Source: Azospirillum baldaniorum
GTDB taxonomy: Bacteria > Pseudomonadota > Alphaproteobacteria > Azospirillales > Azospirillaceae
Length of the DNA: 64,000 nt
Assembly: GCF_003119195.2 (NCBI RefSeq)
Contig: NZ_CP022253.1
Span: forward strand, 2,303,001 to 2,367,000
Direction: 5' to 3'
Shown piece by piece: positions 1 through 64,000 of the stretch. The position numbers and the translations under genes are program-made. Numbering within the stretch: the stretch's first letter is position 1; each line of letters opens with the position of its first letter. The notes below the pieces were generated by a model, which saw nothing but the letters and a program-made list of their open reading frames with translations, did not search any database and was not told where the DNA came from.

Positions 1-115
1 CTCTCCCCTCCGGGGAGAGGGTTAGGGTGAGGGGGTTGCGCTTGTGCCGAACCTCACGCCATGCGCATCCCCCTCACCGGCCCTCCGGGCCACCCTCTCC
101 CCGGAGGGGAGAGGG
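1..115. repeat. Inverted pair of GAGAGGG-type palindromic repeats (REP-doublet-like)
   Basis: Two short palindromes lie in the leader of queG. The first (1-19) pairs CTCTCCCC with GGGGAGAG. The second (93-115) pairs CCCTCTCCCC with GGGGAGAGGG across a GGA loop. The first is followed by a GGTGAGGG tail and the second is preceded by its complement, CCCTCACC, so the two elements face each other. The same arrangement recurs at 17433-17576, which marks a dispersed family. Function unknown. Confidence 0.7.
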
Positions 116-136
116 CTAACACTTCAAACCGTCACC

Positions 137-1219
137 ATGCCCGACCCCATCACCTCCACCCGCGAAGCCATCCGCGACCGCGCCCTGTCGCTGGGCTTCG
201 ACGCGGTCGGCTTCGCGCGGGCGGAGTTGGGCGAGGAGGCCAAGGCGCGGCTGGCCGAATTCCTGAGCCAGGGCCGGCACGGCGACATGGGCTGGATGGA
301 GGACAAGGCCGACCGCCGCGTCCATCCCCAGGCGCTGTGGCCGGAGGCCCGCACCGTCATCGCGCTCGGCACCAGCTACGCCCCGGCGGAGGACCCGCGC
401 GCCCTGCTGGCGCATCCCGACCGCGGCATCGTGTCGGTCTATGCGAGGAACCGCGACTACCACGACCTCATCAAGGGGCGCCTGAAAACGCTGGGCCAAT
501 GGATCGCCCACCGTTTCAAGGCCGAGCTGAAGGTCTTCGTGGACACCGCCCCGGTGATGGAGAAGCCGCTGGCCGAGAAGGCCGGGCTGGGCTGGCAGGG
601 CAAGCACACCAACCTCGTGTCGCGCACCCACGGCTCCTGGCTGTTCCTGGGCGAGGTCTACACGACGCTGGAGCTGCCGCCCGACCCGCCGGCGGTCGAC
701 CGCTGCGGCCAGTGCCGGCGCTGCCTGGACGCCTGCCCGACCGCCGCCTTCCCGGCCCCCAACCAGCTCGACGCGCGGCGCTGCATCTCCTACCTGACCA
801 TCGAGCACAAGGGACCGATCCCGGAGGAGCTGCGCCCACTGATGGGCAACCGCATCTACGGCTGCGACGATTGTCTGGCGGTCTGCCCGTGGAACAAGTT
901 CGCCCGGCGCTCGCGCGAGGCGGCCTTCCTGCCGCGGGCGGAGCTGACCGCGCCGCGGCTGGCCGATCTGGCGCAGTTGGACGACGCGGGATTCCGGCAG
1001 GTGTTCAGCGGCTCGCCGATCAAGCGGATCGGCCGCGACCGCTTCGTGCGCAACGTGCTGGTGGCTCTGGGCAACAGCGGCGACGCCCGCCACGCCGCGC
1101 TAGCCGAACGGGCGGCCGAACGCCTTCTGGAAGACCCGAGCGAGGTGGTGCGCGACACCGCCGGCTGGGCGCTGGCCCGGCTCAGGGCCGCCCAACCCCC
1201 TTCGGACCCTTCAGGCTGA
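137..1219 (+). CDS. queG: Epoxyqueuosine reductase QueG
   Basis: This enzyme makes the last step of queuosine synthesis, reducing epoxyqueuosine to queuosine in tRNA with a cobalamin cofactor and two [4Fe-4S] clusters in the cytosol. The 360-residue protein has the family length. It shows the VDTAPVMEK active-site stretch (Asp136), a ferredoxin-type cysteine set at Cys190, 193, 196 and 200, an extra Cys216, and a second set at Cys243, 246 and 250 followed by PWNKFA. A short HEAT-like helical tail follows, as in known QueG. The ATG at 137 is chosen because the family sequence starts there; an upstream in-frame ATG at 44 lies in repeat DNA. Its 3' end overlaps the convergent flippase gene by 38 bp. 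Confidence 0.95.
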
Positions 1220-2186
1220 GCCAGAGCAGGCCGCCGGGAAGCGACGACAGGGTGACCGACAGCCCGATCATCAACGACAGGGCCAGCGCGTCGGTGGCGC
1301 CGAGCCCGTAGAGTGCGAAGCCGGCGACGAAGGCGCCTTCCCGCACACCCCAGCCGTTCAGCGAGATGGGCAGGGCCGCCGCGAAGATGGTCATCGGCAC
1401 CACGGCCAGCGCGTCCAGGACCCGCACGGGAATGCCCAGCGCGTGGGCGTAGGCGATCACTGCGAAGACGGTGCAGGCATGGACCGCCGCGCTGTGCAGC
1501 AGCCCAGCCAGCGCCGCGCGGCTGAGCAAGGCGCCGCGCAATCGCGCGACTTGCGCCTGCATCGCCCGCACTGGCGGGCGCAGCAGAACACCCGGCAGCG
1601 GAAGACGGTCCGCCTGGAGCCCCACGACCATGCCAAGGGCGAGCAGCACCACCGCCACCGGTCCGGCCCAGGCGACCGAGGGCGGGGCCGTCGCCACGAG
1701 GTGCGGCAGTCCGAGGAACAGGAGCAGGACGCAGCCGACCAGGGCCAGCAGCCGGTCCAGCACCAGGGCCAGCACCACGGCGGTGGAGGACGCCCCGCCC
1801 CGGTAGGTCAGCCAGCCGCGCACCACGTCGCCGCCCAGCGCCCCCGGCAGCACCTGCCCGAAGAACAAGCCGGTGAACATCAGCCGCATCGCCAGCGCGT
1901 GCGAGACCCGTTCGCCCGCGGCGCGCAGGGCGTCGCGCCAGCGTTCCCCGGCGCAGACCACGGCGAGCAGCTTCGCCATGAAGCCGGCCGCCAGCCAGAC
2001 GGGGTCCGCTCCGGTGACGCGCGCCAGCAGGGCCGGCCAGTCGGCGTTGACGCCCAGCACGCCGAGAACCGCCAGAGTCACCGCCAGCTTGGCGAGCAGC
2101 ATCAAACGCCCGCCCGGCTTTCCGGCGGGCAGGGTGACCGCTTCGGCGGGCATTGCGCTGGCGTCCTGGCTGCTCAAATCCTTCAT
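1182..2186 (-). CDS. Lysylphosphatidylglycerol synthase TM-region / flippase-like membrane protein
   Basis: This 334-residue inner-membrane protein has about eight hydrophobic segments and the signature region of the UPF0104 / LPG_synthase_TM family: GERWRDAL, then the [16 protein letters not shown] stretch near residues 110-125. Members without a synthetase domain are thought to move or modify lipids or lipid-linked sugars; the substrate cannot be read from sequence. It is the last gene of a reverse-strand cluster behind a GT9 glycosyltransferase (27-bp gap) and an O-antigen ligase-like gene, so a role in lipopolysaccharide or envelope lipid assembly is inferred. It ends inside the 3' end of queG. 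Confidence 0.85.
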
Positions 2187-2213
2187 GACTCCTGCAAAAC
2201 GATCGGCGGCACT

Positions 2214-3158
2214 CTACCGGCTCGGCGGAAGAGCGTCCATCGCCGCCAGCACACCCCCAACGTTCATGTCGGCGAAGGACGGCCGATGGTGCACGACCAT
2301 GCGCGGCCCGTTGGCCTGGATCGGGACGGAGGCGTCGCAATAGAGACCCAGCGTCGGGCACCCGACGGCGGCGACCAGATGGGTGGGGCCGGTGTCGTTG
2401 CCCACCGTTGCCCAGGCCCGGCGGGCCAACCCGGCGATCTCCGGCACGCTGGTGCGGCTGGTCAGGTCCACCGCCTGCGGACAGACGGCGGTGATGGCCC
2501 GCGCGAGGTCCGCCTCGATGGCCGTGCCCAGCACGACCGGGGTGATGCCGCGCGCGGCCAGAGCGCGCGCCAGTTCGCCGTAGCGCTCCACCGGCCAGCG
2601 CTTGTCGGGCCGCCCGGGGGAGGAACCGGGAATCAACAGGGCGTAGGGTACGGCGATGCCGAACCCGCCGGTGTCGGCGTCGAGCCAGGACAAGTCCGGC
2701 ACCGCGTCGGGCACGATGCCGAAAGGCGCCAACTGCCGGGTGTAGCGCTCGATCACCGGCACCTTGCGGCGCCCCGGATACTGGTCGCGGTGCGAGGCGC
2801 CCCACGCCGTCCCCGACCATTCCGGCCAGGGACCGGGGGCGAGCAGCCAGAAGTAGCGGTCGGTGCGCGGTTGCCCCTGAAGGTCGTAGACCCGGTCGAA
2901 GCGGCCGGAGCGCAGCAGCCGGCGGACCCGCCGATAGGCGCCGAGGGAGCGGCCGCGCGGGTCCTCCAGCACCTCGTCGAACAGGCCGCTGAGGCGGGCG
3001 AGCGGGGCCAGGGACGGCAGGGTCAGCAACGCCAGATGGCCGCCGTCATGATGCCGGCGGATGGCGGAAAAGGCGGTCTGGGCGAGGAAGAAATCGCCGA
3101 AGGCGCCCAGCTTGATGACCAGGACGCGGCGGGGTCCGTTGCCATGCGCCCCCGTCAT
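2214..3158 (-). CDS. Glycosyltransferase family 9 (heptosyltransferase-like)
   Basis: The 314-residue protein has the GT9 fold signs: an N-terminal VLVIKLGAFGDFFLAQ stretch, a central PYALLIPGSSPGRPDKRWP segment, and the C-terminal VGNDTGPTHLVAAVG nucleotide-sugar site. GT9 enzymes add heptose or related sugars to the lipopolysaccharide core on the cytosolic face of the inner membrane. The ATG at 3158 is used because it overlaps the upstream gene's stop codon by 4 bp (ATGA), a sign of translational coupling; a longer frame to 3230 adds only low-complexity residues. It sits between an O-antigen ligase-like gene and a flippase-like gene. Confidence 0.9.
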   Translation of the reverse strand: MTGAHGNGPRRVLVIKLGAFGDFFLAQTAFSAIRRHHDGGHLALLTLPSLAPLARLSGLFDEVLEDPRGRSLGAYRRVRRLLRSGRFDRVYDLQGQPRTDRYFWLLAPGPWPEWSGTAWGASHRDQYPGRRKVPVIERYTRQLAPFGIVPDAVPDLSWLDADTGGFGIAVPYALLIPGSSPGRPDKRWPVERYGELARALAARGITPVVLGTAIEADLARAITAVCPQAVDLTSRTSVPEIAGLARRAWATVGNDTGPTHLVAAVGCPTLGLYCDASVPIQANGPRMVVHHRPSFADMNVGGVLAAMDALPPSR

Positions 3159-4390
3159 TCGCCCCCCGCCGGGGTGCGCGCGGCCAGCCGGAGCATCAGG
3201 CCGGCGGCCAGCATCCCGCCCATCCACCACGCCTGCCAGATCCCGTAGGCCGTGCTCGCCATGGCGAGGCCGGACGCGAACAGGGCCAGCGCGAAGGGTT
3301 GCAGCCGCCGCTCCATCCGTTCCGTGCCGAACAGCAGGAGCAGCGACGCCGCCAGAGCCAGCGCAGCGCCGACGCCGCCAAGCTCCAGCCAGACCTGCAG
3401 GAAGGCATTGTGGGGATGAAGCGGCAGCAGGCTGTCGGTGAGCGTGCCGAAGCGCGACACCGCGCCCTCCGGGTCAAGCGCGCGGGAAGCGTCGATGCCT
3501 TGTCCGAAGACGGGCGTCTCCAGCGCCCGGCTGGCGGCCATGCCCCAGATCTCCACCCGGTGCTGCGCCGACCGGAACAGCCAGTCGGCTCCGTCCAGAT
3601 TCAGCACGCGGTCGAACAGCAGCACCAGCGGCAGCACGAAGGCGAAGGCCACCCCCAGCACCGCCGCCAGCGCTCCGCGGACGAGCCGCGGCGACCAAAC
3701 GGCCAGCGCGAAGGCCACCCCACCGACGGCGATGCCCAACATGGCCGACCGGCTGGTCAGCAGCAGGCAGGCCGCCGCGAAGACCGCGGGAAGCGCGACG
3801 GCCAGCCCCCGCCGTCCGGCCCGGTCGAGCGCCATCGCCGCCGGCCAGACCAGCAGGCAGAGCAGAACCGCCGTGCGCTTGGGCACGTTGGTCTCGGCGA
3901 TCTCGACGCCCGCGGGCACATGGTTCCACCAGCGGTGCAGCGGGAAATCCAGCGCGGCCTCCACGGCGAACAGCAGGACGCCGGCGAACACGCCCACCAG
4001 GAACAGTCCGGTCAGCCGCCGCGCCTCCACCCCCGGCAGGGAGGACAACCACGCCCCGCCGGCCAGCGCGCCGAGGCCGATGTAGCCGATCTCCACCACC
4101 GTCAGGCCGGCGCGCGGCGATGGGCTCCACAGGATCGAAAGGGAGGCCAGGACCAGGAAGGCGAGAACCACCGCCGTGCCGGGCATCGCCCGCTGCAGCC
4201 GTCCCAGGGCGCCGCGGCGGGCCAAGCCGGCCAGCCCGACCAGCGCGATCAGGATGGCCCAGACCGGCAAACCGCGCGGCGCCATGGCGGCCAATGGGCC
4301 GAGCGCCGCCACCGCCACGCCGGCCAGACCCGCCAGAATCGCGTCGGGTATTCCCCGGGCGGAGTCGCGCTGTGACAAGGGGAAAGCCAT
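3155..4390 (-). CDS. O-antigen ligase/polymerase family membrane protein
   Basis: The 411-residue polytopic membrane protein has about a dozen hydrophobic segments. A large hydrophilic loop (near residues 250-330) contains the PHNAFLQVWLELG motif typical of the Wzy_C/O-antigen ligase (WaaL-like) family. Such proteins join or polymerise undecaprenyl-linked glycans in the periplasm. Ligase and polymerase members cannot be told apart by sequence alone. The start at 4390 (MAFPLSQRD) is preferred to the in-frame start at 4504, which would extend through the hairpin at 4454-4483. It is the first gene of the cluster with the GT9 and flippase genes. Confidence 0.85.
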   Translation of the reverse strand: MAFPLSQRDSARGIPDAILAGLAGVAVAALGPLAAMAPRGLPVWAILIALVGLAGLARRGALGRLQRAMPGTAVVLAFLVLASLSILWSPSPRAGLTVVEIGYIGLGALAGGAWLSSLPGVEARRLTGLFLVGVFAGVLLFAVEAALDFPLHRWWNHVPAGVEIAETNVPKRTAVLLCLLVWPAAMALDRAGRRGLAVALPAVFAAACLLLTSRSAMLGIAVGGVAFALAVWSPRLVRGALAAVLGVAFAFVLPLVLLFDRVLNLDGADWLFRSAQHRVEIWGMAASRALETPVFGQGIDASRALDPEGAVSRFGTLTDSLLPLHPHNAFLQVWLELGGVGAALALAASLLLLFGTERMERRLQPFALALFASGLAMASTAYGIWQAWWMGGMLAAGLMLRLAARTPAGGE

Positions 4391-4453
4391 GAGTTCTCGC
4401 GTCCGTGAGGCACGGCGCGGCTTAACAGATGCCCCGTGCGAAAGCAACGGGAA

Positions 4454-4483
4454 CGGGCCGGGGGATTTTTCGGCCCCGGCCCG
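4454..4483 (-). terminator. GC-rich hairpin, probable terminator of the MCP gene
   Basis: A perfect 10-bp stem (CGGGCCGGGG with CCCCGGCCCG) encloses a 10-nt loop. It lies 36 bp beyond the stop of the reverse-strand chemoreceptor gene and before the start of the O-antigen ligase gene. There is no clear U tract. Confidence 0.55.
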
Positions 4484-4519
4484 CGGTCCCACGATGAAGG
4501 GCAACCCCCGCCAGACGGC

Positions 4520-6922
4520 TCAGGCGGTCCGCACCTTGTTGAGGAAGCCCTGCACCTCGGAGCGCAGATGCTCGGCCTGGCGGGCCAGAGTGCGGCTGGC
4601 GCTCAGCACCGCGTCGGCGGCGCCGCCGGTCTTGGTGGCGGCGTTGGTCACCTCGGCGATGTGGTGCATCACCTCCTGCGTGCCTTCGGCGGCCTGATTG
4701 ACGTTCTGGGCGATCTCGCGGGTGGCGAGCCCCTGCTGCTCCATGGCGCGGGCGATCTCGGTCACCGTGCTGCTGATGGTGCCGACCGCGTCGGAGATGG
4801 TGCGGATGGCGCCCACCGCCCCGCCCGTCGCCGCCTGCATCTGCGCCACCTGGCTGGAGATCTCCTCGGTCGCCTTGGCGGTCTGGCCGGCGAGGTTCTT
4901 GACCTCCGTCGCCACCACGGCAAAACCCTTTCCGGCCTCCCCGGCCCGCGCCGCCTCGATGGTCGCGTTCAGGGCCAGCAGATTGGTCTGCTCGGCGATC
5001 TCGCCGATCAGGTCCACCACCTGCCCGATGCGCTGCGCCGCCTCGGCCAGACCTTCGACGATGCCGTTCGTCTCCGTCGCCTTGGCCGCGGCCCCCACCG
5101 CCACCTGGGAGCTGCTGTTGAGCTGGCGGGAAATCTCGGCGATGGAGGAGGACAGCTCCTCCGCCGCCGCGGCGACGGTCTGCACGTTGCTCGACGCCTG
5201 CTCCGACGCCGCGGCGACCGCGCTCGACTTGGCGGTGGTCAGGGCAGCGTCCGACGACATCTCCTGCGCGTCGCGGCCCAGATTGCCGGCGGACTCGGTC
5301 AGCGACAGGACGACGCCCGACACCGCCTGTTCGAAGCCGTTGGCAAACTCGTTCATGGTGCGGCGGCGGTCGGCGTCGATCTGCCGGCGCATTTCCTCCC
5401 GCTCGCCCTCCATGCGCTGCATCTCCAGGGCGTTCTCCTTGAAGACGCTGAGAGCGTCGGCCATGGCGCGCAGCTCGTCCTTGCGGTCGCCGCCGGGGAT
5501 GTCCACCGTCAGGTCGCCCTCGGCCAGCCGGCCCATCGCCTTGGTCATGGCGTGCATCGGGTGGGTGATGGCGCGGTCGATGATCCAGGCCATGACCATG
5601 CCGAGCGCCAGAGCCACGGCGGCGCCGATGATGATGATCAGCTCCGCCCCGTTGCGCCCGTTCTCGCGGTCGTCGCGCTGGATGGAGACGAGACGGGCCA
5701 CCTGCTCGCTGACGTCGCCCGCGGCCTTGGCCATGGTCTTGGAGGCGGTGCGCTGGTTCTCGCTGGTGGTGACGAGGGCGGCGAACTCCCGATCGAAGGC
5801 CTGGGCGGCATCGGTGATGGCGGCGATCAGCGCGCGGCCTTCCGAATCGACGAGCACGGCCCCGGCCTGGGTGGCGAGCCCCAGCGTCTCCTTGACCGCG
5901 CCATGCACCCGGGCGCGGGCATCCTCCCCGTTCATCAGGATGAAATCGCGCTGCCCCAGCATCGCGGACTGCGCGCCCTGGATCAGGCGCATGGCGATGC
6001 CGCGCAGCTGGACGGCCTCGTTCACCTCGCTCTGGGCGAAGTTCGCGGCCTCCTGGAGCGCGCTGGAGACCATCGCCTGGTTCTCCTGCATCTCGTGGGC
6101 GAGATTCTGAATCTCAAGGGCATGGCGATCCAGCGCCTGGATGCGGCCGCTGGCCGGTTCGCCGGCGCCTTCGGCGCGGGCCTGATCGAACACCATGCGG
6201 TAGGCGCCGGCGATGGTGACGATCCGCTGGGCCAACTCCTCGTCATTGGTGCCGACGAGATCCTTCTCGATGGCCTCGGCGTTGGCCAGCAGCGCCGCGA
6301 TGGCCTCCCCGGCGGCGGCCATCGTCGCCGGATTGCGGGTGTGCGCGAAGTCCGACTGCAGGCGGCGCGCCTCCAGCACCATCTCGATCAGCCGGTCGGC
6401 GCGGTCGGAGGTGTCGCGGCTCTGCCGCACGGCGTGCTCCGCGTCCTTCAGGCTGACCATGTTCTGGTCGTAGCGGTCGGACTGCTGCTTGCCGATCTTC
6501 TCCGCGATCTCCCGCAGGGCCTGGGCGCGCGTCTCCATGCTCTGGGTGCGGGCGCGGGCCTCCGCGTCCTGGGCGACGAAGTTGGCGAAGGCGCTGCGAT
6601 AGCCGGCGATGCCCGCCAGGATCTCGTCGACCAGCCGGATGCTGCCGGCGTCCTCAAGCGCGGACCGCGTGCCCTGCGCTTCGTCGCGCAGCCGGTCCAG
6701 CATGCCGGGCACATTGTCGGCGGCCTTGGAGTCGCGCTCGGTGACGAAGCGGGCTTCCTCGATCCGCACGGTTTTCAACCGGGCGTCCAGTTCGGCGGTG
6801 TGGGCCGCCAGATCGACACGTCCGGCGTAGGTGCGCAAGCTGTTCCAGCCAACGAACGCCACCGCGACCGTCATCAGAAGGACCGCCGCAAAACCGAGCG
6901 CAATCCGCGTTCCAATCGTCAT
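4520..6922 (-). CDS. Methyl-accepting chemotaxis protein
   Basis: This 800-residue inner-membrane chemoreceptor has TM1 at about residues 7-28 and a long helical periplasmic region of about 395 residues. TM2 is near 425-447 ([20 protein letters not shown]), then a HAMP domain ([20 protein letters not shown]) and a C-terminal signalling hairpin. The hairpin tip ([19 protein letters not shown]) identifies the family and would bind CheA/CheW. The sensor region is larger than a simple four-helix bundle and resembles helical bimodular (HBM) types; the ligand is unknown. No C-terminal CheR-binding pentapeptide is visible. The start is supported by a GGGGGAG tract 11 bp upstream. It is a single-gene unit. 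Confidence 0.95.
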
Positions 6923-7043
6923 GAAATCGGGCTCCCCCGGATCGTACGGCCTTATGCTGTGGCCGTCGTCATGCCTTTGTCGCTAAGGGATACATCAGAA
7001 AGGGTTAATTTCTGGTTTGATAAACGCGACTGGTAACACCGCT

Positions 7044-8264
7044 TCAGAACCGGTCCGGCATCCACGGCGCCGGTCCCGAGAAAAACCGCGCTGCGAGCGC
7101 CATCGCGTCTTCGCCACCACGCAGAAGACCAACCTGGCGGAGAATTTGCGGGCCTTTGTGGCCACTGTAGAGGGCGGCAAGGGCTGCGATGGACAGCGAA
7201 AGCCCCGCTCCGGCCGCTTTTCCACCGCCGCCCGTCTTCTCCGGAAGCCGGTCCACGACGCCCTTCCCATCGGACAGGCGCAACCGGAAAGTGCCGGAAT
7301 TCTCCGGAATCACCGCATCGGATACGTCCAGCGTCAACTCGCCGGCAACCCCAGGTGGATAGCCGCGAGCTTCCAAAGCGCGCCGAAGGTCGAGAATGCG
7401 CAACAGCCATTCGTCCCGCGCGTCGGCACGCGGACCGCTGTCAGGCGCCATCAGGACCAACGGGTCGTCGGGTCCGCCGCGCCAGGAGACGCGGTCGACC
7501 TGCGCCCTGTAGCCAGCCAGGAAACCCTGCGCCAGCCGCACCGCACGCGGGCTGAGCAGGCACAGATCCGCAACCAACAGCTTTCTATCCGACGGTGGCG
7601 CCACCGCCACGTATCCCTCCACCCCTCGCGGACCACCAAAAGTGTAAACATCGGACGGAGCACCATCCGGGCAAAGGGCGAAGCTCCACAGGCCTTCATT
7701 GCGCTCCACCAGACCGTTTGCGGTGATGAGCAGGCTGCGGCGTAGCGCCGCAAGCTCGCTGGCGTCGCTCGCGTCGGTTCGGCGAATCCACCCGTCCTCC
7801 GGCGGCGGTCCGGCGGACAGGGCGGCCGGCGGGGCGCTCCAGTCGAAGGATACCCCGCCCCGCCCGAAGCCCAGGCGGGTGTAGACCGGCAGGGTCGCCG
7901 GGTAGAGCACCGACAGCGCGGCCCCACCGGCCCGCGCCTCCTCCAGCAGACCGCGCATCAGCGCGGTGCCGTAGCCGCGCCCGCGCTCCGCCGGATCGAC
8001 GGCCACCGCCGCCACGCCGCAGGACGGCACCGGGCGCCCGCCGAACCACTGCTCCATCGGCCAGACGGCGGCGCAGGCAACGAGTTGTCCGGCGCGGCCC
8101 GCCTCCGGTCCGGCGCGCAGGCCGCGCATCACGCCCGGCCCGAACAACTCCACCGACCGGTCGAAATACTCACGGGGAATGCCGAAACCCTGGCGGACCA
8201 GGGCCGTGGCGTCCGCCCGCTCCTCGGGCAGAAGGGGGCCGAAGCCCCCGGTCACAGCGGTCAC
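7044..8264 (-). CDS. GNAT family N-acetyltransferase, Eis-like
   Basis: The 406-residue protein has an N-terminal GNAT domain with the acetyl-CoA loop (VAAVAVDPAERGRGYGTAL, about residues 75-95). A second degenerate acetyltransferase-like half and a C-terminal sterol-carrier-like segment follow, the layout of the Eis/YokD-type family. The final residues include PAPWMPDRF, similar to Eis ends. The GTG at 8264 overlaps the stop of the acyl-CoA synthetase (GTGA) and has GGAG 8 bp upstream, so the two genes are probably co-translated. Eis-type enzymes acetylate amines; the physiological substrate here is unknown. Confidence 0.82.
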   Translation of the reverse strand: MTAVTGGFGPLLPEERADATALVRQGFGIPREYFDRSVELFGPGVMRGLRAGPEAGRAGQLVACAAVWPMEQWFGGRPVPSCGVAAVAVDPAERGRGYGTALMRGLLEEARAGGAALSVLYPATLPVYTRLGFGRGGVSFDWSAPPAALSAGPPPEDGWIRRTDASDASELAALRRSLLITANGLVERNEGLWSFALCPDGAPSDVYTFGGPRGVEGYVAVAPPSDRKLLVADLCLLSPRAVRLAQGFLAGYRAQVDRVSWRGGPDDPLVLMAPDSGPRADARDEWLLRILDLRRALEARGYPPGVAGELTLDVSDAVIPENSGTFRLRLSDGKGVVDRLPEKTGGGGKAAGAGLSLSIAALAALYSGHKGPQILRQVGLLRGGEDAMALAARFFSGPAPWMPDRF

Positions 8265-9916
8265 ACCTTCGCTCCGTTCAGCGCGCGGGCCTGATCGCGC
8301 AGCACGTATTTCTGGATCTTGCCGGTGGAGGTCTTCGGCAGGGCGGTGAAGACAACGGTGCGCGGGCACTTGAAGTGGGCCAGATGCTCCCGGCAATAGG
8401 CGATCACCTCGGCCTCGGTCAGCTGCTTGCCCTCCTTCACGGTGACGAAGGCGCAAGGCGTCTCGCCCCATTTCTCGTCCGGGCGGGCGACCACGGCGGC
8501 CTCGACGATGTCCGGATGCTTGTAGAGGACCGATTCGACCTCGATGGTCGAGATGTTCTCGCCGCCGGAGATGATGATGTCCTTGGAGCGGTCCTTCAGC
8601 TCGATGTAGCCGTCCGCATGCCAGACGCCGAGGTCGCCGGTGTGGAACCAGCCGCCGGAGAAGGCCTCCTGCGTGGCCCGCGGGTTTTTCAGATAGCCCT
8701 TCATGACGGTGTTGCCGCGCATGAAGATCTCACCCATCGTCACGCCGTCCTTGCGGGTCGGCTGGAGCGTGTTGGGGTCGGCGACCATCAGCCCTTCCAG
8801 CGTGGCGTAGTTCACGCCCTGCCGCGCCTTCAGCGCCGCGCGCTCCTCCAGCGGCAGGTCGTTCCAGTGTTCGTGCCAAGCGCAGATGGTGACCGGGCCG
8901 TACACCTCGGTCAGGCCGTAGACATGGGTGACGTCGAAGCCCATCCGCTCGATCTTCTCGATCACCGCGGCGGGCGGAGCGGCGCCCGCGGTCATCATCT
9001 TCACACCGCGCGGGATCTCACGCTTCTGGTCCTCCGGCGCGTTGACGATCAGGCCCATGATGATGGGGGCGCCGCACATGTGGGTGACGCCAAGGTCCGC
9101 CAGAGCGTCGTAGATGCCCTTGGCGGTGATGGTGCGGACGCAGACGTTGGTGCCGGCCATGGCGGTGACCGTCCAGGGGAAGCACCAGCCGTTGCAGTGG
9201 AACATCGGCAGAGTCCACAGATAGACGGGATGGTGCGGCATCGCCCAGGTCAGCACGTTGCCCATGGCGTTCAGGTAGGCGCCGCGGTGGTGGTAGACGA
9301 CGCCCTTGGGGTTGCCGGTGGTGCCGCTGGTGTAGTTCAGCGCGATGGCCTGCCACTCGTCGGCCGGCATCGGCCACTCGTAGGCCGGGTCGCCGGTCTC
9401 CAGGAACTGCTCGTAGGTCTGCTCGCCGATCAGTTCGCCGCCCTTGGCCTGCGGGTCGTCGATGTCGATGACGATGGGGCGGCGCTTCGGCTCCAGCATG
9501 TGGACGGCCTTGGAGATGACGCCGGAGAACTCCCGGTCGGTCAGCAGCACCTTGGCCTCCCCATGCTCCAGGATGAAGGCCAGCGCCTCGGCGTCCAGGC
9601 GGATGTTCAGGGCGTTGAGGACCGCGCCGGTCATCGGCACGCCGAAATGCGCCTCGAAGGATTCCGGCGTGTTGGGGGCCATAACCGCGACCGTGTCGCC
9701 CAGCCCGATGCCGCGCTTCGCCAGCGCCGAGGCGAGCCGCACGCAGCGCTCGTAGGTTTCCGCCCAGGTGCGGCGGACCGGGCCGTGGATCACGGCGATG
9801 CGCTGCGGATAGACGGCGGCGGTGCGGCGCAGGAACGAGAGCGGCGACAGCGGCACCGTGTTGGCGGCGTTCTGGTCGAGGTCGGTCTCGTAGGGGTTGT
9901 GCCGGGCGTCAGTCAC
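8261..9916 (-). CDS. Acyl-CoA synthetase (AMP-binding, class I adenylate-forming)
   Basis: The 551-residue enzyme should activate a carboxylic acid to its CoA thioester through an acyl-AMP intermediate. Visible motifs are the P-loop NYTSGTTGNPKGVVYHHRG (A3), VYGLTEVYGP (A5), HTGDLGVWHADGYIELKDRS (A7/A8) and PKTSTGKIQKYVLR with the catalytic lysine (A10). The overall sequence resembles the medium/long-chain and DmdB-like (3-methylmercaptopropionate-CoA ligase) group; chain-length preference cannot be read. The GTG at 9916 is chosen because GGGAGG sits 6 bp upstream; a TTG at 9946 is less likely. It is translationally coupled to the downstream GNAT gene. Confidence 0.92.
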   Translation of the reverse strand: MTDARHNPYETDLDQNAANTVPLSPLSFLRRTAAVYPQRIAVIHGPVRRTWAETYERCVRLASALAKRGIGLGDTVAVMAPNTPESFEAHFGVPMTGAVLNALNIRLDAEALAFILEHGEAKVLLTDREFSGVISKAVHMLEPKRRPIVIDIDDPQAKGGELIGEQTYEQFLETGDPAYEWPMPADEWQAIALNYTSGTTGNPKGVVYHHRGAYLNAMGNVLTWAMPHHPVYLWTLPMFHCNGWCFPWTVTAMAGTNVCVRTITAKGIYDALADLGVTHMCGAPIIMGLIVNAPEDQKREIPRGVKMMTAGAAPPAAVIEKIERMGFDVTHVYGLTEVYGPVTICAWHEHWNDLPLEERAALKARQGVNYATLEGLMVADPNTLQPTRKDGVTMGEIFMRGNTVMKGYLKNPRATQEAFSGGWFHTGDLGVWHADGYIELKDRSKDIIISGGENISTIEVESVLYKHPDIVEAAVVARPDEKWGETPCAFVTVKEGKQLTEAEVIAYCREHLAHFKCPRTVVFTALPKTSTGKIQKYVLRDQARALNGAKV

Positions 9917-10067
9917 GGGGGGCCTCCCTGATGCGTCTCTGTTCAAGAACTCGTTGGGAAGAGTCTTGCCAGAGAATCCAGAGGCTTGGAAGAGGGGTGG
10001 CCCGGCGATGCGCGGTCATGCCGCGCTGCGGCATCCTGCCCGGTTGACCGGCTCGGTTGTCGGACGG

Positions 10068-10550
10068 TCAGCCCTTGCGGATGGCTTCGACCCGCCCGCC
10101 GGTGATGGCGACGAGTTCCGCCGGGGTCAGGCGGAAGACCGCGTTGGGGGTCCCGGCAGCGGCCCAGATGGCGTCGAGGCCCATCAGGTCGGCGTCGATC
10201 AGGACCAGCGGCGACACGGCGTGTCCGATGGGCGGAATCCCGCCGATGGCGAAGCCGGTGGCCTCGCGGGCGAAGTCCGGATCGGCCCGCTCGATCTTCT
10301 CGCCGATCAGCCGGCCGACCGCCTTCTCGTCCACCCGGTTGGCCCCGCTGGCCACCACCAGCACCGGCCGGCCGCTCTCTTTCGCACGGAAGATCAGGGA
10401 CTTGGCGATCTGCGCCACGGCGCAGCCGACGGCGTTCGCGGCATCCTCCGACGTGCGGGTGCTGCCCTCATGCTCGACCACGCTGTGGCCGTGGCCGAAA
10501 CCGTCCAGCAAGTCCTGGACCCGTTGGGCGGAGGGGCTGAGGGCCGCCAT
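10068..10550 (-). CDS. YbaK/EbsC (aminoacyl-tRNA deacylase-like) protein
   Basis: The 160-residue single-domain protein belongs to the YbaK/ProX editing family. It shows AQIAKSLIFRAK with the conserved lysine, the LVVASGANRVDEKAVGRLIG segment, and the ATGFAIGGIPPIGH loop with the family glycine-rich motif. These proteins hydrolyse mischarged tRNAs (for example Cys- or Ala-tRNA) in trans; the exact specificity is not predictable. It follows proC by 6 bp and is probably the third gene of a YbjN-proC-YbaK operon. Confidence 0.92.
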   Translation of the reverse strand: MAALSPSAQRVQDLLDGFGHGHSVVEHEGSTRTSEDAANAVGCAVAQIAKSLIFRAKESGRPVLVVASGANRVDEKAVGRLIGEKIERADPDFAREATGFAIGGIPPIGHAVSPLVLIDADLMGLDAIWAAAGTPNAVFRLTPAELVAITGGRVEAIRKG

Positions 10551-10556
10551 GACGCC

Positions 10557-11384
10557 TTACTTCGCCAGTTCGCGGGAACGGTTCGCGGCGGCAGCCACGG
10601 CGCGGTCGAACAGCGGCTGCATGCCGTCCCCGGCCATCAGCACGTCGAGCGCCGCCTGGGTGGTGCCATTGGGGCTGGTCACCGCCTTGCGCAGGTCTGC
10701 GGCGGCGGTCGGGGACTGGTGGAGCAGTTCGCCCGCCCCCGCAACGGTGGCCCGCGCCAGACGCATGGCAAGCTCGGCGGGCAAACCGGCGGCCTCGCCG
10801 GCCTTCGCCATGGCCTCGACCATCAGGAAGACGTAGGCGGGGCCGCTGCCCGAGACGGCGGTCACCGGATCGAGGAGCGACTCGTCCTCCACCCAGGCAA
10901 CGTCGCCAACCGCGCGCAGCAGCGAATCGCACAGCGACTTCTGCGCCTCAGTCACCACCGGGTTGCCGACGGCGACGGTCATACCGCGGCCGATGGCGGC
11001 GGGCGTGTTGGGCATGGAGCGGACGATGGCCGCGCCCTCCCCCAGCGCCGCTTCGAAGGAGGCGATGGTTTTGCCGGCGGCGACGGAGAGGAACACCGTG
11101 CCGGGGCGGACCAGCGCCCGGTAGGCCGGAAGGACCGAGTCCATCACCTGCGGCTTCACCGCAAGAACCACCACGTCCGGCGCGAAGCCGGCGGGCAAGG
11201 CGTCCACGCCGCTGGCCAACACGACCGCGGGGTTGCCCCGCAGGGACTCCGGCAGGCCGGACGGTTCGATGACGGCGACGCTGGACGCAATGCCGGCCTT
11301 CAGCCAGCCGTCGAGCATCGCGCCACCCATCTTGCCGCAGCCGGCCAGCAGCAACGTGCAACCCTGCGCCTTCCCTTGCGCCAT
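10557..11384 (-). CDS. proC: Pyrroline-5-carboxylate reductase
   Basis: This enzyme makes the last step of proline synthesis, reducing pyrroline-5-carboxylate with NAD(P)H. The protein has an N-terminal Rossmann site (LLLAGCGKMGGAMLDGWL) and the AVKPQ motif. The C-terminal dimerisation domain carries the family signature (VSGSGPAYVFLMVEAMA and SPNGTTQAALD). The ATG at 11384 (275 aa) has GGAGG at 10 bp. An alternative GTG at 11393 overlaps the upstream stop but has the ribosome site almost touching it. It lies between the YbjN and YbaK genes with gaps of 5-6 bp. Confidence 0.95.
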   Translation of the reverse strand: MAQGKAQGCTLLLAGCGKMGGAMLDGWLKAGIASSVAVIEPSGLPESLRGNPAVVLASGVDALPAGFAPDVVVLAVKPQVMDSVLPAYRALVRPGTVFLSVAAGKTIASFEAALGEGAAIVRSMPNTPAAIGRGMTVAVGNPVVTEAQKSLCDSLLRAVGDVAWVEDESLLDPVTAVSGSGPAYVFLMVEAMAKAGEAAGLPAELAMRLARATVAGAGELLHQSPTAAADLRKAVTSPNGTTQAALDVLMAGDGMQPLFDRAVAAAANRSRELAK

Positions 11385-11389
11385 GACGG

Positions 11390-11893
11390 TCACGCCTCCC
11401 CGGCGGTGTCGAGGATGGCGGCGGACACCGCCTCAGACGCCGACTTGCCGCCCCAGATCACGAACTGGAAGGCGGGGTAGAAGCGCTCGCACTCCGAGAG
11501 GGCGATCTCGACGAGATCCTCAAGCTGCTCCACCGTCGCGCCGCGCGAGCCGCGCAGCAGCATGGTCTGGCGGAACATCGGGGTGTGCTCCTCGGCGCAG
11601 ACGTCGAAATGGCCGAGCCACATGCGCGCGTTGACCTCCGCCAGCAGATCGTTGACCGAGGAGCGACGCGCCGCCGGAACCTTCATGTCGAACTGGCAGG
11701 AGAACTGCATCGCGCTGACGTCGGACTGCCAGACGAAATAGAGACGGTAATCGCACCAGCGCCCGCCGATCTCGACGATCAGCTCGTCCTCGCCGGCCCG
11801 CTCGAAGGGCCATTCGTTGGCGGTGACGATCTCCTCGACGATGTCCAGGGGATTGTGCGCGGAAGAGGGGGTGTCGACGGCAACAGCCGACAT
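11390..11893 (-). CDS. YbjN domain-containing protein
   Basis: The 167-residue protein belongs to the YbjN (putative sensory transduction regulator) family. Key stretches are NPLDIVEEIVTANEWPFERA, GRWCDYRLYFVWQ and VNARMWLGHFDVC. In the predicted fold it resembles type III secretion chaperones, and its biochemical role is unknown. The ATG at 11893 has AGGAGG 9 bp upstream; the longer frame to 12061 is unsupported. It is the first gene of an operon with proC and a YbaK gene, an arrangement common in alphaproteobacteria. Confidence 0.88.
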   Translation of the reverse strand: MSAVAVDTPSSAHNPLDIVEEIVTANEWPFERAGEDELIVEIGGRWCDYRLYFVWQSDVSAMQFSCQFDMKVPAARRSSVNDLLAEVNARMWLGHFDVCAEEHTPMFRQTMLLRGSRGATVEQLEDLVEIALSECERFYPAFQFVIWGGKSASEAVSAAILDTAGEA

Positions 11894-12096
11894 GTCGGCG
11901 TCCTCCTGTAAAGGCGCGGTGGACGGAACCGCCCCGGGACCAATCCGCCTTCGCGCAAGAAGGGGAAGCCCCGAGATGTTGTGGCTGGCAGACGGATGCA
12001 TACCACTCAATGCACCGTGCCAAAAGGGTCTGGCCGGCGCAACTGGTTTTCGGCGGTGCATCCGTGAAGGTTCGCAGACGTTGGCGGAGGGCCGTA

Positions 12097-12432
12097 TCAG
12101 ACCGGCCCGGTGCCCCCTCCAGCAATGGGGCCGACCGCCGGAGCGGCGGTGCCCGACGCCGGCTTCGCGTCGCGCCCGGCCTGCAGACCGGCCACCGTGG
12201 CCTCCAGCGCGGCGAGCCGCTCGGCCATGGCCTCCTGCTCCTCGCGGGCCTTGGCGGCCATGGCGCGGACAGCCTCGTACTCCTCGCGGCTCACCACGTC
12301 CATCCGCGACAGAACGCGCTCGAACTGCTGGCGCATCTGCGCCTCAGCTTCCTCGCGCAGGGACGACAGCGCGCCGAGCGCGCCGCCCGCGACGCGGGCC
12401 AGATCGTCCAGAATCTTATTGTCCACCTGCAT
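12097..12432 (-). CDS. Accessory factor UbiK family protein (BMFP domain)
   Basis: The 111-residue protein has an N-terminal amphipathic region (ILDDLARVAGGALGALSSL) and a central coiled coil (about residues 38-85) including RMDVVSREEYEAVRAMAAKA, which define the UbiK/BMFP (DUF526) family. UbiK helps the soluble ubiquinone synthesis complex work with lipid intermediates, and Brucella BMFP has membrane-fusion activity in vitro. The C-terminal Ala/Gly/Pro tail is low complexity. Single gene. Confidence 0.9.
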   Translation of the reverse strand: MQVDNKILDDLARVAGGALGALSSLREEAEAQMRQQFERVLSRMDVVSREEYEAVRAMAAKAREEQEAMAERLAALEATVAGLQAGRDAKPASGTAAPAVGPIAGGGTGPV

Positions 12433-12491
12433 CGACTCAAAATCCGCTTCTTGTCTGCCGCATTATGGGACCCGCCCCACGGAACTTCAAC

Positions 12492-12560
12492 GGGCTTGGA
12501 CGCAAAGCGTCACGGGGTTTGGACGCAATGCGTCACGGGGCTTGGACGCGATGAGGCACG
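12492..12560. repeat. Three tandem copies of a 23-bp repeat with internal dyad
   Basis: A 23-bp period is seen at 12498, 12521 and 12544 (each GGACGC...). The unit contains TTGGACGCAAAGCGTCACGG, and in copies one and two the core GACGCA(A/-)GCGTC is an inverted repeat. The third copy is degenerate. It fills the gap between the AsmA stop and the UbiK start. Confidence 0.75.
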
Positions 12561-12573
12561 TGCGTCCTCACTT

Positions 12574-15500
12574 TCAACGCCGCAGCCCGTCGATCAGCCC
12601 CTTCAACAGCGCGTCCGGCTTCGGAGCGTTGCCGCCGCCGGGAATCGGCAGATCCTTCGGCACCACCCTGTTCAGCAGCCCTTCGGCGGCGCGGCGGGCG
12701 AAATACTCCTGCACGTCCTGCATCTCGAAGGAGCGGGTGGGCTTGTCGAGCGCGCCGGTCATGCGGACGGTCAGCGGGGGCAGCGACTGGTCGGACTGCA
12801 CGGTCAGGCGGACGCGCATGTCGATGGTCTGCGCCGGCAGGTTGACCTGCCCCGCCGCCACCGCCTCGCCCAGGTCGGAGGTCAGCCGCGTGTCCTCGGT
12901 GCGGGCCACGCCCTTGTCGATGGCAAAGCTGCCGTCCAGCCGGGCGAAGCGGGTCTCCCCGCCCTGAAGACCACCCATCACCGCGCCCAGCAGCTCCTGC
13001 GGGCGTTCCAGCTTGGTCAGCCGGTCGCGCAGAACGCCAAGGTCGAAGCCGCGCAGCAGACCATCACGGGCGCTGATCCGGCCCTGGCCGGCCAGCGCCT
13101 TGAGCATGGCGTCGCCGCCGGCCCCGCTGGTCGTCAGGTTGGCCTCGGCGTCGAGCACGCCCCCGGCGATCTCCAGCGCGCCGCCGCCCAGCCCGCCGCC
13201 CACCGCCTCGGCCAGCTTGGCCTTGGACAGCGTGATGGTGGCCTCGGCGGTCGGCGTCTGGTTGCCCGGCGCGGCGAGCCGCCCCGTGGCGCCGAGCTGC
13301 CCGCCCATCAGGGTGCCGTCGAACCGCTCCACCGTCAGCACGCCGTTGGTCACGGTGGCGCGCAGGGTCGGATTCTCGATCCGCGTGCCGCCCTTGACGA
13401 GGGCGGAGGAAGTCAGCACGAAGCGCCCGTCGAAGCGGCGCAGCCCGCTGAAATCCCCCGTCGCGGCGGCGGGCGCGCCCGGCGACGCCTCGGCCGCCGG
13501 GGAGGACGCGGCGGCGGGGCGGGCCGCCGCGGCGGGAAGCGCCGCCAGCCGGTCCAGCTCAAGGTCGCCGGTCTGCAGCTCGGCTTCCACCCGCGGCTTG
13601 CTGCCGTTCAGATCGGCGCTCGCCTTGCCTTTGACGGTGACGCCGGCCACCGTCCCCTGGATGTTGCCCAGGGTGAAAGCCTTCCGAGTCCCCGCCAGCT
13701 CCGTGTAGAGGTCCATCGGACCGTAGGAGCCCGACGCCGCGCCGCCGGAGGACGGGTTATCGGCGAACAGACCGGCCAGCCGGGCCAGCTCCGGATGCTT
13801 GGCGCGCAGCTTCAGATCGACGGACGGGTTCTTCTCGACGTTCAGCACCGTGCCGCCCGCCTCCAGCGAGCCTTCGGCCGCCTCAGCCCCCAGTTCGACC
13901 GCCAGACGCTCGGCGTCGCCCGACAGGCGGGCCTGCGCCTTCACCGCGCCCAGCCGCTCCGGCGCGGGGGCGCCCTCCGGCCAGGGAACGGCGCGCGCCA
14001 CCCCTTCCAGGCTGGCGGCCTCGGCGTTCAGCGTCAGATGGGCGCCGCGCAGCGGCTCCAGCCCGGCGATCTGCCCGTCCAGACGGAGCTTCACCCCGGC
14101 GGCGTCCTGCACCGTCGCCTCCTTGATCGACAGGGCGCCGCCCGCGGCGGTGGCGTCGAGCCGCAGCCCCTGGACCGGCGTGTTGCGCACGGTCAGCTGC
14201 CCGACCGACAATTCCAGATTGGCGTCCACGCCGGCCAGCAGCCGGACCGGGGTCGTCGACGAACTCCCGGACAAACCTCCCGTCGAGTTCCCGTTGCGTG
14301 CTTGGGCCGGGGCGGTGGCAGCCCCGTTGGCGGCGGCCTGGGCGCTGTCCGGCGCGGGCAGATAGGCGTCGAGATTCAACCGGTCGAGGTCGAGCCGCGC
14401 CCCGAAGGCGGGCCGCCCGCGGTCCACATAGGCGACGGCACCGGTCAGGCGGCTGGCGTCCACCCGCAGATCCAGCCCGCTCACGTCCAACCGCCCCGGC
14501 CGCCCCTGCAACTGCGCGGCGATCGACGCCCGGCGCAGGCGGTCCGCCGGCACGGCGCGGACGTCCACCCGCAGCCATTCCAGCAGGGCGCGCAGGTTGT
14601 CGGCGTTCGCCTCCATCCGAAGGTTGAGGTTCGGCTGGCCGTTGGCCGCCGCCAGCTCACCCGCCGCCACGATGTCGGACCCGCCGGGCAGGAGGGCACT
14701 GACGCGGTCGATGTTCAGCGTGCCGCCGCTCAGGCTGGCCTCCACCCGCCCCTGGCGCATCACGCCGCCGTTGTAGGTGATGCCGTCCACCGCGAGGTCG
14801 AGCTTGGCATCCAGCGCGTCCGGAAGGGCGAACCCGCCCGGCTGGCCTGCGCCACCCGATGGCGTGCCGCCGGACGGAGCGCCGCCGGACGGGGAAGTGG
14901 ATGGCGCGCCCTTGGCCGCGTTTCCGTTGCGGGCGGCGGGCGGGGTGCCGCTCTCCGAGCCGCCGCCCGACCGTGCACGCTCCAACCAAGCGTCGAGGTC
15001 CAGGCGGTTCAGGGCCAGGGTCAGCTCCGCCCGCGCCGGCGTGCCGCTGTGCAGGGTCGCCGTGCCGGTGGCGCGCGTGTCGCCGAGCTGCGCTTCCAGA
15101 TTGGTGAAGCTCGCCGCGGTCGGAGACGCCTCGACCGCCGTGCGGATGCCGAAGGACTGGGCGAGCAGCGCGTTCGCCTTCCTATCCTCGCCGGCCGCCG
15201 AGCCGCTGCGGACCAGCGCCAGGACGCGGGACAGGTCGCTGCCCTCGGCGCGCAGGTCGCCCTGGGCGCGCGACCCGCCGCTGCCCGGCGGGTTGGTCAC
15301 GATCCCGGCGAAGCGCAGCGTGGCGTCGGTGTCGGCCATCGACAGCGTCGCCCGGACCTGGACGGCAGCGCCGTCGATCAGGCGGCTGACGAACATCTCC
15401 CCGCGCAGCGGCACGCCACGCGCCCGGAAGCTGCCCTGCCCCTGGAACGGCCCGGTGAAGCTGCCGGCGACGATGCGCGCGTCGACCTGGTCGATCACCT

Positions 15501-16014
15501 CCGACTGGCCGGTGCGGGCGTCGCGGTACTGGATGGTGCCGTTCTGCACCGTCACCTGATCGAAGCTGACCGCCGAGGCCAGCCCATCGCCGGACCCGCC
15601 CCGACCGCCGTCGGCCGGACGCCCGGCACCGGACAGGTCCCAGTTGAAGCGCCCGTCGGGCAGCGTTTCGAACAGGAAGGTGGGATCGATCAGGCGGATG
15701 CTCTGCACCTGGATGTGGCCGCTGAGCAGCGGTCCGAGCGCCACGCGGACGTCCAGCTCCTTCAGGCGGGCCATGTCCTGCTCCGACCCGCCGGGCGCGT
15801 TGGCCAAGCGGGCGTCGCGCACCGTCAGCGCCGGGGCCGGCAGCAGCGACAGGCCGATGTCGCCCCTCAGCTCCACCTCGCGCCCCGTGGCGGCGGACAC
15901 CCGCTCCGCGATCTGGGATTTGTAGGCGTTCCAGTCGACCACACTCGGCACGATCAGCACCGCGGCCACCAGCAGCCCCAACAGAATCAGCGCCGCGATC
16001 AGGAGTTTCTTCAC
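12574..16014 (-). CDS. AsmA family protein
   Basis: The 1146-residue protein is anchored by one N-terminal transmembrane segment (VKKLLIAALILLGLLVAAVLIV) and has a long periplasmic beta-rich body. It has the AsmA N-terminal motif VDWNAYKSQIAERVSAATGRE (given here as family evidence) and the C-terminal AsmA_2 region ending near the YFARRAAEGLLNRVVP stretch. AsmA-like proteins are proposed to bridge inner and outer membranes and move phospholipids. The GTG at 16014 is chosen because the membrane anchor begins there. Several Gly/Ser/Pro-rich linkers (near residues 360-400) divide the body. Confidence 0.92.
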   Translation of the reverse strand: MKKLLIAALILLGLLVAAVLIVPSVVDWNAYKSQIAERVSAATGREVELRGDIGLSLLPAPALTVRDARLANAPGGSEQDMARLKELDVRVALGPLLSGHIQVQSIRLIDPTFLFETLPDGRFNWDLSGAGRPADGGRGGSGDGLASAVSFDQVTVQNGTIQYRDARTGQSEVIDQVDARIVAGSFTGPFQGQGSFRARGVPLRGEMFVSRLIDGAAVQVRATLSMADTDATLRFAGIVTNPPGSGGSRAQGDLRAEGSDLSRVLALVRSGSAAGEDRKANALLAQSFGIRTAVEASPTAASFTNLEAQLGDTRATGTATLHSGTPARAELTLALNRLDLDAWLERARSGGGSESGTPPAARNGNAAKGAPSTSPSGGAPSGGTPSGGAGQPGGFALPDALDAKLDLAVDGITYNGGVMRQGRVEASLSGGTLNIDRVSALLPGGSDIVAAGELAAANGQPNLNLRMEANADNLRALLEWLRVDVRAVPADRLRRASIAAQLQGRPGRLDVSGLDLRVDASRLTGAVAYVDRGRPAFGARLDLDRLNLDAYLPAPDSAQAAANGAATAPAQARNGNSTGGLSGSSSTTPVRLLAGVDANLELSVGQLTVRNTPVQGLRLDATAAGGALSIKEATVQDAAGVKLRLDGQIAGLEPLRGAHLTLNAEAASLEGVARAVPWPEGAPAPERLGAVKAQARLSGDAERLAVELGAEAAEGSLEAGGTVLNVEKNPSVDLKLRAKHPELARLAGLFADNPSSGGAASGSYGPMDLYTELAGTRKAFTLGNIQGTVAGVTVKGKASADLNGSKPRVEAELQTGDLELDRLAALPAAAARPAAASSPAAEASPGAPAAATGDFSGLRRFDGRFVLTSSALVKGGTRIENPTLRATVTNGVLTVERFDGTLMGGQLGATGRLAAPGNQTPTAEATITLSKAKLAEAVGGGLGGGALEIAGGVLDAEANLTTSGAGGDAMLKALAGQGRISARDGLLRGFDLGVLRDRLTKLERPQELLGAVMGGLQGGETRFARLDGSFAIDKGVARTEDTRLTSDLGEAVAAGQVNLPAQTIDMRVRLTVQSDQSLPPLTVRMTGALDKPTRSFEMQDVQEYFARRAAEGLLNRVVPKDLPIPGGGNAPKPDALLKGLIDGLRR

Positions 16015-16233
16015 CGGTTGCCCCGCCTTCCCCACCGTTCGGCTGTTAAGTCGCCGTATTCCTGCCACAAGATGTCCGCCACAAGCCGCGGGAACCGCTG
16101 GCGCCCGCTCCGGTCTTCCGGGTGGCACGGGGTTCCGCTAAACTATCGTCCCAAAAGAAAACAAGCAATTTGGGCATTCCAACGGCCGAGTTGTCCAAAA
16201 GACGATATGCCCCGCCCTCAGGAGAAGCGCCCC

Positions 16234-16440
16234 ATGGCCGATGTCGTGAACCTGAACCGCTTCCGGAAGATGCGCCAGAAGGAAGAGCGTGAAAAATCCG
16301 CTGAGGAGAACCGGGTCCGCTTCGGGCGCACCAAGGCCGAGAAGCAGCGCGATCGTCAGGACGCCGAGCGCCGCAAGGCGGATCTCGACGGCAAGAAGGT
16401 CGATGGCGAAAAGGTTGGCGGCGAAAAGGTTGGCGAGTGA
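16234..16440 (+). CDS. DUF4169 family small protein
   Basis: The 68-residue highly charged protein begins MADVVNLNRFRKMRQKEERE and contains ENRVRFGRTKAEKQRDR, the signature of DUF4169, a family found almost only in alphaproteobacteria and of unknown function. The C-terminal GEKVGGEKVGE part comes from a short DNA tandem repeat. The ATG at 16234 has AGGAG about 9 bp upstream; an in-frame ATG at 16207 is possible. Confidence 0.85.
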   Translation: MADVVNLNRFRKMRQKEEREKSAEENRVRFGRTKAEKQRDRQDAERRKADLDGKKVDGEKVGGEKVGE

Positions 16441-16584
16441 CGGCCAAGCCCGTGCTTTGGTATCGCTTTTGTGACAATTAGGTATTCAAACAATTCGTCC
16501 ATAAGACAATCTGGAACGCGGCAGACCGCTTTGCTACACTTCCCCTCACGAGAGGCGCAATGGGCAAAGGGGAGGACCATCATC

Positions 16585-17424
16585 ATGGTCGACATGTCGT
16601 CTCACCGCGGTGCGTCCCAATTCCATCGGCCGGTCCGGCGCAAGGCGCCCTCCGAATTCCACAAACCGGCACCCTATCTTCCACGAATCCGCAGCGTCGA
16701 CGTCGACCGCCCCTGGGTGTGGCTGAGCGCCGGCTGGCGCGACATGTGCGCCAGCCCCATGATCAGCGCCGCCTACGGCCTGCTGGCGGTCCTGTCCAGC
16801 CTCGCGCTGGTGGCGGTGCTGTCGATGCAGGACATGCAGTATCTGGTCCTGCCGATGGCGGCGGGCTTCATGCTGCTGGGACCGGTGTTCGCCGTCGGCC
16901 TCTACGAAACCAGCCGTCTGCTGGAACGGGGGGAGACGCCGACTCTGATGAAGGTCGCCGGGGCCTACCGCCGCAACGGCGTGCAGATCGCCGGCATCGG
17001 GCTGGCCCTGATGCTGGCCATGCTGGCCTGGATCCGCATCGCCTTTCTGATCTTCGCGCTGTTCTTCGCGACCGAGCCGCCGGCTTTCGACCAGCTCGTC
17101 GACCGCATCTTCTTCTCGGCCCAGACGATCCCGTTCCTGCTGACCGGCACCATCGTCGGTGGCGTCATCGCCACGGCGGTCTTCGCCATCAGCGTGGTGT
17201 CGATCCCGATGCTGCTCGACCGCGAGACCGACAGCTTCACCGCCATGGCGACCAGCGTCGCGGTGCTTCGCGAGAATCTGCGGACCATGGCCGGCTGGGC
17301 CTTCCTGATCGTGCTGTTCACCGCGGCGGGGATGGTCACCGGCTTCCTCGGGCTGGCGCTGGCCCTGCCGCTGATCGGCCACGCCTCCTGGCACTGCTAC
17401 CGCGATCTGGTCGGCGCGGACTGA
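16585..17424 (+). CDS. DUF2189 domain-containing membrane protein
   Basis: The 279-residue inner-membrane protein has about six hydrophobic segments after a 60-residue cytosolic N-terminus. The stretch VWLSAGWRDMCASPMISAAYG, followed by GPVFAVGLYETSRLLERGE, matches DUF2189, a family of unknown function often near cytochrome oxidase genes in alphaproteobacteria. The start has GGAGG about 10 bp upstream. It is convergent with the DUF1192 gene across a palindrome-rich gap. Confidence 0.85.
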   Translation: MVDMSSHRGASQFHRPVRRKAPSEFHKPAPYLPRIRSVDVDRPWVWLSAGWRDMCASPMISAAYGLLAVLSSLALVAVLSMQDMQYLVLPMAAGFMLLGPVFAVGLYETSRLLERGETPTLMKVAGAYRRNGVQIAGIGLALMLAMLAWIRIAFLIFALFFATEPPAFDQLVDRIFFSAQTIPFLLTGTIVGGVIATAVFAISVVSIPMLLDRETDSFTAMATSVAVLRENLRTMAGWAFLIVLFTAAGMVTGFLGLALALPLIGHASWHCYRDLVGAD

Positions 17425-17432
17425 GATTCAAC

Positions 17433-17576
17433 GGGCCACCCTCTCCCGTCCCGGGAGAGGGTGGCCCGAAGGGCCGGGTGAGGGTAAGGCCAGGATCATA
17501 TGACAGCCCGTTGCCGGCACCCTCACCCTTCCCGCGCGGTGCGCGGGCCCCTTCCCTCTCCCGGGGCGGGAGAGGG
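17433..17576. repeat. Facing pair of GAGAGGG-type palindromic repeats
   Basis: A perfect 16-bp stem (17433-17448 with 17452-17467, GGGCCACCCTCTCCCG and its complement) is followed by GGTGAGGG. A second palindrome at 17554-17576 (CCCTCTCCC with GGGAGAGGG) is preceded by CCCTCACC. The pair is inverted, as at 1-115. It lies between two convergent genes and may also act as a bidirectional terminator. Confidence 0.7.
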
Positions 17577-17596
17577 AAAGTCTTCATTCCCCCTTC

Positions 17597-17785
17597 TCAG
17601 GACGGCTTCTTGAAGAAGGCCTCCGCGGCGTTCTTCTGCGCCTCCTTGGCGGTGATGGCGGCGCGGGCGCGGGCGATCTCGGCCTCAAGCCCGGCGATGT
17701 AGTCCTTCAGCTCCGCCACGCCCAGCGTGGTCAGGTCCTTGAGCGCCGGCTTGGCCTTGCGCGGTTCCAGATCGTCGATGTCCAT
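17597..17785 (-). CDS. DUF1192 domain-containing protein
   Basis: The 62-residue protein starts MDIDDLEPRK and contains LGVAELKDYIAGLEAEIARA, the DUF1192 signature. It is a short coiled-coil protein conserved in alphaproteobacteria with no known role. The ATG at 17785 has GGAGGAG 7 bp upstream. It is divergent from the quinone oxidoreductase gene. Confidence 0.88.
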   Translation of the reverse strand: MDIDDLEPRKAKPALKDLTTLGVAELKDYIAGLEAEIARARAAITAKEAQKNAAEAFFKKPS

Positions 17786-17970
17786 AGGGCTTCTCCTCCC
17801 GCTTTCACGCATCCCTGCCCCGCGCCGTCCGCTTCCCGCCCGTTGGAAAGGCTGGCGGGGCGTGCTTGTCAGCGCCGATGCGGAATTCTAACTTTGGACG
17901 CCTGCGGACACAAACGGCCCGGCCACCCGGAGCGGTGGACGCCGCGTCAACGAGGAATGGGGGAGACACC

Positions 17971-18978
17971 ATGGGCATCGCCCTGCCGGACAGCATGACC
18001 TGCGTTGAGATTTCGCAACCCGGTGGCCCGGAGGTCCTGCGCACCGTGCAGCGTCCCGCCCCGGTGCCCGGCCCCGGCGAGGTGCTGGTGGCGGTGGAGG
18101 CGGCGGGCGTCAACCGCCCGGACATGCTGCAGCGCCAGGGCCGCTACGACCCACCGCCGGGCGCCTCCGACCTGCCCGGCCTGGAGATCGCCGGGCGCGT
18201 CGTCGCCATCGGCGAGGGCGTTACGGAGTGGGCCGCCGACGACGCGGTCTGCGCCCTGATCGCCGGCGGCGGCTATGCCCAGTACTGCGTGGTCCCGGCG
18301 CCGCAGCTCCTGCCCGTTCCGAAGGGCTACGGCATGGTCGAGGCCGCCGCCGTTCCGGAGACCTTCTTCACCGTCTGGACCAACGTGTTCGAGCGCGGCG
18401 CGCTGAAGCCCGGCGAGACTCTGCTGGTCCACGGCGGTTCCAGCGGCATCGGCACCACGGCCATCCAGCTTGCCAAGGCCTTCGGGGCCAAGGTCTTCAC
18501 CACCGCCGGCAGCGCCGAGAAGTGTCGCGCCTGCGAGGAGCTGGGCGCCGACCGCGCCATCGACTACAAGACCGAGGATTTCGCCGCCGTCATCCAGAAG
18601 GAGACCGGCGGGCGCGGCGTCGACGTGGTGCTGGACATGGTCGGCGGCGACTACATCGCCCGCGACATCGGCATCATGGCCCCCGACGGGCGGCACGTCT
18701 CCATCGCCTTCCTTCAGGGGCCGAAGGTCTCCATCAACATGTTCCCGGTGATGACCAAGCGCCTGACCCTCACCGGCTCCACCCTGCGCGCCCGCTCGGT
18801 CGAGGAGAAGGGCCGCATCGCCGCCGCCCTGCGCGAGAAGGTCTGGCCGCTTCTGGAAGGCGGCACGGTCAAGCCGGTGATCCACAAGGTCTTCACGCTG
18901 GAGCAGGCGGCCGAGGCGCACGCCCTGATGGAATCCAGCGCGCACATCGGCAAGATCGTCATGACGGTTGGCGGCTGA
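17971..18978 (+). CDS. NAD(P)H:quinone oxidoreductase, PIG3 family
   Basis: The 335-residue zinc-independent medium-chain dehydrogenase/reductase likely reduces quinones or quinone-like electrophiles with NADPH in the cytosol. Evidence includes the GroES-like N-terminus with GVNRPDMLQRQGRYDPPPGA (the PIG3/TIGR02824 hallmark) and the nucleotide site VHGGSSGIGTTAIQLAKAFG. No structural zinc cysteine cluster is visible. The ATG at 17971 has GGGGGAG 5 bp upstream. It is followed by a good terminator. Confidence 0.92.
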   Translation: MGIALPDSMTCVEISQPGGPEVLRTVQRPAPVPGPGEVLVAVEAAGVNRPDMLQRQGRYDPPPGASDLPGLEIAGRVVAIGEGVTEWAADDAVCALIAGGGYAQYCVVPAPQLLPVPKGYGMVEAAAVPETFFTVWTNVFERGALKPGETLLVHGGSSGIGTTAIQLAKAFGAKVFTTAGSAEKCRACEELGADRAIDYKTEDFAAVIQKETGGRGVDVVLDMVGGDYIARDIGIMAPDGRHVSIAFLQGPKVSINMFPVMTKRLTLTGSTLRARSVEEKGRIAAALREKVWPLLEGGTVKPVIHKVFTLEQAAEAHALMESSAHIGKIVMTVGG

Positions 18979-19022
18979 CCGCCGCCGCGACCGCTGCTGC
19001 ACCCGCGAACCATTAAATTGCG

Positions 19023-19073
19023 AAGGGAATTCCCCGGTTTCACAGCCGGGAATTCCCTTTCAAGCAATTTTTT
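19023..19073 (+). terminator. Rho-independent terminator after the quinone oxidoreductase gene
   Basis: A long stem pairs AAGGGAATTCCCCGG (19023-19037) with CCGGGAATTCCCTT (19046-19059, one base bulged). A run of six T residues follows at 19068-19073. Confidence 0.8.
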
Positions 19074-19298
19074 CGCTTCATTCTTGTTCCCGGACAGCCG
19101 GGTGGGCTTGCTAAAGCGCGCCAAGACGGTTAGCAGAGGGATCGGCGTCCGGGTTTTCCCGGCCGCCTGCCCGAGCACGCTTACATCGACCGGTTCCGGC
19201 CCTATATGGAGGGCGAAGCTCGGGACCATCCGGTAAAGTATGGCCGATCGCGCCACCCGCCAGCGGGTGCGGTCGGGTTGGAGTTGTCAGGAGGGACG

Positions 19299-19916
19299 AT
19301 GGCACTGCCCTTGATGCCGAAAGCGACGGCCGTCTGGCTGGTCGAGAACACATCCTTGACCTTCGAGCAGATCGCCGCCTTCTGCGGCCTGCATTCCCTG
19401 GAGGTCCAGGCCATCGCCGATGGCGAGGTGGCGGTCGGCATGGTCGGGCTGGACCCGGTGGCCAACGGTCAGTTGACCAAGGGCGAGATCGAACGCTGCG
19501 AGCGCAACCAGGATCTGCGCCTGAAGCTGCTGGTCCCCGACCTGCCGCTGCCGGCGGCTCGGTCCAAGGGGCCGCGCTACACCCCGATCACCAAGCGCGG
19601 CGACAAGCCCGACGCCATCGCTTGGCTGCTGAAGCACCATCCGGAGCTGTCGGACGCCCAGCTTTGCCGCCTGATCGGCACGACCAAGCCGACCATCGCG
19701 GCGGTCCGCGACCGCACGCACTGGAACGCCCCGAACATCAAGCCGCGCAACCCGGTGCTGCTCGGCCTGTGCACCCAGCGCGAGCTGGAGGAGGCCCTGG
19801 CCCTGGCGGTTCGCCGCGGCGGCGTCCCTCTGTCGCAGGAGGAGCGCGAGGCCCAGGACGGCGAGGACGGCTACGGCGACGAGTCGCCCTATTCGGAGCA
19901 GGAAGAGGCGCGCTGA
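19299..19916 (+). CDS. trcR: DUF1013 family protein (cell cycle transcriptional regulator TrcR)
   Basis: The 205-residue protein matches the DUF1013 family, now named TrcR, found almost only in alphaproteobacteria. An N-terminal helical region contains MPKATAVWLVENTSLTFEQI. A second helix-turn-helix-like unit contains AIAWLLKHHPELSDAQLCRL then IGTTKPTIAAVRDRTHW, conserved in the family. It is thought to act in transcription and to be tied to the cell cycle. The ATG at 19299 has CAGGAGGG just upstream. The acidic C-terminal tail (about residues 180-205) is low complexity. Confidence 0.92.
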   Translation: MALPLMPKATAVWLVENTSLTFEQIAAFCGLHSLEVQAIADGEVAVGMVGLDPVANGQLTKGEIERCERNQDLRLKLLVPDLPLPAARSKGPRYTPITKRGDKPDAIAWLLKHHPELSDAQLCRLIGTTKPTIAAVRDRTHWNAPNIKPRNPVLLGLCTQRELEEALALAVRRGGVPLSQEEREAQDGEDGYGDESPYSEQEEAR

Positions 19917-19928
19917 CGCCGCCTTCCC

Positions 19929-19968
19929 GGCCCCTCTCCCCCGGCGGGAGGGGGGCTTTTTGCTTTTG
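19929..19968 (+). terminator. Rho-independent terminator after trcR
   Basis: The hairpin GCCCCTCTCCC / GGGAGGGGGGC (one T-G wobble) has a short loop and is followed by TTTTTGCTTTT. It lies 13 bp after the trcR stop. Confidence 0.75.
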
Positions 19969-20072
19969 TGCGCCGGGTGCGGCCCGTCCCTCCGCCCCCG
20001 GCGCCGGGCCCGTGAAGGGGTCCACAAGACCGCGCTCTGGACGCCACCCGGTCCGCGCGCTACTTCTTCGCC

Positions 20073-20666
20073 ATGACTGCACCCTCCCGTCTTGTCGTCG
20101 GCATCAGCGGAGCCTCGGGCGTGATCCTCGGCATCCGGCTGCTGTCCGTGCTGCGCCGGATCGGCGTCGAATCGCACCTCGTCGTCAGCCGCTCCGCCGA
20201 AGTCACCCTGGCCCATGAGACGGACATGAAGGTGGCGGAGCTGCGCGCTCTCGCCGACGTGTCCTACGCCGCCGCCGACATCGGCGCGGCCATCGCCAGC
20301 GGCAGCTTCCGCGCCATGGGCATGATCGTCGCCCCCTGCTCCGTCCGCACGATGAGCGAGATCGCCACGGGCGTGACCTCCACCCTGCTGACCCGCGCCG
20401 CCGACGTCACGCTGAAGGAGCGCCGCCCGCTGGTGCTGATGGTGCGCGAGACGCCGCTGCATCTGGGGCACCTGCGCACGATGACCCAGCTGGCCGAGAT
20501 GGGCGCGGTGATCGCCCCGCCGGTCCCCGCCTTCTACAGCCGCCCGCAGACCATCGACGATCTGGTGGACCACGCCGTCGGGCGGGCGCTGGACCTGTTC
20601 GGGCTGGACGCGGGCATCGTCCGCCGCTGGGGCGAGCCGGCGCCTGCGGAGGTTCTGGAAACATGA
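20073..20666 (+). CDS. ubiX: UbiX-family flavin prenyltransferase
   Basis: The 197-residue enzyme attaches a dimethylallyl group to FMN, making the prenylated flavin cofactor of UbiD-type decarboxylases. Motifs are the FMN-binding GISGASGVILGIRLL near the N-terminus, the MIVAPCSVRTMSEIATGV loop and the LVLMVRETPLHLGHL stretch with the conserved arginine and glutamate. No ubiD is in the window. Start ATG at 20073. The next gene (carbonic anhydrase, 57 bp on) may be co-transcribed. Confidence 0.93.
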   Translation: MTAPSRLVVGISGASGVILGIRLLSVLRRIGVESHLVVSRSAEVTLAHETDMKVAELRALADVSYAAADIGAAIASGSFRAMGMIVAPCSVRTMSEIATGVTSTLLTRAADVTLKERRPLVLMVRETPLHLGHLRTMTQLAEMGAVIAPPVPAFYSRPQTIDDLVDHAVGRALDLFGLDAGIVRRWGEPAPAEVLET

Positions 20667-20723
20667 CCCGGCCTGGGCTATACCGCATCCGCTAAATCCC
20701 GACCGAAGAGGGGTATCAGAACG

Positions 20724-21416
20724 ATGCCACACACCCGCGACCAGGACGTTCCGATTCGTCAGCTTCTCGCCGGGATGAAAGGCTTCCGCGCCCGCTATTA
20801 CGAGCGCCGGCCCGACAGCATGCGCCAGCTCGTCGAGGAGGGGCAGAAGCCCAAGATCCTGATGATCGGCTGCTCCGACAGCCGCGTCGATCCGGCGCTG
20901 CTCACCCAGGCGGAGCCGGGCGAGATGTTCGTCGTCCGCAACGTCGCCAACCTCGTCCCGCCCTACCAGCCGGACGGCAGCTACCACGGCACCTCGGCGG
21001 CCATCGAATACGCGGTGCGGGTGCTCCAGGTCAGCCACGTCATCGTGCTGGGCCACGCCCTGTGCGGCGGCATCCAGGGGCTGATCCGCCTGCGCAAGGG
21101 CGAACCGGACCAGAACGATTTCGTGTCGCCCTGGGTGTCCATCGCCAGCGCGGCGCTCGATCCCTACATCCCGCCCGCCCAGGGGGACACCGACGAGGAA
21201 CGGCGCAAGGCCGAGTTCGAGCGCCTTCAGCAGAAGCCCGACGTGATCGAGCGCGCCGCCGTCCGCACCTCGGTGGACAACCTGATGACCTTCCCCTTCG
21301 TCCGCGAGCGGGTCGAGGCCGGGACGCTGGAGTTGCACGGCTGGTGGTTCGACCTGGACAGCGGCGACCTGTGGGCCATCAACTCCCAGACCAAGATGTT
21401 CGAGCCGGTCGATTGA
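20724..21416 (+). CDS. Beta-class carbonic anhydrase
   Basis: This 230-residue zinc enzyme interconverts CO2 and bicarbonate. Zinc ligands Cys50, His111 and Cys114 are present (MIGCSDSRVDP and VLGHALCGGIQ), with the Asp52-Arg54 dyad. The LHGWWFDLDSGDL C-terminal stretch is family-typical. It sits just after ubiX; since UbiD enzymes release CO2, the pairing may be coincidental. Start ATG at 20724. Confidence 0.95.
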   Translation: MPHTRDQDVPIRQLLAGMKGFRARYYERRPDSMRQLVEEGQKPKILMIGCSDSRVDPALLTQAEPGEMFVVRNVANLVPPYQPDGSYHGTSAAIEYAVRVLQVSHVIVLGHALCGGIQGLIRLRKGEPDQNDFVSPWVSIASAALDPYIPPAQGDTDEERRKAEFERLQQKPDVIERAAVRTSVDNLMTFPFVRERVEAGTLELHGWWFDLDSGDLWAINSQTKMFEPVD

Positions 21417-21584
21417 GACCACCGAGGGCGCCGGCGGCTGGGCGAAAGCTGCCCAGCGCACGGTGATGAGCCGCTTCCGCCGGGAAATTTCTGCCCATCC
21501 CCAGTTTCCCTCAGCCTGAGCAAATCCCTCCCCAACCACGGGGCCCACCACGGGGGGAGGGATGTTTCAGCGGCTCACCGCTTT

Positions 21585-21604
21585 TTGGCATGATGGTTGC
21601 AATT
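21585..21604 (+). promoter_or_regulatory. Sigma-54 promoter of flgE
   Basis: The sequence TTGGCATGATGGTTGCAA matches the sigma-54 consensus (TTGGCAC-N5-TTGCA) with one mismatch. The -24 GG is at 21587-21588, the -12 GC at 21599-21600, and the spacing is exactly 10. The predicted start, near 21612, is about 50 bp upstream of the flgE ATG. Sigma-54 control of hook genes is known in several alphaproteobacteria. Confidence 0.85.
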
Positions 21605-21659
21605 CCTTGCGCGGCGCGTTCCGACGGACGTGCGTCGATGGGAATGAGGCGGCCGGACC

Positions 21660-23030
21660 ATGGGCATCACCACGATCTTCAACAATGGCGTTCTCGGGCT
21701 GACGGCGCAAAACCGCGCCCTGGGCACCATTTCGAACAACATCGCGAACGCCTCCACGTCCGGCTTCAAGGCGTCGGAGACGCAGTTCTCCGACTTCGTG
21801 CTGAGCGACCGCACCGGCAACAAGGACCCCGGCAACGGTGTGCGCGCCTTCGAGCGGTTGGACCACAGCGGCGGCACCGTCACCCGGACCGACATCACCA
21901 CCAACGCGGCCATCAACGGCAACGGCTTCTTCATCGTCCAGGATCTGGCTGCCCAGGCCGGCACGACCGCGACCACCGCCCAGACAAGCGACGATTCGGT
22001 CTTCCTGACGCGGTCGGGCGATTTTTCCCCCGACAAGGAAGGCCGTCTGGTGAACGGCGCCGGCAAGGCGCTGATGGGCTTCAAGCTCGACCCCGCCAGC
22101 GGCACCGGCTCCTTCGGCAGCCTCAGCAGCATGACTCCGGTTTCGCTGAGCGGGTTGCAGGATTACCGCGAAGCCTCGACCCAGGCGTCGCTGAACCTCA
22201 ACCTGCCCTACGACCAAGCCCCGGTGGCCGGTGAGATCACCACGGCGAACACCACCGGCGTCGTTCTGAACATGGTGGACAAGAACGGCGCCGATGGGGC
22301 GATGGCCCTGCGCTTCCTGAAAACCGGACAGGCGGAGGACGGCACCTCGACGTGGCAGGTCTTCAACGCCGGGGTCGTCGGCGCCGACGGCAAGCCGGTT
22401 GGCAATGGCAACGTGAACGATCCGACCACCTGGAAATCGCTCGGCACGCTGAACTTCGCCCGCAACGGCACGCTGACCGGCGGCCCCACCGGCAGCCCAG
22501 TGACCCTGACCCTGAATCCCGGCGGAGACTTCTCCCAAACGACGCTGGATCTCGGGTCCTACGGGAAGATGACCAACTCCATCACCACCATCGCCGGCAT
22601 GGATCTGGGGATCGTCCAGGGCAACAACGGCATCCGCGCCGGCACCTATCAGGGGGCGGAGCTGACCGCGGACGGCTTCGTCGCCGCGAACTTCCAAGGC
22701 GGGAAGCAGCGCTACATCTACCGCATCCCCGATGCGACGGTCATCAACCCGACCGATCTGGAAAGCGTGTCCGGCACCATGTTCCGGACCAGCGCCAATT
22801 CGGGCGCCATCCGCCTGAACTCTTTCGGCAACCTGACCAACGAGACCGGCACCAGCGCACCGAAGACCGTCGGGGCGTCGCTGAACACGGCCAGCGTCGA
22901 GGGCTCCAACGTCAAGATCGAGGAGCAGTTCACCACGCTGATCCAGGCGCAGCGCACCTACTCCGCCGCCTCCAAGCTGGTGTCCACCGCCGACGAGATG
23001 ACCCAGACGACGATCACGCTGAAGTCCTAA
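21660..23030 (+). CDS. flgE: Flagellar hook protein FlgE
   Basis: The 456-residue protein is an axial flagellar protein exported by the flagellar type III apparatus and polymerised into the hook. It has the N-terminal rod/hook motif (GLTAQNRALGTISNNIANAS, about residues 12-31), the D1/D2 region with INGNGFFIVQD, and the C-terminal coiled coil ending QRTYSAASKLVSTADEMTQT. Its length and ends favour FlgE over FlgF/FlgG, which are about 240-260 residues. No other flagellar gene is in the window. The convergent TPR-glycosyltransferase gene overlaps its last 17 bp. Confidence 0.92.
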   Translation: MGITTIFNNGVLGLTAQNRALGTISNNIANASTSGFKASETQFSDFVLSDRTGNKDPGNGVRAFERLDHSGGTVTRTDITTNAAINGNGFFIVQDLAAQAGTTATTAQTSDDSVFLTRSGDFSPDKEGRLVNGAGKALMGFKLDPASGTGSFGSLSSMTPVSLSGLQDYREASTQASLNLNLPYDQAPVAGEITTANTTGVVLNMVDKNGADGAMALRFLKTGQAEDGTSTWQVFNAGVVGADGKPVGNGNVNDPTTWKSLGTLNFARNGTLTGGPTGSPVTLTLNPGGDFSQTTLDLGSYGKMTNSITTIAGMDLGIVQGNNGIRAGTYQGAELTADGFVAANFQGGKQRYIYRIPDATVINPTDLESVSGTMFRTSANSGAIRLNSFGNLTNETGTSAPKTVGASLNTASVEGSNVKIEEQFTTLIQAQRTYSAASKLVSTADEMTQTTITLKS

Positions 23031-24810
23031 GCGCCGCCTTCGCAAGGCTTGCGGCGCGCAGCGCGTCGGCGACGCGCCCGGCCACCTCCGTCCAGTCGCC
23101 AACGCGCGTCTGGCGGAACAGGCGGGCGGTGGGGTACCAGGGGCTGTCCTCCCGCCCCAGCAGCCAGCGCCAGTCGGGCGACAGCGGCAGCACCACCCAG
23201 ACCGGCACCCCCAGCGCCCCGGCCAGATGCGCCGGCCCGGTGCAGGAGGAGATCACAAGGTCGAGGTTGGCCATGATCGCCGCGGTGTCGACGAAATCAG
23301 CGATGTCCGGACCGAGGTCGGTGAAGGTCGAGGGCATCGGCACCCGTTCCAGATCCTCCCGCCCCGGCCCCTTCTGCAGCCCGAAGAAGCGCACGCCCGG
23401 CACGTCCAGCACCGGCCGCAGCCCGGCCAGCCGGGGCGAGCGCAGCGCATCGCCGGGAAAGCGCGGGTTGCCCGCCCAGACCAGCCCGACCCGCAGCCCA
23501 TCCGTCAGTTGCCCGTCCGCCAGCCGCTTGCTCCAGGCGGCGGCGCGTTGCGGGTCGGGGCACAGATACGGTACGGCGGCGGGCACATCGTCCAGCTTGG
23601 TGCCGAAGGCGCGCGGCAGGCTTATCAGCGGGCATTCCAGATCGAAATCCGGAAGCGGATCGCCGCGGGCGATCAGCCGCTCCACCCCCGGCAGGCCCGA
23701 CAGGACGCTCACCAAGGGCCGTTGCACCTCCAGAATCACCCGCGCGCCGCGCGCCGCCACCAACGGGACGTAGCGGACGAACTGAAGGGTGTCGCCCAAC
23801 CCCTGCTCGGCGTAGAGCAGGATGGTGCGTCCGGCGAGGTCGCCGCCGGTCCAGGTGGGCTGGGCGAAGCGGCGCCAAGGCGGTTCGGCCCGTGTGTCGT
23901 GGCGGCGCCAGTCGAACTCCGGCCAGCCGCCCTCGCAATCCCCGGCCAGCAGCCGGGCGAAGCCGCGGTTCCAGCGCATCCCGGCGTCCCCGGGGCGGGC
24001 TTGCAACACCCGGTCGAAGTCGGCAAGGGCCTCCACCGGTCGGGCCATGGCGAGCAGCGCACCGCCGCGCGCCGCCCACAGGGACGGGCCGGAAAAACCG
24101 CATTCCTCCGCCGTGGCGAAGGCCGCCAGCGCTTCGTCGAAGCGGCCCTGCCCAGCCAGCAGCGACCCGAGATTTCCCCACGCCGCGCCATAGCCGCGGG
24201 CGAGGTCCAGCGCCCCCCGGTAGGCGGCCTCCGCCTCATCCCAGCGCTTCTGCGCCGCACAGGCGGAGCCGAGCATCATCAGAGCCGCCGGCGATCCCGG
24301 CGCCAGCGCGGCGGCGCGGCGGGCCACGCGCTCCGCCTCCATCACCCTCCCTTCGGCCAAGGCCGTTTCGGCGAGGTTCACCAGGGCGTCCGCCGAGGCG
24401 GGGAGCAGCGCCAGCGCCCGCTGCGCCGAGCGGGCGGCCTCCGGCACCCGGTTCAGGTCACGCAGGGCACCGGCCCGGCTGGTGTGGGCATCGGCGAGAA
24501 ACGGGTCCAGCCGCAGGGCGCGGGCGTAGCCGGCCTCCGCCCCCGCCGCGTCGCCCATGGTCTGACGCGCGCCGGCCAAGTTGGAGTGCCCGCCCGCCGA
24601 GTCGGGACGCAGCGCCAGCGCCCGGCGCAGCAGGAGCACCCCGTCCGCCGGGCGGCCCGCCTGCGCGTGGAGCACGCCCAGGAACTGCGCGGCGTCGGGC
24701 TGCTCCGGATCGGCCTCCAGAATCCGCCCGTAGAGCGTCGCCGCCTCGGCCAGACGGCCCGACTGGTGGTGATCGATGGCGGCCAGAAGGGCCTCGATGA
24801 TCGTCGCCAT
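23014..24810 (-). CDS. TPR-repeat protein fused to a glycosyltransferase (GT9/SPINDLY-like) domain
   Basis: The 598-residue cytosolic protein has about eight tetratricopeptide repeats in residues 1-300 (units such as PDAAQFLGVLHAQAGRPADG and AAWGNLGSLLAGQGRFDEAL). A C-terminal glycosyltransferase domain follows, with ILLYAEQGLGDTLQFVRYVP, VGLVWAGNPRFPGDALRS and the donor-site DLVISSCTGPAHLAGALG. This fusion is typical of proteins that glycosylate proteins, including flagellins. It is convergent with flgE, so hook or flagellar filament glycosylation is inferred. The ATG at 24810 begins the first TPR; the frame extends to 24906 without support. Confidence 0.85.
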   Translation of the reverse strand: MATIIEALLAAIDHHQSGRLAEAATLYGRILEADPEQPDAAQFLGVLHAQAGRPADGVLLLRRALALRPDSAGGHSNLAGARQTMGDAAGAEAGYARALRLDPFLADAHTSRAGALRDLNRVPEAARSAQRALALLPASADALVNLAETALAEGRVMEAERVARRAAALAPGSPAALMMLGSACAAQKRWDEAEAAYRGALDLARGYGAAWGNLGSLLAGQGRFDEALAAFATAEECGFSGPSLWAARGGALLAMARPVEALADFDRVLQARPGDAGMRWNRGFARLLAGDCEGGWPEFDWRRHDTRAEPPWRRFAQPTWTGGDLAGRTILLYAEQGLGDTLQFVRYVPLVAARGARVILEVQRPLVSVLSGLPGVERLIARGDPLPDFDLECPLISLPRAFGTKLDDVPAAVPYLCPDPQRAAAWSKRLADGQLTDGLRVGLVWAGNPRFPGDALRSPRLAGLRPVLDVPGVRFFGLQKGPGREDLERVPMPSTFTDLGPDIADFVDTAAIMANLDLVISSCTGPAHLAGALGVPVWVVLPLSPDWRWLLGREDSPWYPTARLFRQTRVGDWTEVAGRVADALRAASLAKAALRTSA

Positions 24811-25008
24811 GGGATGTGCCCAATGGTGGAAGGGGTACTGGAAGCCGAAGGAATGGACAGGCCCGCCGACGGATTGATCACAAGTCCTGCCGTTACCGCA
24901 ACCCACCCACGAGAAGCCCCGCGTTGCATTTCACTTTTGCAAAATTTATTCTGCACACCATGCCCTGGAGCATACCGGGGTATTCAGCGCGAGGACCGCG
25001 TCCCGCTT

Positions 25009-25419
25009 ATGAAAAGCATTCCGTCGATGACAAGCACCTTGAACGTCTGCGCCCTCGCCCTCACCTGCGCCCTCGTCCCGGCGATCCTGACCGCGGCGCC
25101 CGCCGCCGCCAACGAGAAGCCCGCCGGTGGCGGCTGCCCGTGGGCGCAGGACGTCAAGCTGGACCTCAACGGCAAGACCCTCACGTTGAACCAGGAGGCC
25201 TTCTCCGCGAAGGGGGAGCCGCTGGACCTCGAGGGCTATCAGATATTCCCGCTGCTCGACCAGTTGAAACTGCGCATCCTCGGCCCGCGCGGCCAGGAGT
25301 GGGAGGCCGGGCTGACCCGCCTGTCCGGCGGCAAGCGCTGCCAGGCCTTCTACGTCGGCAAGCCCTTCCAGGTCTCCGACGAGACCGGCGACCGCAACAG
25401 CCTCATCCTGGTCCGTTGA
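25009..25419 (+). CDS. Secreted protein of unknown function
   Basis: The 136-residue protein has a Sec-type signal peptide (STLNVCALALTCALVPAILT then AAPAAANE, cleavage likely after AAA near residue 34). A small mature domain has two cysteines (in GGGCPWAQD and GGKRCQAFYV) that could form a disulfide. Family not recognised. An alternative ATG lies at 25027. Its 3' end overlaps the convergent acetyltransferase gene by 17 bp. Confidence 0.7.
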   Translation: MKSIPSMTSTLNVCALALTCALVPAILTAAPAAANEKPAGGGCPWAQDVKLDLNGKTLTLNQEAFSAKGEPLDLEGYQIFPLLDQLKLRILGPRGQEWEAGLTRLSGGKRCQAFYVGKPFQVSDETGDRNSLILVR

Positions 25420-25990
25420 CTCCCGCCTTCATCCTCGCCTGGAAGCGGTCGCGCCCGATCCGGTAGAGGATATGCCGCTTCAGGCGGTGACCGTCGGGAA
25501 CGCGGGGGTGGTCGAAGTCGGCCGCCGCGTCGCGTTCCATCCCCAGCCGCTCCATGACCCTCTGCGACCGCCGGTTCTCCGGCACGGTGAAGGCGACGAT
25601 CTCGTCGAGCCCGACCGCGCCGAACCCGTGGGCCAGCGCCAGCCCGGCGGCCTCGGTCGCCAGCCCCTGCCCCCAATGGGCGGGGTCGAGCCGCCAGCCC
25701 ACCTCTACGGCGGGGGCGAAAGGCGCTTCCCACGTCACACGGGCCAGGCCGACGAAGCCGATGAAGGGGCTTTGGCCGGGCCGTTCCACCGCCCAGAAGC
25801 CGAAGCCGTGCCGGTCGAAATGCTCGCCGATGCGCCGAATCACCGCGTCGCTGGCCTCCCGGTCGGGAAGCGGCAGCAGATGCTCCATCACCGCGGGATT
25901 CTGTGACAGCGCGTGAAAGGCGTCGCCATCCCCGTCCCGCCAAGGACGCAGGATCAGCCGGGGCGAGGTGAGGATGGCGGGAGTCGTCAT
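25403..25990 (-). CDS. GNAT acetyltransferase, RimJ/RimL type
   Basis: The 195-residue protein begins LTSPRLILRPWRDGDGDAF, and has EVGWRLDPAHWGQGLATEAA (acetyl-CoA loop) and FTVPENRRSQRVMERLGME, the pattern of the RimJ/RimL-like acetyltransferase_3 family. Members acetylate ribosomal proteins or small amines; the substrate is unknown. It follows the TIGR02444 gene by 13 bp, probably in the pfkA operon. Confidence 0.9.
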   Translation of the reverse strand: MTTPAILTSPRLILRPWRDGDGDAFHALSQNPAVMEHLLPLPDREASDAVIRRIGEHFDRHGFGFWAVERPGQSPFIGFVGLARVTWEAPFAPAVEVGWRLDPAHWGQGLATEAAGLALAHGFGAVGLDEIVAFTVPENRRSQRVMERLGMERDAAADFDHPRVPDGHRLKRHILYRIGRDRFQARMKAGVNGPG

Positions 25991-26003
25991 CGCACCGGTT
26001 CCG

Positions 26004-26462
26004 TCAGGGCTCGGGCGGCGTGTCGAGCGCCGCCAGCAGAGCCATCAGCGCCGGATCCCCCTCCGGCACCAGCCGGTAAAGATTGGCCGCGGCCAGCGCG
26101 ACGCCGCCGCCCTGCGTGGGGGTGAGCCCGGACAGGGCGAAGAGACGGTCCTGCTGAACGCGCTCCGCCTCCAGCTCCGCCGCCTTCAGGCGTTTGTAGA
26201 GGGCGTCGTCCTCCCCCTTCGCCCGGCGGCGGACGGCGCGCAGCGGCCGGACCACCTCGTCCCGCCAGGGGGCGACCGCGGAATCGATCCGCGCCAACTC
26301 CTCCGCCGGCAGGTCGGCGTTGCAGGCCATGCCCGCCCAGGCGGTGAACAGCAGAAGGTTCACGTCCTGGCCGAGCCGGTCCTGAAGGTCGAGGCAGGCG
26401 GCGGGCACGCCGGGCCGTCCGTAGACGGCGAGCGAGAAGTCCCAGAGCGGGTTTTCCGACAT
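26004..26462 (-). CDS. TIGR02444 family protein
   Basis: The 152-residue protein contains NPLWDFSLAVYGRPGVPAACLDLQD then DVNLLLFTAWAG, the hallmark of the TIGR02444 family of unknown function in proteobacteria. It looks all-helical with no membrane segment. The start at 26462 (MSENPLWDF) is where family homology begins. It lies 43 bp after pfkA on the same strand. Confidence 0.85.
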   Translation of the reverse strand: MSENPLWDFSLAVYGRPGVPAACLDLQDRLGQDVNLLLFTAWAGMACNADLPAEELARIDSAVAPWRDEVVRPLRAVRRRAKGEDDALYKRLKAAELEAERVQQDRLFALSGLTPTQGGGVALAAANLYRLVPEGDPALMALLAALDTPPEP

Positions 26463-26505
26463 CGCCGCGCCTGCCTCCCCATATGGCCTCCCCACAGGCC
26501 TCCGC

Positions 26506-27591
26506 TCAGTCGCCCAGGCTGATGCCCAGGCCGCGGGCGGTCTTGACCATGGCGCCGTCCAGTTCCACGCAAGCGTACTTGGCGATGGCCTCGGTGATCG
26601 GCACGTCGATGACGCCGCGGTCCGACCAGGCGACCATGCGGTCGAACTTGCCCTCGGCGATCAGGTCCACGGCGTGCACGCCGAAGGCCGAGGCGACCAG
26701 ACGGTCGCGCGGGCTGGGCATGCTGCCGCGCTGGACGTGGCCCAGAACGGTGACGCGGGTCTCCGCCCCCGTCGCCTCGGCGATCTTCTCGCCGATGTAG
26801 TCGCCGATGCCGCCGTAGCGCTTCTGGCCGCCCTGGAACAGCTTCTGCACGCCGGTGCCGTCCACGGTCTTCACCGCCTCCGACACCACGACCAGCGCGA
26901 AGTTGCGGCCGGTCGAGCGCACCTGCTTGATCTTCTGGGCGATCTTCTCGATGGAATAGGCGATCTCGGGGATCAGCACCACGTCGGCGCCGCCGGCGAT
27001 GCCCGCGGCCAGCGCGATGTGGCCGGCGTCGCGGCCCATCACCTCCAGCACCATGACGCGGGCGTGGCTGGCCGCGGTCGGCTGGAGCCGGTCGAGCGCC
27101 TCGACCGCCACGCCGACGGCGGTGTCGTAGCCGACCGACACCTCGGTCAGGCCGAGATCGTTGTCGATGGTCTTGGGGATGCCGACCATCTGGAAGCCGC
27201 CCTTGTCGGCCAGCTTCTTCAGGATGGCGAAGCTGCCGTCGCCGCCGATGCCGATCAGCGCGTCCAGCCCCAGCTCACGGTAGCCGCCGATGATCTCGTC
27301 CGACCGGTCCTTCTGGGTGCCGTCGGCCATCGGGTAGGCGAAGGGGTCGCCGCGGTTGGTCGTGCCGAGGATGGTGCCGCCCATGCGCATCATGTTGCCG
27401 TCGACCTGCGGCAGGTCGAGCACCTGATACTGCACCGGACGCTGCAGCAACCCCTGGGTGCCTTCCTTGATGCCCAGGACCTGCCAGCCGTAGGTCAGGA
27501 CGGCCCGGTGGACCACCGCGCGGATGACCGCGTTCAGCCCGGCGCAGTCGCCGCCGCTGGTGAGAATGCCGATGCGCTTGCCTGCTGTCAT
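26506..27591 (-). CDS. pfkA: 6-phosphofructokinase
   Basis: The 361-residue enzyme phosphorylates fructose 6-phosphate to fructose 1,6-bisphosphate. The substrate and phosphoryl-donor motifs are clear: GILTSGGDCAGLNAVIRAVV at the N-terminus, GGDGS at residues 116-120, PKTIDND at 139-145 and MGRDAGHIAL. GGDGS points to ATP as donor, while a lysine at the PKTIDND position is the state found in pyrophosphate and mixed-group enzymes, so it fits the long, non-allosteric 'group III' type. Likely first gene of an operon with the TIGR02444 and RimJ-type genes. Confidence 0.93.
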   Translation of the reverse strand: MTAGKRIGILTSGGDCAGLNAVIRAVVHRAVLTYGWQVLGIKEGTQGLLQRPVQYQVLDLPQVDGNMMRMGGTILGTTNRGDPFAYPMADGTQKDRSDEIIGGYRELGLDALIGIGGDGSFAILKKLADKGGFQMVGIPKTIDNDLGLTEVSVGYDTAVGVAVEALDRLQPTAASHARVMVLEVMGRDAGHIALAAGIAGGADVVLIPEIAYSIEKIAQKIKQVRSTGRNFALVVVSEAVKTVDGTGVQKLFQGGQKRYGGIGDYIGEKIAEATGAETRVTVLGHVQRGSMPSPRDRLVASAFGVHAVDLIAEGKFDRMVAWSDRGVIDVPITEAIAKYACVELDGAMVKTARGLGISLGD

Positions 27592-27793
27592 GGATGACTG
27601 TCCCGTGTCGTCTGGAACCGCTGCGAAAGGTAGTCATACCAGAACGTTGCTCCACCGCAATGGTTCTGGTCCTCCGAGTATATTACATTCCGGCGACCGG
27701 ATTATAACCCTGCGAAGAATGCGTGGTTTCGCACTGCCGTTGCGCCGGAAATCTGGTATAGTCCCCGCCGCTCAGCCAGCGGGCCCCGCGCGT

Positions 27794-27994
27794 ATGAACG
27801 AACAAGAGATGCTGAAGGAAAAACTGGCCACGCTTCGCAGCGAGCATCGCGACCTCGACGACGTGATCGCCCGACTGCACGAACGTGCGCCGTTCGACCA
27901 GCTTCAGATGCAACGTCTGAAGAAGCGCAAACTCGCGCTCAAGGACCAGATCATGGTTCTGGAAAGCCGTATGCTGCCCGACATCATCGCCTGA
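27794..27994 (+). CDS. DUF465 / YdcH family small protein
   Basis: The 66-residue protein (MNEQEMLKEKLATLRSEHRD, then DVIARL and LKKRKLALKDQI) is a typical DUF465 two-helix coiled coil, function unknown. A TATAGT -10-like element lies at 27757-27762 upstream. It precedes purE by 108 bp on the same strand. Confidence 0.88.
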   Translation: MNEQEMLKEKLATLRSEHRDLDDVIARLHERAPFDQLQMQRLKKRKLALKDQIMVLESRMLPDIIA

Positions 27995-28039
27995 CGCGGC
28001 TTTTCGGCGGAGAACATGGCCCGGCGCATCGCGTCGCGC

Positions 28040-28067
28040 TGGACTCCGTGTGCGCGCTTTCTATAAT
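28040..28067 (+). promoter_or_regulatory. Sigma-70-type promoter of purEK
   Basis: A perfect TATAAT at 28062-28067 is preceded, with a 16-nt spacer, by TGGACT at 28040-28045 (four of six -35 bases). The predicted start near 28074 is about 30 bp before the purE GTG. Confidence 0.65.
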
Positions 28068-28102
28068 GCGCCGCTTTCCGGACCTAGAGGAAAGCGCGCG
28101 CC

Positions 28103-28624
28103 GTGTCCGCATCCATCGCCGCCACCACCGACCGCAAGCCGCTGGTCGGCATCATCATGGGCAGCCAGTCGGACTGGACCACCATGAAGCACGCCGCCGA
28201 GACGCTGACCGCGCTCGGCGTCCCGCACGAGGTCCGGATCGTCTCCGCCCACCGCACCCCGCAGCGTCTGGTCGAGTACGCGACCACCGCCCGCGAGCGC
28301 GGCCTGAAGGTGGTCATCGCCGGTGCCGGCGGCGCGGCCCACCTGCCGGGCATGGCCGCCTCCATGACCCCCCTGCCCGTCTTTGGCGTCCCGGTGGAAA
28401 GCCACGCGCTGAAGGGCATGGACAGCCTGCTGTCGATCGTCCAGATGCCCGGCGGCGTTCCAGTGGGCACGCTGGCCATCGGCAAGGCCGGCGCCATCAA
28501 CGCAGCATTGCTCGCCGGTTCGGTCATCGCCCTGATGGACCCGGCGGTCGCGGAAGCGCTGGACACTTGGCGCGCCCGCCAGACCGCTGCCGTCGCCGAA
28601 GCCCCCGTCGACGAGCCCGCCTGA
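28103..28624 (+). CDS. purE: 5-(carboxyamino)imidazole ribonucleotide mutase
   Basis: The 173-residue class I PurE converts N5-CAIR to CAIR in purine synthesis. The active-site motifs are [20 protein letters not shown] and [10 protein letters not shown], with the [14 protein letters not shown] loop. The start is a GTG at 28103 with GAGG upstream. purK follows after 3 bp, the usual pairing. Confidence 0.97.
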
Positions 28625-28627
28625 ACC

Positions 28628-29710
28628 ATGGCCCACCGCATCCTTCCGCCCGGCTCGACCATCGGCATGCTCGGCGACGGGCAGCTCGGCCGCATGACCG
28701 CGCTCGCCGCCGCCCGTCTGGGCTACAAGACGCACGTCTACGCGCCGGGATCGGAGAGCAGCCCCGGCGCCCAGGTCGCGGCGGCCGTCACCTCCGCCGG
28801 CTGGGACGACCTCGACGCGCTGGAGGCCTTCGCACGCTCCGTCGATGTGGTGACGCTGGAGTGGGAGAACGTCCCGGTCGGCGTGGTCGAGCATCTCGGC
28901 CGCTTCACCCCCGTCCATCCCGGCGGCAAAGTGCTGTCGGTCGCCCAGGACCGGGTGGAGGAGAAGTCCTTCGTCAACGCGCTGGGCATCGGCACCGCCC
29001 CCTGGCGCGCCGCCCGAAGCGCCGACGAGGTGGCGAAGGCCGTGGCCGAGATCGGCCCGCGCTGCATCCTGAAATCCACCCGCCTCGGCTATGACGGCAA
29101 GGGGCAGGCGCGGATCGAACCGGGCAGCGACCCGGCGGAGGCCTGGGCGGCCATCGGTTCCGACGCTGGCATCGTGGAGGGCTTCGTCTCCTTCACCTGC
29201 GAGGTGTCGGTGATCGTCGCCCGCGGGCTGGATGGCAGCATGGCCGCCTACCCCGCCGTGGAGAACCGGCACAAGGACGGTATCCTCGACACCACCATCG
29301 CCCCGGCCCGCGTTCCGGCGGAGACGGCGGCGGAGGCCGAGCGGGTCGCCCGCCGCATCGCCGAGGCGCTGGACCTCGTCGGCGTGCTGGCGGTGGAGAT
29401 GTTCGTGACTCCGGACGGCGGCGTGCTGGTCAACGAGATGGCGCCGCGCCCGCACAACTCCGGCCACTGGACCATGGACGCCTGCCATTCCTGCCAGTTC
29501 GAGCAGCTCGTCCGCGCCGTCTGCGGCCTGCCGCTCGGCTCGGTGGAACGGGTGGCCGACGCCGAGATGGAGAATCTGATCGGCGCCGACGCGGACCGCT
29601 GGCCGGCGCTGATGGCCGAGCCCGGCGCCCGCCTGCACCTCTACGGCAAGGCCGAGTCCCGTCCGGGCCGCAAGATGGGCCATGTGACCCGGCTCCATCC
29701 CCGCTCCTGA
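28628..29710 (+). CDS. purK: 5-(carboxyamino)imidazole ribonucleotide synthase
   Basis: The 360-residue ATP-grasp enzyme makes N5-CAIR from AIR, bicarbonate and ATP. It shows GMLGDGQLGRMTALAAARLG at the N-terminus, the ATP-grasp segments ILKSTRLGYDGKGQARI and NEMAPRPHNSGHWTMDAC. Co-transcribed with purE and followed by a strong terminator. Confidence 0.97.
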   Translation: MAHRILPPGSTIGMLGDGQLGRMTALAAARLGYKTHVYAPGSESSPGAQVAAAVTSAGWDDLDALEAFARSVDVVTLEWENVPVGVVEHLGRFTPVHPGGKVLSVAQDRVEEKSFVNALGIGTAPWRAARSADEVAKAVAEIGPRCILKSTRLGYDGKGQARIEPGSDPAEAWAAIGSDAGIVEGFVSFTCEVSVIVARGLDGSMAAYPAVENRHKDGILDTTIAPARVPAETAAEAERVARRIAEALDLVGVLAVEMFVTPDGGVLVNEMAPRPHNSGHWTMDACHSCQFEQLVRAVCGLPLGSVERVADAEMENLIGADADRWPALMAEPGARLHLYGKAESRPGRKMGHVTRLHPRS

Positions 29711-29747
29711 CCCTTCCGGTCGATTCTCCGCTTTCGATCATCGCTGC

Positions 29748-29787
29748 GGGCCGTTTCCTGTTCAGAAACGGCCCGTCGTCGTTTTTT
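29748..29787 (+). terminator. Rho-independent terminator of purEK
   Basis: A perfect 10-bp stem (GGGCCGTTTC / GAAACGGCCC, 29748-29757 and 29765-29774) with a 7-nt loop is followed by a T tract at 29782-29788. Confidence 0.85.
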
Positions 29788-29939
29788 TCTCGCGGCGGGT
29801 GCGATAATCCGGCGCGGCTCAAAACCATATTTCTCTTTAAATCATTGAAAATTCTAGGTTCCGAATTTTTCTTCGGAATGGCGGGGCAAATCTTGCCGCT
29901 TTTTTCAGAGCGGGAACACGGCTAGTCTCCATTCAATGA

Positions 29940-31700
29940 ATGACGCAATTCGATAAACTTTTTCTCAATTTCGGGCTATTGCCGATGCAGCTTGCGCATG
30001 ACTCGATCAGACGCCCGGTGCCGCAGACCAGCACGCAGGTCCGACGCCCGTCGCACCGCGAGCGCGACCGCTTCGTCGGCTTCGCCTTCGCCGCCGCGGA
30101 TCTGCTGATCGAGACCGACGCGCGGGGCACCATCCTGTTCAGCGCGGGGGCGCGCTGCCGCCTGACCGAAGGCGACGTGGCGGGCTTGGTCGGCAGCAAC
30201 CTGCTCGACGTCGTGGCGCCCAACGACCGCAAGTACGTCACCGTCCTGTTCAAGCGCATCCAGGACAAGGGCCGCATCAAGCCGGCGCGCGTGGTCTTCC
30301 AGGGCTGCGACGGCAACCGCTTTCCGGCGCTGCTCGGCGGCTGCCGGCTCGACTCCTGCCCCGGCTCGCTGTTCCTGACCGTGCTGCTGGCCTCCGGCCC
30401 GCGCAACACGAACGAGGCGTTGGCCGCCGCCGGCCAGCTTCTCGACGGCAACGCCTTCAGCCACATCCTGGAGGACCGCATCCTCAAGGCGCGGGAGAAG
30501 GGGCTGGACAACGCCCTGACCCTGCTGCTGATCGACGGCCTGCAATCGATGGTCGACGCCCTGCCCGAAGGGGCGGCGAGCGAGGTGATGCAGGGGATCG
30601 AGGCCTATCTGCGGGCGATCTCCGCCAACGGCGACAGCGCCGGGCAACTGGCCACCGACCGCTACGGCATCGTCCACGCCTCCGACATCGACGGGCAGGA
30701 GGTGCAGGACCACATCACCCAGATCATCCAGAGCGTCGGCGGCGAGCTGCCCGGCGGCATCCGCACCTGGTCGCTGGACGTGTCGGACGAGCGGCTGGAC
30801 CCCGCCGACGCGGCGCGCGCGCTGGTCTACACGGTGCAGGCCTTCGCGTCGGCCCAGGGCGGCGAGTTCACCATCTCCAGCCTGGAGGACGGCGCCAAGC
30901 GCATGCTCTCCGACGCGGTGGACCGCATCGGCCGGCTGCGCGCGACCATCGAGAAGCGCGACTTCTTCGTCGTCTACCAGCCCATCGTCGACATCGGAAC
31001 GCGGACCGTCCATCATCTCGAGGCGCTGACGCGGGTGGAGGGCATGCCGTCCCCGGCGGACTTCATCACCTTCGCCGAAGATGTCGGGCTGATCTACGAT
31101 TTCGACCTTCTGCTGACGCAGTCGGTGCTGGACACCATGCACGCCCACCGCAAGGAACCGACCCTGCCGGACGTGGCGATCAACCTGTCCGCCAAGACGC
31201 TGATGAGTCCGATCTTCCTGCGCCAGTTCCTGGCGGTGACCGAGCCCTACGGCGAGCTGGCCCGCAAGCTGCTGGTCGAAGTGACGGAGACCGTCGTCGT
31301 CACCGACATCGCCAAGCTGAACGAGGTTCTGCAGAAGCTGCGCGCCGCCGGGTTCCGCATCTGCCTGGACGACGTCGGGGCCGGTTCGACCTCCTTCCAG
31401 TCGCTCTACGGCATCCAGGCCGACTTCGCCAAGATCGACGGGCATTTCGTTCGCGGCGCCGTGAACAACGGCCGCGACATGGCGATGCTGCGCTCCATCG
31501 TCGACGTGTGCGGCCAGCTCGGCCTCGGGCTGATCGGGGAGCAGGTGGAGGGGCCGGAGCACGCGCAGCTTCTGACGGAGCTGGGGGTACCGCTGGCGCA
31601 GGGCTATCTCTACAGCCGCCCATCCCGCGACTTCGCCTATTTCGCCAAGGATTGGGCGAAGATGGCCGGCACGGGCGGCAAGGTCCTCAGGAAGGGCTGA
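29940..31700 (+). CDS. PAS-EAL domain cyclic di-GMP phosphodiesterase
   Basis: The 586-residue soluble protein has a PAS domain (about 46-155), a middle region of about 170 residues in the place of a GGDEF domain but without a GGDEF motif, and a C-terminal EAL domain (about 330-575). Catalytic residues look intact: EAL at 361-363, INLSA, EVTET, LDDVGAG, KIDG, EQVE and QGYLYSRP. Cyclic di-GMP hydrolysis to pGpG is therefore expected, sensed through PAS; the ligand is unknown. An alternative start at 29985 removes 15 residues. It is preceded by AT-rich DNA after the purK terminator. Confidence 0.9.
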   Translation: MTQFDKLFLNFGLLPMQLAHDSIRRPVPQTSTQVRRPSHRERDRFVGFAFAAADLLIETDARGTILFSAGARCRLTEGDVAGLVGSNLLDVVAPNDRKYVTVLFKRIQDKGRIKPARVVFQGCDGNRFPALLGGCRLDSCPGSLFLTVLLASGPRNTNEALAAAGQLLDGNAFSHILEDRILKAREKGLDNALTLLLIDGLQSMVDALPEGAASEVMQGIEAYLRAISANGDSAGQLATDRYGIVHASDIDGQEVQDHITQIIQSVGGELPGGIRTWSLDVSDERLDPADAARALVYTVQAFASAQGGEFTISSLEDGAKRMLSDAVDRIGRLRATIEKRDFFVVYQPIVDIGTRTVHHLEALTRVEGMPSPADFITFAEDVGLIYDFDLLLTQSVLDTMHAHRKEPTLPDVAINLSAKTLMSPIFLRQFLAVTEPYGELARKLLVEVTETVVVTDIAKLNEVLQKLRAAGFRICLDDVGAGSTSFQSLYGIQADFAKIDGHFVRGAVNNGRDMAMLRSIVDVCGQLGLGLIGEQVEGPEHAQLLTELGVPLAQGYLYSRPSRDFAYFAKDWAKMAGTGGKVLRKG

Positions 31701-31744
31701 CGCGCGGCGGGAAGCGGCCGGCCCTGTCCGGCGTCGGGCCGGCG

Positions 31745-31921
31745 TCAGGCCAGCTCGTGCGCGGCGTCGATGAAGTGGCGCGCCTGATCGAGCAGCTCGC
31801 GGTTGCGGTCCATGAATTCCTTGGCGGCGCCGCAGGCCCCCGGACGCAGCCGCACTTCCGAGAGAAGCCGCTCCGCCTCGTCCAGCGAATTCAAGACCGA
31901 TACCGCCGTGTCGATGTCCAT
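31745..31921 (-). CDS. Small helical protein of unknown function
   Basis: The 58-residue protein starts MDIDTAVSVLNSLDEAERLL and has two predicted amphipathic helices with one cysteine. No family recognised. It is convergent with the EAL gene and separated from it by 44 bp. The codon pattern (GC-rich third positions) supports coding. Confidence 0.6.
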   Translation of the reverse strand: MDIDTAVSVLNSLDEAERLLSEVRLRPGACGAAKEFMDRNRELLDQARHFIDAAHELA

Positions 31922-32064
31922 GGCCAACCCCCTCAAGCGTGGCGTGCTGCACCGCACGCGTTCATCAGGCGGCTATGACAAAAGCATTAATTTGCGCTGC
32001 AGCGTATTGGCCATAACGTCGCAGATTTAGAACATTTTAACATATTTATCGCCAAAAACGTGCA

Positions 32065-32796
32065 TCATGGCCGTTTGCGTTTCTCCAGCGCATCCGCCTG
32101 TACGCGGATGACCTTCTCCGTCGCGGAGAAGCCCTGCCGGCGGGTCAGGACGACGATCACCGCCGCGGTGGACACCATGAAGAACCAGGGGCCGAGCATC
32201 CAGGCCAGCGCCGCCATGGCGAAGTAATAGGCGCGCATGCCGCCGTTCAGCGCCTTGACGGCCAGCGTCATGGCGGCGGCGATGCTGTCCGCCATCGCCG
32301 TCTTCTCCTCCGCCGGGACCGGTGGCAACGGGGCGGAGCCGATCAGGGCGCAGCAGTAATTGTACTGGCGCAACGCCCAAGTGAATTTGAAGAAGCCGAA
32401 GGTGAAGATCGCCACGAGCAGCAGCATCTTCAGCTCGAAGAACTCACGCGTGGTCTGCACCGTGAAGGACAGCGTGCCGACCAGCTTGTGGGCGTTCTCC
32501 ACCGCGCCGAAGGCGCCGACCAGACCGGCCAGCACCAGCATGTTCGTGCTGGCGAAGAAGGTGCAGCTCTGCATCGTGTGGCCGACGAGCTGTGAATCCA
32601 TGATGCGGTTGTCGCGCTCCAGCATCCGCTCCATCCAGTGGCGGCGCACCTTCTTCAGATGCTGGTTGACGACCATGCGCCCGCCCAGCATGTGGTCCTG
32701 GATCAGCGTGAAGCCCGCCCAGCAGGCGAGGAACCACAGGAAGGCAACGGTGTCGAGGACGGTGATGTCGGGCGTCACGGGCGGACACTCTGGCAC
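32065..32796 (-). CDS. DUF599 family membrane protein
   Basis: The 243-residue protein has four or five transmembrane segments. It contains RRHWMERMLERDNRIMDSQL then FFASTNMLVLAGL and KFTWALRQYNYC, all typical of DUF599, whose function is unknown. The start is a GTG at 32796 or 32778; neither has a clear ribosome site. It lies downstream of the RHH gene and fumC on the same strand. Confidence 0.85.
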   Translation of the reverse strand: MPECPPVTPDITVLDTVAFLWFLACWAGFTLIQDHMLGGRMVVNQHLKKVRRHWMERMLERDNRIMDSQLVGHTMQSCTFFASTNMLVLAGLVGAFGAVENAHKLVGTLSFTVQTTREFFELKMLLLVAIFTFGFFKFTWALRQYNYCCALIGSAPLPPVPAEEKTAMADSIAAAMTLAVKALNGGMRAYYFAMAALAWMLGPWFFMVSTAAVIVVLTRRQGFSATEKVIRVQADALEKRKRP

Positions 32797-32882
32797 GGGG
32801 GGAAGGGGTCGGTCCGGCGCAAGGGTGTAGCCGTCCTCCCGCCGGCTGTCCAGGGGCGCCCCGGCGAGGGTTTCGGGTGCCC

Positions 32883-33086
32883 CTACCCCCGCCCCTGCAC
32901 CGCGTTCAGCACATGGACCCGGATCGCGCTCGACAGGTTGCCGCTGCGGGTCGAATCGATCTCCTCGATCAGCGCGTTGACCGACATGCCCCGCGCCTGC
33001 GCAAGGCCCTTCAGCGCCTCCCAGAATTCCTCTTCCAGGGAGACGCTGGTCGGGTGCCCGGCGATGAGGACGGAGCGCTTCTTCAT
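32883..33086 (-). CDS. Ribbon-helix-helix domain protein
   Basis: The 67-residue protein begins MKKRSVLIAGHPTSVSLEEE and continues through ARGMSVNALIEEID, the RHH_4 pattern: an N-terminal beta-strand with basic residues and two helices. Such proteins bind DNA as dimers or act as small regulators. It lies 19 bp after fumC, so may be co-transcribed. No partner toxin gene is next to it. Confidence 0.85.
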   Translation of the reverse strand: MKKRSVLIAGHPTSVSLEEEFWEALKGLAQARGMSVNALIEEIDSTRSGNLSSAIRVHVLNAVQGRG

Positions 33087-33105
33087 GGACGGCGCGTGGC
33101 CCCGG

Positions 33106-34506
<1,401 letters not shown>

Positions 34507-34740
34507 GGTCAGGTCCTCGTCGGTTCGAACATCGTTCCGGTCAGCGAATTTTTTCCCGAATCGCCCGCCGGGCAAGGGGAATCAACGCGGAATCCCCTTT
34601 GGGCAAGGGTCCGGCCGAATTTGTTCTTGTTGCGTTCCGTTTCCTGCGTTACCGTTTCTGCGTCACCGGCCCCATCACCCCCATCCTGCCCCCCATCCCG
34701 CCCCCATCCCGCTGCCCCTCTCCAGCCCTGGGAGATTCGA

Positions 34741-34995
34741 ATGAGCGACTTCGCCATGGACCATGTCCGCGCCTTCATCGCCAAGACCCGCGTCGCCGAG
34801 ATGACGGCGAAGGGCTGGCGTGTGGTCGGCCCCGGCGAGGAAGGCTCCCTGCTGATGGAAGGGCCGCAGCTTGGCGGCGCGCCGCTGCGCCTGTCGGCCT
34901 TGGTCAACGACCTGTTCGACGATCTGGTCGCCCAGGCCTTGGAGCGCGCCGACCGCATGGACCGCGCCGCGGGCCGGCTGCCGCGCGCCGCGTAA
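34741..34995 (+). CDS. Small protein of unknown function
   Basis: The 84-residue protein begins MSDFAMDHVRAFIAKTRVAE and contains GWRVVGPGEEGSLLMEGP and a C-terminal helix rich in Ala and Arg. No signal peptide, no family recognised. A GGGAG ribosome site lies 8 bp upstream. It is divergent from fumC. Confidence 0.65.
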   Translation: MSDFAMDHVRAFIAKTRVAEMTAKGWRVVGPGEEGSLLMEGPQLGGAPLRLSALVNDLFDDLVAQALERADRMDRAAGRLPRAA

Positions 34996-35364
34996 GGAGC
35001 TACGCCCGGCGCACCGGGCCCTGCAAAGGATGTACTCCGCCCGGCGGGACGGCCTGTTAACGCCCCGCCGTGGCGGCTTAAGGCTTGCGGACGCCGCCGT
35101 TAAGGCTCCGCCTCCCTCCCGCCTATGCCGGTCCGGTCGCTACGACCTTCGACGGAAGTCCTTGAAAAGTCTCACAGCCTCAGAAAATCGCCCGCCTGTT
35201 TAAAGAAAAGTGGTAATCCTTACGGGTAAAAGCTCCCTATATTTGTCGGTCGCGGGATTACCCCTCAAGACACCAGCCCCGCAGAGCCCCCGTTAGTAAG
35301 TCGTTAACCGGGACATGGCCAAATAGAGACATCACGAACACACAAGACAAAACGGAGTTTTAAA
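34996..35364. other. Intergenic region with a candidate CtrA-type site
   Basis: This 369-bp gap has no convincing gene. It contains short inverted GC-rich stretches up to 35120, and AT-richer sequence beyond 35190 with TTAG-N7-TTAAC at 35293-35308, one base off the CtrA consensus TTAA-N7-TTAA. This lies about 57 bp before the next small gene. Confidence 0.45.
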
Positions 35365-35580
35365 ATGCTGATCGCCACCACCACCGAACAGATTACCTCG
35401 TCCTCTCGCGTTCACATCGCCCTGGTCGATGAGTTCATCCAGCTGGCGCTGAACCGGATCGACGGCCAGAACGACCCCTTCGTCCGCGAAAGCCTCGCCG
35501 ACCTGCTGTCCACCCTGCGCGAGGAGCGGTCCGGCTACCTGGACCTGCTGAACGCCGCGATGCCGGCCAAGGCCGCCTGA
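35365..35580 (+). CDS. Small protein of unknown function
   Basis: The 71-residue protein (MLIATTTEQITSSSRVHIAL start; then EFIQLALNRIDGQNDPFVRE) is mostly helical and acidic, with no cysteine, signal peptide or known family. The ribosome site CGGAG is 9 bp upstream. A CtrA-like site precedes it. Confidence 0.65.
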   Translation: MLIATTTEQITSSSRVHIALVDEFIQLALNRIDGQNDPFVRESLADLLSTLREERSGYLDLLNAAMPAKAA

Positions 35581-35687
35581 GGGTCCCGCAGGACCAAGGC
35601 ATAAGTACCGCGTGGTGGCGATGAGGTCGGGGCCATGAACACGCCCCGACCGTCAGCCCACCGGAACAGAACAGCGCTTTCGTTCCC

Positions 35688-36179
35688 TCACACCTCATCC
35701 GCCTGCGCGGCCAGTGCCGCGATCGCATCGCCGGTGAGACGGTAGGGAAGCCACTCCTCCATTTGTTTGAAGCCGATGCGCAGATAGAAATCGCGCGCCG
35801 GGTTCCAGTGCAGCACATTCAGGTCGACACGGCGGCAGCCCCGCTCGTCCGCCAGTTTCGCCACCGTCGCCAGCAGCTTGCGGCCCACGCCATAGCGCCG
35901 CGCGTCCGGGGTGACGTAGAGATCCTCCACGAACAGGCCGGCCCGCCCTTCCCAGGTGGAATAGTTGCGGAAGCACAGCGCGAAGCCGACGGGCTCCCCG
36001 TCCAGTTCGGCGATCAGCGCCTCGAACACCGGACGCTCGCCCCAGCCGTCGCGCCGGAAGTCCGCCTCGCTCGCCTTCACGGCGTGGGGTTCGTTTTCGA
36101 ACTCGGCGAGTTCCCGGACGAAGCGGAGGATGGTCGGGCAATCGGCCTCGACGGCCGGACGGACGGTCACGGTGGGCAT
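35688..36179 (-). CDS. GNAT acetyltransferase, diamine/SSAT-like
   Basis: The 163-residue protein starts MPTVTVRPAVEADCPTILRF and contains GLFVEDLYVTPDARRYGVG (a spermidine/spermine acetyltransferase signature) and VLHWNPARDFYLRIGFKQM. Members acetylate polyamines or amino acids such as thialysine. The start at 36179 is where homology begins; the frame runs to 36248. Confidence 0.88.
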   Translation of the reverse strand: MPTVTVRPAVEADCPTILRFVRELAEFENEPHAVKASEADFRRDGWGERPVFEALIAELDGEPVGFALCFRNYSTWEGRAGLFVEDLYVTPDARRYGVGRKLLATVAKLADERGCRRVDLNVLHWNPARDFYLRIGFKQMEEWLPYRLTGDAIAALAAQADEV

Positions 36180-36277
36180 GGCAACTCCAGGTCTCACGAT
36201 GGCGCGACGATAGCCGCGCCGGCCATACGGCAACAACCGCTTTGCCATCGCCCCTGGGCGGGCCTAGGCTGCGCGCC

Positions 36278-37402
36278 ATGCGGGACATCCAGACCATCGG
36301 CCAGACCATCGGCGGCTTTTCCATCCGCGAAGCCCGGCCCGGCGAGCGCCACGCCCTGCTGGCCCTGGTCGCGCGGATCGACGCGGAAAGCGATTTCCTG
36401 CTGCGCGAGCCCGGCGAGCGGCCCTTCTGGGCGCGCGACCTCGCCGCCTTCCAGGCGTCCGGCAACTCCACCATCTTCGTCGCCGAGGCCGCCGGCAATC
36501 ATCCCGCGGACCTTGTCGGCTATCTCAGCGCCCATGGCGGGCGGTTCCGCCGCAACCGCGGCGCGGTGACCCTGGCGGTCGGGGTGCGGCGCGACTGGAA
36601 CGGGCGCGGCGTCGCCACCGCGCTGTTCGCCGCGGCGGAGAGCTGGGCGCGGCGGACCGGCGCGCACCGGCTGGAACTCACCGTGGCCGAGAGCAACAGC
36701 CGCGCCCTGTCCCTTTACGAACGGCTCGGCTTCCTCGACGAGGGGCTGATGCGCGACGTCCTGCGCGTCAACGGCGCGTGGCGCAGCGAGCGGCTGATGG
36801 GCAAGATCATCGGGGCGGACGGCGTTCCGGAATGGCCCGCTCCGGCCTCCGACCCGACCGTCGAGGCGCCGCCCCAGGCGCGGATCGGACGGCTGGAGAT
36901 CCGCCCCGCCCTGCCGGCGGACGCCGCCGCCTACCTCGCCTACGACCACGCGGTGCGGAGCGAAACCCACTTCCTGATGCGCAGCGCCGCCGAATCCCTG
37001 CCGGACGTCGCGGCGGCCCGGCGTTTCCTCGCCGAACAGAGGATCGGCGACCGGACGGCCACTCTGCTGGCGATCGCGGACGGGGCCATCGCCGGGTCGC
37101 TGTCGCTGTGGACCGGCGCCTACGCCCGCACCGCGCACGAGGCCGCTCTGGGGCTGGCGGTGCGCCGGGACTTCTGGGCGATGGGCGTCGGCGGACGCCT
37201 GATCGCCGCGGCCGACCTCTGGGTGCGCGCACGGCGGCTGCACCGGCTGTCGCTCTGGGTGTTCGGCCACAACGGCCGCGCCCGGCGCTTCTACGCCAGG
37301 CACGGCTTCCAGGAGGAGGCGGTGGCCCGCCGCCACAGCCTGATCGACGGGCGGCTGGCCGACCAGCTGTCGATGGCCAAGCTCTATGGAGCCAAGCCGT
37401 AA
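36278..37402 (+). CDS. Tandem-GNAT acetyltransferase fusion
   Basis: The 374-residue protein carries two complete GNAT domains. The first (about residues 12-180) shows LAVGVRRDWNGRGVATALFA and AESNSRALSLYERLGF. The second (about 210-370) shows GLAVRRDFWAMGVGGRLIA and GHNGRARRFYARHGFQEEA. Each domain has an acetyl-CoA loop, so both may be active. Substrate unknown. The ATG at 36278 is chosen over 36242 because domain homology begins just after it. Confidence 0.85.
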   Translation: MRDIQTIGQTIGGFSIREARPGERHALLALVARIDAESDFLLREPGERPFWARDLAAFQASGNSTIFVAEAAGNHPADLVGYLSAHGGRFRRNRGAVTLAVGVRRDWNGRGVATALFAAAESWARRTGAHRLELTVAESNSRALSLYERLGFLDEGLMRDVLRVNGAWRSERLMGKIIGADGVPEWPAPASDPTVEAPPQARIGRLEIRPALPADAAAYLAYDHAVRSETHFLMRSAAESLPDVAAARRFLAEQRIGDRTATLLAIADGAIAGSLSLWTGAYARTAHEAALGLAVRRDFWAMGVGGRLIAAADLWVRARRLHRLSLWVFGHNGRARRFYARHGFQEEAVARRHSLIDGRLADQLSMAKLYGAKP

Positions 37403-37413
37403 AGGAAGGGGCG

Positions 37414-38496
37414 CTACGCCACCCCCGCCGCTGCCGCCGTCCCTCCCGCGACCAGTTCCTCGAACCGCGCCAGATAGCGTTCCGTCATGCCGTCCAGCGA
37501 GTAGCGGGCGCGGGCGACGGCGCGGCAGGCGTCGGGGTCCAGTCCCTCGCAGTCCTCGATGGCGCGGGCCATCTCCTCGGCGTCCTTGACCAGGAAGCCG
37601 GTGACCCCCGGTTCAACGAGGTCGGCCAGGGCTCCGGTCGGGAAGGCCACCACCGGGGTGCCGCAGGCCAGCGCCTCCAGCGCCGCGACGGGGGTCGGCT
37701 CCGACATCAGGCTGGGCGCCAGCAGGCAGCGCGCCGCCCCCAGCATCCAGCGCTTGCGCCCGAAGCCGATCCGCCCGAGGAAGCGGCGCTTGGGGTCCAG
37801 CCGGGGCCGGATCTCCTCCTGGAGGTAGCGCTGCTCCTCCGCGCCGCGGGACAGGCCGCCGCAGAGAAGAAGCTGCATGTCGATCTGCCGCGCCGCGTCG
37901 AGCGCGATGTGGAAGCCCATCTCCGGCTCGATGTCGCCCAGGCACACGGCGAAGCGGCGCTTCGGCACGCGGATGTGCAGGCGGTCCACCGCCACCCCGA
38001 TCTCCAGCGGCGGCAACAGGGTCAGCTCCGGCGAGGCCCCCCGCACCTGAGCGGCGGACACCGGCTGGAGGTGCAGTTTCGCCCGCCGCGACGTCAGTGC
38101 CTCCCGCCGGTAGCGATCCAGCGGCTCGTAGAGCGTCGCCAGGACCGGCACGTCCTGCGGCGGCAGCAGGGCGTCGAAGTCCCGGACATGGATGTGGACG
38201 AGGTCGGGTGCGTGGTCCTCCACCGCCCCGGCGACCACGGTGGCGACGCGCCTCAGAACGGCGGCCTGCGCCCGCTCGTCCGGCGCCTGCCCATGCGCCC
38301 CGCCATGGACGCGCGCCAGCGGGATCAGCGTCCCGGCCACCGCCGAATCCTCCGGCGCGATGACGACCGAACGGTGCCCGGCGCGCACCAGGGCGGCGTC
38401 GATGGCGCCGGACACCTGCTCCGCCGTGCCTTCGTTCTCCGGATCGGCGCCGATCGGGGCAAAGGGCGACGCCACGGTGAGAATGGTCAATGCCAT
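37414..38496 (-). CDS. Glycosyltransferase family 4
   Basis: The 360-residue protein has a GT-B fold: an N-terminal TVASPFAPIGADPENEGTAE stretch and a C-terminal donor-binding region with LAPSLMSEPTPVAALEALAC, GTPVVAFPTGALADLV and GVTGFLVKDAEEM. The glutamate pair of GT4 (EPTPVAALE) is present. The sugar donor and acceptor are unknown. It is 400 bp from the next glycosyltransferase gene on the same strand, so probably a separate unit. Confidence 0.88.
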   Translation of the reverse strand: MALTILTVASPFAPIGADPENEGTAEQVSGAIDAALVRAGHRSVVIAPEDSAVAGTLIPLARVHGGAHGQAPDERAQAAVLRRVATVVAGAVEDHAPDLVHIHVRDFDALLPPQDVPVLATLYEPLDRYRREALTSRRAKLHLQPVSAAQVRGASPELTLLPPLEIGVAVDRLHIRVPKRRFAVCLGDIEPEMGFHIALDAARQIDMQLLLCGGLSRGAEEQRYLQEEIRPRLDPKRRFLGRIGFGRKRWMLGAARCLLAPSLMSEPTPVAALEALACGTPVVAFPTGALADLVEPGVTGFLVKDAEEMARAIEDCEGLDPDACRAVARARYSLDGMTERYLARFEELVAGGTAAAAGVA

Positions 38497-38897
38497 CGCG
38501 GCGCCTCCAGGAAAGGAAGGCCTGAAAGGGCGCCGACGCTCGGGTGACGTTCTCCTGCCGGGCTGTTCCTACGCTTCACCGCTTCGTTCATCCCATGTCC
38601 CTGTGGTGTTATTCATTGGAACTTATTGTCTGACGCACGCCCTTCTTTCTCTCCGACATCTTGGCGGCCCGGAGAACAGCCGGAATCGGGACAGTCCTGC
38701 CGCGATAGCCCCCTCTTTGTTTTCTACGAAAAAGGGCTTCCGGTAACCGGGGTATTGGAAGTGGATCGACTCGCGGAAGGGATAGCCGTCCTGCACCGGA
38801 TTGCCGACCTCGGAACCGGGAACCCGACCGGACGGCCAGAGCGCCCAGGGCGGCTTACTTCCAACAGAGGCGAGCCGGGCAACCGGGGAACATCGGA
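38497..38897. other. Intergenic region without a recognised gene
   Basis: The 401-bp gap between two reverse-strand glycosyltransferase genes has lower GC in its first half (38580-38750). A reverse-strand frame of 92 codons (38623-38901) has no ribosome site or recognisable family, so no gene is called. No clear terminator was found. Confidence 0.4.
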
Positions 38898-39974
38898 TCA
38901 ATCATCGCCGCCCCCCTTGATGTCGAGGATGGAGCGCAACTCCCGCACGCGACGTTCCGCCGTGTGTTCCTCCAGAACGCGCGACCGCGCGCGCTGGGCC
39001 AGCGTGGCCAGATGGCCGCGCGGCAGCATCAGCGCCGTGGTCACGTCGTCCGTCTCCCGCGCGACCAGAATGTCGCGCCCCGGCTCGAAGAACGCGCCGA
39101 TCCCCTCCCATTCGTCGGAGATCACCGGAACGCCGCAGGCCGCCGCCTCGAAGAGCCGGACGGACGGGCACCAGCCCATCGCCTTCAGGGGTTGGCGCGT
39201 CACGTTCAGCGTCAGGGTGGAGGAGCAGAAGAAGGCCGCATGCTCCGCCGGGGGCAGATGCCGGACGCGCTGGATGTTGGCACCCCAGGAGGCGTCGTCC
39301 GGGTAGCCGCCGCCGGCCAGGATGAACCGCCGGCGCCCCAGCCGCCGGGCCGGCTCGAAGAACAGCGCCTCCAGCGCCGCACGCCGGTCCTCGACCCAGG
39401 CGCCGAGGTGGCAGAGGTCGCCGAGATAAGGCCGCACCGGTTCAGCGGGACGATGCAGGTCCGGGTCGACCCAGGCGTAGAGCGGTGCGACGAACCGCGC
39501 GCCCAATTGCGTCTTCAGCGCCTCCAGCGCCTGCCCGCCGGTGCTGCTCAGCACGGTGTCGAATCCGCCCAGCCCCTCCGGCGGCAGATAGGCCGGCCGC
39601 TCCCCCGTTTCGGAGCGGGACAGGGTGATGTGCGTGTCGAGGTCGTAATAGACCGTGCGCTGCGCCTTCGACCCCAGCACGAGGTGGGAAGCCGCCGCAC
39701 CGTCCGCACAACCGGAGGTCACCATCGCAACGTCCGCCTCGTCGGCGTGACGCCGCGCCGCCGCCGCCACATCCTCCCAGCGGTCGTAGAGCAGAAGCTC
39801 CCCGCCGGGGAGGTCCCACAGGTCGCGGTGCTCCGCCCGTTCGGGCGTGTCGCGCTCCAGGAAGACGACGCGGTTGCCCCGCCGCGCCAGCGCCTTGATC
39901 AGTCCCCGCCACAGGGTGGCGTGCCCGTTGCCCCAGGAGGAGCTGATGGATTGTCCGAAGATGATGATTTTCAT
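38898..39974 (-). CDS. CgeB family glycosyltransferase
   Basis: The 358-residue protein starts MKIIIFGQSISSSWGNGHAT and resembles the CgeB/DUF3880 plus Glyco_trans_1_2 family. It contains TVYYDLDTHITLSR, LGDLCHLGAWVEDRRAALEA (name-giving region) and the C-terminal PSVRLFEAAACGVPVISDEW donor-binding motif. The ATG at 39974 begins homology. It is the gene next to the collar-domain protein family, but faces away from it. Confidence 0.83.
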   Translation of the reverse strand: MKIIIFGQSISSSWGNGHATLWRGLIKALARRGNRVVFLERDTPERAEHRDLWDLPGGELLLYDRWEDVAAAARRHADEADVAMVTSGCADGAAASHLVLGSKAQRTVYYDLDTHITLSRSETGERPAYLPPEGLGGFDTVLSSTGGQALEALKTQLGARFVAPLYAWVDPDLHRPAEPVRPYLGDLCHLGAWVEDRRAALEALFFEPARRLGRRRFILAGGGYPDDASWGANIQRVRHLPPAEHAAFFCSSTLTLNVTRQPLKAMGWCPSVRLFEAAACGVPVISDEWEGIGAFFEPGRDILVARETDDVTTALMLPRGHLATLAQRARSRVLEEHTAERRVRELRSILDIKGGGDD

Positions 39975-40310
39975 GATGTTGGCGCCATGCCTCCGCCCCC
40001 GAGCCTCCATCCCGATGGCCCTTCCGAAACAACGTGCTCCGTCCGATCGTGTTCCGGCCGCCGGAACCGCGCGGAGGGGGTGCCCCAAGGGTCCGCCGTC
40101 GCGGCCGGCAGGCCGGCTCCCCCACCGTCGCTGCACGCTTTGCGTGTCGATTGCAGAAAGGACCCAACTATGAATGAATTTGTATAAAAATGTCGTTTAA
40201 CCACCCATGAGGGATATGGAATAATAAGTTCGTGAAAAAAGAAAATCATTCACTTGTGTGACAACCAGACGTCAAAGTTCAAAAAACAATCCCAACGCGA
40301 AGGACACATC
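39975..40310. other. Divergent intergenic region, AT-rich leader of the first collar gene
   Basis: The first 190 bp are GC-rich. From about 40160 the sequence turns AT-rich, with TTCGTGAAAAAA at 40229-40240 and a conserved CAATCCCAACGCGAAGGACA box just before the ATG at 40311. Both elements recur upstream of the third copy (42088 and 42208). No gene seen. Confidence 0.5.
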
Positions 40311-41078
40311 ATGCGCAAGGCTCTTTTCACCGCCGCGCTTGCGATGGCAAGCGGGATGGCTCTGTTCAGCACCCCCGCGGCCGCCTGCAACGACGAGGCG
40401 TACATCGGTACCGTCTGCACCTTCGCGTTCGACTGGTGTCCCCGCAATTACATTCCAGCCGATGGCCGGACGCTGGCCGTCCGTGAATATCAGGCGCTGT
40501 TCTCGCTGGTGGGCTACCGCTACGGCGGCAACAACGCGGACATCTTCGGCATCCCCGACCTGCGCGGCCGCGCCGCCATCGGGTCCGGCACCGGCCCCGG
40601 ACTGGCGAACATCGCCATCGGCGCCAAGGTCGGTCAGCAGGAGCTTCTGCTGTCGGCGGCGCAGGTCCCGCTGCAGCCGCACACCCACACCGCCACCTTC
40701 ACCGGCACGGGCGGCGGTTCGGGCGGCTCGACCACCGTTCCCTTCACCGGCACCGTCAGCGTTCCCGTCACCAACGGCGGCACCCCGGTGTCGGCCCCGG
40801 CCTCGGGCACCGTCTATCTCGGCGACGCCTCGATCAACGACGGCGGCCTCGGCGTCTCGCTGACGGGGCCGTACAACACCACCGGCCCGGGCACGGGCGC
40901 CAAGGTCGCCGGCACGGCCAGCGGCAGCATCACGGTTCCCAACACCGGCATCACCGGCGGCACCGTGGCGGTCGCGCCTGCGTCGGCCGGCGCCACCCAG
41001 AAGGTCTCCACCCAGTCCCCGGCGATCGGCCAGACCGTCTGCATCGTGGCGAACGGCCTGTACCCGAACCGTCCGTAA
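40311..41078 (+). CDS. Secreted tail-collar-domain protein, copy 1
   Basis: The 255-residue protein has a Sec signal peptide (MRKALFTAALAMASGMALFS, cleavage after the AAA at about residue 25). A phage tail-collar-like domain follows: PADGRTLAVREYQALFSLVG, then FGIPDLRGRAAIGSG. The rest is a Gly/Thr/Ser-rich region with HTHTATFTGTGGGSGGSTT and repeats such as VPFTGTVSVPVTNGG. Four cysteines (26, 36, 43, 244) are shared with copy 2, suggesting disulfides. Bacterial collar proteins of this kind (microcystin-dependent-protein type) have no settled role. It is 48 bp from copy 2. Confidence 0.88.
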   Translation: MRKALFTAALAMASGMALFSTPAAACNDEAYIGTVCTFAFDWCPRNYIPADGRTLAVREYQALFSLVGYRYGGNNADIFGIPDLRGRAAIGSGTGPGLANIAIGAKVGQQELLLSAAQVPLQPHTHTATFTGTGGGSGGSTTVPFTGTVSVPVTNGGTPVSAPASGTVYLGDASINDGGLGVSLTGPYNTTGPGTGAKVAGTASGSITVPNTGITGGTVAVAPASAGATQKVSTQSPAIGQTVCIVANGLYPNRP

Positions 41079-41861
41079 CGGATCGCGGCCACGAACGCCC
41101 CCCTTCCCAACGCCGAGGACACACCATGCGCAAGACTCTCCTTTCCGCCGCCTTTGCGATGACCAGCGGCCTTGCCCTGTTCAGCACCCCCGCCGCCGCC
41201 TGCAACGTGGAGCCCTACATCGGCACCATCTGCACCTACTCGTTCGACTGGTGTCCGCAGGGCTATGTGGTGGCCGACGGCCGGACCCTCGCGGTCCGCG
41301 AGAACCAGGGGCTGTTCGCCCTGATCGGCTATCGCTACGGCGGCAACAACGCGGATCTCTTCGGCATCCCCGACTTGCGCGGCCGCGCCGCCATCGGGTC
41401 CGGCACCGGCCCCGGGCTGGCGAACATCGCCATCGGCGCCAAGGTCGGCCAGCAGGAGCTTCTGCTGTCGGCGGCGCAGGTCCCGCTGCAGCCGCACACC
41501 CACACCGCCACCTTCACCGGCACGGGCGGCGGTTCGGGCGGCTCGACCACCGTTCCCTTCACCGGCACCGTCAGCGTTCCCGTCACCAACGGCGGCACCC
41601 CGGTGTCGGCCCCGGCCTCAGGCACCGTCTATCTCGGCGACGCCTCGATCAACGACGGCGGCCTCGGCGTCTCGCTGACGGGGCCGTACAACACCACCGG
41701 CCCAGGCACGGGCGCCAAGGTCGCCGGCACGGCCAGCGGCAGCATCACGGTTCCCAACACCGGCATCACCGGCGGCACCGTGGCGGTCGCGCCTGCGTCG
41801 GCCGGCGCCACCCAGAAGGTCTCCACCCAGTCCCCGGCGATCGGTCAGACCGTCTGCATCG
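40560..41861 (+). repeat. Near-identical direct repeat pair within the two collar genes
   Basis: Segments 40560-41046 and 41375-41861 (offset 815 bp) align without gaps. I count six differences in 487 bp and all are silent. Upstream of them the two genes differ at many codons. This fits recent duplication or gene conversion limited to the 3' two thirds. Confidence 0.85.
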
Positions 41862-41893
41862 CCACCGTCGGCCTGTACCCGAACCGTCCGTAA
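41126..41893 (+). CDS. Secreted tail-collar-domain protein, copy 2
   Basis: The 255-residue paralogue of the preceding gene has the same length and layout. Signal peptide MRKTLLSAAFAMTSGLALFS, then the collar domain (VADGRTLAVRENQGLFALIG; FGIPDLRGRAAIGSG) and the same Gly/Thr-rich body. Residues from about 84 to 245 are identical to copy 1, while the first 83 differ at around 20 sites. The start has an AGGACACACC leader like the other copies. A GC hairpin follows its stop. Confidence 0.88.
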   Translation: MRKTLLSAAFAMTSGLALFSTPAAACNVEPYIGTICTYSFDWCPQGYVVADGRTLAVRENQGLFALIGYRYGGNNADLFGIPDLRGRAAIGSGTGPGLANIAIGAKVGQQELLLSAAQVPLQPHTHTATFTGTGGGSGGSTTVPFTGTVSVPVTNGGTPVSAPASGTVYLGDASINDGGLGVSLTGPYNTTGPGTGAKVAGTASGSITVPNTGITGGTVAVAPASAGATQKVSTQSPAIGQTVCIATVGLYPNRP

Positions 41894-41903
41894 CGGACCG
41901 CGG

Positions 41904-41937
41904 GCCCGCCCCCTCCGAATGCGCGGAGGGGGCGGGC
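41904..41937 (+). terminator. GC-rich hairpin after collar copy 2
   Basis: A 14-bp perfect stem, GCCCGCCCCCTCCG with CGGAGGGGGCGGGC, encloses a 6-nt loop. It starts 11 bp after the stop codon. There is no T tract, so termination is likely but not canonical. Confidence 0.6.
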
Positions 41938-42229
41938 TCAGCCGCTTGCTCCAGCGCTCCACGACGGGTTTTACCGCCGCCTTGGCGTTCATCGCGCGGC
42001 GCCAATCCACGGGCGCCCTCTTCCAGCATCGCAGGGCGGACCACGACGCCCCTTTTGCTGGTGCCAAAGTCTCCGCCTGTCCGTCGATTCGTGAAAAAAT
42101 TTAATGGGAAATAGTCCTCAGTCAAAATTCCCGCTTATGAGAAATTATCTCAACAATCAAAACAACGCCGATCACTTTAAAAAAACCCTTCGATATCCCC
42201 CAATACAATCCCGAAACCAAGGACACACC
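41938..42229. other. Intergenic region, AT-rich leader of the collar pseudogene
   Basis: The first 140 bp are GC-rich and might be a remnant of older coding DNA that I cannot identify. The second half is AT-rich, with TTCGTGAAAAAA at 42088-42099 and the CAATCCCGAAACCAAGGACA leader box at 42208, both shared with copy 1. Confidence 0.45.
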
Positions 42230-42838
42230 ATGTTCAGGATGTCCCTCTGGATCGCCGCCGCGATGGCCGGCGGCATGGCTTTCTTCAGCCTGCCGGCGAC
42301 CGCCTGCGCGCCCTACCAGTATGTCGCCGCGATGTGCACCGTCCCGTACGACTGGTGCCCATAGGGCTACGCCATGGCCGATGGCCGGTCTTTGCAGATC
42401 AGAGATTACCAGCCGCTGTACGCGCTGCTCGGCAACCGCTTCGGCGGCGACGGCAAGACCACGTTCGCCCTCCCTGACCTGCGCGGGCGCGCCGTCATCG
42501 GCGCCGGGTCCGCCCCCGGACTGGTGGGAGCCTATCTGGGCCAGGCCTTCGGCCAACAGAGCGTCACGCTGACCCAGGATCAGGTGCCGCTGAAGTCGCA
42601 CAACCACAGCGCCAGCTTTGCCGGCACGGGCGCCCAGGGCGGCATCGGAACCATTGTTCCCTTCACCGGCACCGTCAGCGTTCCTGTCACCAACGGCGGC
42701 AACCCGGTGTCGGCCCCCACCTCGGGCACCGTCTATCTCAGCACCACCTCAATCGACGACGGCGGCGCCGGCGCCACCATCAAAGGGCCTTACAACACCA
42801 ACGCACCCTCGACGAGCACGGGCGCCAAGGTCACCGGC
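42230..42838 (+). pseudogene. Tail-collar-domain protein, copy 3, degraded
   Basis: The frame opens with MFRMSLWIAAAMAGGMAFFS (signal peptide) and the conserved start of the mature protein, then meets an in-frame TAG at 42362-42364 where copy 2 has CAG (WCP-stop-GY against WCPQGY). The frame stays collar-like afterwards (MADGRSLQIRDYQPLYALLG; PDLRGRAVIGAG; VPFTGTVSVPVTNGG). It then loses homology at about 42838, short of the last 45-50 residues, next to the stop of the convergent HOT gene. Two independent lesions argue for a pseudogene. The collar region is more diverged than that of copies 1 and 2. Confidence 0.85.
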
Positions 42839-42844
42839 AGGGGG

Positions 42845-44164
42845 TCACCAATAGATCATGGCGTCGGCGTAGAGCCCGCGCAGGTCCTCCTCCGTCACCG
42901 GACGGGGCGCGATGGTCAGCAGCCGTTGCTGGGCCATCGCGCCCCGCACCAGATCCGGAATGTCCGCCGCGCCGTAGCCGAGCGCCGACAGGCCGTTGGG
43001 CAGATGGGTGGCGCGCATCATGGCGATCAGCCGGGCGGCCAGAACGGCGCCGCCGTCCGCGGGGGACACGTCGCGCACCTCCGCCCCCAGCGCCTCGGCA
43101 GCGCGGAGATGGCGCTCGGGCTCGGCGGAACCGGTGAAGCGGAAGGCCGCCGGCGCGTTCAGCACCACCGAGATGCCATGAGGCACCATCGGGTTCGCCT
43201 TCTCGTAGCCGCGCGCCGTGAAGCGGTGGTTCATCCCGGCGACGGAATAGGACATGGCGTGCGGGATGTGCACGCCCGCGTTCCCGAAGGCCAGCCCGGC
43301 CAGCGTCGCCGCGAACATCAGGGCGTCGCGCGCCTCCTCGTCCGCCGGGTCGTTGACGGCGCGCTCCAGATACTGCCCGCCGAGCCGGATCGCCTGCAGG
43401 CTGCCGATGTCCGACCAGGGGTTGGCGCCTTGGTAGGGCGGGCGCGGGTTGGCCGCGTCGGGCTTCGGGCGGGAGCGGTAGGACCGCGCGGTGTGGCTCT
43501 CGATGGCGTGGGTCAGCACGTCGAAGCCGGTGGAGGCGATGACGCCCGGCGGCAGGCTGTCGATGGTCGCCGGGTCGACCAGCGCCAGATTCGGGCGCAG
43601 GTAGCGGGAGGAGATCCCGGTCTTCACCCGCATCTCCACATGGTCGAAGATGGCGACGCCCGTCGTCTCGCTGCCGGTGCCGCAGGTCGTCGGGCAGGCG
43701 ATGTGCGGTTTGACCGGGCCGGGCACCGGGCGCCCCTCGCCCAGCGGCTTGTTGACGTAGGCGAGGAAGTCCGCCGGGTGGGTGGCGTAGAGGTTGGCCG
43801 CCTTGGCCGTGTCGATCACCGACCCGCCGCCGACCGAGACGTAGCCGTCGAACCGGCCGTCGCGGGCGAAGTCCGCCGCCTCCAGGAAGGACGCGCTGGT
43901 CGGCTCCACCGCGCAGCGGTCGTAGACGGCGACGTCCAATCCCGCTTCCTTCAGCGACTCAAGCGCCGCCGCGAAGGGCGTGATACCGGCCACATGGGGG
44001 TCGGTGAACAGGGCCACCCGGCGCATGCCCATGGCCTTGGCGTCGTTCCCCGTCTCCGCCAGCATGCCGCGGCCGAACTTCATCGACGCGGCCTCCACCG
44101 TGAAGCCGCTGTCACCGTTCGGCAGGATGGGATGGGCGATGGAGTTGGTCAGGCGGTCGGTCAT
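42845..44164 (-). CDS. Hydroxyacid-oxoacid transhydrogenase (iron-containing alcohol dehydrogenase superfamily)
   Basis: The 439-residue enzyme matches the HOT/ADHFE1 branch, which oxidises 4-hydroxybutyrate while reducing 2-oxoglutarate. It shows VSVGGGSVIDTAKAANLY, CPTTCGTGSETTGVAIFDH, GFDVLTHAIESHTARSY, the GVHIPHAMSYSVAGMNHRF metal-ligand region and NPMVPHGISVVLNAPAAF, all close to ADHFE1. Metal is probably iron. The C-terminus (DLRGLYADAMIYW) reaches the border of the collar pseudogene. Single gene. Confidence 0.9.
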   Translation of the reverse strand: MTDRLTNSIAHPILPNGDSGFTVEAASMKFGRGMLAETGNDAKAMGMRRVALFTDPHVAGITPFAAALESLKEAGLDVAVYDRCAVEPTSASFLEAADFARDGRFDGYVSVGGGSVIDTAKAANLYATHPADFLAYVNKPLGEGRPVPGPVKPHIACPTTCGTGSETTGVAIFDHVEMRVKTGISSRYLRPNLALVDPATIDSLPPGVIASTGFDVLTHAIESHTARSYRSRPKPDAANPRPPYQGANPWSDIGSLQAIRLGGQYLERAVNDPADEEARDALMFAATLAGLAFGNAGVHIPHAMSYSVAGMNHRFTARGYEKANPMVPHGISVVLNAPAAFRFTGSAEPERHLRAAEALGAEVRDVSPADGGAVLAARLIAMMRATHLPNGLSALGYGAADIPDLVRGAMAQQRLLTIAPRPVTEEDLRGLYADAMIYW

Positions 44165-44251
44165 GGGCGTGGTCCTCCCGATCGTTATTTTCTGCGTTCG
44201 TTGCCACCATCGGAGCGCGAGAGGGGGGCGGCTGTCAACCCGACCGTTCGC

Positions 44252-46894
44252 TCAGGCGATTGTTTGCCCGCCCTGCGGCGCGGTGCCCTGGAGGCGCCGG
44301 TAGAGATAGCCGACGCCGATCAGGCTCAGCCCCAGCCCGAGGAAGGAGGCGACGCGGTACAGCCCGCCCAGCTCGGCCATGTCGCTGAGGAAGACCTTGG
44401 CGACCACCGCCAGGATCAGCGCCATCGCGGCGTGGCGCAGCCAGCCCAGCCGGTACCGCAGGGCGGCCACCAGCATCAGCACCGCCGCCACCAGGAAACC
44501 GACGGAGTAGCCGTACCATTCGGCGTCCGGCAGGTCCGGGCCGGAGAGGACCGGTCCCTGGAAGGCGTGGCGGATCTCCAACGCCAGATTGGTGCCGAGC
44601 AGAACCAGCGGCAGCAGCGCGACCCACGGGCGCAGGCGGGCCGGCAGCGGCTCCACCCACAGGAACAGCAGCCCGAGCAGGGCCGGAAGCCCATAGGCGA
44701 GCAGCAGCGTGTTCGCCACCGGCCACGCGCCCACCGCCTCGTCGCTCCACAGCGGGTTCAGGGCAACGAGGTGCAGCGCCACCGCCTGAAGCGCCGCCAG
44801 CCCGGCCAGGATGCGCCGCCCCCACACCGCCACCGGCCGCGTCCGCCAGCGCCGCCCCGTCGCCAGCAGCAGGGCCAGCGCCAGCCAGACCAGCGTGTGC
44901 AACGCCACCTCGCGCAGCGTGTCGGGCGGCTCGTCCAGCGTGCCGCGGGTCAGCGCCTGAATGCCAAGCGACAGCAGCAGCGTGACGAAGGCCAGCCCGC
45001 CGGCCTCCAGCAACGCGACCACGCCGTCATCGCCCCTGCCATCCGGCGCGGAGCGCAGCCAATGGATGGCCAGGAAGAAGCCCGCCGCCGGCAGGCCATA
45101 GCCGTAGACGATCCAGCCAAGACCGTCCTCCCCATACTCTAGCACGGACGGATTCAGCGCCAGCCGGACCAGGACGGCGCCCGCCACCAGCAGGATCACC
45201 GCGCGCAGCGAGCGCAGCCCCATCCGCCGCTCCAGCCACGCCAGCACCGGCACCTGCGCGGCCAGCGCCACGGTCAGCCACGCCTCGCGCAGCATCATGA
45301 CCGCGCCGAGGCTGAGCGCCCCGGCGGCCCCGGCAGCGAAGGCGGCCAGCCCGAGACCGACGCCCGGCTGGTGGCGGTGGCGGGCCAGCGGGCCGGTTCC
45401 GGCGACCAGCAGCGCGGCCAGCGCCAGGCTTGCCACCGGCCACAGCGTGTCGGACTGCGGCGGGTCCAGCCGCCAATAGGCGAGCGCCAGAAGCACCACC
45501 GGCATCCAGGCCGCCAGCGACGACCACAGCGCCGCCCGCGACGACCGCCACAGAGCGATGAAGCCGCACACCCCGTAGAGCAGGGCGAAGCCGCCCACCG
45601 CCCACAGAAACCGTCCGGACTGGAACGGCAGCCCCGCACCCGGCGATGGAACGATGGGATGCCCGTCGGCGGTGACGGCGGGCGGCGGCAGCGGCCAGCG
45701 CGGCACCGTCCAGCCGGCGAAGGCGAGCAGAACCGCCAGCGCGCCGATCCAGGCGACGCCGGCGATCCGCTCGATCCGCCGCCCCGCCGCGACACAGAGC
45801 AGCCCGAACAGGGCGAGCATCACCAGCGATCCGTCGCGGTGGCCGTCCACGGTGACGAGCATCGCCATCAGCAGCCCGAGCACCGCCACCGCCGCGACGG
45901 CCAGACGGTCGGCGCGCGGGCGCCCCGTCCAGCGCAGCATGTCGAACAGGGTAGTGCGCGGCAACGGCTCCGCCGGCCCGGCCAGCAGGGCGGGCATCAG
46001 GAACAGCCCGGCGGTCAGCAGCAGGTAGATCCCCACCGGCAGGGCGTCGCCGGGGTTCCAGCCGCCGACGTACCAGACCGGCACCCAGCCCGCCGCCCCG
46101 ACCAGCGTGCCCAGCCCCAGCCAGCGCCAGCCGCGCCACAGCACCACCGTCATGCCGGCGCCCGACAGGGCCAGCAGATAGGCGAACAGCCCCCAGGCCG
46201 ATCCCCCGATGGACGAGACCAGCAGCGGCGTCGCGAAGCCGCCGAGCAGCCCCAGCGCCGCGATGTAGGGTCCCTGGAGCAGAGACAGCGCCATCCCCAG
46301 CGCCGCCAGCCCGCCGAGCAGCGCGAAGGCCACCGGCGGGGCGAACAGGTCGTAGAGCACATAGCCGCCATAGACGCTGGCGAAGCCGGTGAACAGCCCC
46401 GCCGCGGTCAGGGCCGGCGGCACCGGATCGCGGCCACCCGGTTCCGCCCCTCCGCCGCGCTGCCGCAGCCATTCCCCGCCGATCATCAGCGCCGCGGCGG
46501 ACAGCAGGCCCAGCGCGACGCGCACACCAGGGCCGAGCCAGCCCTGCTCGATCGACATCTTGATGAAGAAGGCCGCCGCCAGAGCGACCGTGGCCCCGCC
46601 GAGCCAGATCAGCCAGCGCCCGGCCAGAGCGTCCTCCAGCCGGCTCCACACGGACAGCGGGGGTGGAGAGGGTTCCGGGGGCGGCTGGATCGGCGGCGGC
46701 TCCGGCGGAGCCTCCGCCATGACGGCGGTGTCCGCGGCGGGAGCCTCGACCGGCGCGGCCTCGACCGTCACCGGCCCCTGCACCCGCTCCAGCGCCTGCC
46801 GCAGCCGGGCGATCTCGCGCTCCTGCGCCGTCAGCCGGCGGTTGAACCGGTGGGCGACGATGGCCCCGATCAGCACCAGAAGAATGACGTCCAT
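44252..46894 (-). CDS. DUF2339 domain-containing polytopic membrane protein
   Basis: The 880-residue protein has an N-terminal transmembrane anchor (MDVILLVLIGAIVAHRFNRR), a short coiled coil, a proline-rich linker (about residues 60-85) and then more than 20 hydrophobic segments, the DUF2339 layout. Within the body, GRWLIWLGGATVALAAAFFI and GLLGGFATPLLVSS are family-typical. Function unknown. The ATG at 46894 is chosen because it starts the first anchor. Likely an operon with the DUF72 and 116-residue genes upstream. Confidence 0.88.
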   Translation of the reverse strand: MDVILLVLIGAIVAHRFNRRLTAQEREIARLRQALERVQGPVTVEAAPVEAPAADTAVMAEAPPEPPPIQPPPEPSPPPLSVWSRLEDALAGRWLIWLGGATVALAAAFFIKMSIEQGWLGPGVRVALGLLSAAALMIGGEWLRQRGGGAEPGGRDPVPPALTAAGLFTGFASVYGGYVLYDLFAPPVAFALLGGLAALGMALSLLQGPYIAALGLLGGFATPLLVSSIGGSAWGLFAYLLALSGAGMTVVLWRGWRWLGLGTLVGAAGWVPVWYVGGWNPGDALPVGIYLLLTAGLFLMPALLAGPAEPLPRTTLFDMLRWTGRPRADRLAVAAVAVLGLLMAMLVTVDGHRDGSLVMLALFGLLCVAAGRRIERIAGVAWIGALAVLLAFAGWTVPRWPLPPPAVTADGHPIVPSPGAGLPFQSGRFLWAVGGFALLYGVCGFIALWRSSRAALWSSLAAWMPVVLLALAYWRLDPPQSDTLWPVASLALAALLVAGTGPLARHRHQPGVGLGLAAFAAGAAGALSLGAVMMLREAWLTVALAAQVPVLAWLERRMGLRSLRAVILLVAGAVLVRLALNPSVLEYGEDGLGWIVYGYGLPAAGFFLAIHWLRSAPDGRGDDGVVALLEAGGLAFVTLLLSLGIQALTRGTLDEPPDTLREVALHTLVWLALALLLATGRRWRTRPVAVWGRRILAGLAALQAVALHLVALNPLWSDEAVGAWPVANTLLLAYGLPALLGLLFLWVEPLPARLRPWVALLPLVLLGTNLALEIRHAFQGPVLSGPDLPDAEWYGYSVGFLVAAVLMLVAALRYRLGWLRHAAMALILAVVAKVFLSDMAELGGLYRVASFLGLGLSLIGVGYLYRRLQGTAPQGGQTIA

Positions 46895-46938
46895 GCCCGA
46901 CCGTCCCGGCTGCGCTTGCGTTCGCGCAACGATAGCGG

Positions 46939-47724
46939 TCAGGCGCCGGGCTTGTCTCTCTGACCTGTGGAGGCACCCAAACGGCTCATCAGCGTCAGCG
47001 CGTCGTCGACCGCGTGGAAGTCGGCGGTGTTGTCGAAGACGCACCAGACCGGCCGCTCCCGCGCCTCGTCGCGGAAGCGCCGGGCCAGCCGGTCCAGCAC
47101 GTCCAGCGGGTAGGCGCTGCGGTACATCACCGGCGAGCCGTGCAGGCGCCAGTAGCGGAAGCCGTCCCAGCCCGCCGGCTCCGCCGCCGCGGGCACCGGG
47201 GCCGGGTCGGCGGCGGCGCGGGCCACGGCGTGGTCGACCAGCAGCCGGTCCGGTTCCGCCGCGAACCAGCTCGGGTGGCGCGGCTCGCAGACGACGAGGC
47301 CGGCGAAGCCCTCGCGCAGGGCCGCGAAGAAGGGGCCGGCCACCGCCGCCTCGAAGCGGAGCGTCGGCGGCAATTGCACCAGCAGCGGCCCCAGCCGGTC
47401 GCCGAGATGCCCGACCTCGTGCAGGTACTCCGCCAGCGGGACGGCGCAGTCCTTCAGCCGCTGCTCGTGCGTGATGGCGCGCGGCAGCTTGACCGCGAAG
47501 CGGAAATCCGGCGGCGCCGAGGCCGCCCAGCGCTCCCAGGTCTCCGGCTTGTGCGGGCGGTAGAAGCGGCTGTTGACCTCCACCATCGGGAAGACGCGGG
47601 CGTAGCGCTCCAGATGCGTGCCCTCCGCCGGAAAGGCCGGGGCGGAGGGTTTCGGGATGCTCCAGCCGGCGCAGCCGATGCGGATGGCGTTGATGGTCCC
47701 TTCGGCCAAGCCTCTGCTCTCCAT
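46939..47724 (-). CDS. DUF72 domain-containing protein (YecE-like)
   Basis: The 261-residue TIM-barrel-type protein has IRIGCAGWSIPK near the N-terminus, FPMVEVNSRFYRPHKPETWE, DFRFAVKLPRAITHEQRL and the C-terminal VWCVFDNTADFHAVDDALTL, all typical of DUF72. Its function is unknown. The ATG at 47724 follows the stop of the upstream small gene by 19 bp, which suggests one transcript. Confidence 0.9.
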   Translation of the reverse strand: MESRGLAEGTINAIRIGCAGWSIPKPSAPAFPAEGTHLERYARVFPMVEVNSRFYRPHKPETWERWAASAPPDFRFAVKLPRAITHEQRLKDCAVPLAEYLHEVGHLGDRLGPLLVQLPPTLRFEAAVAGPFFAALREGFAGLVVCEPRHPSWFAAEPDRLLVDHAVARAAADPAPVPAAAEPAGWDGFRYWRLHGSPVMYRSAYPLDVLDRLARRFRDEARERPVWCVFDNTADFHAVDDALTLMSRLGASTGQRDKPGA

Positions 47725-47743
47725 GGGCGCGTGGGTTGCCGCC

Positions 47744-48094
47744 TTAGAACAGCGTCGGCTGCCGCTCGTCCCGCAGCGGAGCGCCACTAGCGTGATCGGC
47801 GTCGGCGATCAGGCGGGCCATCTCGCGGCGCGCCTTCTCCGCCTCGTAGCCGCCGCGGTAGCGCCCGATGAAGCCCTTCCGGCAGGCCCGGCTGAAGCGC
47901 TGCGACGCGGTTTCCCAGTCGTCGCCGGCGCGCAGCCAGCTCACATAGGTGGTGCCGGTCCGCGGGTCGGTGCGCAGGTAGCGGCCATGCCCCTTCGGAC
48001 CCCGCACCCACTGGCCGGGATTGAGGCGCAGAGCCCCCCGCGCCAGCAGCAGGGACACCTGCGGGGTGAGTTCGATGGTCGGAAAATACGGCAT
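47744..48094 (-). CDS. Protein of unknown function, 116 residues
   Basis: The protein begins MPYFPTIELTPQVSLLLARG and continues with a basic, Trp/Arg/Gly-rich body (PGQWVRGPKGHGRYLRTDPR; GFIGRYRGGYEAEKARREMA). No family recognised; the basic character could suit nucleic acid binding, but that is only a guess. GAGGG lies 7 bp before the ATG. Probably first gene of the DUF72-DUF2339 operon. Confidence 0.75.
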   Translation of the reverse strand: MPYFPTIELTPQVSLLLARGALRLNPGQWVRGPKGHGRYLRTDPRTGTTYVSWLRAGDDWETASQRFSRACRKGFIGRYRGGYEAEKARREMARLIADADHASGAPLRDERQPTLF

Positions 48095-48324
48095 GGCGAA
48101 CCCTCTCGGCGGCGCGCCGGGGGGCGGGCCGCGAACGTCTCTTTTCTGGTTTCGGAATGCCCTGGATATGGGGATTTCCGCCCGTTTGTTCAAGTTTTGT
48201 TCACGGCCAAGCCCAGGCTGCCTGAACAGTTATTCGGGCCGTGTCCCCTGAACTTGTCCGTTGAGTGAACGGGCCGTCCGTCCTAGGCTCCGGCACAGCT
48301 TTTCCCTGTTGGTCACGAGAGCGC

Positions 48325-49635
48325 ATGCGCCCCCTGCTGTCCCTTCCCGTCCGCCTCCTGCTCGCCACCACGATCCTGGCCGGTTGCCAGACGACGGGCG
48401 CGCCGCCCGTGTCGGCCACCACCACGTCCGGAACCGCGAAGGCGTCCGCCGCCGCCCCGGCCAGCGTGGCCCCGGCCCAGCCCGCCGTCAGCTTCGCCGA
48501 CTGGCTGAAGGCCCTGCGCGCCGAGGCGCTCGGCCAGGGCATCCGCGCCCAGACCTTCGACCGCGCCTTCGCCAACGTGAAGCTGTCGGACCGGGTGGTC
48601 GAGCTGGATTCCTCCCAGCCGGAGTTCAACCGCCAGCCCTGGCAGTATCTGGACAGCGCGGTCAACGACCGCCGCGTCCAGGCCGGACGCCAGCGCATCC
48701 AGGACAACGGCGCGCTGCTGCGCCGCATCAGCCAGCGCTCCGGCGTCCCGGCGGAGATCCTGGTGGCCTTCTGGGGCGTGGAGACCGATTTCGGCAATTT
48801 CACCGGCGGCTTCTCCGTCGTCGACGCGCTGACCACTCTGGCCTATGAGGGCCGCCGCGCCAACTATTTCCGGACGGAGCTGCTGGCCGCCCTGCGCATC
48901 CTCGACAGCGGCGACATCCCGCCGGAGAAGATGAGCGGCTCCTGGGCCGGCGCCATGGGCCAGACCCAGTTCATGCCGACCATCTTCCTGAAGCACGCCA
49001 CCGACGAGGACGGCGACGGGCGGCGCGACATCTGGGGCAGCCTGCCCGACGTCTTCGCCTCCACCGCCAAGTTCGTGCAGGCCAACGGCTGGCGCACCGG
49101 GGAGCGCTGGGGCGAGGAGGTCACCCTGCCCGCCGGTTTCCCCTACGAGCAGGCCGAATACAACATCGCCAAGCCGGTGTCCGAATGGCGCCGCCTCGGC
49201 GTGCGGCCGGTCACCGGCGGCGAGCTGAGCGGCGGCGAGGAGGAGCGGGCCGCCGTCCTGATGCTCGCCGGGGCGCAGGGTCCGGCCTTCCTGGTCCGGG
49301 AAAATTTCCGGGCGATCATGAAGTACAACCCCTCGACCAGCTACGCGCTGGCGGTGGCGCTGCTGTCCGATCGTCTCGCCGGCCGCTCCGGCGTGCAGGG
49401 AAGCTGGCCGCGCCACGAACCGGCGCTGAGCCGCGACGAGCGGATCGAGCTTCAGGAGCGGCTGGCCTCGCTGGGCATGGAGCCGGGGACGGCGGACGGC
49501 ATCGTCGGCGCCAACACCCGCAACGCCGTGCGCCGCTTCCAGCAGTCGATCGGCGCCGTGCCGGACGGCTTCGCCACCAAGACCCTGCTGGAACGGCTGC
49601 GCCAATCCGCCGCTCCCGTCCCGGCGGCGGGCTGA
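48325..49635 (+). CDS. Lytic murein transglycosylase, MltB-type lipoprotein
   Basis: The 436-residue lipoprotein cleaves glycan strands of peptidoglycan, forming anhydromuramyl ends. The N-terminus has a lipobox (LLATTILAGC, lipidated Cys21). The SLT_2 catalytic domain has Glu153 in FWGVETDFG, followed by GSWAGAMGQTQFMPT. A C-terminal peptidoglycan-binding domain (about residues 368-428) contains GTADGIVGANTRNAVRRFQQ. The ATG at 48325 begins the lipoprotein signal. The YkvA gene follows by 9 bp. Confidence 0.93.
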   Translation: MRPLLSLPVRLLLATTILAGCQTTGAPPVSATTTSGTAKASAAAPASVAPAQPAVSFADWLKALRAEALGQGIRAQTFDRAFANVKLSDRVVELDSSQPEFNRQPWQYLDSAVNDRRVQAGRQRIQDNGALLRRISQRSGVPAEILVAFWGVETDFGNFTGGFSVVDALTTLAYEGRRANYFRTELLAALRILDSGDIPPEKMSGSWAGAMGQTQFMPTIFLKHATDEDGDGRRDIWGSLPDVFASTAKFVQANGWRTGERWGEEVTLPAGFPYEQAEYNIAKPVSEWRRLGVRPVTGGELSGGEEERAAVLMLAGAQGPAFLVRENFRAIMKYNPSTSYALAVALLSDRLAGRSGVQGSWPRHEPALSRDERIELQERLASLGMEPGTADGIVGANTRNAVRRFQQSIGAVPDGFATKTLLERLRQSAAPVPAAG

Positions 49636-49644
49636 CAGGCCGCG

Positions 49645-50034
49645 ATGCTGGCGGCGGCGAAGGGCTGGGCGCGGCGGATCAAGCGTGACGTGATCGCGCT
49701 CTATCTGGCGGCGCGCGACCCGCGGACGCCGTGGTACGCCCGTGTGGCCGCCGCCGCGGTGGCGGCCTACGCGCTCAGCCCCATCGACCTGATCCCCGAC
49801 TTCGTGCCGGTCCTGGGCTATCTGGACGACCTGCTGATCGTGCCGCTCGGCATCCTGCTGGTCATCCGTCTGATCCCGGCGGCGGTGCTGGAGGAACACC
49901 GCGCCACCGCCGCCCGGCTGGCCGCCCGGCCGGTCAGCTACGCCGCCGCCGCGCTGATGGTCGGGGTCTGGCTGGTCGCCGCCGTCGCCCTGTTCTGGTG
50001 GCTCGAACCCTACATCGCGGGTTGGCTGGGGTAG
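49645..50034 (+). CDS. YkvA family (DUF1232) membrane protein
   Basis: The 129-residue protein has the DUF1232 motif [20 protein letters not shown] (about residues 42-61) and two transmembrane segments, the second near the C-terminus ([20 protein letters not shown]). Role unknown. It follows the lytic transglycosylase gene by 9 bp, probably in one transcript. Confidence 0.9.
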
Positions 50035-50053
50035 ACGCACGGAGACTTGGCCC

Positions 50054-50473
50054 TCAGTCGCCCAGCAGATGCAGCGCCAGGGTCCGCTCGTGGGGCCGGC
50101 GGCGGTGCTCGAACAGGTAGATCCCCTGCCAGGTGCCCAGCGCCATCCGCCCCTCCAGCACGGGGATGGAGAGTTGCACCGTGGTCAGCGCGCTGCGGAT
50201 GTGGGCCGGCATGTCGTCAGGCCCTTCCAGGATGTGGTCGTAAAGCGTCGGGTCTTCCGGCACCAGCCGCTTGAAGAAGCGCTCCAGGTCGCCGCGCACG
50301 CTCGGGTCGGCGTTCTCCTGAATCACCAGCGAGGCCGAGGTGTGCCGGCAGAAGACGGTCAGCAGACCGGTCTCCATGCCCTGGACGGCGACCCAGCGGG
50401 CCACCGGCTCGGTCACCTCGACCAGACCCTGGCCGCGGGTTTGGGTGGTCAGCGTTGTGACGGCCTGCCGCAT
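50054..50473 (-). CDS. YjbQ family protein (secondary thiamine-phosphate synthase type)
   Basis: The 139-residue protein matches UPF0047/YjbQ. It contains GLLTVFCRHTSASLVIQENA, DPSVRGDLERFF and LALGTWQGIYLFEHRRRPHER-like features (here MALGTWQGIYLFEHR). Some members have weak thiamine-phosphate synthase activity; the main role is unclear. Convergent with YkvA. Confidence 0.92.
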   Translation of the reverse strand: MRQAVTTLTTQTRGQGLVEVTEPVARWVAVQGMETGLLTVFCRHTSASLVIQENADPSVRGDLERFFKRLVPEDPTLYDHILEGPDDMPAHIRSALTTVQLSIPVLEGRMALGTWQGIYLFEHRRRPHERTLALHLLGD

Positions 50474-50565
50474 GTTTGTCGCCCTCCGTGCTCGATTGCG
50501 CGTCTTGGAAGCGGGTCATCCATACACCAAATCGCTTGGCATTCCCGACCAACAACAGGTGATCC

Positions 50566-51009
50566 ATGGAACTGAACGGCCAGTACCGGATTCCGGCGGC
50601 GCGCGAGCGGGTCTTCACCGCGCTCTGCGATCCCGCCGTGCTGCAACGCTGCATCCCGGTGCTGGAGGAGATGGACCGGCTGTCGCCCACCGAATACACC
50701 GCGCGCGTGCGCGCCACGGTCGGGCCGCTGAACGCGCGCTTCGCCGGCAACGTCCGGGTGGCGCCGGAGGACGCGCCGCGCTTCTACATCCTCTACGCCG
50801 AGGGCAAAGGCGGCCTCGCCGGAGCGGTCAAGGGCGAGGCCCGCATCACGCTGGAGGAGGTGGACGGCCACACCCACCTGTCCTTCACCCTCGCGGCGGC
50901 GCTGGGCGGGGCCGTCGGGCGGCTGGCGGTCAAGCTGGTCAAGGCCAAGGCCGACCGCGTCATCGACGGCTTTTTCGAGCGCTTCACGGCCGAGGTCCTG
51001 AACGGCTGA
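50566..51009 (+). CDS. CoxG/SRPBCC family protein
   Basis: The 147-residue protein begins MELNGQYRIPAARERVFTAL and continues LQRCIPVLEEMDRL, the hallmark of the CoxG (carbon monoxide dehydrogenase subunit G) branch of the START/SRPBCC fold. In CO oxidisers CoxG helps anchor or mature a molybdenum hydroxylase at the membrane. No cox genes are here. It precedes nifQ by 119 bp on the same strand, so both may serve molybdenum enzymes. Confidence 0.88.
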   Translation: MELNGQYRIPAARERVFTALCDPAVLQRCIPVLEEMDRLSPTEYTARVRATVGPLNARFAGNVRVAPEDAPRFYILYAEGKGGLAGAVKGEARITLEEVDGHTHLSFTLAAALGGAVGRLAVKLVKAKADRVIDGFFERFTAEVLNG

Positions 51010-51128
51010 GGCGGATGCCGGGCAGGCTTCGACAACGCATCTGCAAAAAACCACTTCGCAGTTGCGGGAATTTGATCCACCATCATGGTCATGACCGAAC
51101 AACCCCCCGATGCGGGAGTTCGCCGACC

Positions 51129-51755
51129 ATGATTGCCGACATCGCCGACCCCGCGGTCTTCTCGCTCCACCCGCCCGCCGACGCCCTGGATGGCGTCCCG
51201 GATGGCCCGGCCCTCGACCGGCTGCTGTTCAGCCGCATCGTCGGGCTGGCCGCGCAGCATCCCGGCGGTGTCACCGCCTCCCTGGGGCTGGCGCGCGAGG
51301 CGCTGGCCGAGCTGATCCGGCGGCACGCGGTGGGCTTCGTCCATCTTCTCCCTACCCTTCCCGACTATAGCGGTGTGGACGCCATCGAGGAGGAGGACCT
51401 GCGGGCCTTCCTGCTCAACCACCGCGCCGCCGGGATGGTCGAGGAGGAGTGGTTGGCCGCCATCGTCGCCCGCCGCACGCTGGGGCCGAACCATCTCTGG
51501 CAGGACATGGGCTTTGCCAACCGGCGGGAGCTGAACGCCATGTTCCGCCGCCATTTCCCGTCGCTGGTCGCGCTGAACAGCGGCGACATGAAGTGGAAGA
51601 AGTTCTTCTACCGCCAGCTCTGCGAGCGCGAGGGGCTGATGCTCTGCAAATCCCCCAACTGCGAGGTGTGCGACGACTTCAGCGCCTGCTTCAGCGCGGA
51701 GGACGGTGACCCACTGAGCGCCCTGGCCCGCGTGGCCCGCGGCGAGGGGGCCTGA
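51129..51755 (+). CDS. nifQ: Nitrogen fixation protein NifQ
   Basis: The 208-residue protein has the NifQ iron-sulfur motif C-x4-C-x2-C-x5-C at Cys173, 178, 181 and 187 (CKSPNCEVCDDFSAC), with NHLWQDMGFANRRELNAMF and HFPSLVALNSGDMKWKKFFY upstream, both conserved in the family. NifQ carries a Mo-Fe-S cluster and hands molybdenum to the FeMo-cofactor scaffold. No other nif gene lies in the window, and no convincing NifA/sigma-54 site was found upstream. GGGAG lies about 10 bp before the ATG. The preceding gene is CoxG-like. Confidence 0.9.
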   Translation: MIADIADPAVFSLHPPADALDGVPDGPALDRLLFSRIVGLAAQHPGGVTASLGLAREALAELIRRHAVGFVHLLPTLPDYSGVDAIEEEDLRAFLLNHRAAGMVEEEWLAAIVARRTLGPNHLWQDMGFANRRELNAMFRRHFPSLVALNSGDMKWKKFFYRQLCEREGLMLCKSPNCEVCDDFSACFSAEDGDPLSALARVARGEGA

Positions 51756-51903
51756 AGACGCTGCCCGGACAAAGATGCGCCGGAAGTGAAGAAAGCCGCT
51801 TGACCGGAGCGCCGCTACCCGTTAGATAACGCCACCCGCCGGACAGAAGGCCAAGCAAGGCCCGATGAACGGCAGGTCTCCGATGGTCGCGTCAAGCATC
51901 AGC

Positions 51904-51989
51904 GGAAGGGTGGCCGAGTGGTTAAAGGCAGCAGACTGTAAATCTGCCCGCGTAAGCGTACGCTGGTTCAAATCCAGCCCCTTCCACCA
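51904..51989 (+). tRNA. tRNA-Tyr (GTA)
   Basis: An 86-nt class II tRNA. The acceptor GGAAGGG (51904-51910) pairs with CCCTTCC (51979-51985), followed by ACCA with encoded CCA. The D-loop (GCCGAGTGGTTAAAGGC), the anticodon loop ACTGTAAATC with GTA, a long variable arm and the TTCAAATCC T-loop are all present. Confidence 0.95.
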
Positions 51990-51996
51990 TCTGACG

Positions 51997-52038
51997 CGGC
52001 CGGTTCATGACAGGGTCATGACCGGCCGTTTCCTTTTC
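51997..52038 (+). terminator. Terminator of tRNA-Tyr
   Basis: The hairpin CGGCCGGTTCATGAC / GTCATGACCGGCCG (one bulged T) has a 3-nt loop and is followed by TTTCCTTTTCC. It begins 8 bp after the tRNA. Confidence 0.75.
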
Positions 52039-52063
52039 CAGACAGCGTTGAACTTTTGCCCCA

Positions 52064-52426
52064 TCAGCGCGGCTGGGCTCCCAGATCCTCGAAGGTCAGG
52101 CCTTTCTCGGTGCGGGTGAAGCGGCCCTTGCCGTTCACCGTCAGCGCCGTCGCGCCCGGCTGCGGCGCGAAGGTCGCCGCGTAATAGCAGTCATACTGCT
52201 TGTCGTCCGGCTTCGGGACGCCGTTCCGGTATTTGGTGTCGACGCAGCCCTGCTTGCGAAAGCCCTCGAAGCCGCGGAAGCCGCCCTGCCCCTGGCCGTC
52301 CAGCGCCCGCTTGGTGTGGGTTTCCACCAGCTTGCGCATGTCGGATTCACCCGGCTCCCCCGAACAGGCGGCCAGCGGCAGCGCCGCCAGACCGCACAGC
52401 ACCACACGCCGCACCACCTCCCCCAT
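52064..52426 (-). CDS. Predicted lipoprotein of unknown function
   Basis: The 120-residue protein has a lipoprotein signal (MGEVVRRVVLCGLAALPLAA with Cys as the next residue). A mature part with two more cysteines follows, in RKQGCVDTKYRNG and KQYDCYYAATF, and then a beta-rich end. No family recognised. The ATG at 52426 has GAGGA 7 bp upstream. It starts 8 bp after the response regulator stop, so the two are likely co-transcribed. Confidence 0.75.
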   Translation of the reverse strand: MGEVVRRVVLCGLAALPLAACSGEPGESDMRKLVETHTKRALDGQGQGGFRGFEGFRKQGCVDTKYRNGVPKPDDKQYDCYYAATFAPQPGATALTVNGKGRFTRTEKGLTFEDLGAQPR

Positions 52427-52434
52427 TCTCGTCC

Positions 52435-52839
52435 TCACTTGCCGGCCAGCAGGCGGTCCACCCGCTCCTTCAGGGCGCCGAAGGACGGCGGCTTCACGAC
52501 GAAGCCGTTGACGCCCAGGGACATGGCCTTCTTCACGATTTCGGATTCCGTGTGGTTGGTCAGGAAGACCACCGGCGTGCGGCGGTTCCGCACCTCCGCG
52601 CTGGCCCGCAGCTCGGCCAGGAACTGGAGGCCGGACACCGGCTTCATGTCGATGTCGCAGACGATCACGTCCGGGGTGGCGCGGATGCACTCCCGCATGC
52701 CGGTCTCCCCATTGTCGGCCTCGGCGATCGAGCGGAAGCCGATCTGCGAGAGGATCTGCATGATGGTCCGGCGCACGAAGGGCTGATCTTCGATGACCAG
52801 AATGCTGTACTGCCCGTAATCGACCGGCTTCCTGTCCAT
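52435..52839 (-). CDS. Single-domain response regulator (CheY-like)
   Basis: The 134-residue receiver domain has no output domain. Acidic pocket Glu17/Asp18 (LVIEDQP), phosphoacceptor Asp62 (VIVCDIDMKP), Thr94 (VVFLTNH) and Lys116 (FVVKPPSF) are present. The signal partner is unknown; a hybrid histidine kinase lies 1.2 kb away on the other strand. The ATG at 52839 has GGAGGG 7 bp upstream. DNA upstream contains imperfect copies of an 18-bp unit around 52865-52905. Confidence 0.92.
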   Translation of the reverse strand: MDRKPVDYGQYSILVIEDQPFVRRTIMQILSQIGFRSIAEADNGETGMRECIRATPDVIVCDIDMKPVSGLQFLAELRASAEVRNRRTPVVFLTNHTESEIVKKAMSLGVNGFVVKPPSFGALKERVDRLLAGK

Positions 52840-53026
52840 CGCGGCACCCTCCTTCGCCCGAGCCCGGGAACTGGCCAGGGAGCTGGTCAAAGAACTGGCC
52901 AAGAACCGGTGGACCCAGCCCATGGTCGTACAGCCGAACACTGATAATGCGACTCCGCTGAACGAGCAACCAAAGGACGGTTACAACTTTTAAAGAATGG
53001 CGGATTTCCGGCGGCATGGAACGGCA

Positions 53027-53054
53027 AAGGGCCGCGCGAAACCGCACGGCCCTT
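53027..53054 (-). terminator. Hairpin downstream of the reverse-strand 131-residue gene
   Basis: AAGGGCCG (53027-53034) pairs with CGGCCCTT (53047-53054), with a partly paired 12-nt loop. It lies 45 bp past the stop of the gene ending at 53099. Confidence 0.5.
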
Positions 53055-53098
53055 GGTTATCCGCATGAATCGAAGCCAACTCCAGCGATCGCCCGGCC

Positions 53099-53491
53099 CT
53101 ACCGCCGGCTGGGCCCCTGCAACCCCAGGAGGGAGGAAATGACGCCGGCGACGAACCGGCGCTCCGGGTGCAGTTCATGCACCGCCACCGCGCGCCCGGC
53201 AAAGGACAGGGCCGCCTTCGCCATCCCCGCCGGGTCCGGACAGGCCTCGCCGTCGATGCGGAAGCGCGTGACGGTCTTGGTCAGTTCGTGCATCGCCGTC
53301 AACGGCGGGATGCACATCAGGAAACGGGCGCTGGCGACCGGCGTGAAGCCGCAGCGCTCGAACATGGTCTGAACGGTCACCGGGACACCGTCCGGCCCTT
53401 CGGTCCCGACCTGATAGCGGAGCAGGCGCTGCGCCCGCTCCTCCACCGCCTCGGACCAGCCGGCGGTGGCCGTAATCATAGGGTTGATCAA
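53099..53491 (-). CDS. Protein of unknown function
   Basis: The protein of about 131 residues begins LINPMITATAGWSEAVEERA and contains VQTMFERCGFTPVASARFLM and AALSFAGRAVAVHELHPERR. No family recognised, no signal peptide. The start is uncertain: a TTG at 53491 has GGAGG 5 bp upstream, an ATG at 53509 has none, and an ATG lies at 53479. A perfect palindrome lies upstream at 53545-53563 and may be its operator. Confidence 0.6.
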   Translation of the reverse strand: MINPMITATAGWSEAVEERAQRLLRYQVGTEGPDGVPVTVQTMFERCGFTPVASARFLMCIPPLTAMHELTKTVTRFRIDGEACPDPAGMAKAALSFAGRAVAVHELHPERRFVAGVISSLLGLQGPSRR

Positions 53492-53509
53492 ACCTGCCTC
53501 CAAATGCAC

Positions 53510-54021
53510 CAGCCACGGGCCGCGCAGGCGCCAGGGACGTTAGATTGTTCGCCAAGCGAACAAGGTCAAGGAACATCCCATATGATGGAAACCTGCATCC
53601 GTTCGCTTACAAAGCAATCGGCGTGCCAGCGCAGGGTGGCGACGACGCAGGGCCGCCCCTTCCCCTTGCCGGGTTCCCGCATCGCTTTGAAACTCCACCT
53701 GAATAGCCTATGGCGTCGTTACCGGCGCCGGAGCGGCGCCACAGGATTCAACAGCGCGGCGACCGTCCCGGTGCCGCCGGCTGGGCTCCCCGCGCAACCA
53801 GGGCATGTCGTGTATGCGACAATCTGCCGCCCTTTTGGGCACAGCGTGTCGCTGCTCCGCAACCGACAGCCTTGAAGCGATGATCGGGACCCTTGCACGC
53901 GCGCGAATCGTTATGCCCACGAAAACAATTCCTGTTCTGCGCTGTTGTGACCTGAAGCATGCGGATTCAATAGCCGGAAGTTGTTGTGCGGCGGTGAGCG
54001 GGGGCCATCGTGGAGACATAT
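53510..54021. other. Divergent intergenic region
   Basis: The 512-bp gap holds a perfect inverted repeat, TTGTTCGC-CAA-GCGAACAA, at 53545-53563. A forward frame of about 97 codons (around 53585-53875) is Arg/Pro-rich with no family and is not called. AT content rises near 53880-53960 before the histidine kinase start. Confidence 0.5.
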
Positions 54022-55458
54022 ATGCCGAAACATGCGGACTCGGATGAACCGGACAGGGGTGGATCAACCACCGGCAAGGCGTTGCGGGACAGCCTGGAAG
54101 CTCTGAACCGCAACCTTGCCGAAGGGGTCCGGACCGCGGACCGTCTCCAGCGCGACGCCAGCCGCTTGGTCGAGGAAAGCGCGCGTCTGGCTGCCGAACT
54201 GGTCGAGCAGCGCCGCGAGATGGGGCGGCTCCGCGACCGGCTTCACCGCTCCGAGGACCGCCGCGCCGTTCGGGAGGAGGAACTGCGCCGTGCCCATGAG
54301 ACGGCGGAGCGCGCCAACCGGGCCAAGGCGCGCTTCCTGACCGCCGCCAGCCACGACCTGCGCCAGCCGATCCAGGCGGCGGCGCTCTATGCCCACATCC
54401 TGCGTGGCGCCGTCGGTTCCAACCCCTCGGCCAGAGAGGCGGCGGATCTGCTCCAGGCCTCCATCGACAGCCTGAGCGGTATGCTGAGCGGCCTTCTGGA
54501 CCTCGCCCGGCTGGAGGCCGGCGCGGTGGACGTCGTCGTCACGGAATTCCGCCCCGACGCGCTGATGCACCGTCTGGCCCAGGAATTCCGGGAGAGCGCA
54601 AGGACCGAGGGGACAAGCCTGCACGTCCACCCCTGCGGCGTGGCGGTGCGGACCGACCCGCGGCTGCTGGAACGGATACTGACCCATCTGCTGTCCAACG
54701 CCATCCGTCACGGCGGGGGAAACGGGCGGCGTGTTCTTCTGGGCTGCCGACGTCGCCCCGATGCGCTGGAATTTCAGGTGTGGGACGACGGACGGGGCAT
54801 TCCCCCCGACGCCCGGGCCGCCATCTTCGAAGAATTCCACCAGCTCGACAACCCGGAGCGCAGCGCGGCCAAGGGTTTCGGCCTCGGCCTGCCGCTGGTG
54901 GCCCGCATGGCGCGGCTGCTCGGCCTGACGCTGGACCTGCGGTCGCAGGTCGGGCGGGGTACGGTCTTCATGGTGACCGTTCCGCGCGCCGTCCTCCCCT
55001 CCAAACCCGACCGACGCCTGACCGCTGCCGCCCGCGCCATGGCCGTCGCCGCCACCAGCGCGGCGGCGACGGCATCACCAACGGATCGGATGAAGGGCCG
55101 GCGGGTGCTGCTGGTGGAGGACGACGAGCGGGTGCGCCATGCCATGACCATGCTGCTGAAACGCTGGGGCGTCCAGGTGACGGCCGTCGGCTCGGCGGAG
55201 GAGTTGGCTGACCGCCTGCCCCGGATGCGCCACCGCCCCCATGTGGTGCTGGCCGACCATCGCCTGCCCGGCGGCCAGACCGGCCGCACGGTGGCCGAGC
55301 TCGTGCGGAGCCGCTGGGATGTTCCGGTGGTCATCATCACCGGCGACACGGCGCCGGAACGGCTGCGCGAGGCGCGCTCCATCGGTTGCCGCCTGCTGCA
55401 CAAGCCGGTGGAACCCGGCGACCTCGCCGCCACGCTGGACGACGTCATGGACCCGTGA
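54022..55458 (+). CDS. Hybrid histidine kinase with C-terminal receiver domain
   Basis: The 478-residue protein has no transmembrane segment. An N-terminal coiled coil (about residues 20-105) leads to the HisKA box (FLTAASHDLRQPIQAAALYA, His111), then an HATPase_c domain with LLSNAIRHGGGNG (N box), WDDGRGIPPDARAAIFEEF (G1/F) and KGFGLGLPLVARMARLLG (G2). The receiver domain (about 355-478) carries phosphoacceptor Asp412 (VVLADHRLPGG). The signal is unknown. The ATG at 54022 has GGAG 7 bp upstream; a GTG at 54010 is possible. It ends in a 19-bp perfect hairpin. Confidence 0.92.
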   Translation: MPKHADSDEPDRGGSTTGKALRDSLEALNRNLAEGVRTADRLQRDASRLVEESARLAAELVEQRREMGRLRDRLHRSEDRRAVREEELRRAHETAERANRAKARFLTAASHDLRQPIQAAALYAHILRGAVGSNPSAREAADLLQASIDSLSGMLSGLLDLARLEAGAVDVVVTEFRPDALMHRLAQEFRESARTEGTSLHVHPCGVAVRTDPRLLERILTHLLSNAIRHGGGNGRRVLLGCRRRPDALEFQVWDDGRGIPPDARAAIFEEFHQLDNPERSAAKGFGLGLPLVARMARLLGLTLDLRSQVGRGTVFMVTVPRAVLPSKPDRRLTAAARAMAVAATSAAATASPTDRMKGRRVLLVEDDERVRHAMTMLLKRWGVQVTAVGSAEELADRLPRMRHRPHVVLADHRLPGGQTGRTVAELVRSRWDVPVVIITGDTAPERLREARSIGCRLLHKPVEPGDLAATLDDVMDP

Positions 55459-55499
55459 CCGGCGGGAGCTGCGGGTGCGGACCCGCAGCTCCCGCCGGT
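55458..55499 (+). terminator. Perfect 19-bp hairpin at the end of the hybrid kinase gene
   Basis: ACCGGCGGGAGCTGCGGGT (55458-55476) pairs perfectly with its complement at 55481-55499 around a GCGG tetraloop, starting on the last base of the stop codon. No T tract follows, so it is an unusual terminator or an mRNA-stabilising 3' structure. Confidence 0.6.
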
Positions 55500-56047
55500 A
55501 ACCATAGGACCGACGCGGAAATAGACGACCCTTGGGACGTGTCCATTCATTAAGAGGATTTCCCAAACCCTCTCAGTAAATGCTGCAAACGGCTTGGTGC
55601 CTCCGTACGCAGAAGGGCGGAAATCCGACCGTGGGAGATTGGCCGCCTGCCCTGTCACCGACGGACCTCGGCGAAATGCGATCAGCAGCAAACAGGGCGC
55701 GGTGCTTGCTGCCACAATTTTCCACTGCGCTACTTTTGCTAGTGCTTTGTTCATCAACACATAGAATAGTACGATAAAATTGCGAAGACCTCATGAACGA
55801 ACCTCTGATAAGACAATAATTAATAACATATTAATACGCCATACATTGCAACATGCTGCAATTTGAAACACTGAAACAGTCTTGAATCCTTAATCTTGAC
55901 CAAAAACGCGCTGTGTCAAATGCTGTTTTCATGCTTTGACCGTATTGACCAGGGCATCCATTTGTGGGCATGTGAAATCAAACGGGGTACTCATTTCTTT
56001 CAGAAAATGGGCGTTCCCGATTGCATCCCATTCAGGAAACGCCCGCC
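55500..56047 (+). promoter_or_regulatory. AT-rich regulatory region and structured leader of the giant adhesin gene
   Basis: The 548-bp region is far more AT-rich than the rest of the window between about 55730 and 55960. It holds two palindromes: ATTAATA-N3-TATTAAT (55819-55835) and ATTGCA-N6-TGCAAT (55845-55862). Just before the start codon, GGGCGTTCC (56009-56017) can pair with GGAAACGCCC (56035-56044), a stem that includes the ribosome-binding AGGA at 56034-56037. No gene is seen. Confidence 0.6.
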
Positions 56048-59000
56048 ATGACCGAAGTGTCCGCCGTCGCCTCCACATCGCGCATCACCACCTCTGGTCG
56101 CTTCCCCCGCCCGGCAACCGAAATTGCCGTCATCGATACCGCTCTTGTTGGCTGGCGGGATCTTCAGGCGGGTCTTCCCGCCGGTATGGAAGCGGTTCTG
56201 ATCGGCGAGGGCCGCGACGGCGTGGCGGTGACGGCGCAGGCCCTGGCCGGGCGTTACGGCATCCGGGCTCTCCATGTGCTGTGCCATGGCTTCGAAGGCG
56301 GGTTGCAACTCGGCACGGCACGGCTCGACCAGGCGGCGCTGGCGGAGCGCAAGGCGGAACTGACGGCCATTGGCGCCTGCCTTGCCGATGATGGCGACAT
56401 CCTGCTGTACGGCTGCAACGTGGCGAGCGGTCACGGCGAGGCGTTCCTCGACGCGCTGGCCAACCTCACCGGAGCGAGCATGGCGGCGTCGCGGACTCCG
56501 ACGGGCGCCGCGGAGCTGGGTGGCGATTGGGATCTCGCCTGGACGCGGGGCGTCGTGCGGACCGAGACGCTGTGGATCGAGAGCTACATGGGCGTGCTGA
56601 TGGCGGCCCCCGAATCCGTGGACACCGTCGCCTATGTCGGCGAGTCCACCATCACCGTGACCTTCGACGGCAACCTCGACAGCGCCAGCCAGCCCGCCCT
56701 GTCCACCTTCGATGCGATTTCGCCCGGCGACATGTCCTGGGGCACCGGCGCCGTCCTGATCAACGGGGCGAAGGTCAACGTGACCGCCGCCGTTGTTTCC
56801 GGCAAGACCGTGACGCTGACCGTCAGCGGCACTCTCACGGCCGGCGACTACATCGAATTCCGCTACGTCGATCCGGCGGGCGACAACAGCAGCGGAGTGA
56901 TTCAGGCCACCAACGGCCTCGACGTCGCTTCGGTGTACATTGTAACCACGGTCATGGGACCGCGTCCTGCGGTGCCCCCGGTCCTGCAGAACGCGACGGT
57001 GAACGGCGCGTCGCTGGTGCTGACCTATGATATGGCGCTCGACTCCGCCAACCCGCCGACGGCGGGCGCTTTCACCGTCATGGCCGGCGGCTCGCCGGCC
57101 ACCGTCAGCAATGTCGTGGTGGACGGTGCGAACAAGACCGTTACCCTGACGCTGGCTCAGGCTGTTTCCCCCACCGATGCCGTGACGGTCGCCTACACCG
57201 ATCCGACGTCGGGCAACGACGCCAACGCCGTCCAGGGCACCACGGGCGTCGACGCCGCGACCTTCGCCGCGCAGTCGGTCACCAACAACACGCTCGACCC
57301 GAACGGCACCCCGCCGACGTTGACGCTGACGCCGGTCGACAGCTACGCCCAGCTCGTGATGGGCAACCCGACCTTCGACCTGTTCAATGCCGTCGGCGCC
57401 TCGACGGTGGACAGCGGGCAGACCTTCACCGGCATGGTGCTGACCGTCCACTATGTTGCGGGCACCGGCAGCAACGAGTTCCTGACCATTGCCGGAACCG
57501 ACATCGCGCTGAGCAACGGAAACTCGGGCAGCTTCACCGGCGGCAACTACGCGGTGACACTGGTGAACGGCGTCGCAACGGTGGCGATCAGCGGCATGGC
57601 GCTGAGCAACAGCGCGATGGGCACGCTGATCGACGGCATCGCCTACAAGACGACGACATCCACGCCTTCCAGCCTCAGCCAGACCAATTTCGGTTTCAGC
57701 GAAACACGCCCGATCGTCCTGCGCTCCATCACCGACAGCGGTGCCGCGAACAACACGACCGAGGTCAACAAGCTCGCCACCGCATCGTTCGGGATGCAGC
57801 CGGGCAACCTCTCGCCGATCACCATCACGCCGGACAACCCGACCGCCACCTTCACCGTCGGCACCCCGACCCGGCTTTCCTTTACGGTAAACATCAGCAC
57901 GGCGCTGACCCTGGTGGGAAGCACCCTCCACTTCGATGTGGCTGCCCCCAGCGGCTGGACGATCGCGAATCTCCAACTCGACGGGTTCGCGAACAACACC
58001 CTGACCGGCATCATCATGCTCGGGACCCAAACGCTGACCTTCGACGTGACGGCCTCCGGCGCGGACACGTCCGGCCACTTCCCCATCAGCATCTTCACCT
58101 CCACCAGCGGCCTGACTCCGTTCGCGTCGATTTCGGCCGGCTCCGTCATGGTGACGGTCGCCCCGCCGGCTCCGATGCTGCAAAGCGCGTCGGTGGATGG
58201 CACGACGCTGGTCCTCACCTATGACAGCGCGCTGGACGCGGCCAACCCGCCGGCGGCCGGCGCCTTCGAGGTCAAGGTCGGCGGCACCACGGTCACGGTC
58301 AGCAACGTCGCCGTGAACAGCGCCGACAAGACGGTCACGCTGACGCTCGCCCAGGCGGTCTCGGACAGGGACACGGTCACGGTCGCCTACACCGATCCCA
58401 CCACGGGCAACGACGCCAACGCCGTCCAGTCCCCCACCGGCACCGACGCCGCCAGCTTCACCGCCCAGCCGGTCACCAACACCACGCCGGACACCACCCC
58501 GCCGACGCTGACCTCGGCGGTGCTGAGCGGCACGACCCTGACCCTGACCTATTCGGAACTGCTGAACGGAGCCCAGGCTCCGACCGGGGCCTTCACGGTG
58601 ATGGTGGGCGGCGTAGCGCGGACGGTCACCGCGGTCGCCTCCAGCGGCAAGACGGTCACCCTGACGCTCGACGCCGGCGTGACCTCCGTCCATCAGACCG
58701 TCACGGTCGACTACACCCCGCCGGGCTCCGGCACAAAGACCACGGACGCCGCGGGCAACGCCGCGGGCGCGCTGACCGGTCATGGGGTGACGGTGCCGAA
58801 GGACCCCAACTTCGTCCTGGAGGGCACCAATCCCTTCGGCCTCAACACCACTGGCCCCTGGTCGATCCCGACCTTCGCCGACATCGACGGCGACGGCGAC
58901 ATCGACGCGCTCATCGGCATGGGCGACGGCACCATCCTGTTCTACCGGAACGATGGATCGGCGACGGCGCCCGGCTTCACCCTGGCGGGCACCAACCCCT

Positions 59001-62000
59001 TCGGGTTGAGCCAGCTCGATATGAACGCCTCCCCGATCTTCGTGGACATCGACGGGAACGGCACGCTCGACGCGCTGATCGGCGACTTCAACGGCAACAC
59101 GGTGGTCTACCGGAACGTCGGGACCGCGACGGCGCCCAGCTTCACCCTGGTCGGCACCAACCCCTTCGGACTGGGCAGTGTCGGAACGGCCACCACCCCC
59201 TCCTTCGTGGACATCGACGGCGACGGCGATCTCGACGCGCTGATCGGCAACTACGACGGCAACACAGTGTTCTTCCGGAACATCGGCACGGCGACGGCTC
59301 CCAGCTTCGCCCTGGAGAGCACCAATCCCTTCGGGCTGGGTGACGCCGGCAGCTACGCCCAGCCGACTTTCGTGGACGTCGACGGCGACGGCGACCTCGA
59401 CGCGCTGATCGGCAATTTTGCCGGCGACATGCTGTTCTACCGGAACGTGGGATCGGCGACGGCGCCCAGCTTCACGCTGGAGGGCACCAATCCCTTCGGG
59501 CTGGAGAATGTCACCTTCAAGTCCGTCCCGAGCATCGTGGACATCGACGGGGACGGCGATCTCGACGTGCTGGCGGGCGGCGACAGCATCGGCAACAAAA
59601 TCATCCTGTTCCGCAACCTGCCGCAGCCGCCGACCAACCTCGCGTTGACCGCGGGCACCAACAGCGGTTCCACGACGGACACGCTGACCAACGCCACGGC
59701 CCCGGCGATCACCGGCCAAGCCAAGGCGCTGTCCACGGTGGTGCTGTACGAGGGCGCGACGGCGCTGGGAACGGTGACGGCCGACGCCAACGGCCTGTGG
59801 ACCATCACAACGGCCTCGCTGAGCGACGGCGCTCATTCCCTGACCGCCGTGTCGACCGACGTCACCGGCTCGTCGCCGGCCTCCAGCACGCTGACGGTGA
59901 CCATCGACAGCGGGGCGCCCAACGCTCCGGCGGTGACCAGCGCGGCGCTGAGCAACAGCGCCACCCCGACCCTCAGCGGCACGGCTGAAGCCGGGGCGAC
60001 GGTGACGGTCACGGTGGGCGGCGCCACCTACACCACCACGGCGACCAACGGCAACTGGTCGATCAACCTCGCCACCGCGACGCCGACTGCCGGCTCCCTG
60101 AGCCTGAACGCCAACGGCGCCAACCCCGTTACGGCCACGGCCACCGACGCGGCGGGCAACACGTCGTCCGCCGGCACCCAGACGCTGACCATCGACACCA
60201 CCGCGCCCAACGCTCCGGCGGTGACCAGCGCAACCCTGAGCAACAACGCCACCCCGATCCTCACCGGCACGGCGGAAGCCGGCAGCACGGTGACCGTCAC
60301 CGTCGGTGGGGCGACCTACACCACCACGGCGACCAACGGGACCTGGAGCGTCAACCTCGCCACGGCGACGCCGACCGCCGGCTCCCTGACCCTGAACGCC
60401 AACGGCAGCAACGCCGTCTCGGCCACCGCCACCGATGCCGCGGGCAATGTCTCGGCCCCCGGCACGCAAGCGCTGACCATCGACACCACCGCGCCAACCG
60501 CCCCGACCGTCACGACGGCGCTGAGCAACAACGCCACCCCGATCCTCACCGGTTCGGCGGAAGCGGGCAGCACCGTCGCCGTCACCGTCGGTGGGGCGAC
60601 CTACACCACCACGGCGACCAACGGGACCTGGAGCGTCAACCTCGCCACCGCGACACCGACCGCCGGCTCGCTGAGCCTCGATGCCAACGGCGCCAACGCC
60701 GTCTCGGCCACCGCCACCGATGCCGCGGGCAACGTCTCCACGCCGGGCACCCAGTCGCTGACCATCGACACCACCGCGCCAACCGCCCCGACCGTCACGA
60801 CGGCGCTGAGCAACAACGCCACCCCGATCCTCACCGGTTCGGCGGAAGCGGGCAGCACCGTCGCCGTCACCGTTGGTGGGGCGACCTACACCACCACGGC
60901 GACCAACGGGACCTGGAGCGTCAACCTCGCCACCGCGACACCGACCGCCGGCTCGCTGAGCCTCGATGCCAACGGCGCCAACCCCGTCACGGCGACGGCG
61001 ACCGATGCGGCCGGCAACGTCTCCACGCCGGGCACGCAGTCGCTGACCATCGACACCACCGCGCCCAACGCTCCGGCGGTGACCAGCGCGGCGCTGACCA
61101 AGAACGCCACCCCGACCGTTGCGGGCACAGCGGAGGCCGGCAGCACGGTGACCGTCACGGTGGGTGGGGCGACCTACACCACCACGGCGACCAATGGAAA
61201 CTGGTCCATCAACCTCGCAACGGCGACGCCGACCGCCGGCCCCCTGATCCTGAACGCCAACGGCGCCAACCCGGTGTCGGCCACCGCCACCGACGCGGCG
61301 GGCAACACCTCGGCTCCCGGTACGCAAACGCTGACCATCGACACCACCGCTCCGACCGCTCCGACCGTCGCCACGGCGCTGACCAACAGCACGACGCCCA
61401 CCCTCACCGGCACGGCGGAAACCGGCAGCACCGTCACCGTCACGGTGGGCGGCGCCACCTACACCACGACGGCGACCAACGGGGCCTGGAGCCTCAACCT
61501 CGCCACGGCGACGCCGACCGCCGGCTCGCTCAGCCTCGACGCCAACGGCGCCAACCCGGTCTCCGCAACGGCCACCGACGCCGCGGGTAACACCTCCTCG
61601 GCCGGCACGCAGTCGCTGACCATCGACACCACACTGCCCAACGCTCCGGCGGTGACCAGTGCGGCATTGAGCAACAGCACCACGCCAACCCTCACCGGTA
61701 CGGCGGAAGTGGGCAGCACCGTCACCGTCACGGTGGGCGGCGCCACCTACACCACCACGGCGACCAACGGCAGCTGGTCCATCAACCTCGCCACCGCGAC
61801 GCCGACCTCCGGCTCGCTCAGCCTCAACGCCAACGGCGCCAACCCGGTCTCCGCCACGGCAACCGACGCGGCGGGCAACGTCTCGGCCCCCGGCACGCAA
61901 GCGCTGACCATCGACACCACGGCGCCGAGCGCGCCCTCGGTGACCAGCGCGGCGCTGACCAACAGCACGACGCCGACCGTCGCCGGCACGGCGGAGGCCG

Positions 62001-64000
62001 GCAGCACGGTGACCGTCACGGTGGGTGGCGCCACCTACACCACCACCGCCACGAACGGCGGCGCCTGGACCCTCAACCTCGCCACGGCCACACCGGTCAC
62101 CGGCACGCTCAGCCTCAACGCCAACGGCGCCAACCCGGTCTCGGCCACCGCCACGGATGCCGCTGGCAACATCTCGGCGCCGGGCACGCAGTCGCTGACC
62201 GTCGACACCACCGCGCCCACCGCGCCGGCGGTGACCAGCCCCGCGCTGAGCAACAGCACGACGCCGACCCTCACCGGCTCGGCCGAGGCCGGCAGCACCG
62301 TCACCGTCACCATCGGTGGGGCGACCTACACCACCACCGCGACCAACGGGACTTGGAGCCTCAACCTCGCCACCGCCACTCCGGTGACCGGCATGCTCAG
62401 CCTCAACCCGAACGGCGCCAACCCGGTCTCGGCCACGGCGACCGACGCCGCGGGCAACACCTCCTCGGCCGGCAGCCAGTCGCTGACCATCGACACCACG
62501 CTGCCCGATGCCCCGACCGTCGCCACGGCGCTGAGCAACAGCACGACGCCAACCCTCACCGGCACGGCGGAAGTGGGCAGCACGGTGACCGTCACGGTGG
62601 GTGGAGCGACCTACACCACCACCGCCACGAACGGCGGAAACTGGTCCATCAACCTCGCCACGGCGACGCCGACCGCCGGGTCGCTGACCCTGAACGCCAA
62701 CGGCACGAACGCCGTCTCGGCCACCGCCACCGATGCCTCGGGCAACGTCTCGGCACCGGGCACCCAGTCGTTGGTCATCGACACCACGCTGCCCGACGCC
62801 CCGACCGTTGCCACGGCGCTGACCAACAGCACGACGCCCACCCTCACCGGCACGGCCGAGGCCGGCAGCACCGTCACCGTCACCGTCGGTGGGGCGACCT
62901 ACACCACCACCGCCACGAACGGCGGCGCCTGGAGCCTCAACCTCGCCACCGCCACTCCGGTCTCCGGCACGCTCAGCCTCAACCCGAACGGCGCCAACCC
63001 GGTCTCGGCCACCGCCACGGATGCCGCCGGCAACATCTCGGCGCCGGGCACGCAGTCCCTGACCGTCGACACCACCCCGCCGACGGCCAGCGTGCTGTTC
63101 GAGGACGACAGCATCGATGCCATCGAGCAGTCCAGCGCCGCCTTCACCATCAGCGGCGGCGAGGCCGGGACCAGCTTCACCTGGACGATCACCTCGGCCG
63201 GCGGCGGCCAGGTCACCGGCGGCGGCGTGATGAGCGGCCCGACCATGCGGGTGACCGGGCTGGACCTCTCCGCCCTGGGCGACGGCACGCTCACCCTGAC
63301 CCTCGGCCTGACCGACCCGGCGGGCAACGCCGCGCCGCCCTTCACCGCGACGACGCAGAAGCTCACCGCCACCGTGGAGAAGCCCGCCCCGGTCGCCCCG
63401 CCGCCGACGGCCACCGTGGACGGCGCCACCGTCAACGGCTCGATCACCACCGGCGGCGACGGCAAGCGCGTCACCACCGTGACCATCGCGGCCAGCAACA
63501 GCAACCGCGTCGAGGACACCAGCACCGCCAACGCCGACCTCGCCGACGTGCCGGTGGTGCGCGAGCAGGTGGTCGACCGCCAGACCGGTGCGGTGTCCAC
63601 CGTCACCACCCTGACGGTCAGCGTCTCCACCGGCGTGGCCGTCACCACCTCGGGCAGCGCCGAGCGGCAGACCGCCGCGGAGGCGCAGAGCGGGCTGACC
63701 GGCCTGATCGCCGCCATCGAGGCGCGCACCGACGCCGGCACCGCCTCGCGCGGCAACCTGACCGGCGGCGGCGACGGCTTCCTCTCGGTGCTCTCCGCCC
63801 AGGCCCAGCTCCTGGTGCGCGCCATCGACTTCAGCACGCCGGGGGTGGCCGCCGGCCAGGCGGTGCAGACCAGGGTGACCGGCAACACGCTGGGCGGCAC
63901 CGGCGTCGCCAGCACGGCGCCGACCGCGGTGGTGCTCGACACCACGGCGGCGGCGGGTCCGGTGACCATCCAGCTCGACAACGTCGAGTTCGCGGCGGTG
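56048..64000 (+). CDS. Giant DUF4347/SwmB/FG-GAP/Ig-repeat surface protein, partial at the right edge
   Basis: The frame is open for 2651 codons from ATG 56048 to the window end, without a stop. Domains in order: DUF4347 (about residues 25-185, with VLCHGFEGG and LLYGCNVASG placing His80 and Cys123 as a possible clan CD-like dyad); SwmB-like adhesion repeats (about 190-415 and 710-915, for example LVLTYDMALDSANPP); five 55-residue FG-GAP/VCBS-type units (918-1196) with calcium-binding DxDGDGDxD loops; one divergent and eleven regular Ig-like repeats of about 95 residues (1290-2342); then a different beta-rich region. There is no Sec signal peptide, so type I secretion with a C-terminal signal beyond the window is inferred. 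A role in adhesion or biofilm is inferred. Confidence 0.9.
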   Translation, partial: MTEVSAVASTSRITTSGRFPRPATEIAVIDTALVGWRDLQAGLPAGMEAVLIGEGRDGVAVTAQALAGRYGIRALHVLCHGFEGGLQLGTARLDQAALAERKAELTAIGACLADDGDILLYGCNVASGHGEAFLDALANLTGASMAASRTPTGAAELGGDWDLAWTRGVVRTETLWIESYMGVLMAAPESVDTVAYVGESTITVTFDGNLDSASQPALSTFDAISPGDMSWGTGAVLINGAKVNVTAAVVSGKTVTLTVSGTLTAGDYIEFRYVDPAGDNSSGVIQATNGLDVASVYIVTTVMGPRPAVPPVLQNATVNGASLVLTYDMALDSANPPTAGAFTVMAGGSPATVSNVVVDGANKTVTLTLAQAVSPTDAVTVAYTDPTSGNDANAVQGTTGVDAATFAAQSVTNNTLDPNGTPPTLTLTPVDSYAQLVMGNPTFDLFNAVGASTVDSGQTFTGMVLTVHYVAGTGSNEFLTIAGTDIALSNGNSGSFTGGNYAVTLVNGVATVAISGMALSNSAMGTLIDGIAYKTTTSTPSSLSQTNFGFSETRPIVLRSITDSGAANNTTEVNKLATASFGMQPGNLSPITITPDNPTATFTVGTPTRLSFTVNISTALTLVGSTLHFDVAAPSGWTIANLQLDGFANNTLTGIIMLGTQTLTFDVTASGADTSGHFPISIFTSTSGLTPFASISAGSVMVTVAPPAPMLQSASVDGTTLVLTYDSALDAANPPAAGAFEVKVGGTTVTVSNVAVNSADKTVTLTLAQAVSDRDTVTVAYTDPTTGNDANAVQSPTGTDAASFTAQPVTNTTPDTTPPTLTSAVLSGTTLTLTYSELLNGAQAPTGAFTVMVGGVARTVTAVASSGKTVTLTLDAGVTSVHQTVTVDYTPPGSGTKTTDAAGNAAGALTGHGVTVPKDPNFVLEGTNPFGLNTTGPWSIPTFADIDGDGDIDALIGMGDGTILFYRNDGSATAPGFTLAGTNPFGLSQLDMNASPIFVDIDGNGTLDALIGDFNGNTVVYRNVGTATAPSFTLVGTNPFGLGSVGTATTPSFVDIDGDGDLDALIGNYDGNTVFFRNIGTATAPSFALESTNPFGLGDAGSYAQPTFVDVDGDGDLDALIGNFAGDMLFYRNVGSATAPSFTLEGTNPFGLENVTFKSVPSIVDIDGDGDLDVLAGGDSIGNKIILFRNLPQPPTNLALTAGTNSGSTTDTLTNATAPAITGQAKALSTVVLYEGATALGTVTADANGLWTITTASLSDGAHSLTAVSTDVTGSSPASSTLTVTIDSGAPNAPAVTSAALSNSATPTLSGTAEAGATVTVTVGGATYTTTATNGNWSINLATATPTAGSLSLNANGANPVTATATDAAGNTSSAGTQTLTIDTTAPNAPAVTSATLSNNATPILTGTAEAGSTVTVTVGGATYTTTATNGTWSVNLATATPTAGSLTLNANGSNAVSATATDAAGNVSAPGTQALTIDTTAPTAPTVTTALSNNATPILTGSAEAGSTVAVTVGGATYTTTATNGTWSVNLATATPTAGSLSLDANGANAVSATATDAAGNVSTPGTQSLTIDTTAPTAPTVTTALSNNATPILTGSAEAGSTVAVTVGGATYTTTATNGTWSVNLATATPTAGSLSLDANGANPVTATATDAAGNVSTPGTQSLTIDTTAPNAPAVTSAALTKNATPTVAGTAEAGSTVTVTVGGATYTTTATNGNWSINLATATPTAGPLILNANGANPVSATATDAAGNTSAPGTQTLTIDTTAPTAPTVATALTNSTTPTLTGTAETGSTVTVTVGGATYTTTATNGAWSLNLATATPTAGSLSLDANGANPVSATATDAAGNTSSAGTQSLTIDTTLPNAPAVTSAALSNSTTPTLTGTAEVGSTVTVTVGGATYTTTATNGSWSINLATATPTSGSLSLNANGANPVSATATDAAGNVSAPGTQALTIDTTAPSAPSVTSAALTNSTTPTVAGTAEAGSTVTVTVGGATYTTTATNGGAWTLNLATATPVTGTLSLNANGANPVSATATDAAGNISAPGTQSLTVDTTAPTAPAVTSPALSNSTTPTLTGSAEAGSTVTVTIGGATYTTTATNGTWSLNLATATPVTGMLSLNPNGANPVSATATDAAGNTSSAGSQSLTIDTTLPDAPTVATALSNSTTPTLTGTAEVGSTVTVTVGGATYTTTATNGGNWSINLATATPTAGSLTLNANGTNAVSATATDASGNVSAPGTQSLVIDTTLPDAPTVATALTNSTTPTLTGTAEAGSTVTVTVGGATYTTTATNGGAWSLNLATATPVSGTLSLNPNGANPVSATATDAAGNISAPGTQSLTVDTTPPTASVLFEDDSIDAIEQSSAAFTISGGEAGTSFTWTITSAGGGQVTGGGVMSGPTMRVTGLDLSALGDGTLTLTLGLTDPAGNAAPPFTATTQKLTATVEKPAPVAPPPTATVDGATVNGSITTGGDGKRVTTVTIAASNSNRVEDTSTANADLADVPVVREQVVDRQTGAVSTVTTLTVSVSTGVAVTTSGSAERQTAAEAQSGLTGLIAAIEARTDAGTASRGNLTGGGDGFLSVLSAQAQLLVRAIDFSTPGVAAGQAVQTRVTGNTLGGTGVASTAPTAVVLDTTAAAGPVTIQLDNVEFAAV
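58802..59633 (+). repeat. Five FG-GAP/VCBS-like repeats
   Basis: Five units of about 165-170 bp each encode a TNPFGL turn, then VDIDGDGDLDALIG (a calcium-binding loop) and FYRNVGTATAPS. They lie in the giant surface protein and probably form blades of a beta-propeller-like fold. Confidence 0.8.
59915..63072 (+). repeat. Eleven tandem Ig-like repeats of about 285-291 bp
   Basis: Units begin near 59915, 60203, 60491, 60776, 61061, 61349, 61634, 61922, 62210, 62501 and 62786. Each encodes APxAPxVTSAALSN, TPTLTGTAEAGSTVTVTVGG, ATYTTTATNG, NLATATPTAGSLSLNANG and ATDAAGN elements. Lengths stay multiples of three. Units three and four are almost identical in DNA. Bacterial Ig (Big/Bap-like) type. 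Confidence 0.88.

What the first reader, a model, noticed from the sequence alone, without database searches (positions are those of the whole stretch)
56048..64000. Giant cell-surface protein combining a DUF4347 head with calcium-binding and Ig repeats
More than 2650 residues are visible and the gene continues. The N-terminal DUF4347 domain keeps a His80/Cys123 pair similar to clan CD peptidases, which may mean self-processing or a protease head on an adhesin. The order DUF4347, SwmB, FG-GAP and Ig stalk, with no Sec signal, points to type I secretion. Next to a sensor kinase, it is a candidate for regulated adhesion to plant roots or biofilm.
Basis: partly seen in the sequence, partly recalled or inferred. 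Interest (0 to 1): 0.6.

Follow-up and report, generated by a model that had tools for sequence, protein, structure and literature searches.

The report
Protease-headed giant RTX surface protein
A soil bacterium (Azospirillum) carries a giant calcium-binding, adhesin-like protein with a caspase-like protease fold at its front end, and the back ends of its five sister genes, scattered over the genome, are kept nearly identical by copying from one another while the front ends stay different.

Summary
The gene (ATG 56048) runs 873 bases past the window, encodes 2941 aa and ends in RTX nonapeptide repeats plus a type-I-secretion-like tail. A PrtD-type ABC/HlyD pair lies 4.6 kb beyond the stop, and this gene order is kept in four other Azospirillum genomes. 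The DUF4347 head is a clan-CD (caspase/CHAT-like) fold: its AlphaFold model matches Tce1 (9qpe, Z 13.4), then SAVED-CHAT and Craspase. His80/Cys123 align with Tce1 His186/Cys240, the published putative dyad, and are invariant in 69/69 DUF4347 sequences. The protein's only three cysteines lie in this head; three DUF4347-less sister proteins have none. Protease activity and self-cleavage are untested. Across Azospirillum genomes, tails group by genome and heads by locus (1066 informative sites against 3). Ig repeats behave alike. This is concerted evolution of an export/stalk cassette behind diverse heads. No LapG homologue was found in 45 Azospirillum genomes, so LapA-type release is unlikely. 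Adhesion, root binding and kinase control remain inference.

The parts
56048..64000 (+). Giant RTX adhesin-like gene; continues to window-equivalent 64873 (2941 aa)
56048..56122 (+). 25-residue leader, no Sec-like hydrophobic stretch, no LEPR motif
56123..56572 (+). DUF4347 head (aa 26-175), predicted caspase/CHAT-like fold
56285..56287 (+). His80, predicted catalytic, equivalent to Tce1 His186
56414..56416 (+). Cys123, predicted catalytic, equivalent to Tce1 Cys240
56960..58801 (+). SWM (swm_rep_I) repeat region; borders approximate
58802..59614 (+). FG-GAP-like repeats with five DxDGDGxxD calcium motifs
59615..63067 (+). Array of about 95-aa Ig-like, calcium-stabilised repeats (Big_13 / Ca_tandemer); borders approximate
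63173..64000 (+). Window part of the roughly 1.7-kb C-terminal cassette homogenised among five genes (pre-RTX module from 63380; RTX block and tail lie at window-equivalent 64007-64870)
54010..55458 (+). Hybrid sensor kinase/response regulator upstream; neighbour conserved in four other species, link to the adhesin not shown

Best explanation
This is a giant RTX adhesin-type protein exported C-terminus first by a type I secretion system, with a caspase/CHAT-like (clan CD) cysteine-protease domain at the end that leaves the cell last. It is one of five paralogues that keep different heads but share one C-terminal export/stalk cassette, which intragenomic gene conversion keeps nearly identical. 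Shown by computation: the architecture, RTX tail, conserved T1SS neighbours, head fold, invariant His/Cys and tail homogenisation. Inferred: calcium-driven folding outside the cell, surface attachment, and proteolysis by His80/Cys123. Speculative: the head cuts its own stalk or another surface protein and so acts as a built-in release or processing switch in a genus where no LapG homologue was found.
For: RTX and tail; the tail also matches the C-terminal part of the PueAB esterase model, whose family is T1SS-exported (own knowledge). T1SS: PrtD-like ABC (588 bits, cutoff 510) and HlyD (376 bits, cutoff 209) downstream, syntenic in four other genomes. Head fold. Dyad. Cysteine pattern: the only Cys in 2941 aa are 79, 111 and 123; copies C and G keep the equivalent of Cys123 (C has one more, in its leader); DUF4347-less B, D and F have none. 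Head under purifying selection, dN/dS 0.16-0.29. Five of six DUF4347 genes in this genome carry RTX, and the sixth adjoins an OEP/TolC-family gene (and RTX-model matches). Concerted evolution. No LapG homologue.
Against: No activity, cleavage site or activator is known; even for Tce1 proteolysis was not shown and it was not toxic in yeast. The T1SS pair lies about 4.6 kb away behind unrelated genes, with a small 250-aa RTX gene directly in front of it, so that transporter may serve other cargo. No ligand-binding domain was identified. The head model rests on only 14 sequences. Three of the five paralogues lack DUF4347, so the head is not needed for export.
Confidence: 0.68

Rival explanations
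1. The head is a protease aimed at outside targets (plant, competitor or matrix proteins), and the RTX/Ig body only displays or delivers it.
For: Closest fold relative Tce1 is a T6SS-delivered putative cysteine protease. DUF4347 also occurs in compact proteins with few or no Ig repeats: two tandem DUF4347-RTX genes of 798 and 958 aa on C4.
Against: In T1SS the N-terminus leaves last and is often the cell-proximal end (own knowledge), a poor position for reaching targets. The long stalk and sister heads without protease point to adhesion.
Confidence: 0.25
2. DUF4347 is a non-catalytic plug: a compact N-terminal fold that jams in the TolC-like channel and retains the protein, like the LapA retention module in role but not in family.
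For: N-terminal position without a signal peptide; no LapG homologue in 45 genomes.
Against: A plug would not need His80 and Cys123 invariant in 69/69, nor keep a Cys in proteins otherwise purged of it.
Confidence: 0.2
3. The protein is released into the medium as an RTX exoprotein rather than held on the surface.
For: RTX tail as in secreted T1SS proteins; no known anchor or retention module found.
Against: Repetitive Ig and FG-GAP architecture is typical of cell-bound fibrillar adhesins (own knowledge).
Confidence: 0.25
4. The near-identical tails reflect recent whole-gene duplication or mis-assembly, not ongoing gene conversion.
For: Long repeats are hard to assemble; one G007 copy sits on a 19-kb contig.
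Against: Head types A and E recur across species with orthologous flanks, so the loci predate the species, yet tails group by genome 1066:3 in five independent genomes. Copies differ by real substitutions.
Confidence: 0.03

Closest known systems
RTX adhesins of the LapA/MpAFP type (T1SS)
   Same: Giant size, Ig-like calcium-stabilised stalk, RTX block and C-terminal T1SS tail
   Different: No recognised LapA retention module and no LapG (PF06035) homologue in the genus; DUF4347 at the N-terminus instead
Tce1 (PA0256) and the clostridial toxin / MARTX cysteine protease domains, clan CD
   Same: Fold (Z 13.4 to Tce1; Z about 6.3 to the TcdB protease domain) and His/Cys positions
   Different: Tce1 is a 310-aa T6SS cargo effector; here the domain heads a 2941-aa RTX protein
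CHAT proteases (SAVED-CHAT, Craspase TPR-CHAT)
   Same: Caspase-like fold, Z about 6.3-8.7
   Different: Intracellular defence enzymes with other partner domains; no significant sequence match
Gingipains RgpA/Kgp with HagA (P. gingivalis)
   Same: As an analogy: caspase-fold protease joined to adhesin domains, with adhesin segments shared and rearranged between genes (own knowledge; PMC5266723 title/abstract)
   Different: Sec/T9SS export, different domains, no DUF4347; convergence, not membership

Membership tests
T1SS-exported RTX protein | Glycine-rich RTX nonapeptide repeats near the C-terminus | tested here: met
   HemolysinCabind, 6 stretches, 140 bits
T1SS-exported RTX protein | C-terminal uncleaved tail after the RTX block and no Sec signal | tested here: met
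   About 60-residue tail resembling the end of PueAB; leader without hydrophobic stretch; no signal-prediction program was run
T1SS-exported RTX protein | ABC/HlyD genes nearby | tested here: met
   PrtD-like ABC and HlyD 4.6 kb beyond the stop, syntenic in four other species
T1SS-exported RTX protein | Export by that transporter | not testable with these tools
   Needs knockouts
LapA-type retained adhesin | Retention module and LapG protease partner | tested here: not met
   No NCBIfam retention-module match; PF06035 0/45 Azospirillum, found in the Caulobacter control
Clan CD peptidase | Caspase-like alpha/beta fold | tested here: met
   Foldseek E 1.6e-4 and VIA Z 13.4 to 9qpe_G; Z 8.7 SAVED-CHAT; matches to caspases proper are weaker (Z 6-7)
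Clan CD peptidase | His then Cys dyad, each after a core strand | tested here: met
   H80 (model residue 63) follows strand 55-61 and C123 (model residue 106) follows strand 95-104 of the model; invariant 69/69; aligned with Tce1 H186/C240
Clan CD peptidase | Peptidase activity | not testable with these tools
   Needs biochemistry
DUF4347 (PF14252) | Profile match above gathering score | tested here: met
   140.5 bits against cutoff 24.6

The most novel reading that the evidence does not exclude
DUF4347 is a self-processing protease that replaces the LapA retention module and LapG as the release switch of T1SS giants across much of the phylum, while a shared, gene-converted export cassette lets one genome run several interchangeable heads.
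Probability: 0.25. Interest if true: 0.78.

Novelty: new variant of a known kind. Interest (0 to 1): 0.58.

Why it matters
DUF4347 occurs in 94 of 398 genomes sampled across the phylum, often in very large genes, and a function for it in adhesins was not found in the library searched. Placing it in clan CD with a specific dyad gives a one-mutation test. The homogenised tails show that unlinked giant surface genes on different replicons exchange their stalk and export ends while keeping separate heads, a route by which a root bacterium can diversify surface functions. The near-identical repeats also warn of mis-assembly and cross-hybridisation in these genomes.

Tried and rejected
LapA-type retention: no LapG homologue in 45 genomes. 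Lineage-specific whole-gene duplication: rejected by orthologous heads and flanks with genome-specific tails. De novo TIM-barrel PDB hits to the DUF4347 profile: repeat artefacts. The library has four papers naming DUF4347, and the two I opened do not treat it in adhesins; none of the papers found describes these Azospirillum genes, judged by titles and abstract openings, or concerted tails in RTX adhesins. Direct His-Cys distance: the tool gives no coordinates. A first DUF4347 alignment read 25 minus-strand loci in the wrong orientation and was corrected.

Full report
What is there. The window is G000:C1:2303001-2367000 of a 7.68-Mb, seven-contig genome. Plasmid matches are all Azospirillum. 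The gene starts at ATG 56048 and stops at window-equivalent 64873, 2941 aa. Order: 25-aa leader, DUF4347 (26-175), SWM repeats, FG-GAP repeats with calcium motifs (945-1165), about 95-aa Ig-like repeats (to about 2340), a module without a Pfam match (about 2445-2655), RTX nonapeptides, and a C-terminal tail.

Secretion. The part outside the window has the RTX block and a tail that matches the end of the PueAB esterase model. Beyond the stop come a methyltransferase, a LysR regulator, an SDR, two small genes, a 250-aa RTX gene, a PrtD-like ABC transporter and HlyD. This order, with the sensor kinase upstream, is kept in G003, G008, G014 and G035 at about 83-99% protein identity; the methyltransferase match was missing in G008 and G014. 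The small RTX gene lies directly before the ABC gene, so exclusive service to the giant protein is not shown. No OEP/TolC gene was identified at this locus.

Head. DUF4347 was found in 40/45 Azospirillum and 95/398 phylum genomes, 94 of the latter above the cutoff. In an alignment of 69 members, H80, G81, D117, Y121, C123, A146, S148, G153, W161, L163 and G168 are invariant. These were mostly top-scoring hits, so the set is biased; one viral-contig member has Asn for His80 (L084). The AlphaFold model (pLDDT 81, pTM 0.80) matches 9qpe_G best (Foldseek E 1.6e-4; Z 13.4 over 145 residues), well above SAVED-CHAT (8.7), Craspase (7.0-7.5), a C11 protease (7.2), caspases, legumain and the TcdB protease domain. 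9qpe_G is Tce1/PA0256, an Hcp3-bound T6SS putative cysteine protease; its authors align His186/Cys240 with the TcdB dyad (PMC13323088), and PA0256 was earlier noted to hold DUF4347 (PMC8262886). The sequence alignment puts His80 on His186 and Cys123 on Cys240. The fold assignment of DUF4347 is thus implied by recent work; its place on RTX giants is what is new here.

Cysteine pattern. The protein has three Cys in 2941 aa, all in DUF4347. Paralogue C has one Cys beyond its leader, the YGC cysteine; G has only that one; DUF4347-less B (4234 aa), D (2998) and F (4006) have none. Retaining that Cys in proteins otherwise purged of Cys argues for a chemical role. DUF4347 dN/dS among orthologues is 0.16-0.29.

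Homogenised tails. Five genes on C1 (two), C2, C3 and C7 share the last about 1.7 kb at mostly 97-100% (individual 200-base bins down to 93%), dropping to background shortly after the stop codon. A sixth on C5 is diverged (about 66-68%). Heads differ: DUF4347 (A, C), FG-GAP (B, D), another (E). In other species the same head types recur, several with alignable flanks, but tails are closest to tails in the same genome: DNA identity within genomes averages 97.3%, between head-orthologues 91.2%; the tail tree needs 5 changes for six genomes taken together, the minimum (two of the genome groups are strongly supported, G003 needs two changes on its own); median dS 0.024 within (without G003_c) against 0.15 between genomes. 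For A and E loci in five genomes, 1066 informative sites group by genome, 3 by locus, 2 neither, summed over ten non-independent genome pairs. Ig repeats are nearest to a same-genome paralogue in 200 of 223 cases. One copy, G003_c, has escaped. Gene conversion between replicons is the simplest explanation.

Mechanism. Likely steps: synthesis without a signal peptide; C-terminus-first export by T1SS; calcium-driven folding of RTX and Ig repeats outside; head emerging last. No LapG homologue was found in the genus and no retention module, so the LapA mechanism is unlikely. Whether the head cuts itself, cuts others, or only plugs the channel is open; I favour a catalytic role (about 0.7) and self-processing at about 0.35. 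Adhesion, root binding and kinase control are inferred from architecture and neighbourhood only.

Open point. Tails are also less diverged between species (dS about 0.15) than DUF4347 heads (0.27-0.48). Exchange of tails between species or codon constraint could cause this; not tested.

Noticed in passing
L023-L082, upstream of DUF4347: A LEPR[FIVL][ML][FY]DAAG-like motif lies upstream of DUF4347 in 38 of 67 family members (variants LEQR/LEAR not counted) but not in the window gene; it resembles the NCBIfam LEPR-XLL domain (weak match) and could be a sorting or cleavage site.
   Followed up: partly
L092:4580-10182: Two tandem compact DUF4347 plus RTX genes (958 and 798 aa) on contig C4, without the Ig-stalk architecture.
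   Followed up: partly
L090:3124-17259: A 4068-aa DUF4347 protein with a LEPR motif and no RTX match, directly followed by an OEP/TolC-family gene.
   Followed up: partly
L009:14664-15416: A 250-aa RTX protein gene directly upstream of the T1SS ABC and HlyD genes, conserved in four other species.
   Followed up: partly
L130 (G007:C3:203000-212000): An H-type DUF4347 copy whose tail is split between two frames, likely a decayed copy.
   Followed up: no
L128 (G007:C8): A whole D-type copy occupies about half of a 19-kb contig; possibly a small replicon or an assembly fragment.
   Followed up: no
homogenised tail, window 63173-64000: Tails are less diverged between species (dS about 0.15) than DUF4347 heads (0.27-0.48), which intragenomic conversion alone does not explain.
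   Followed up: no
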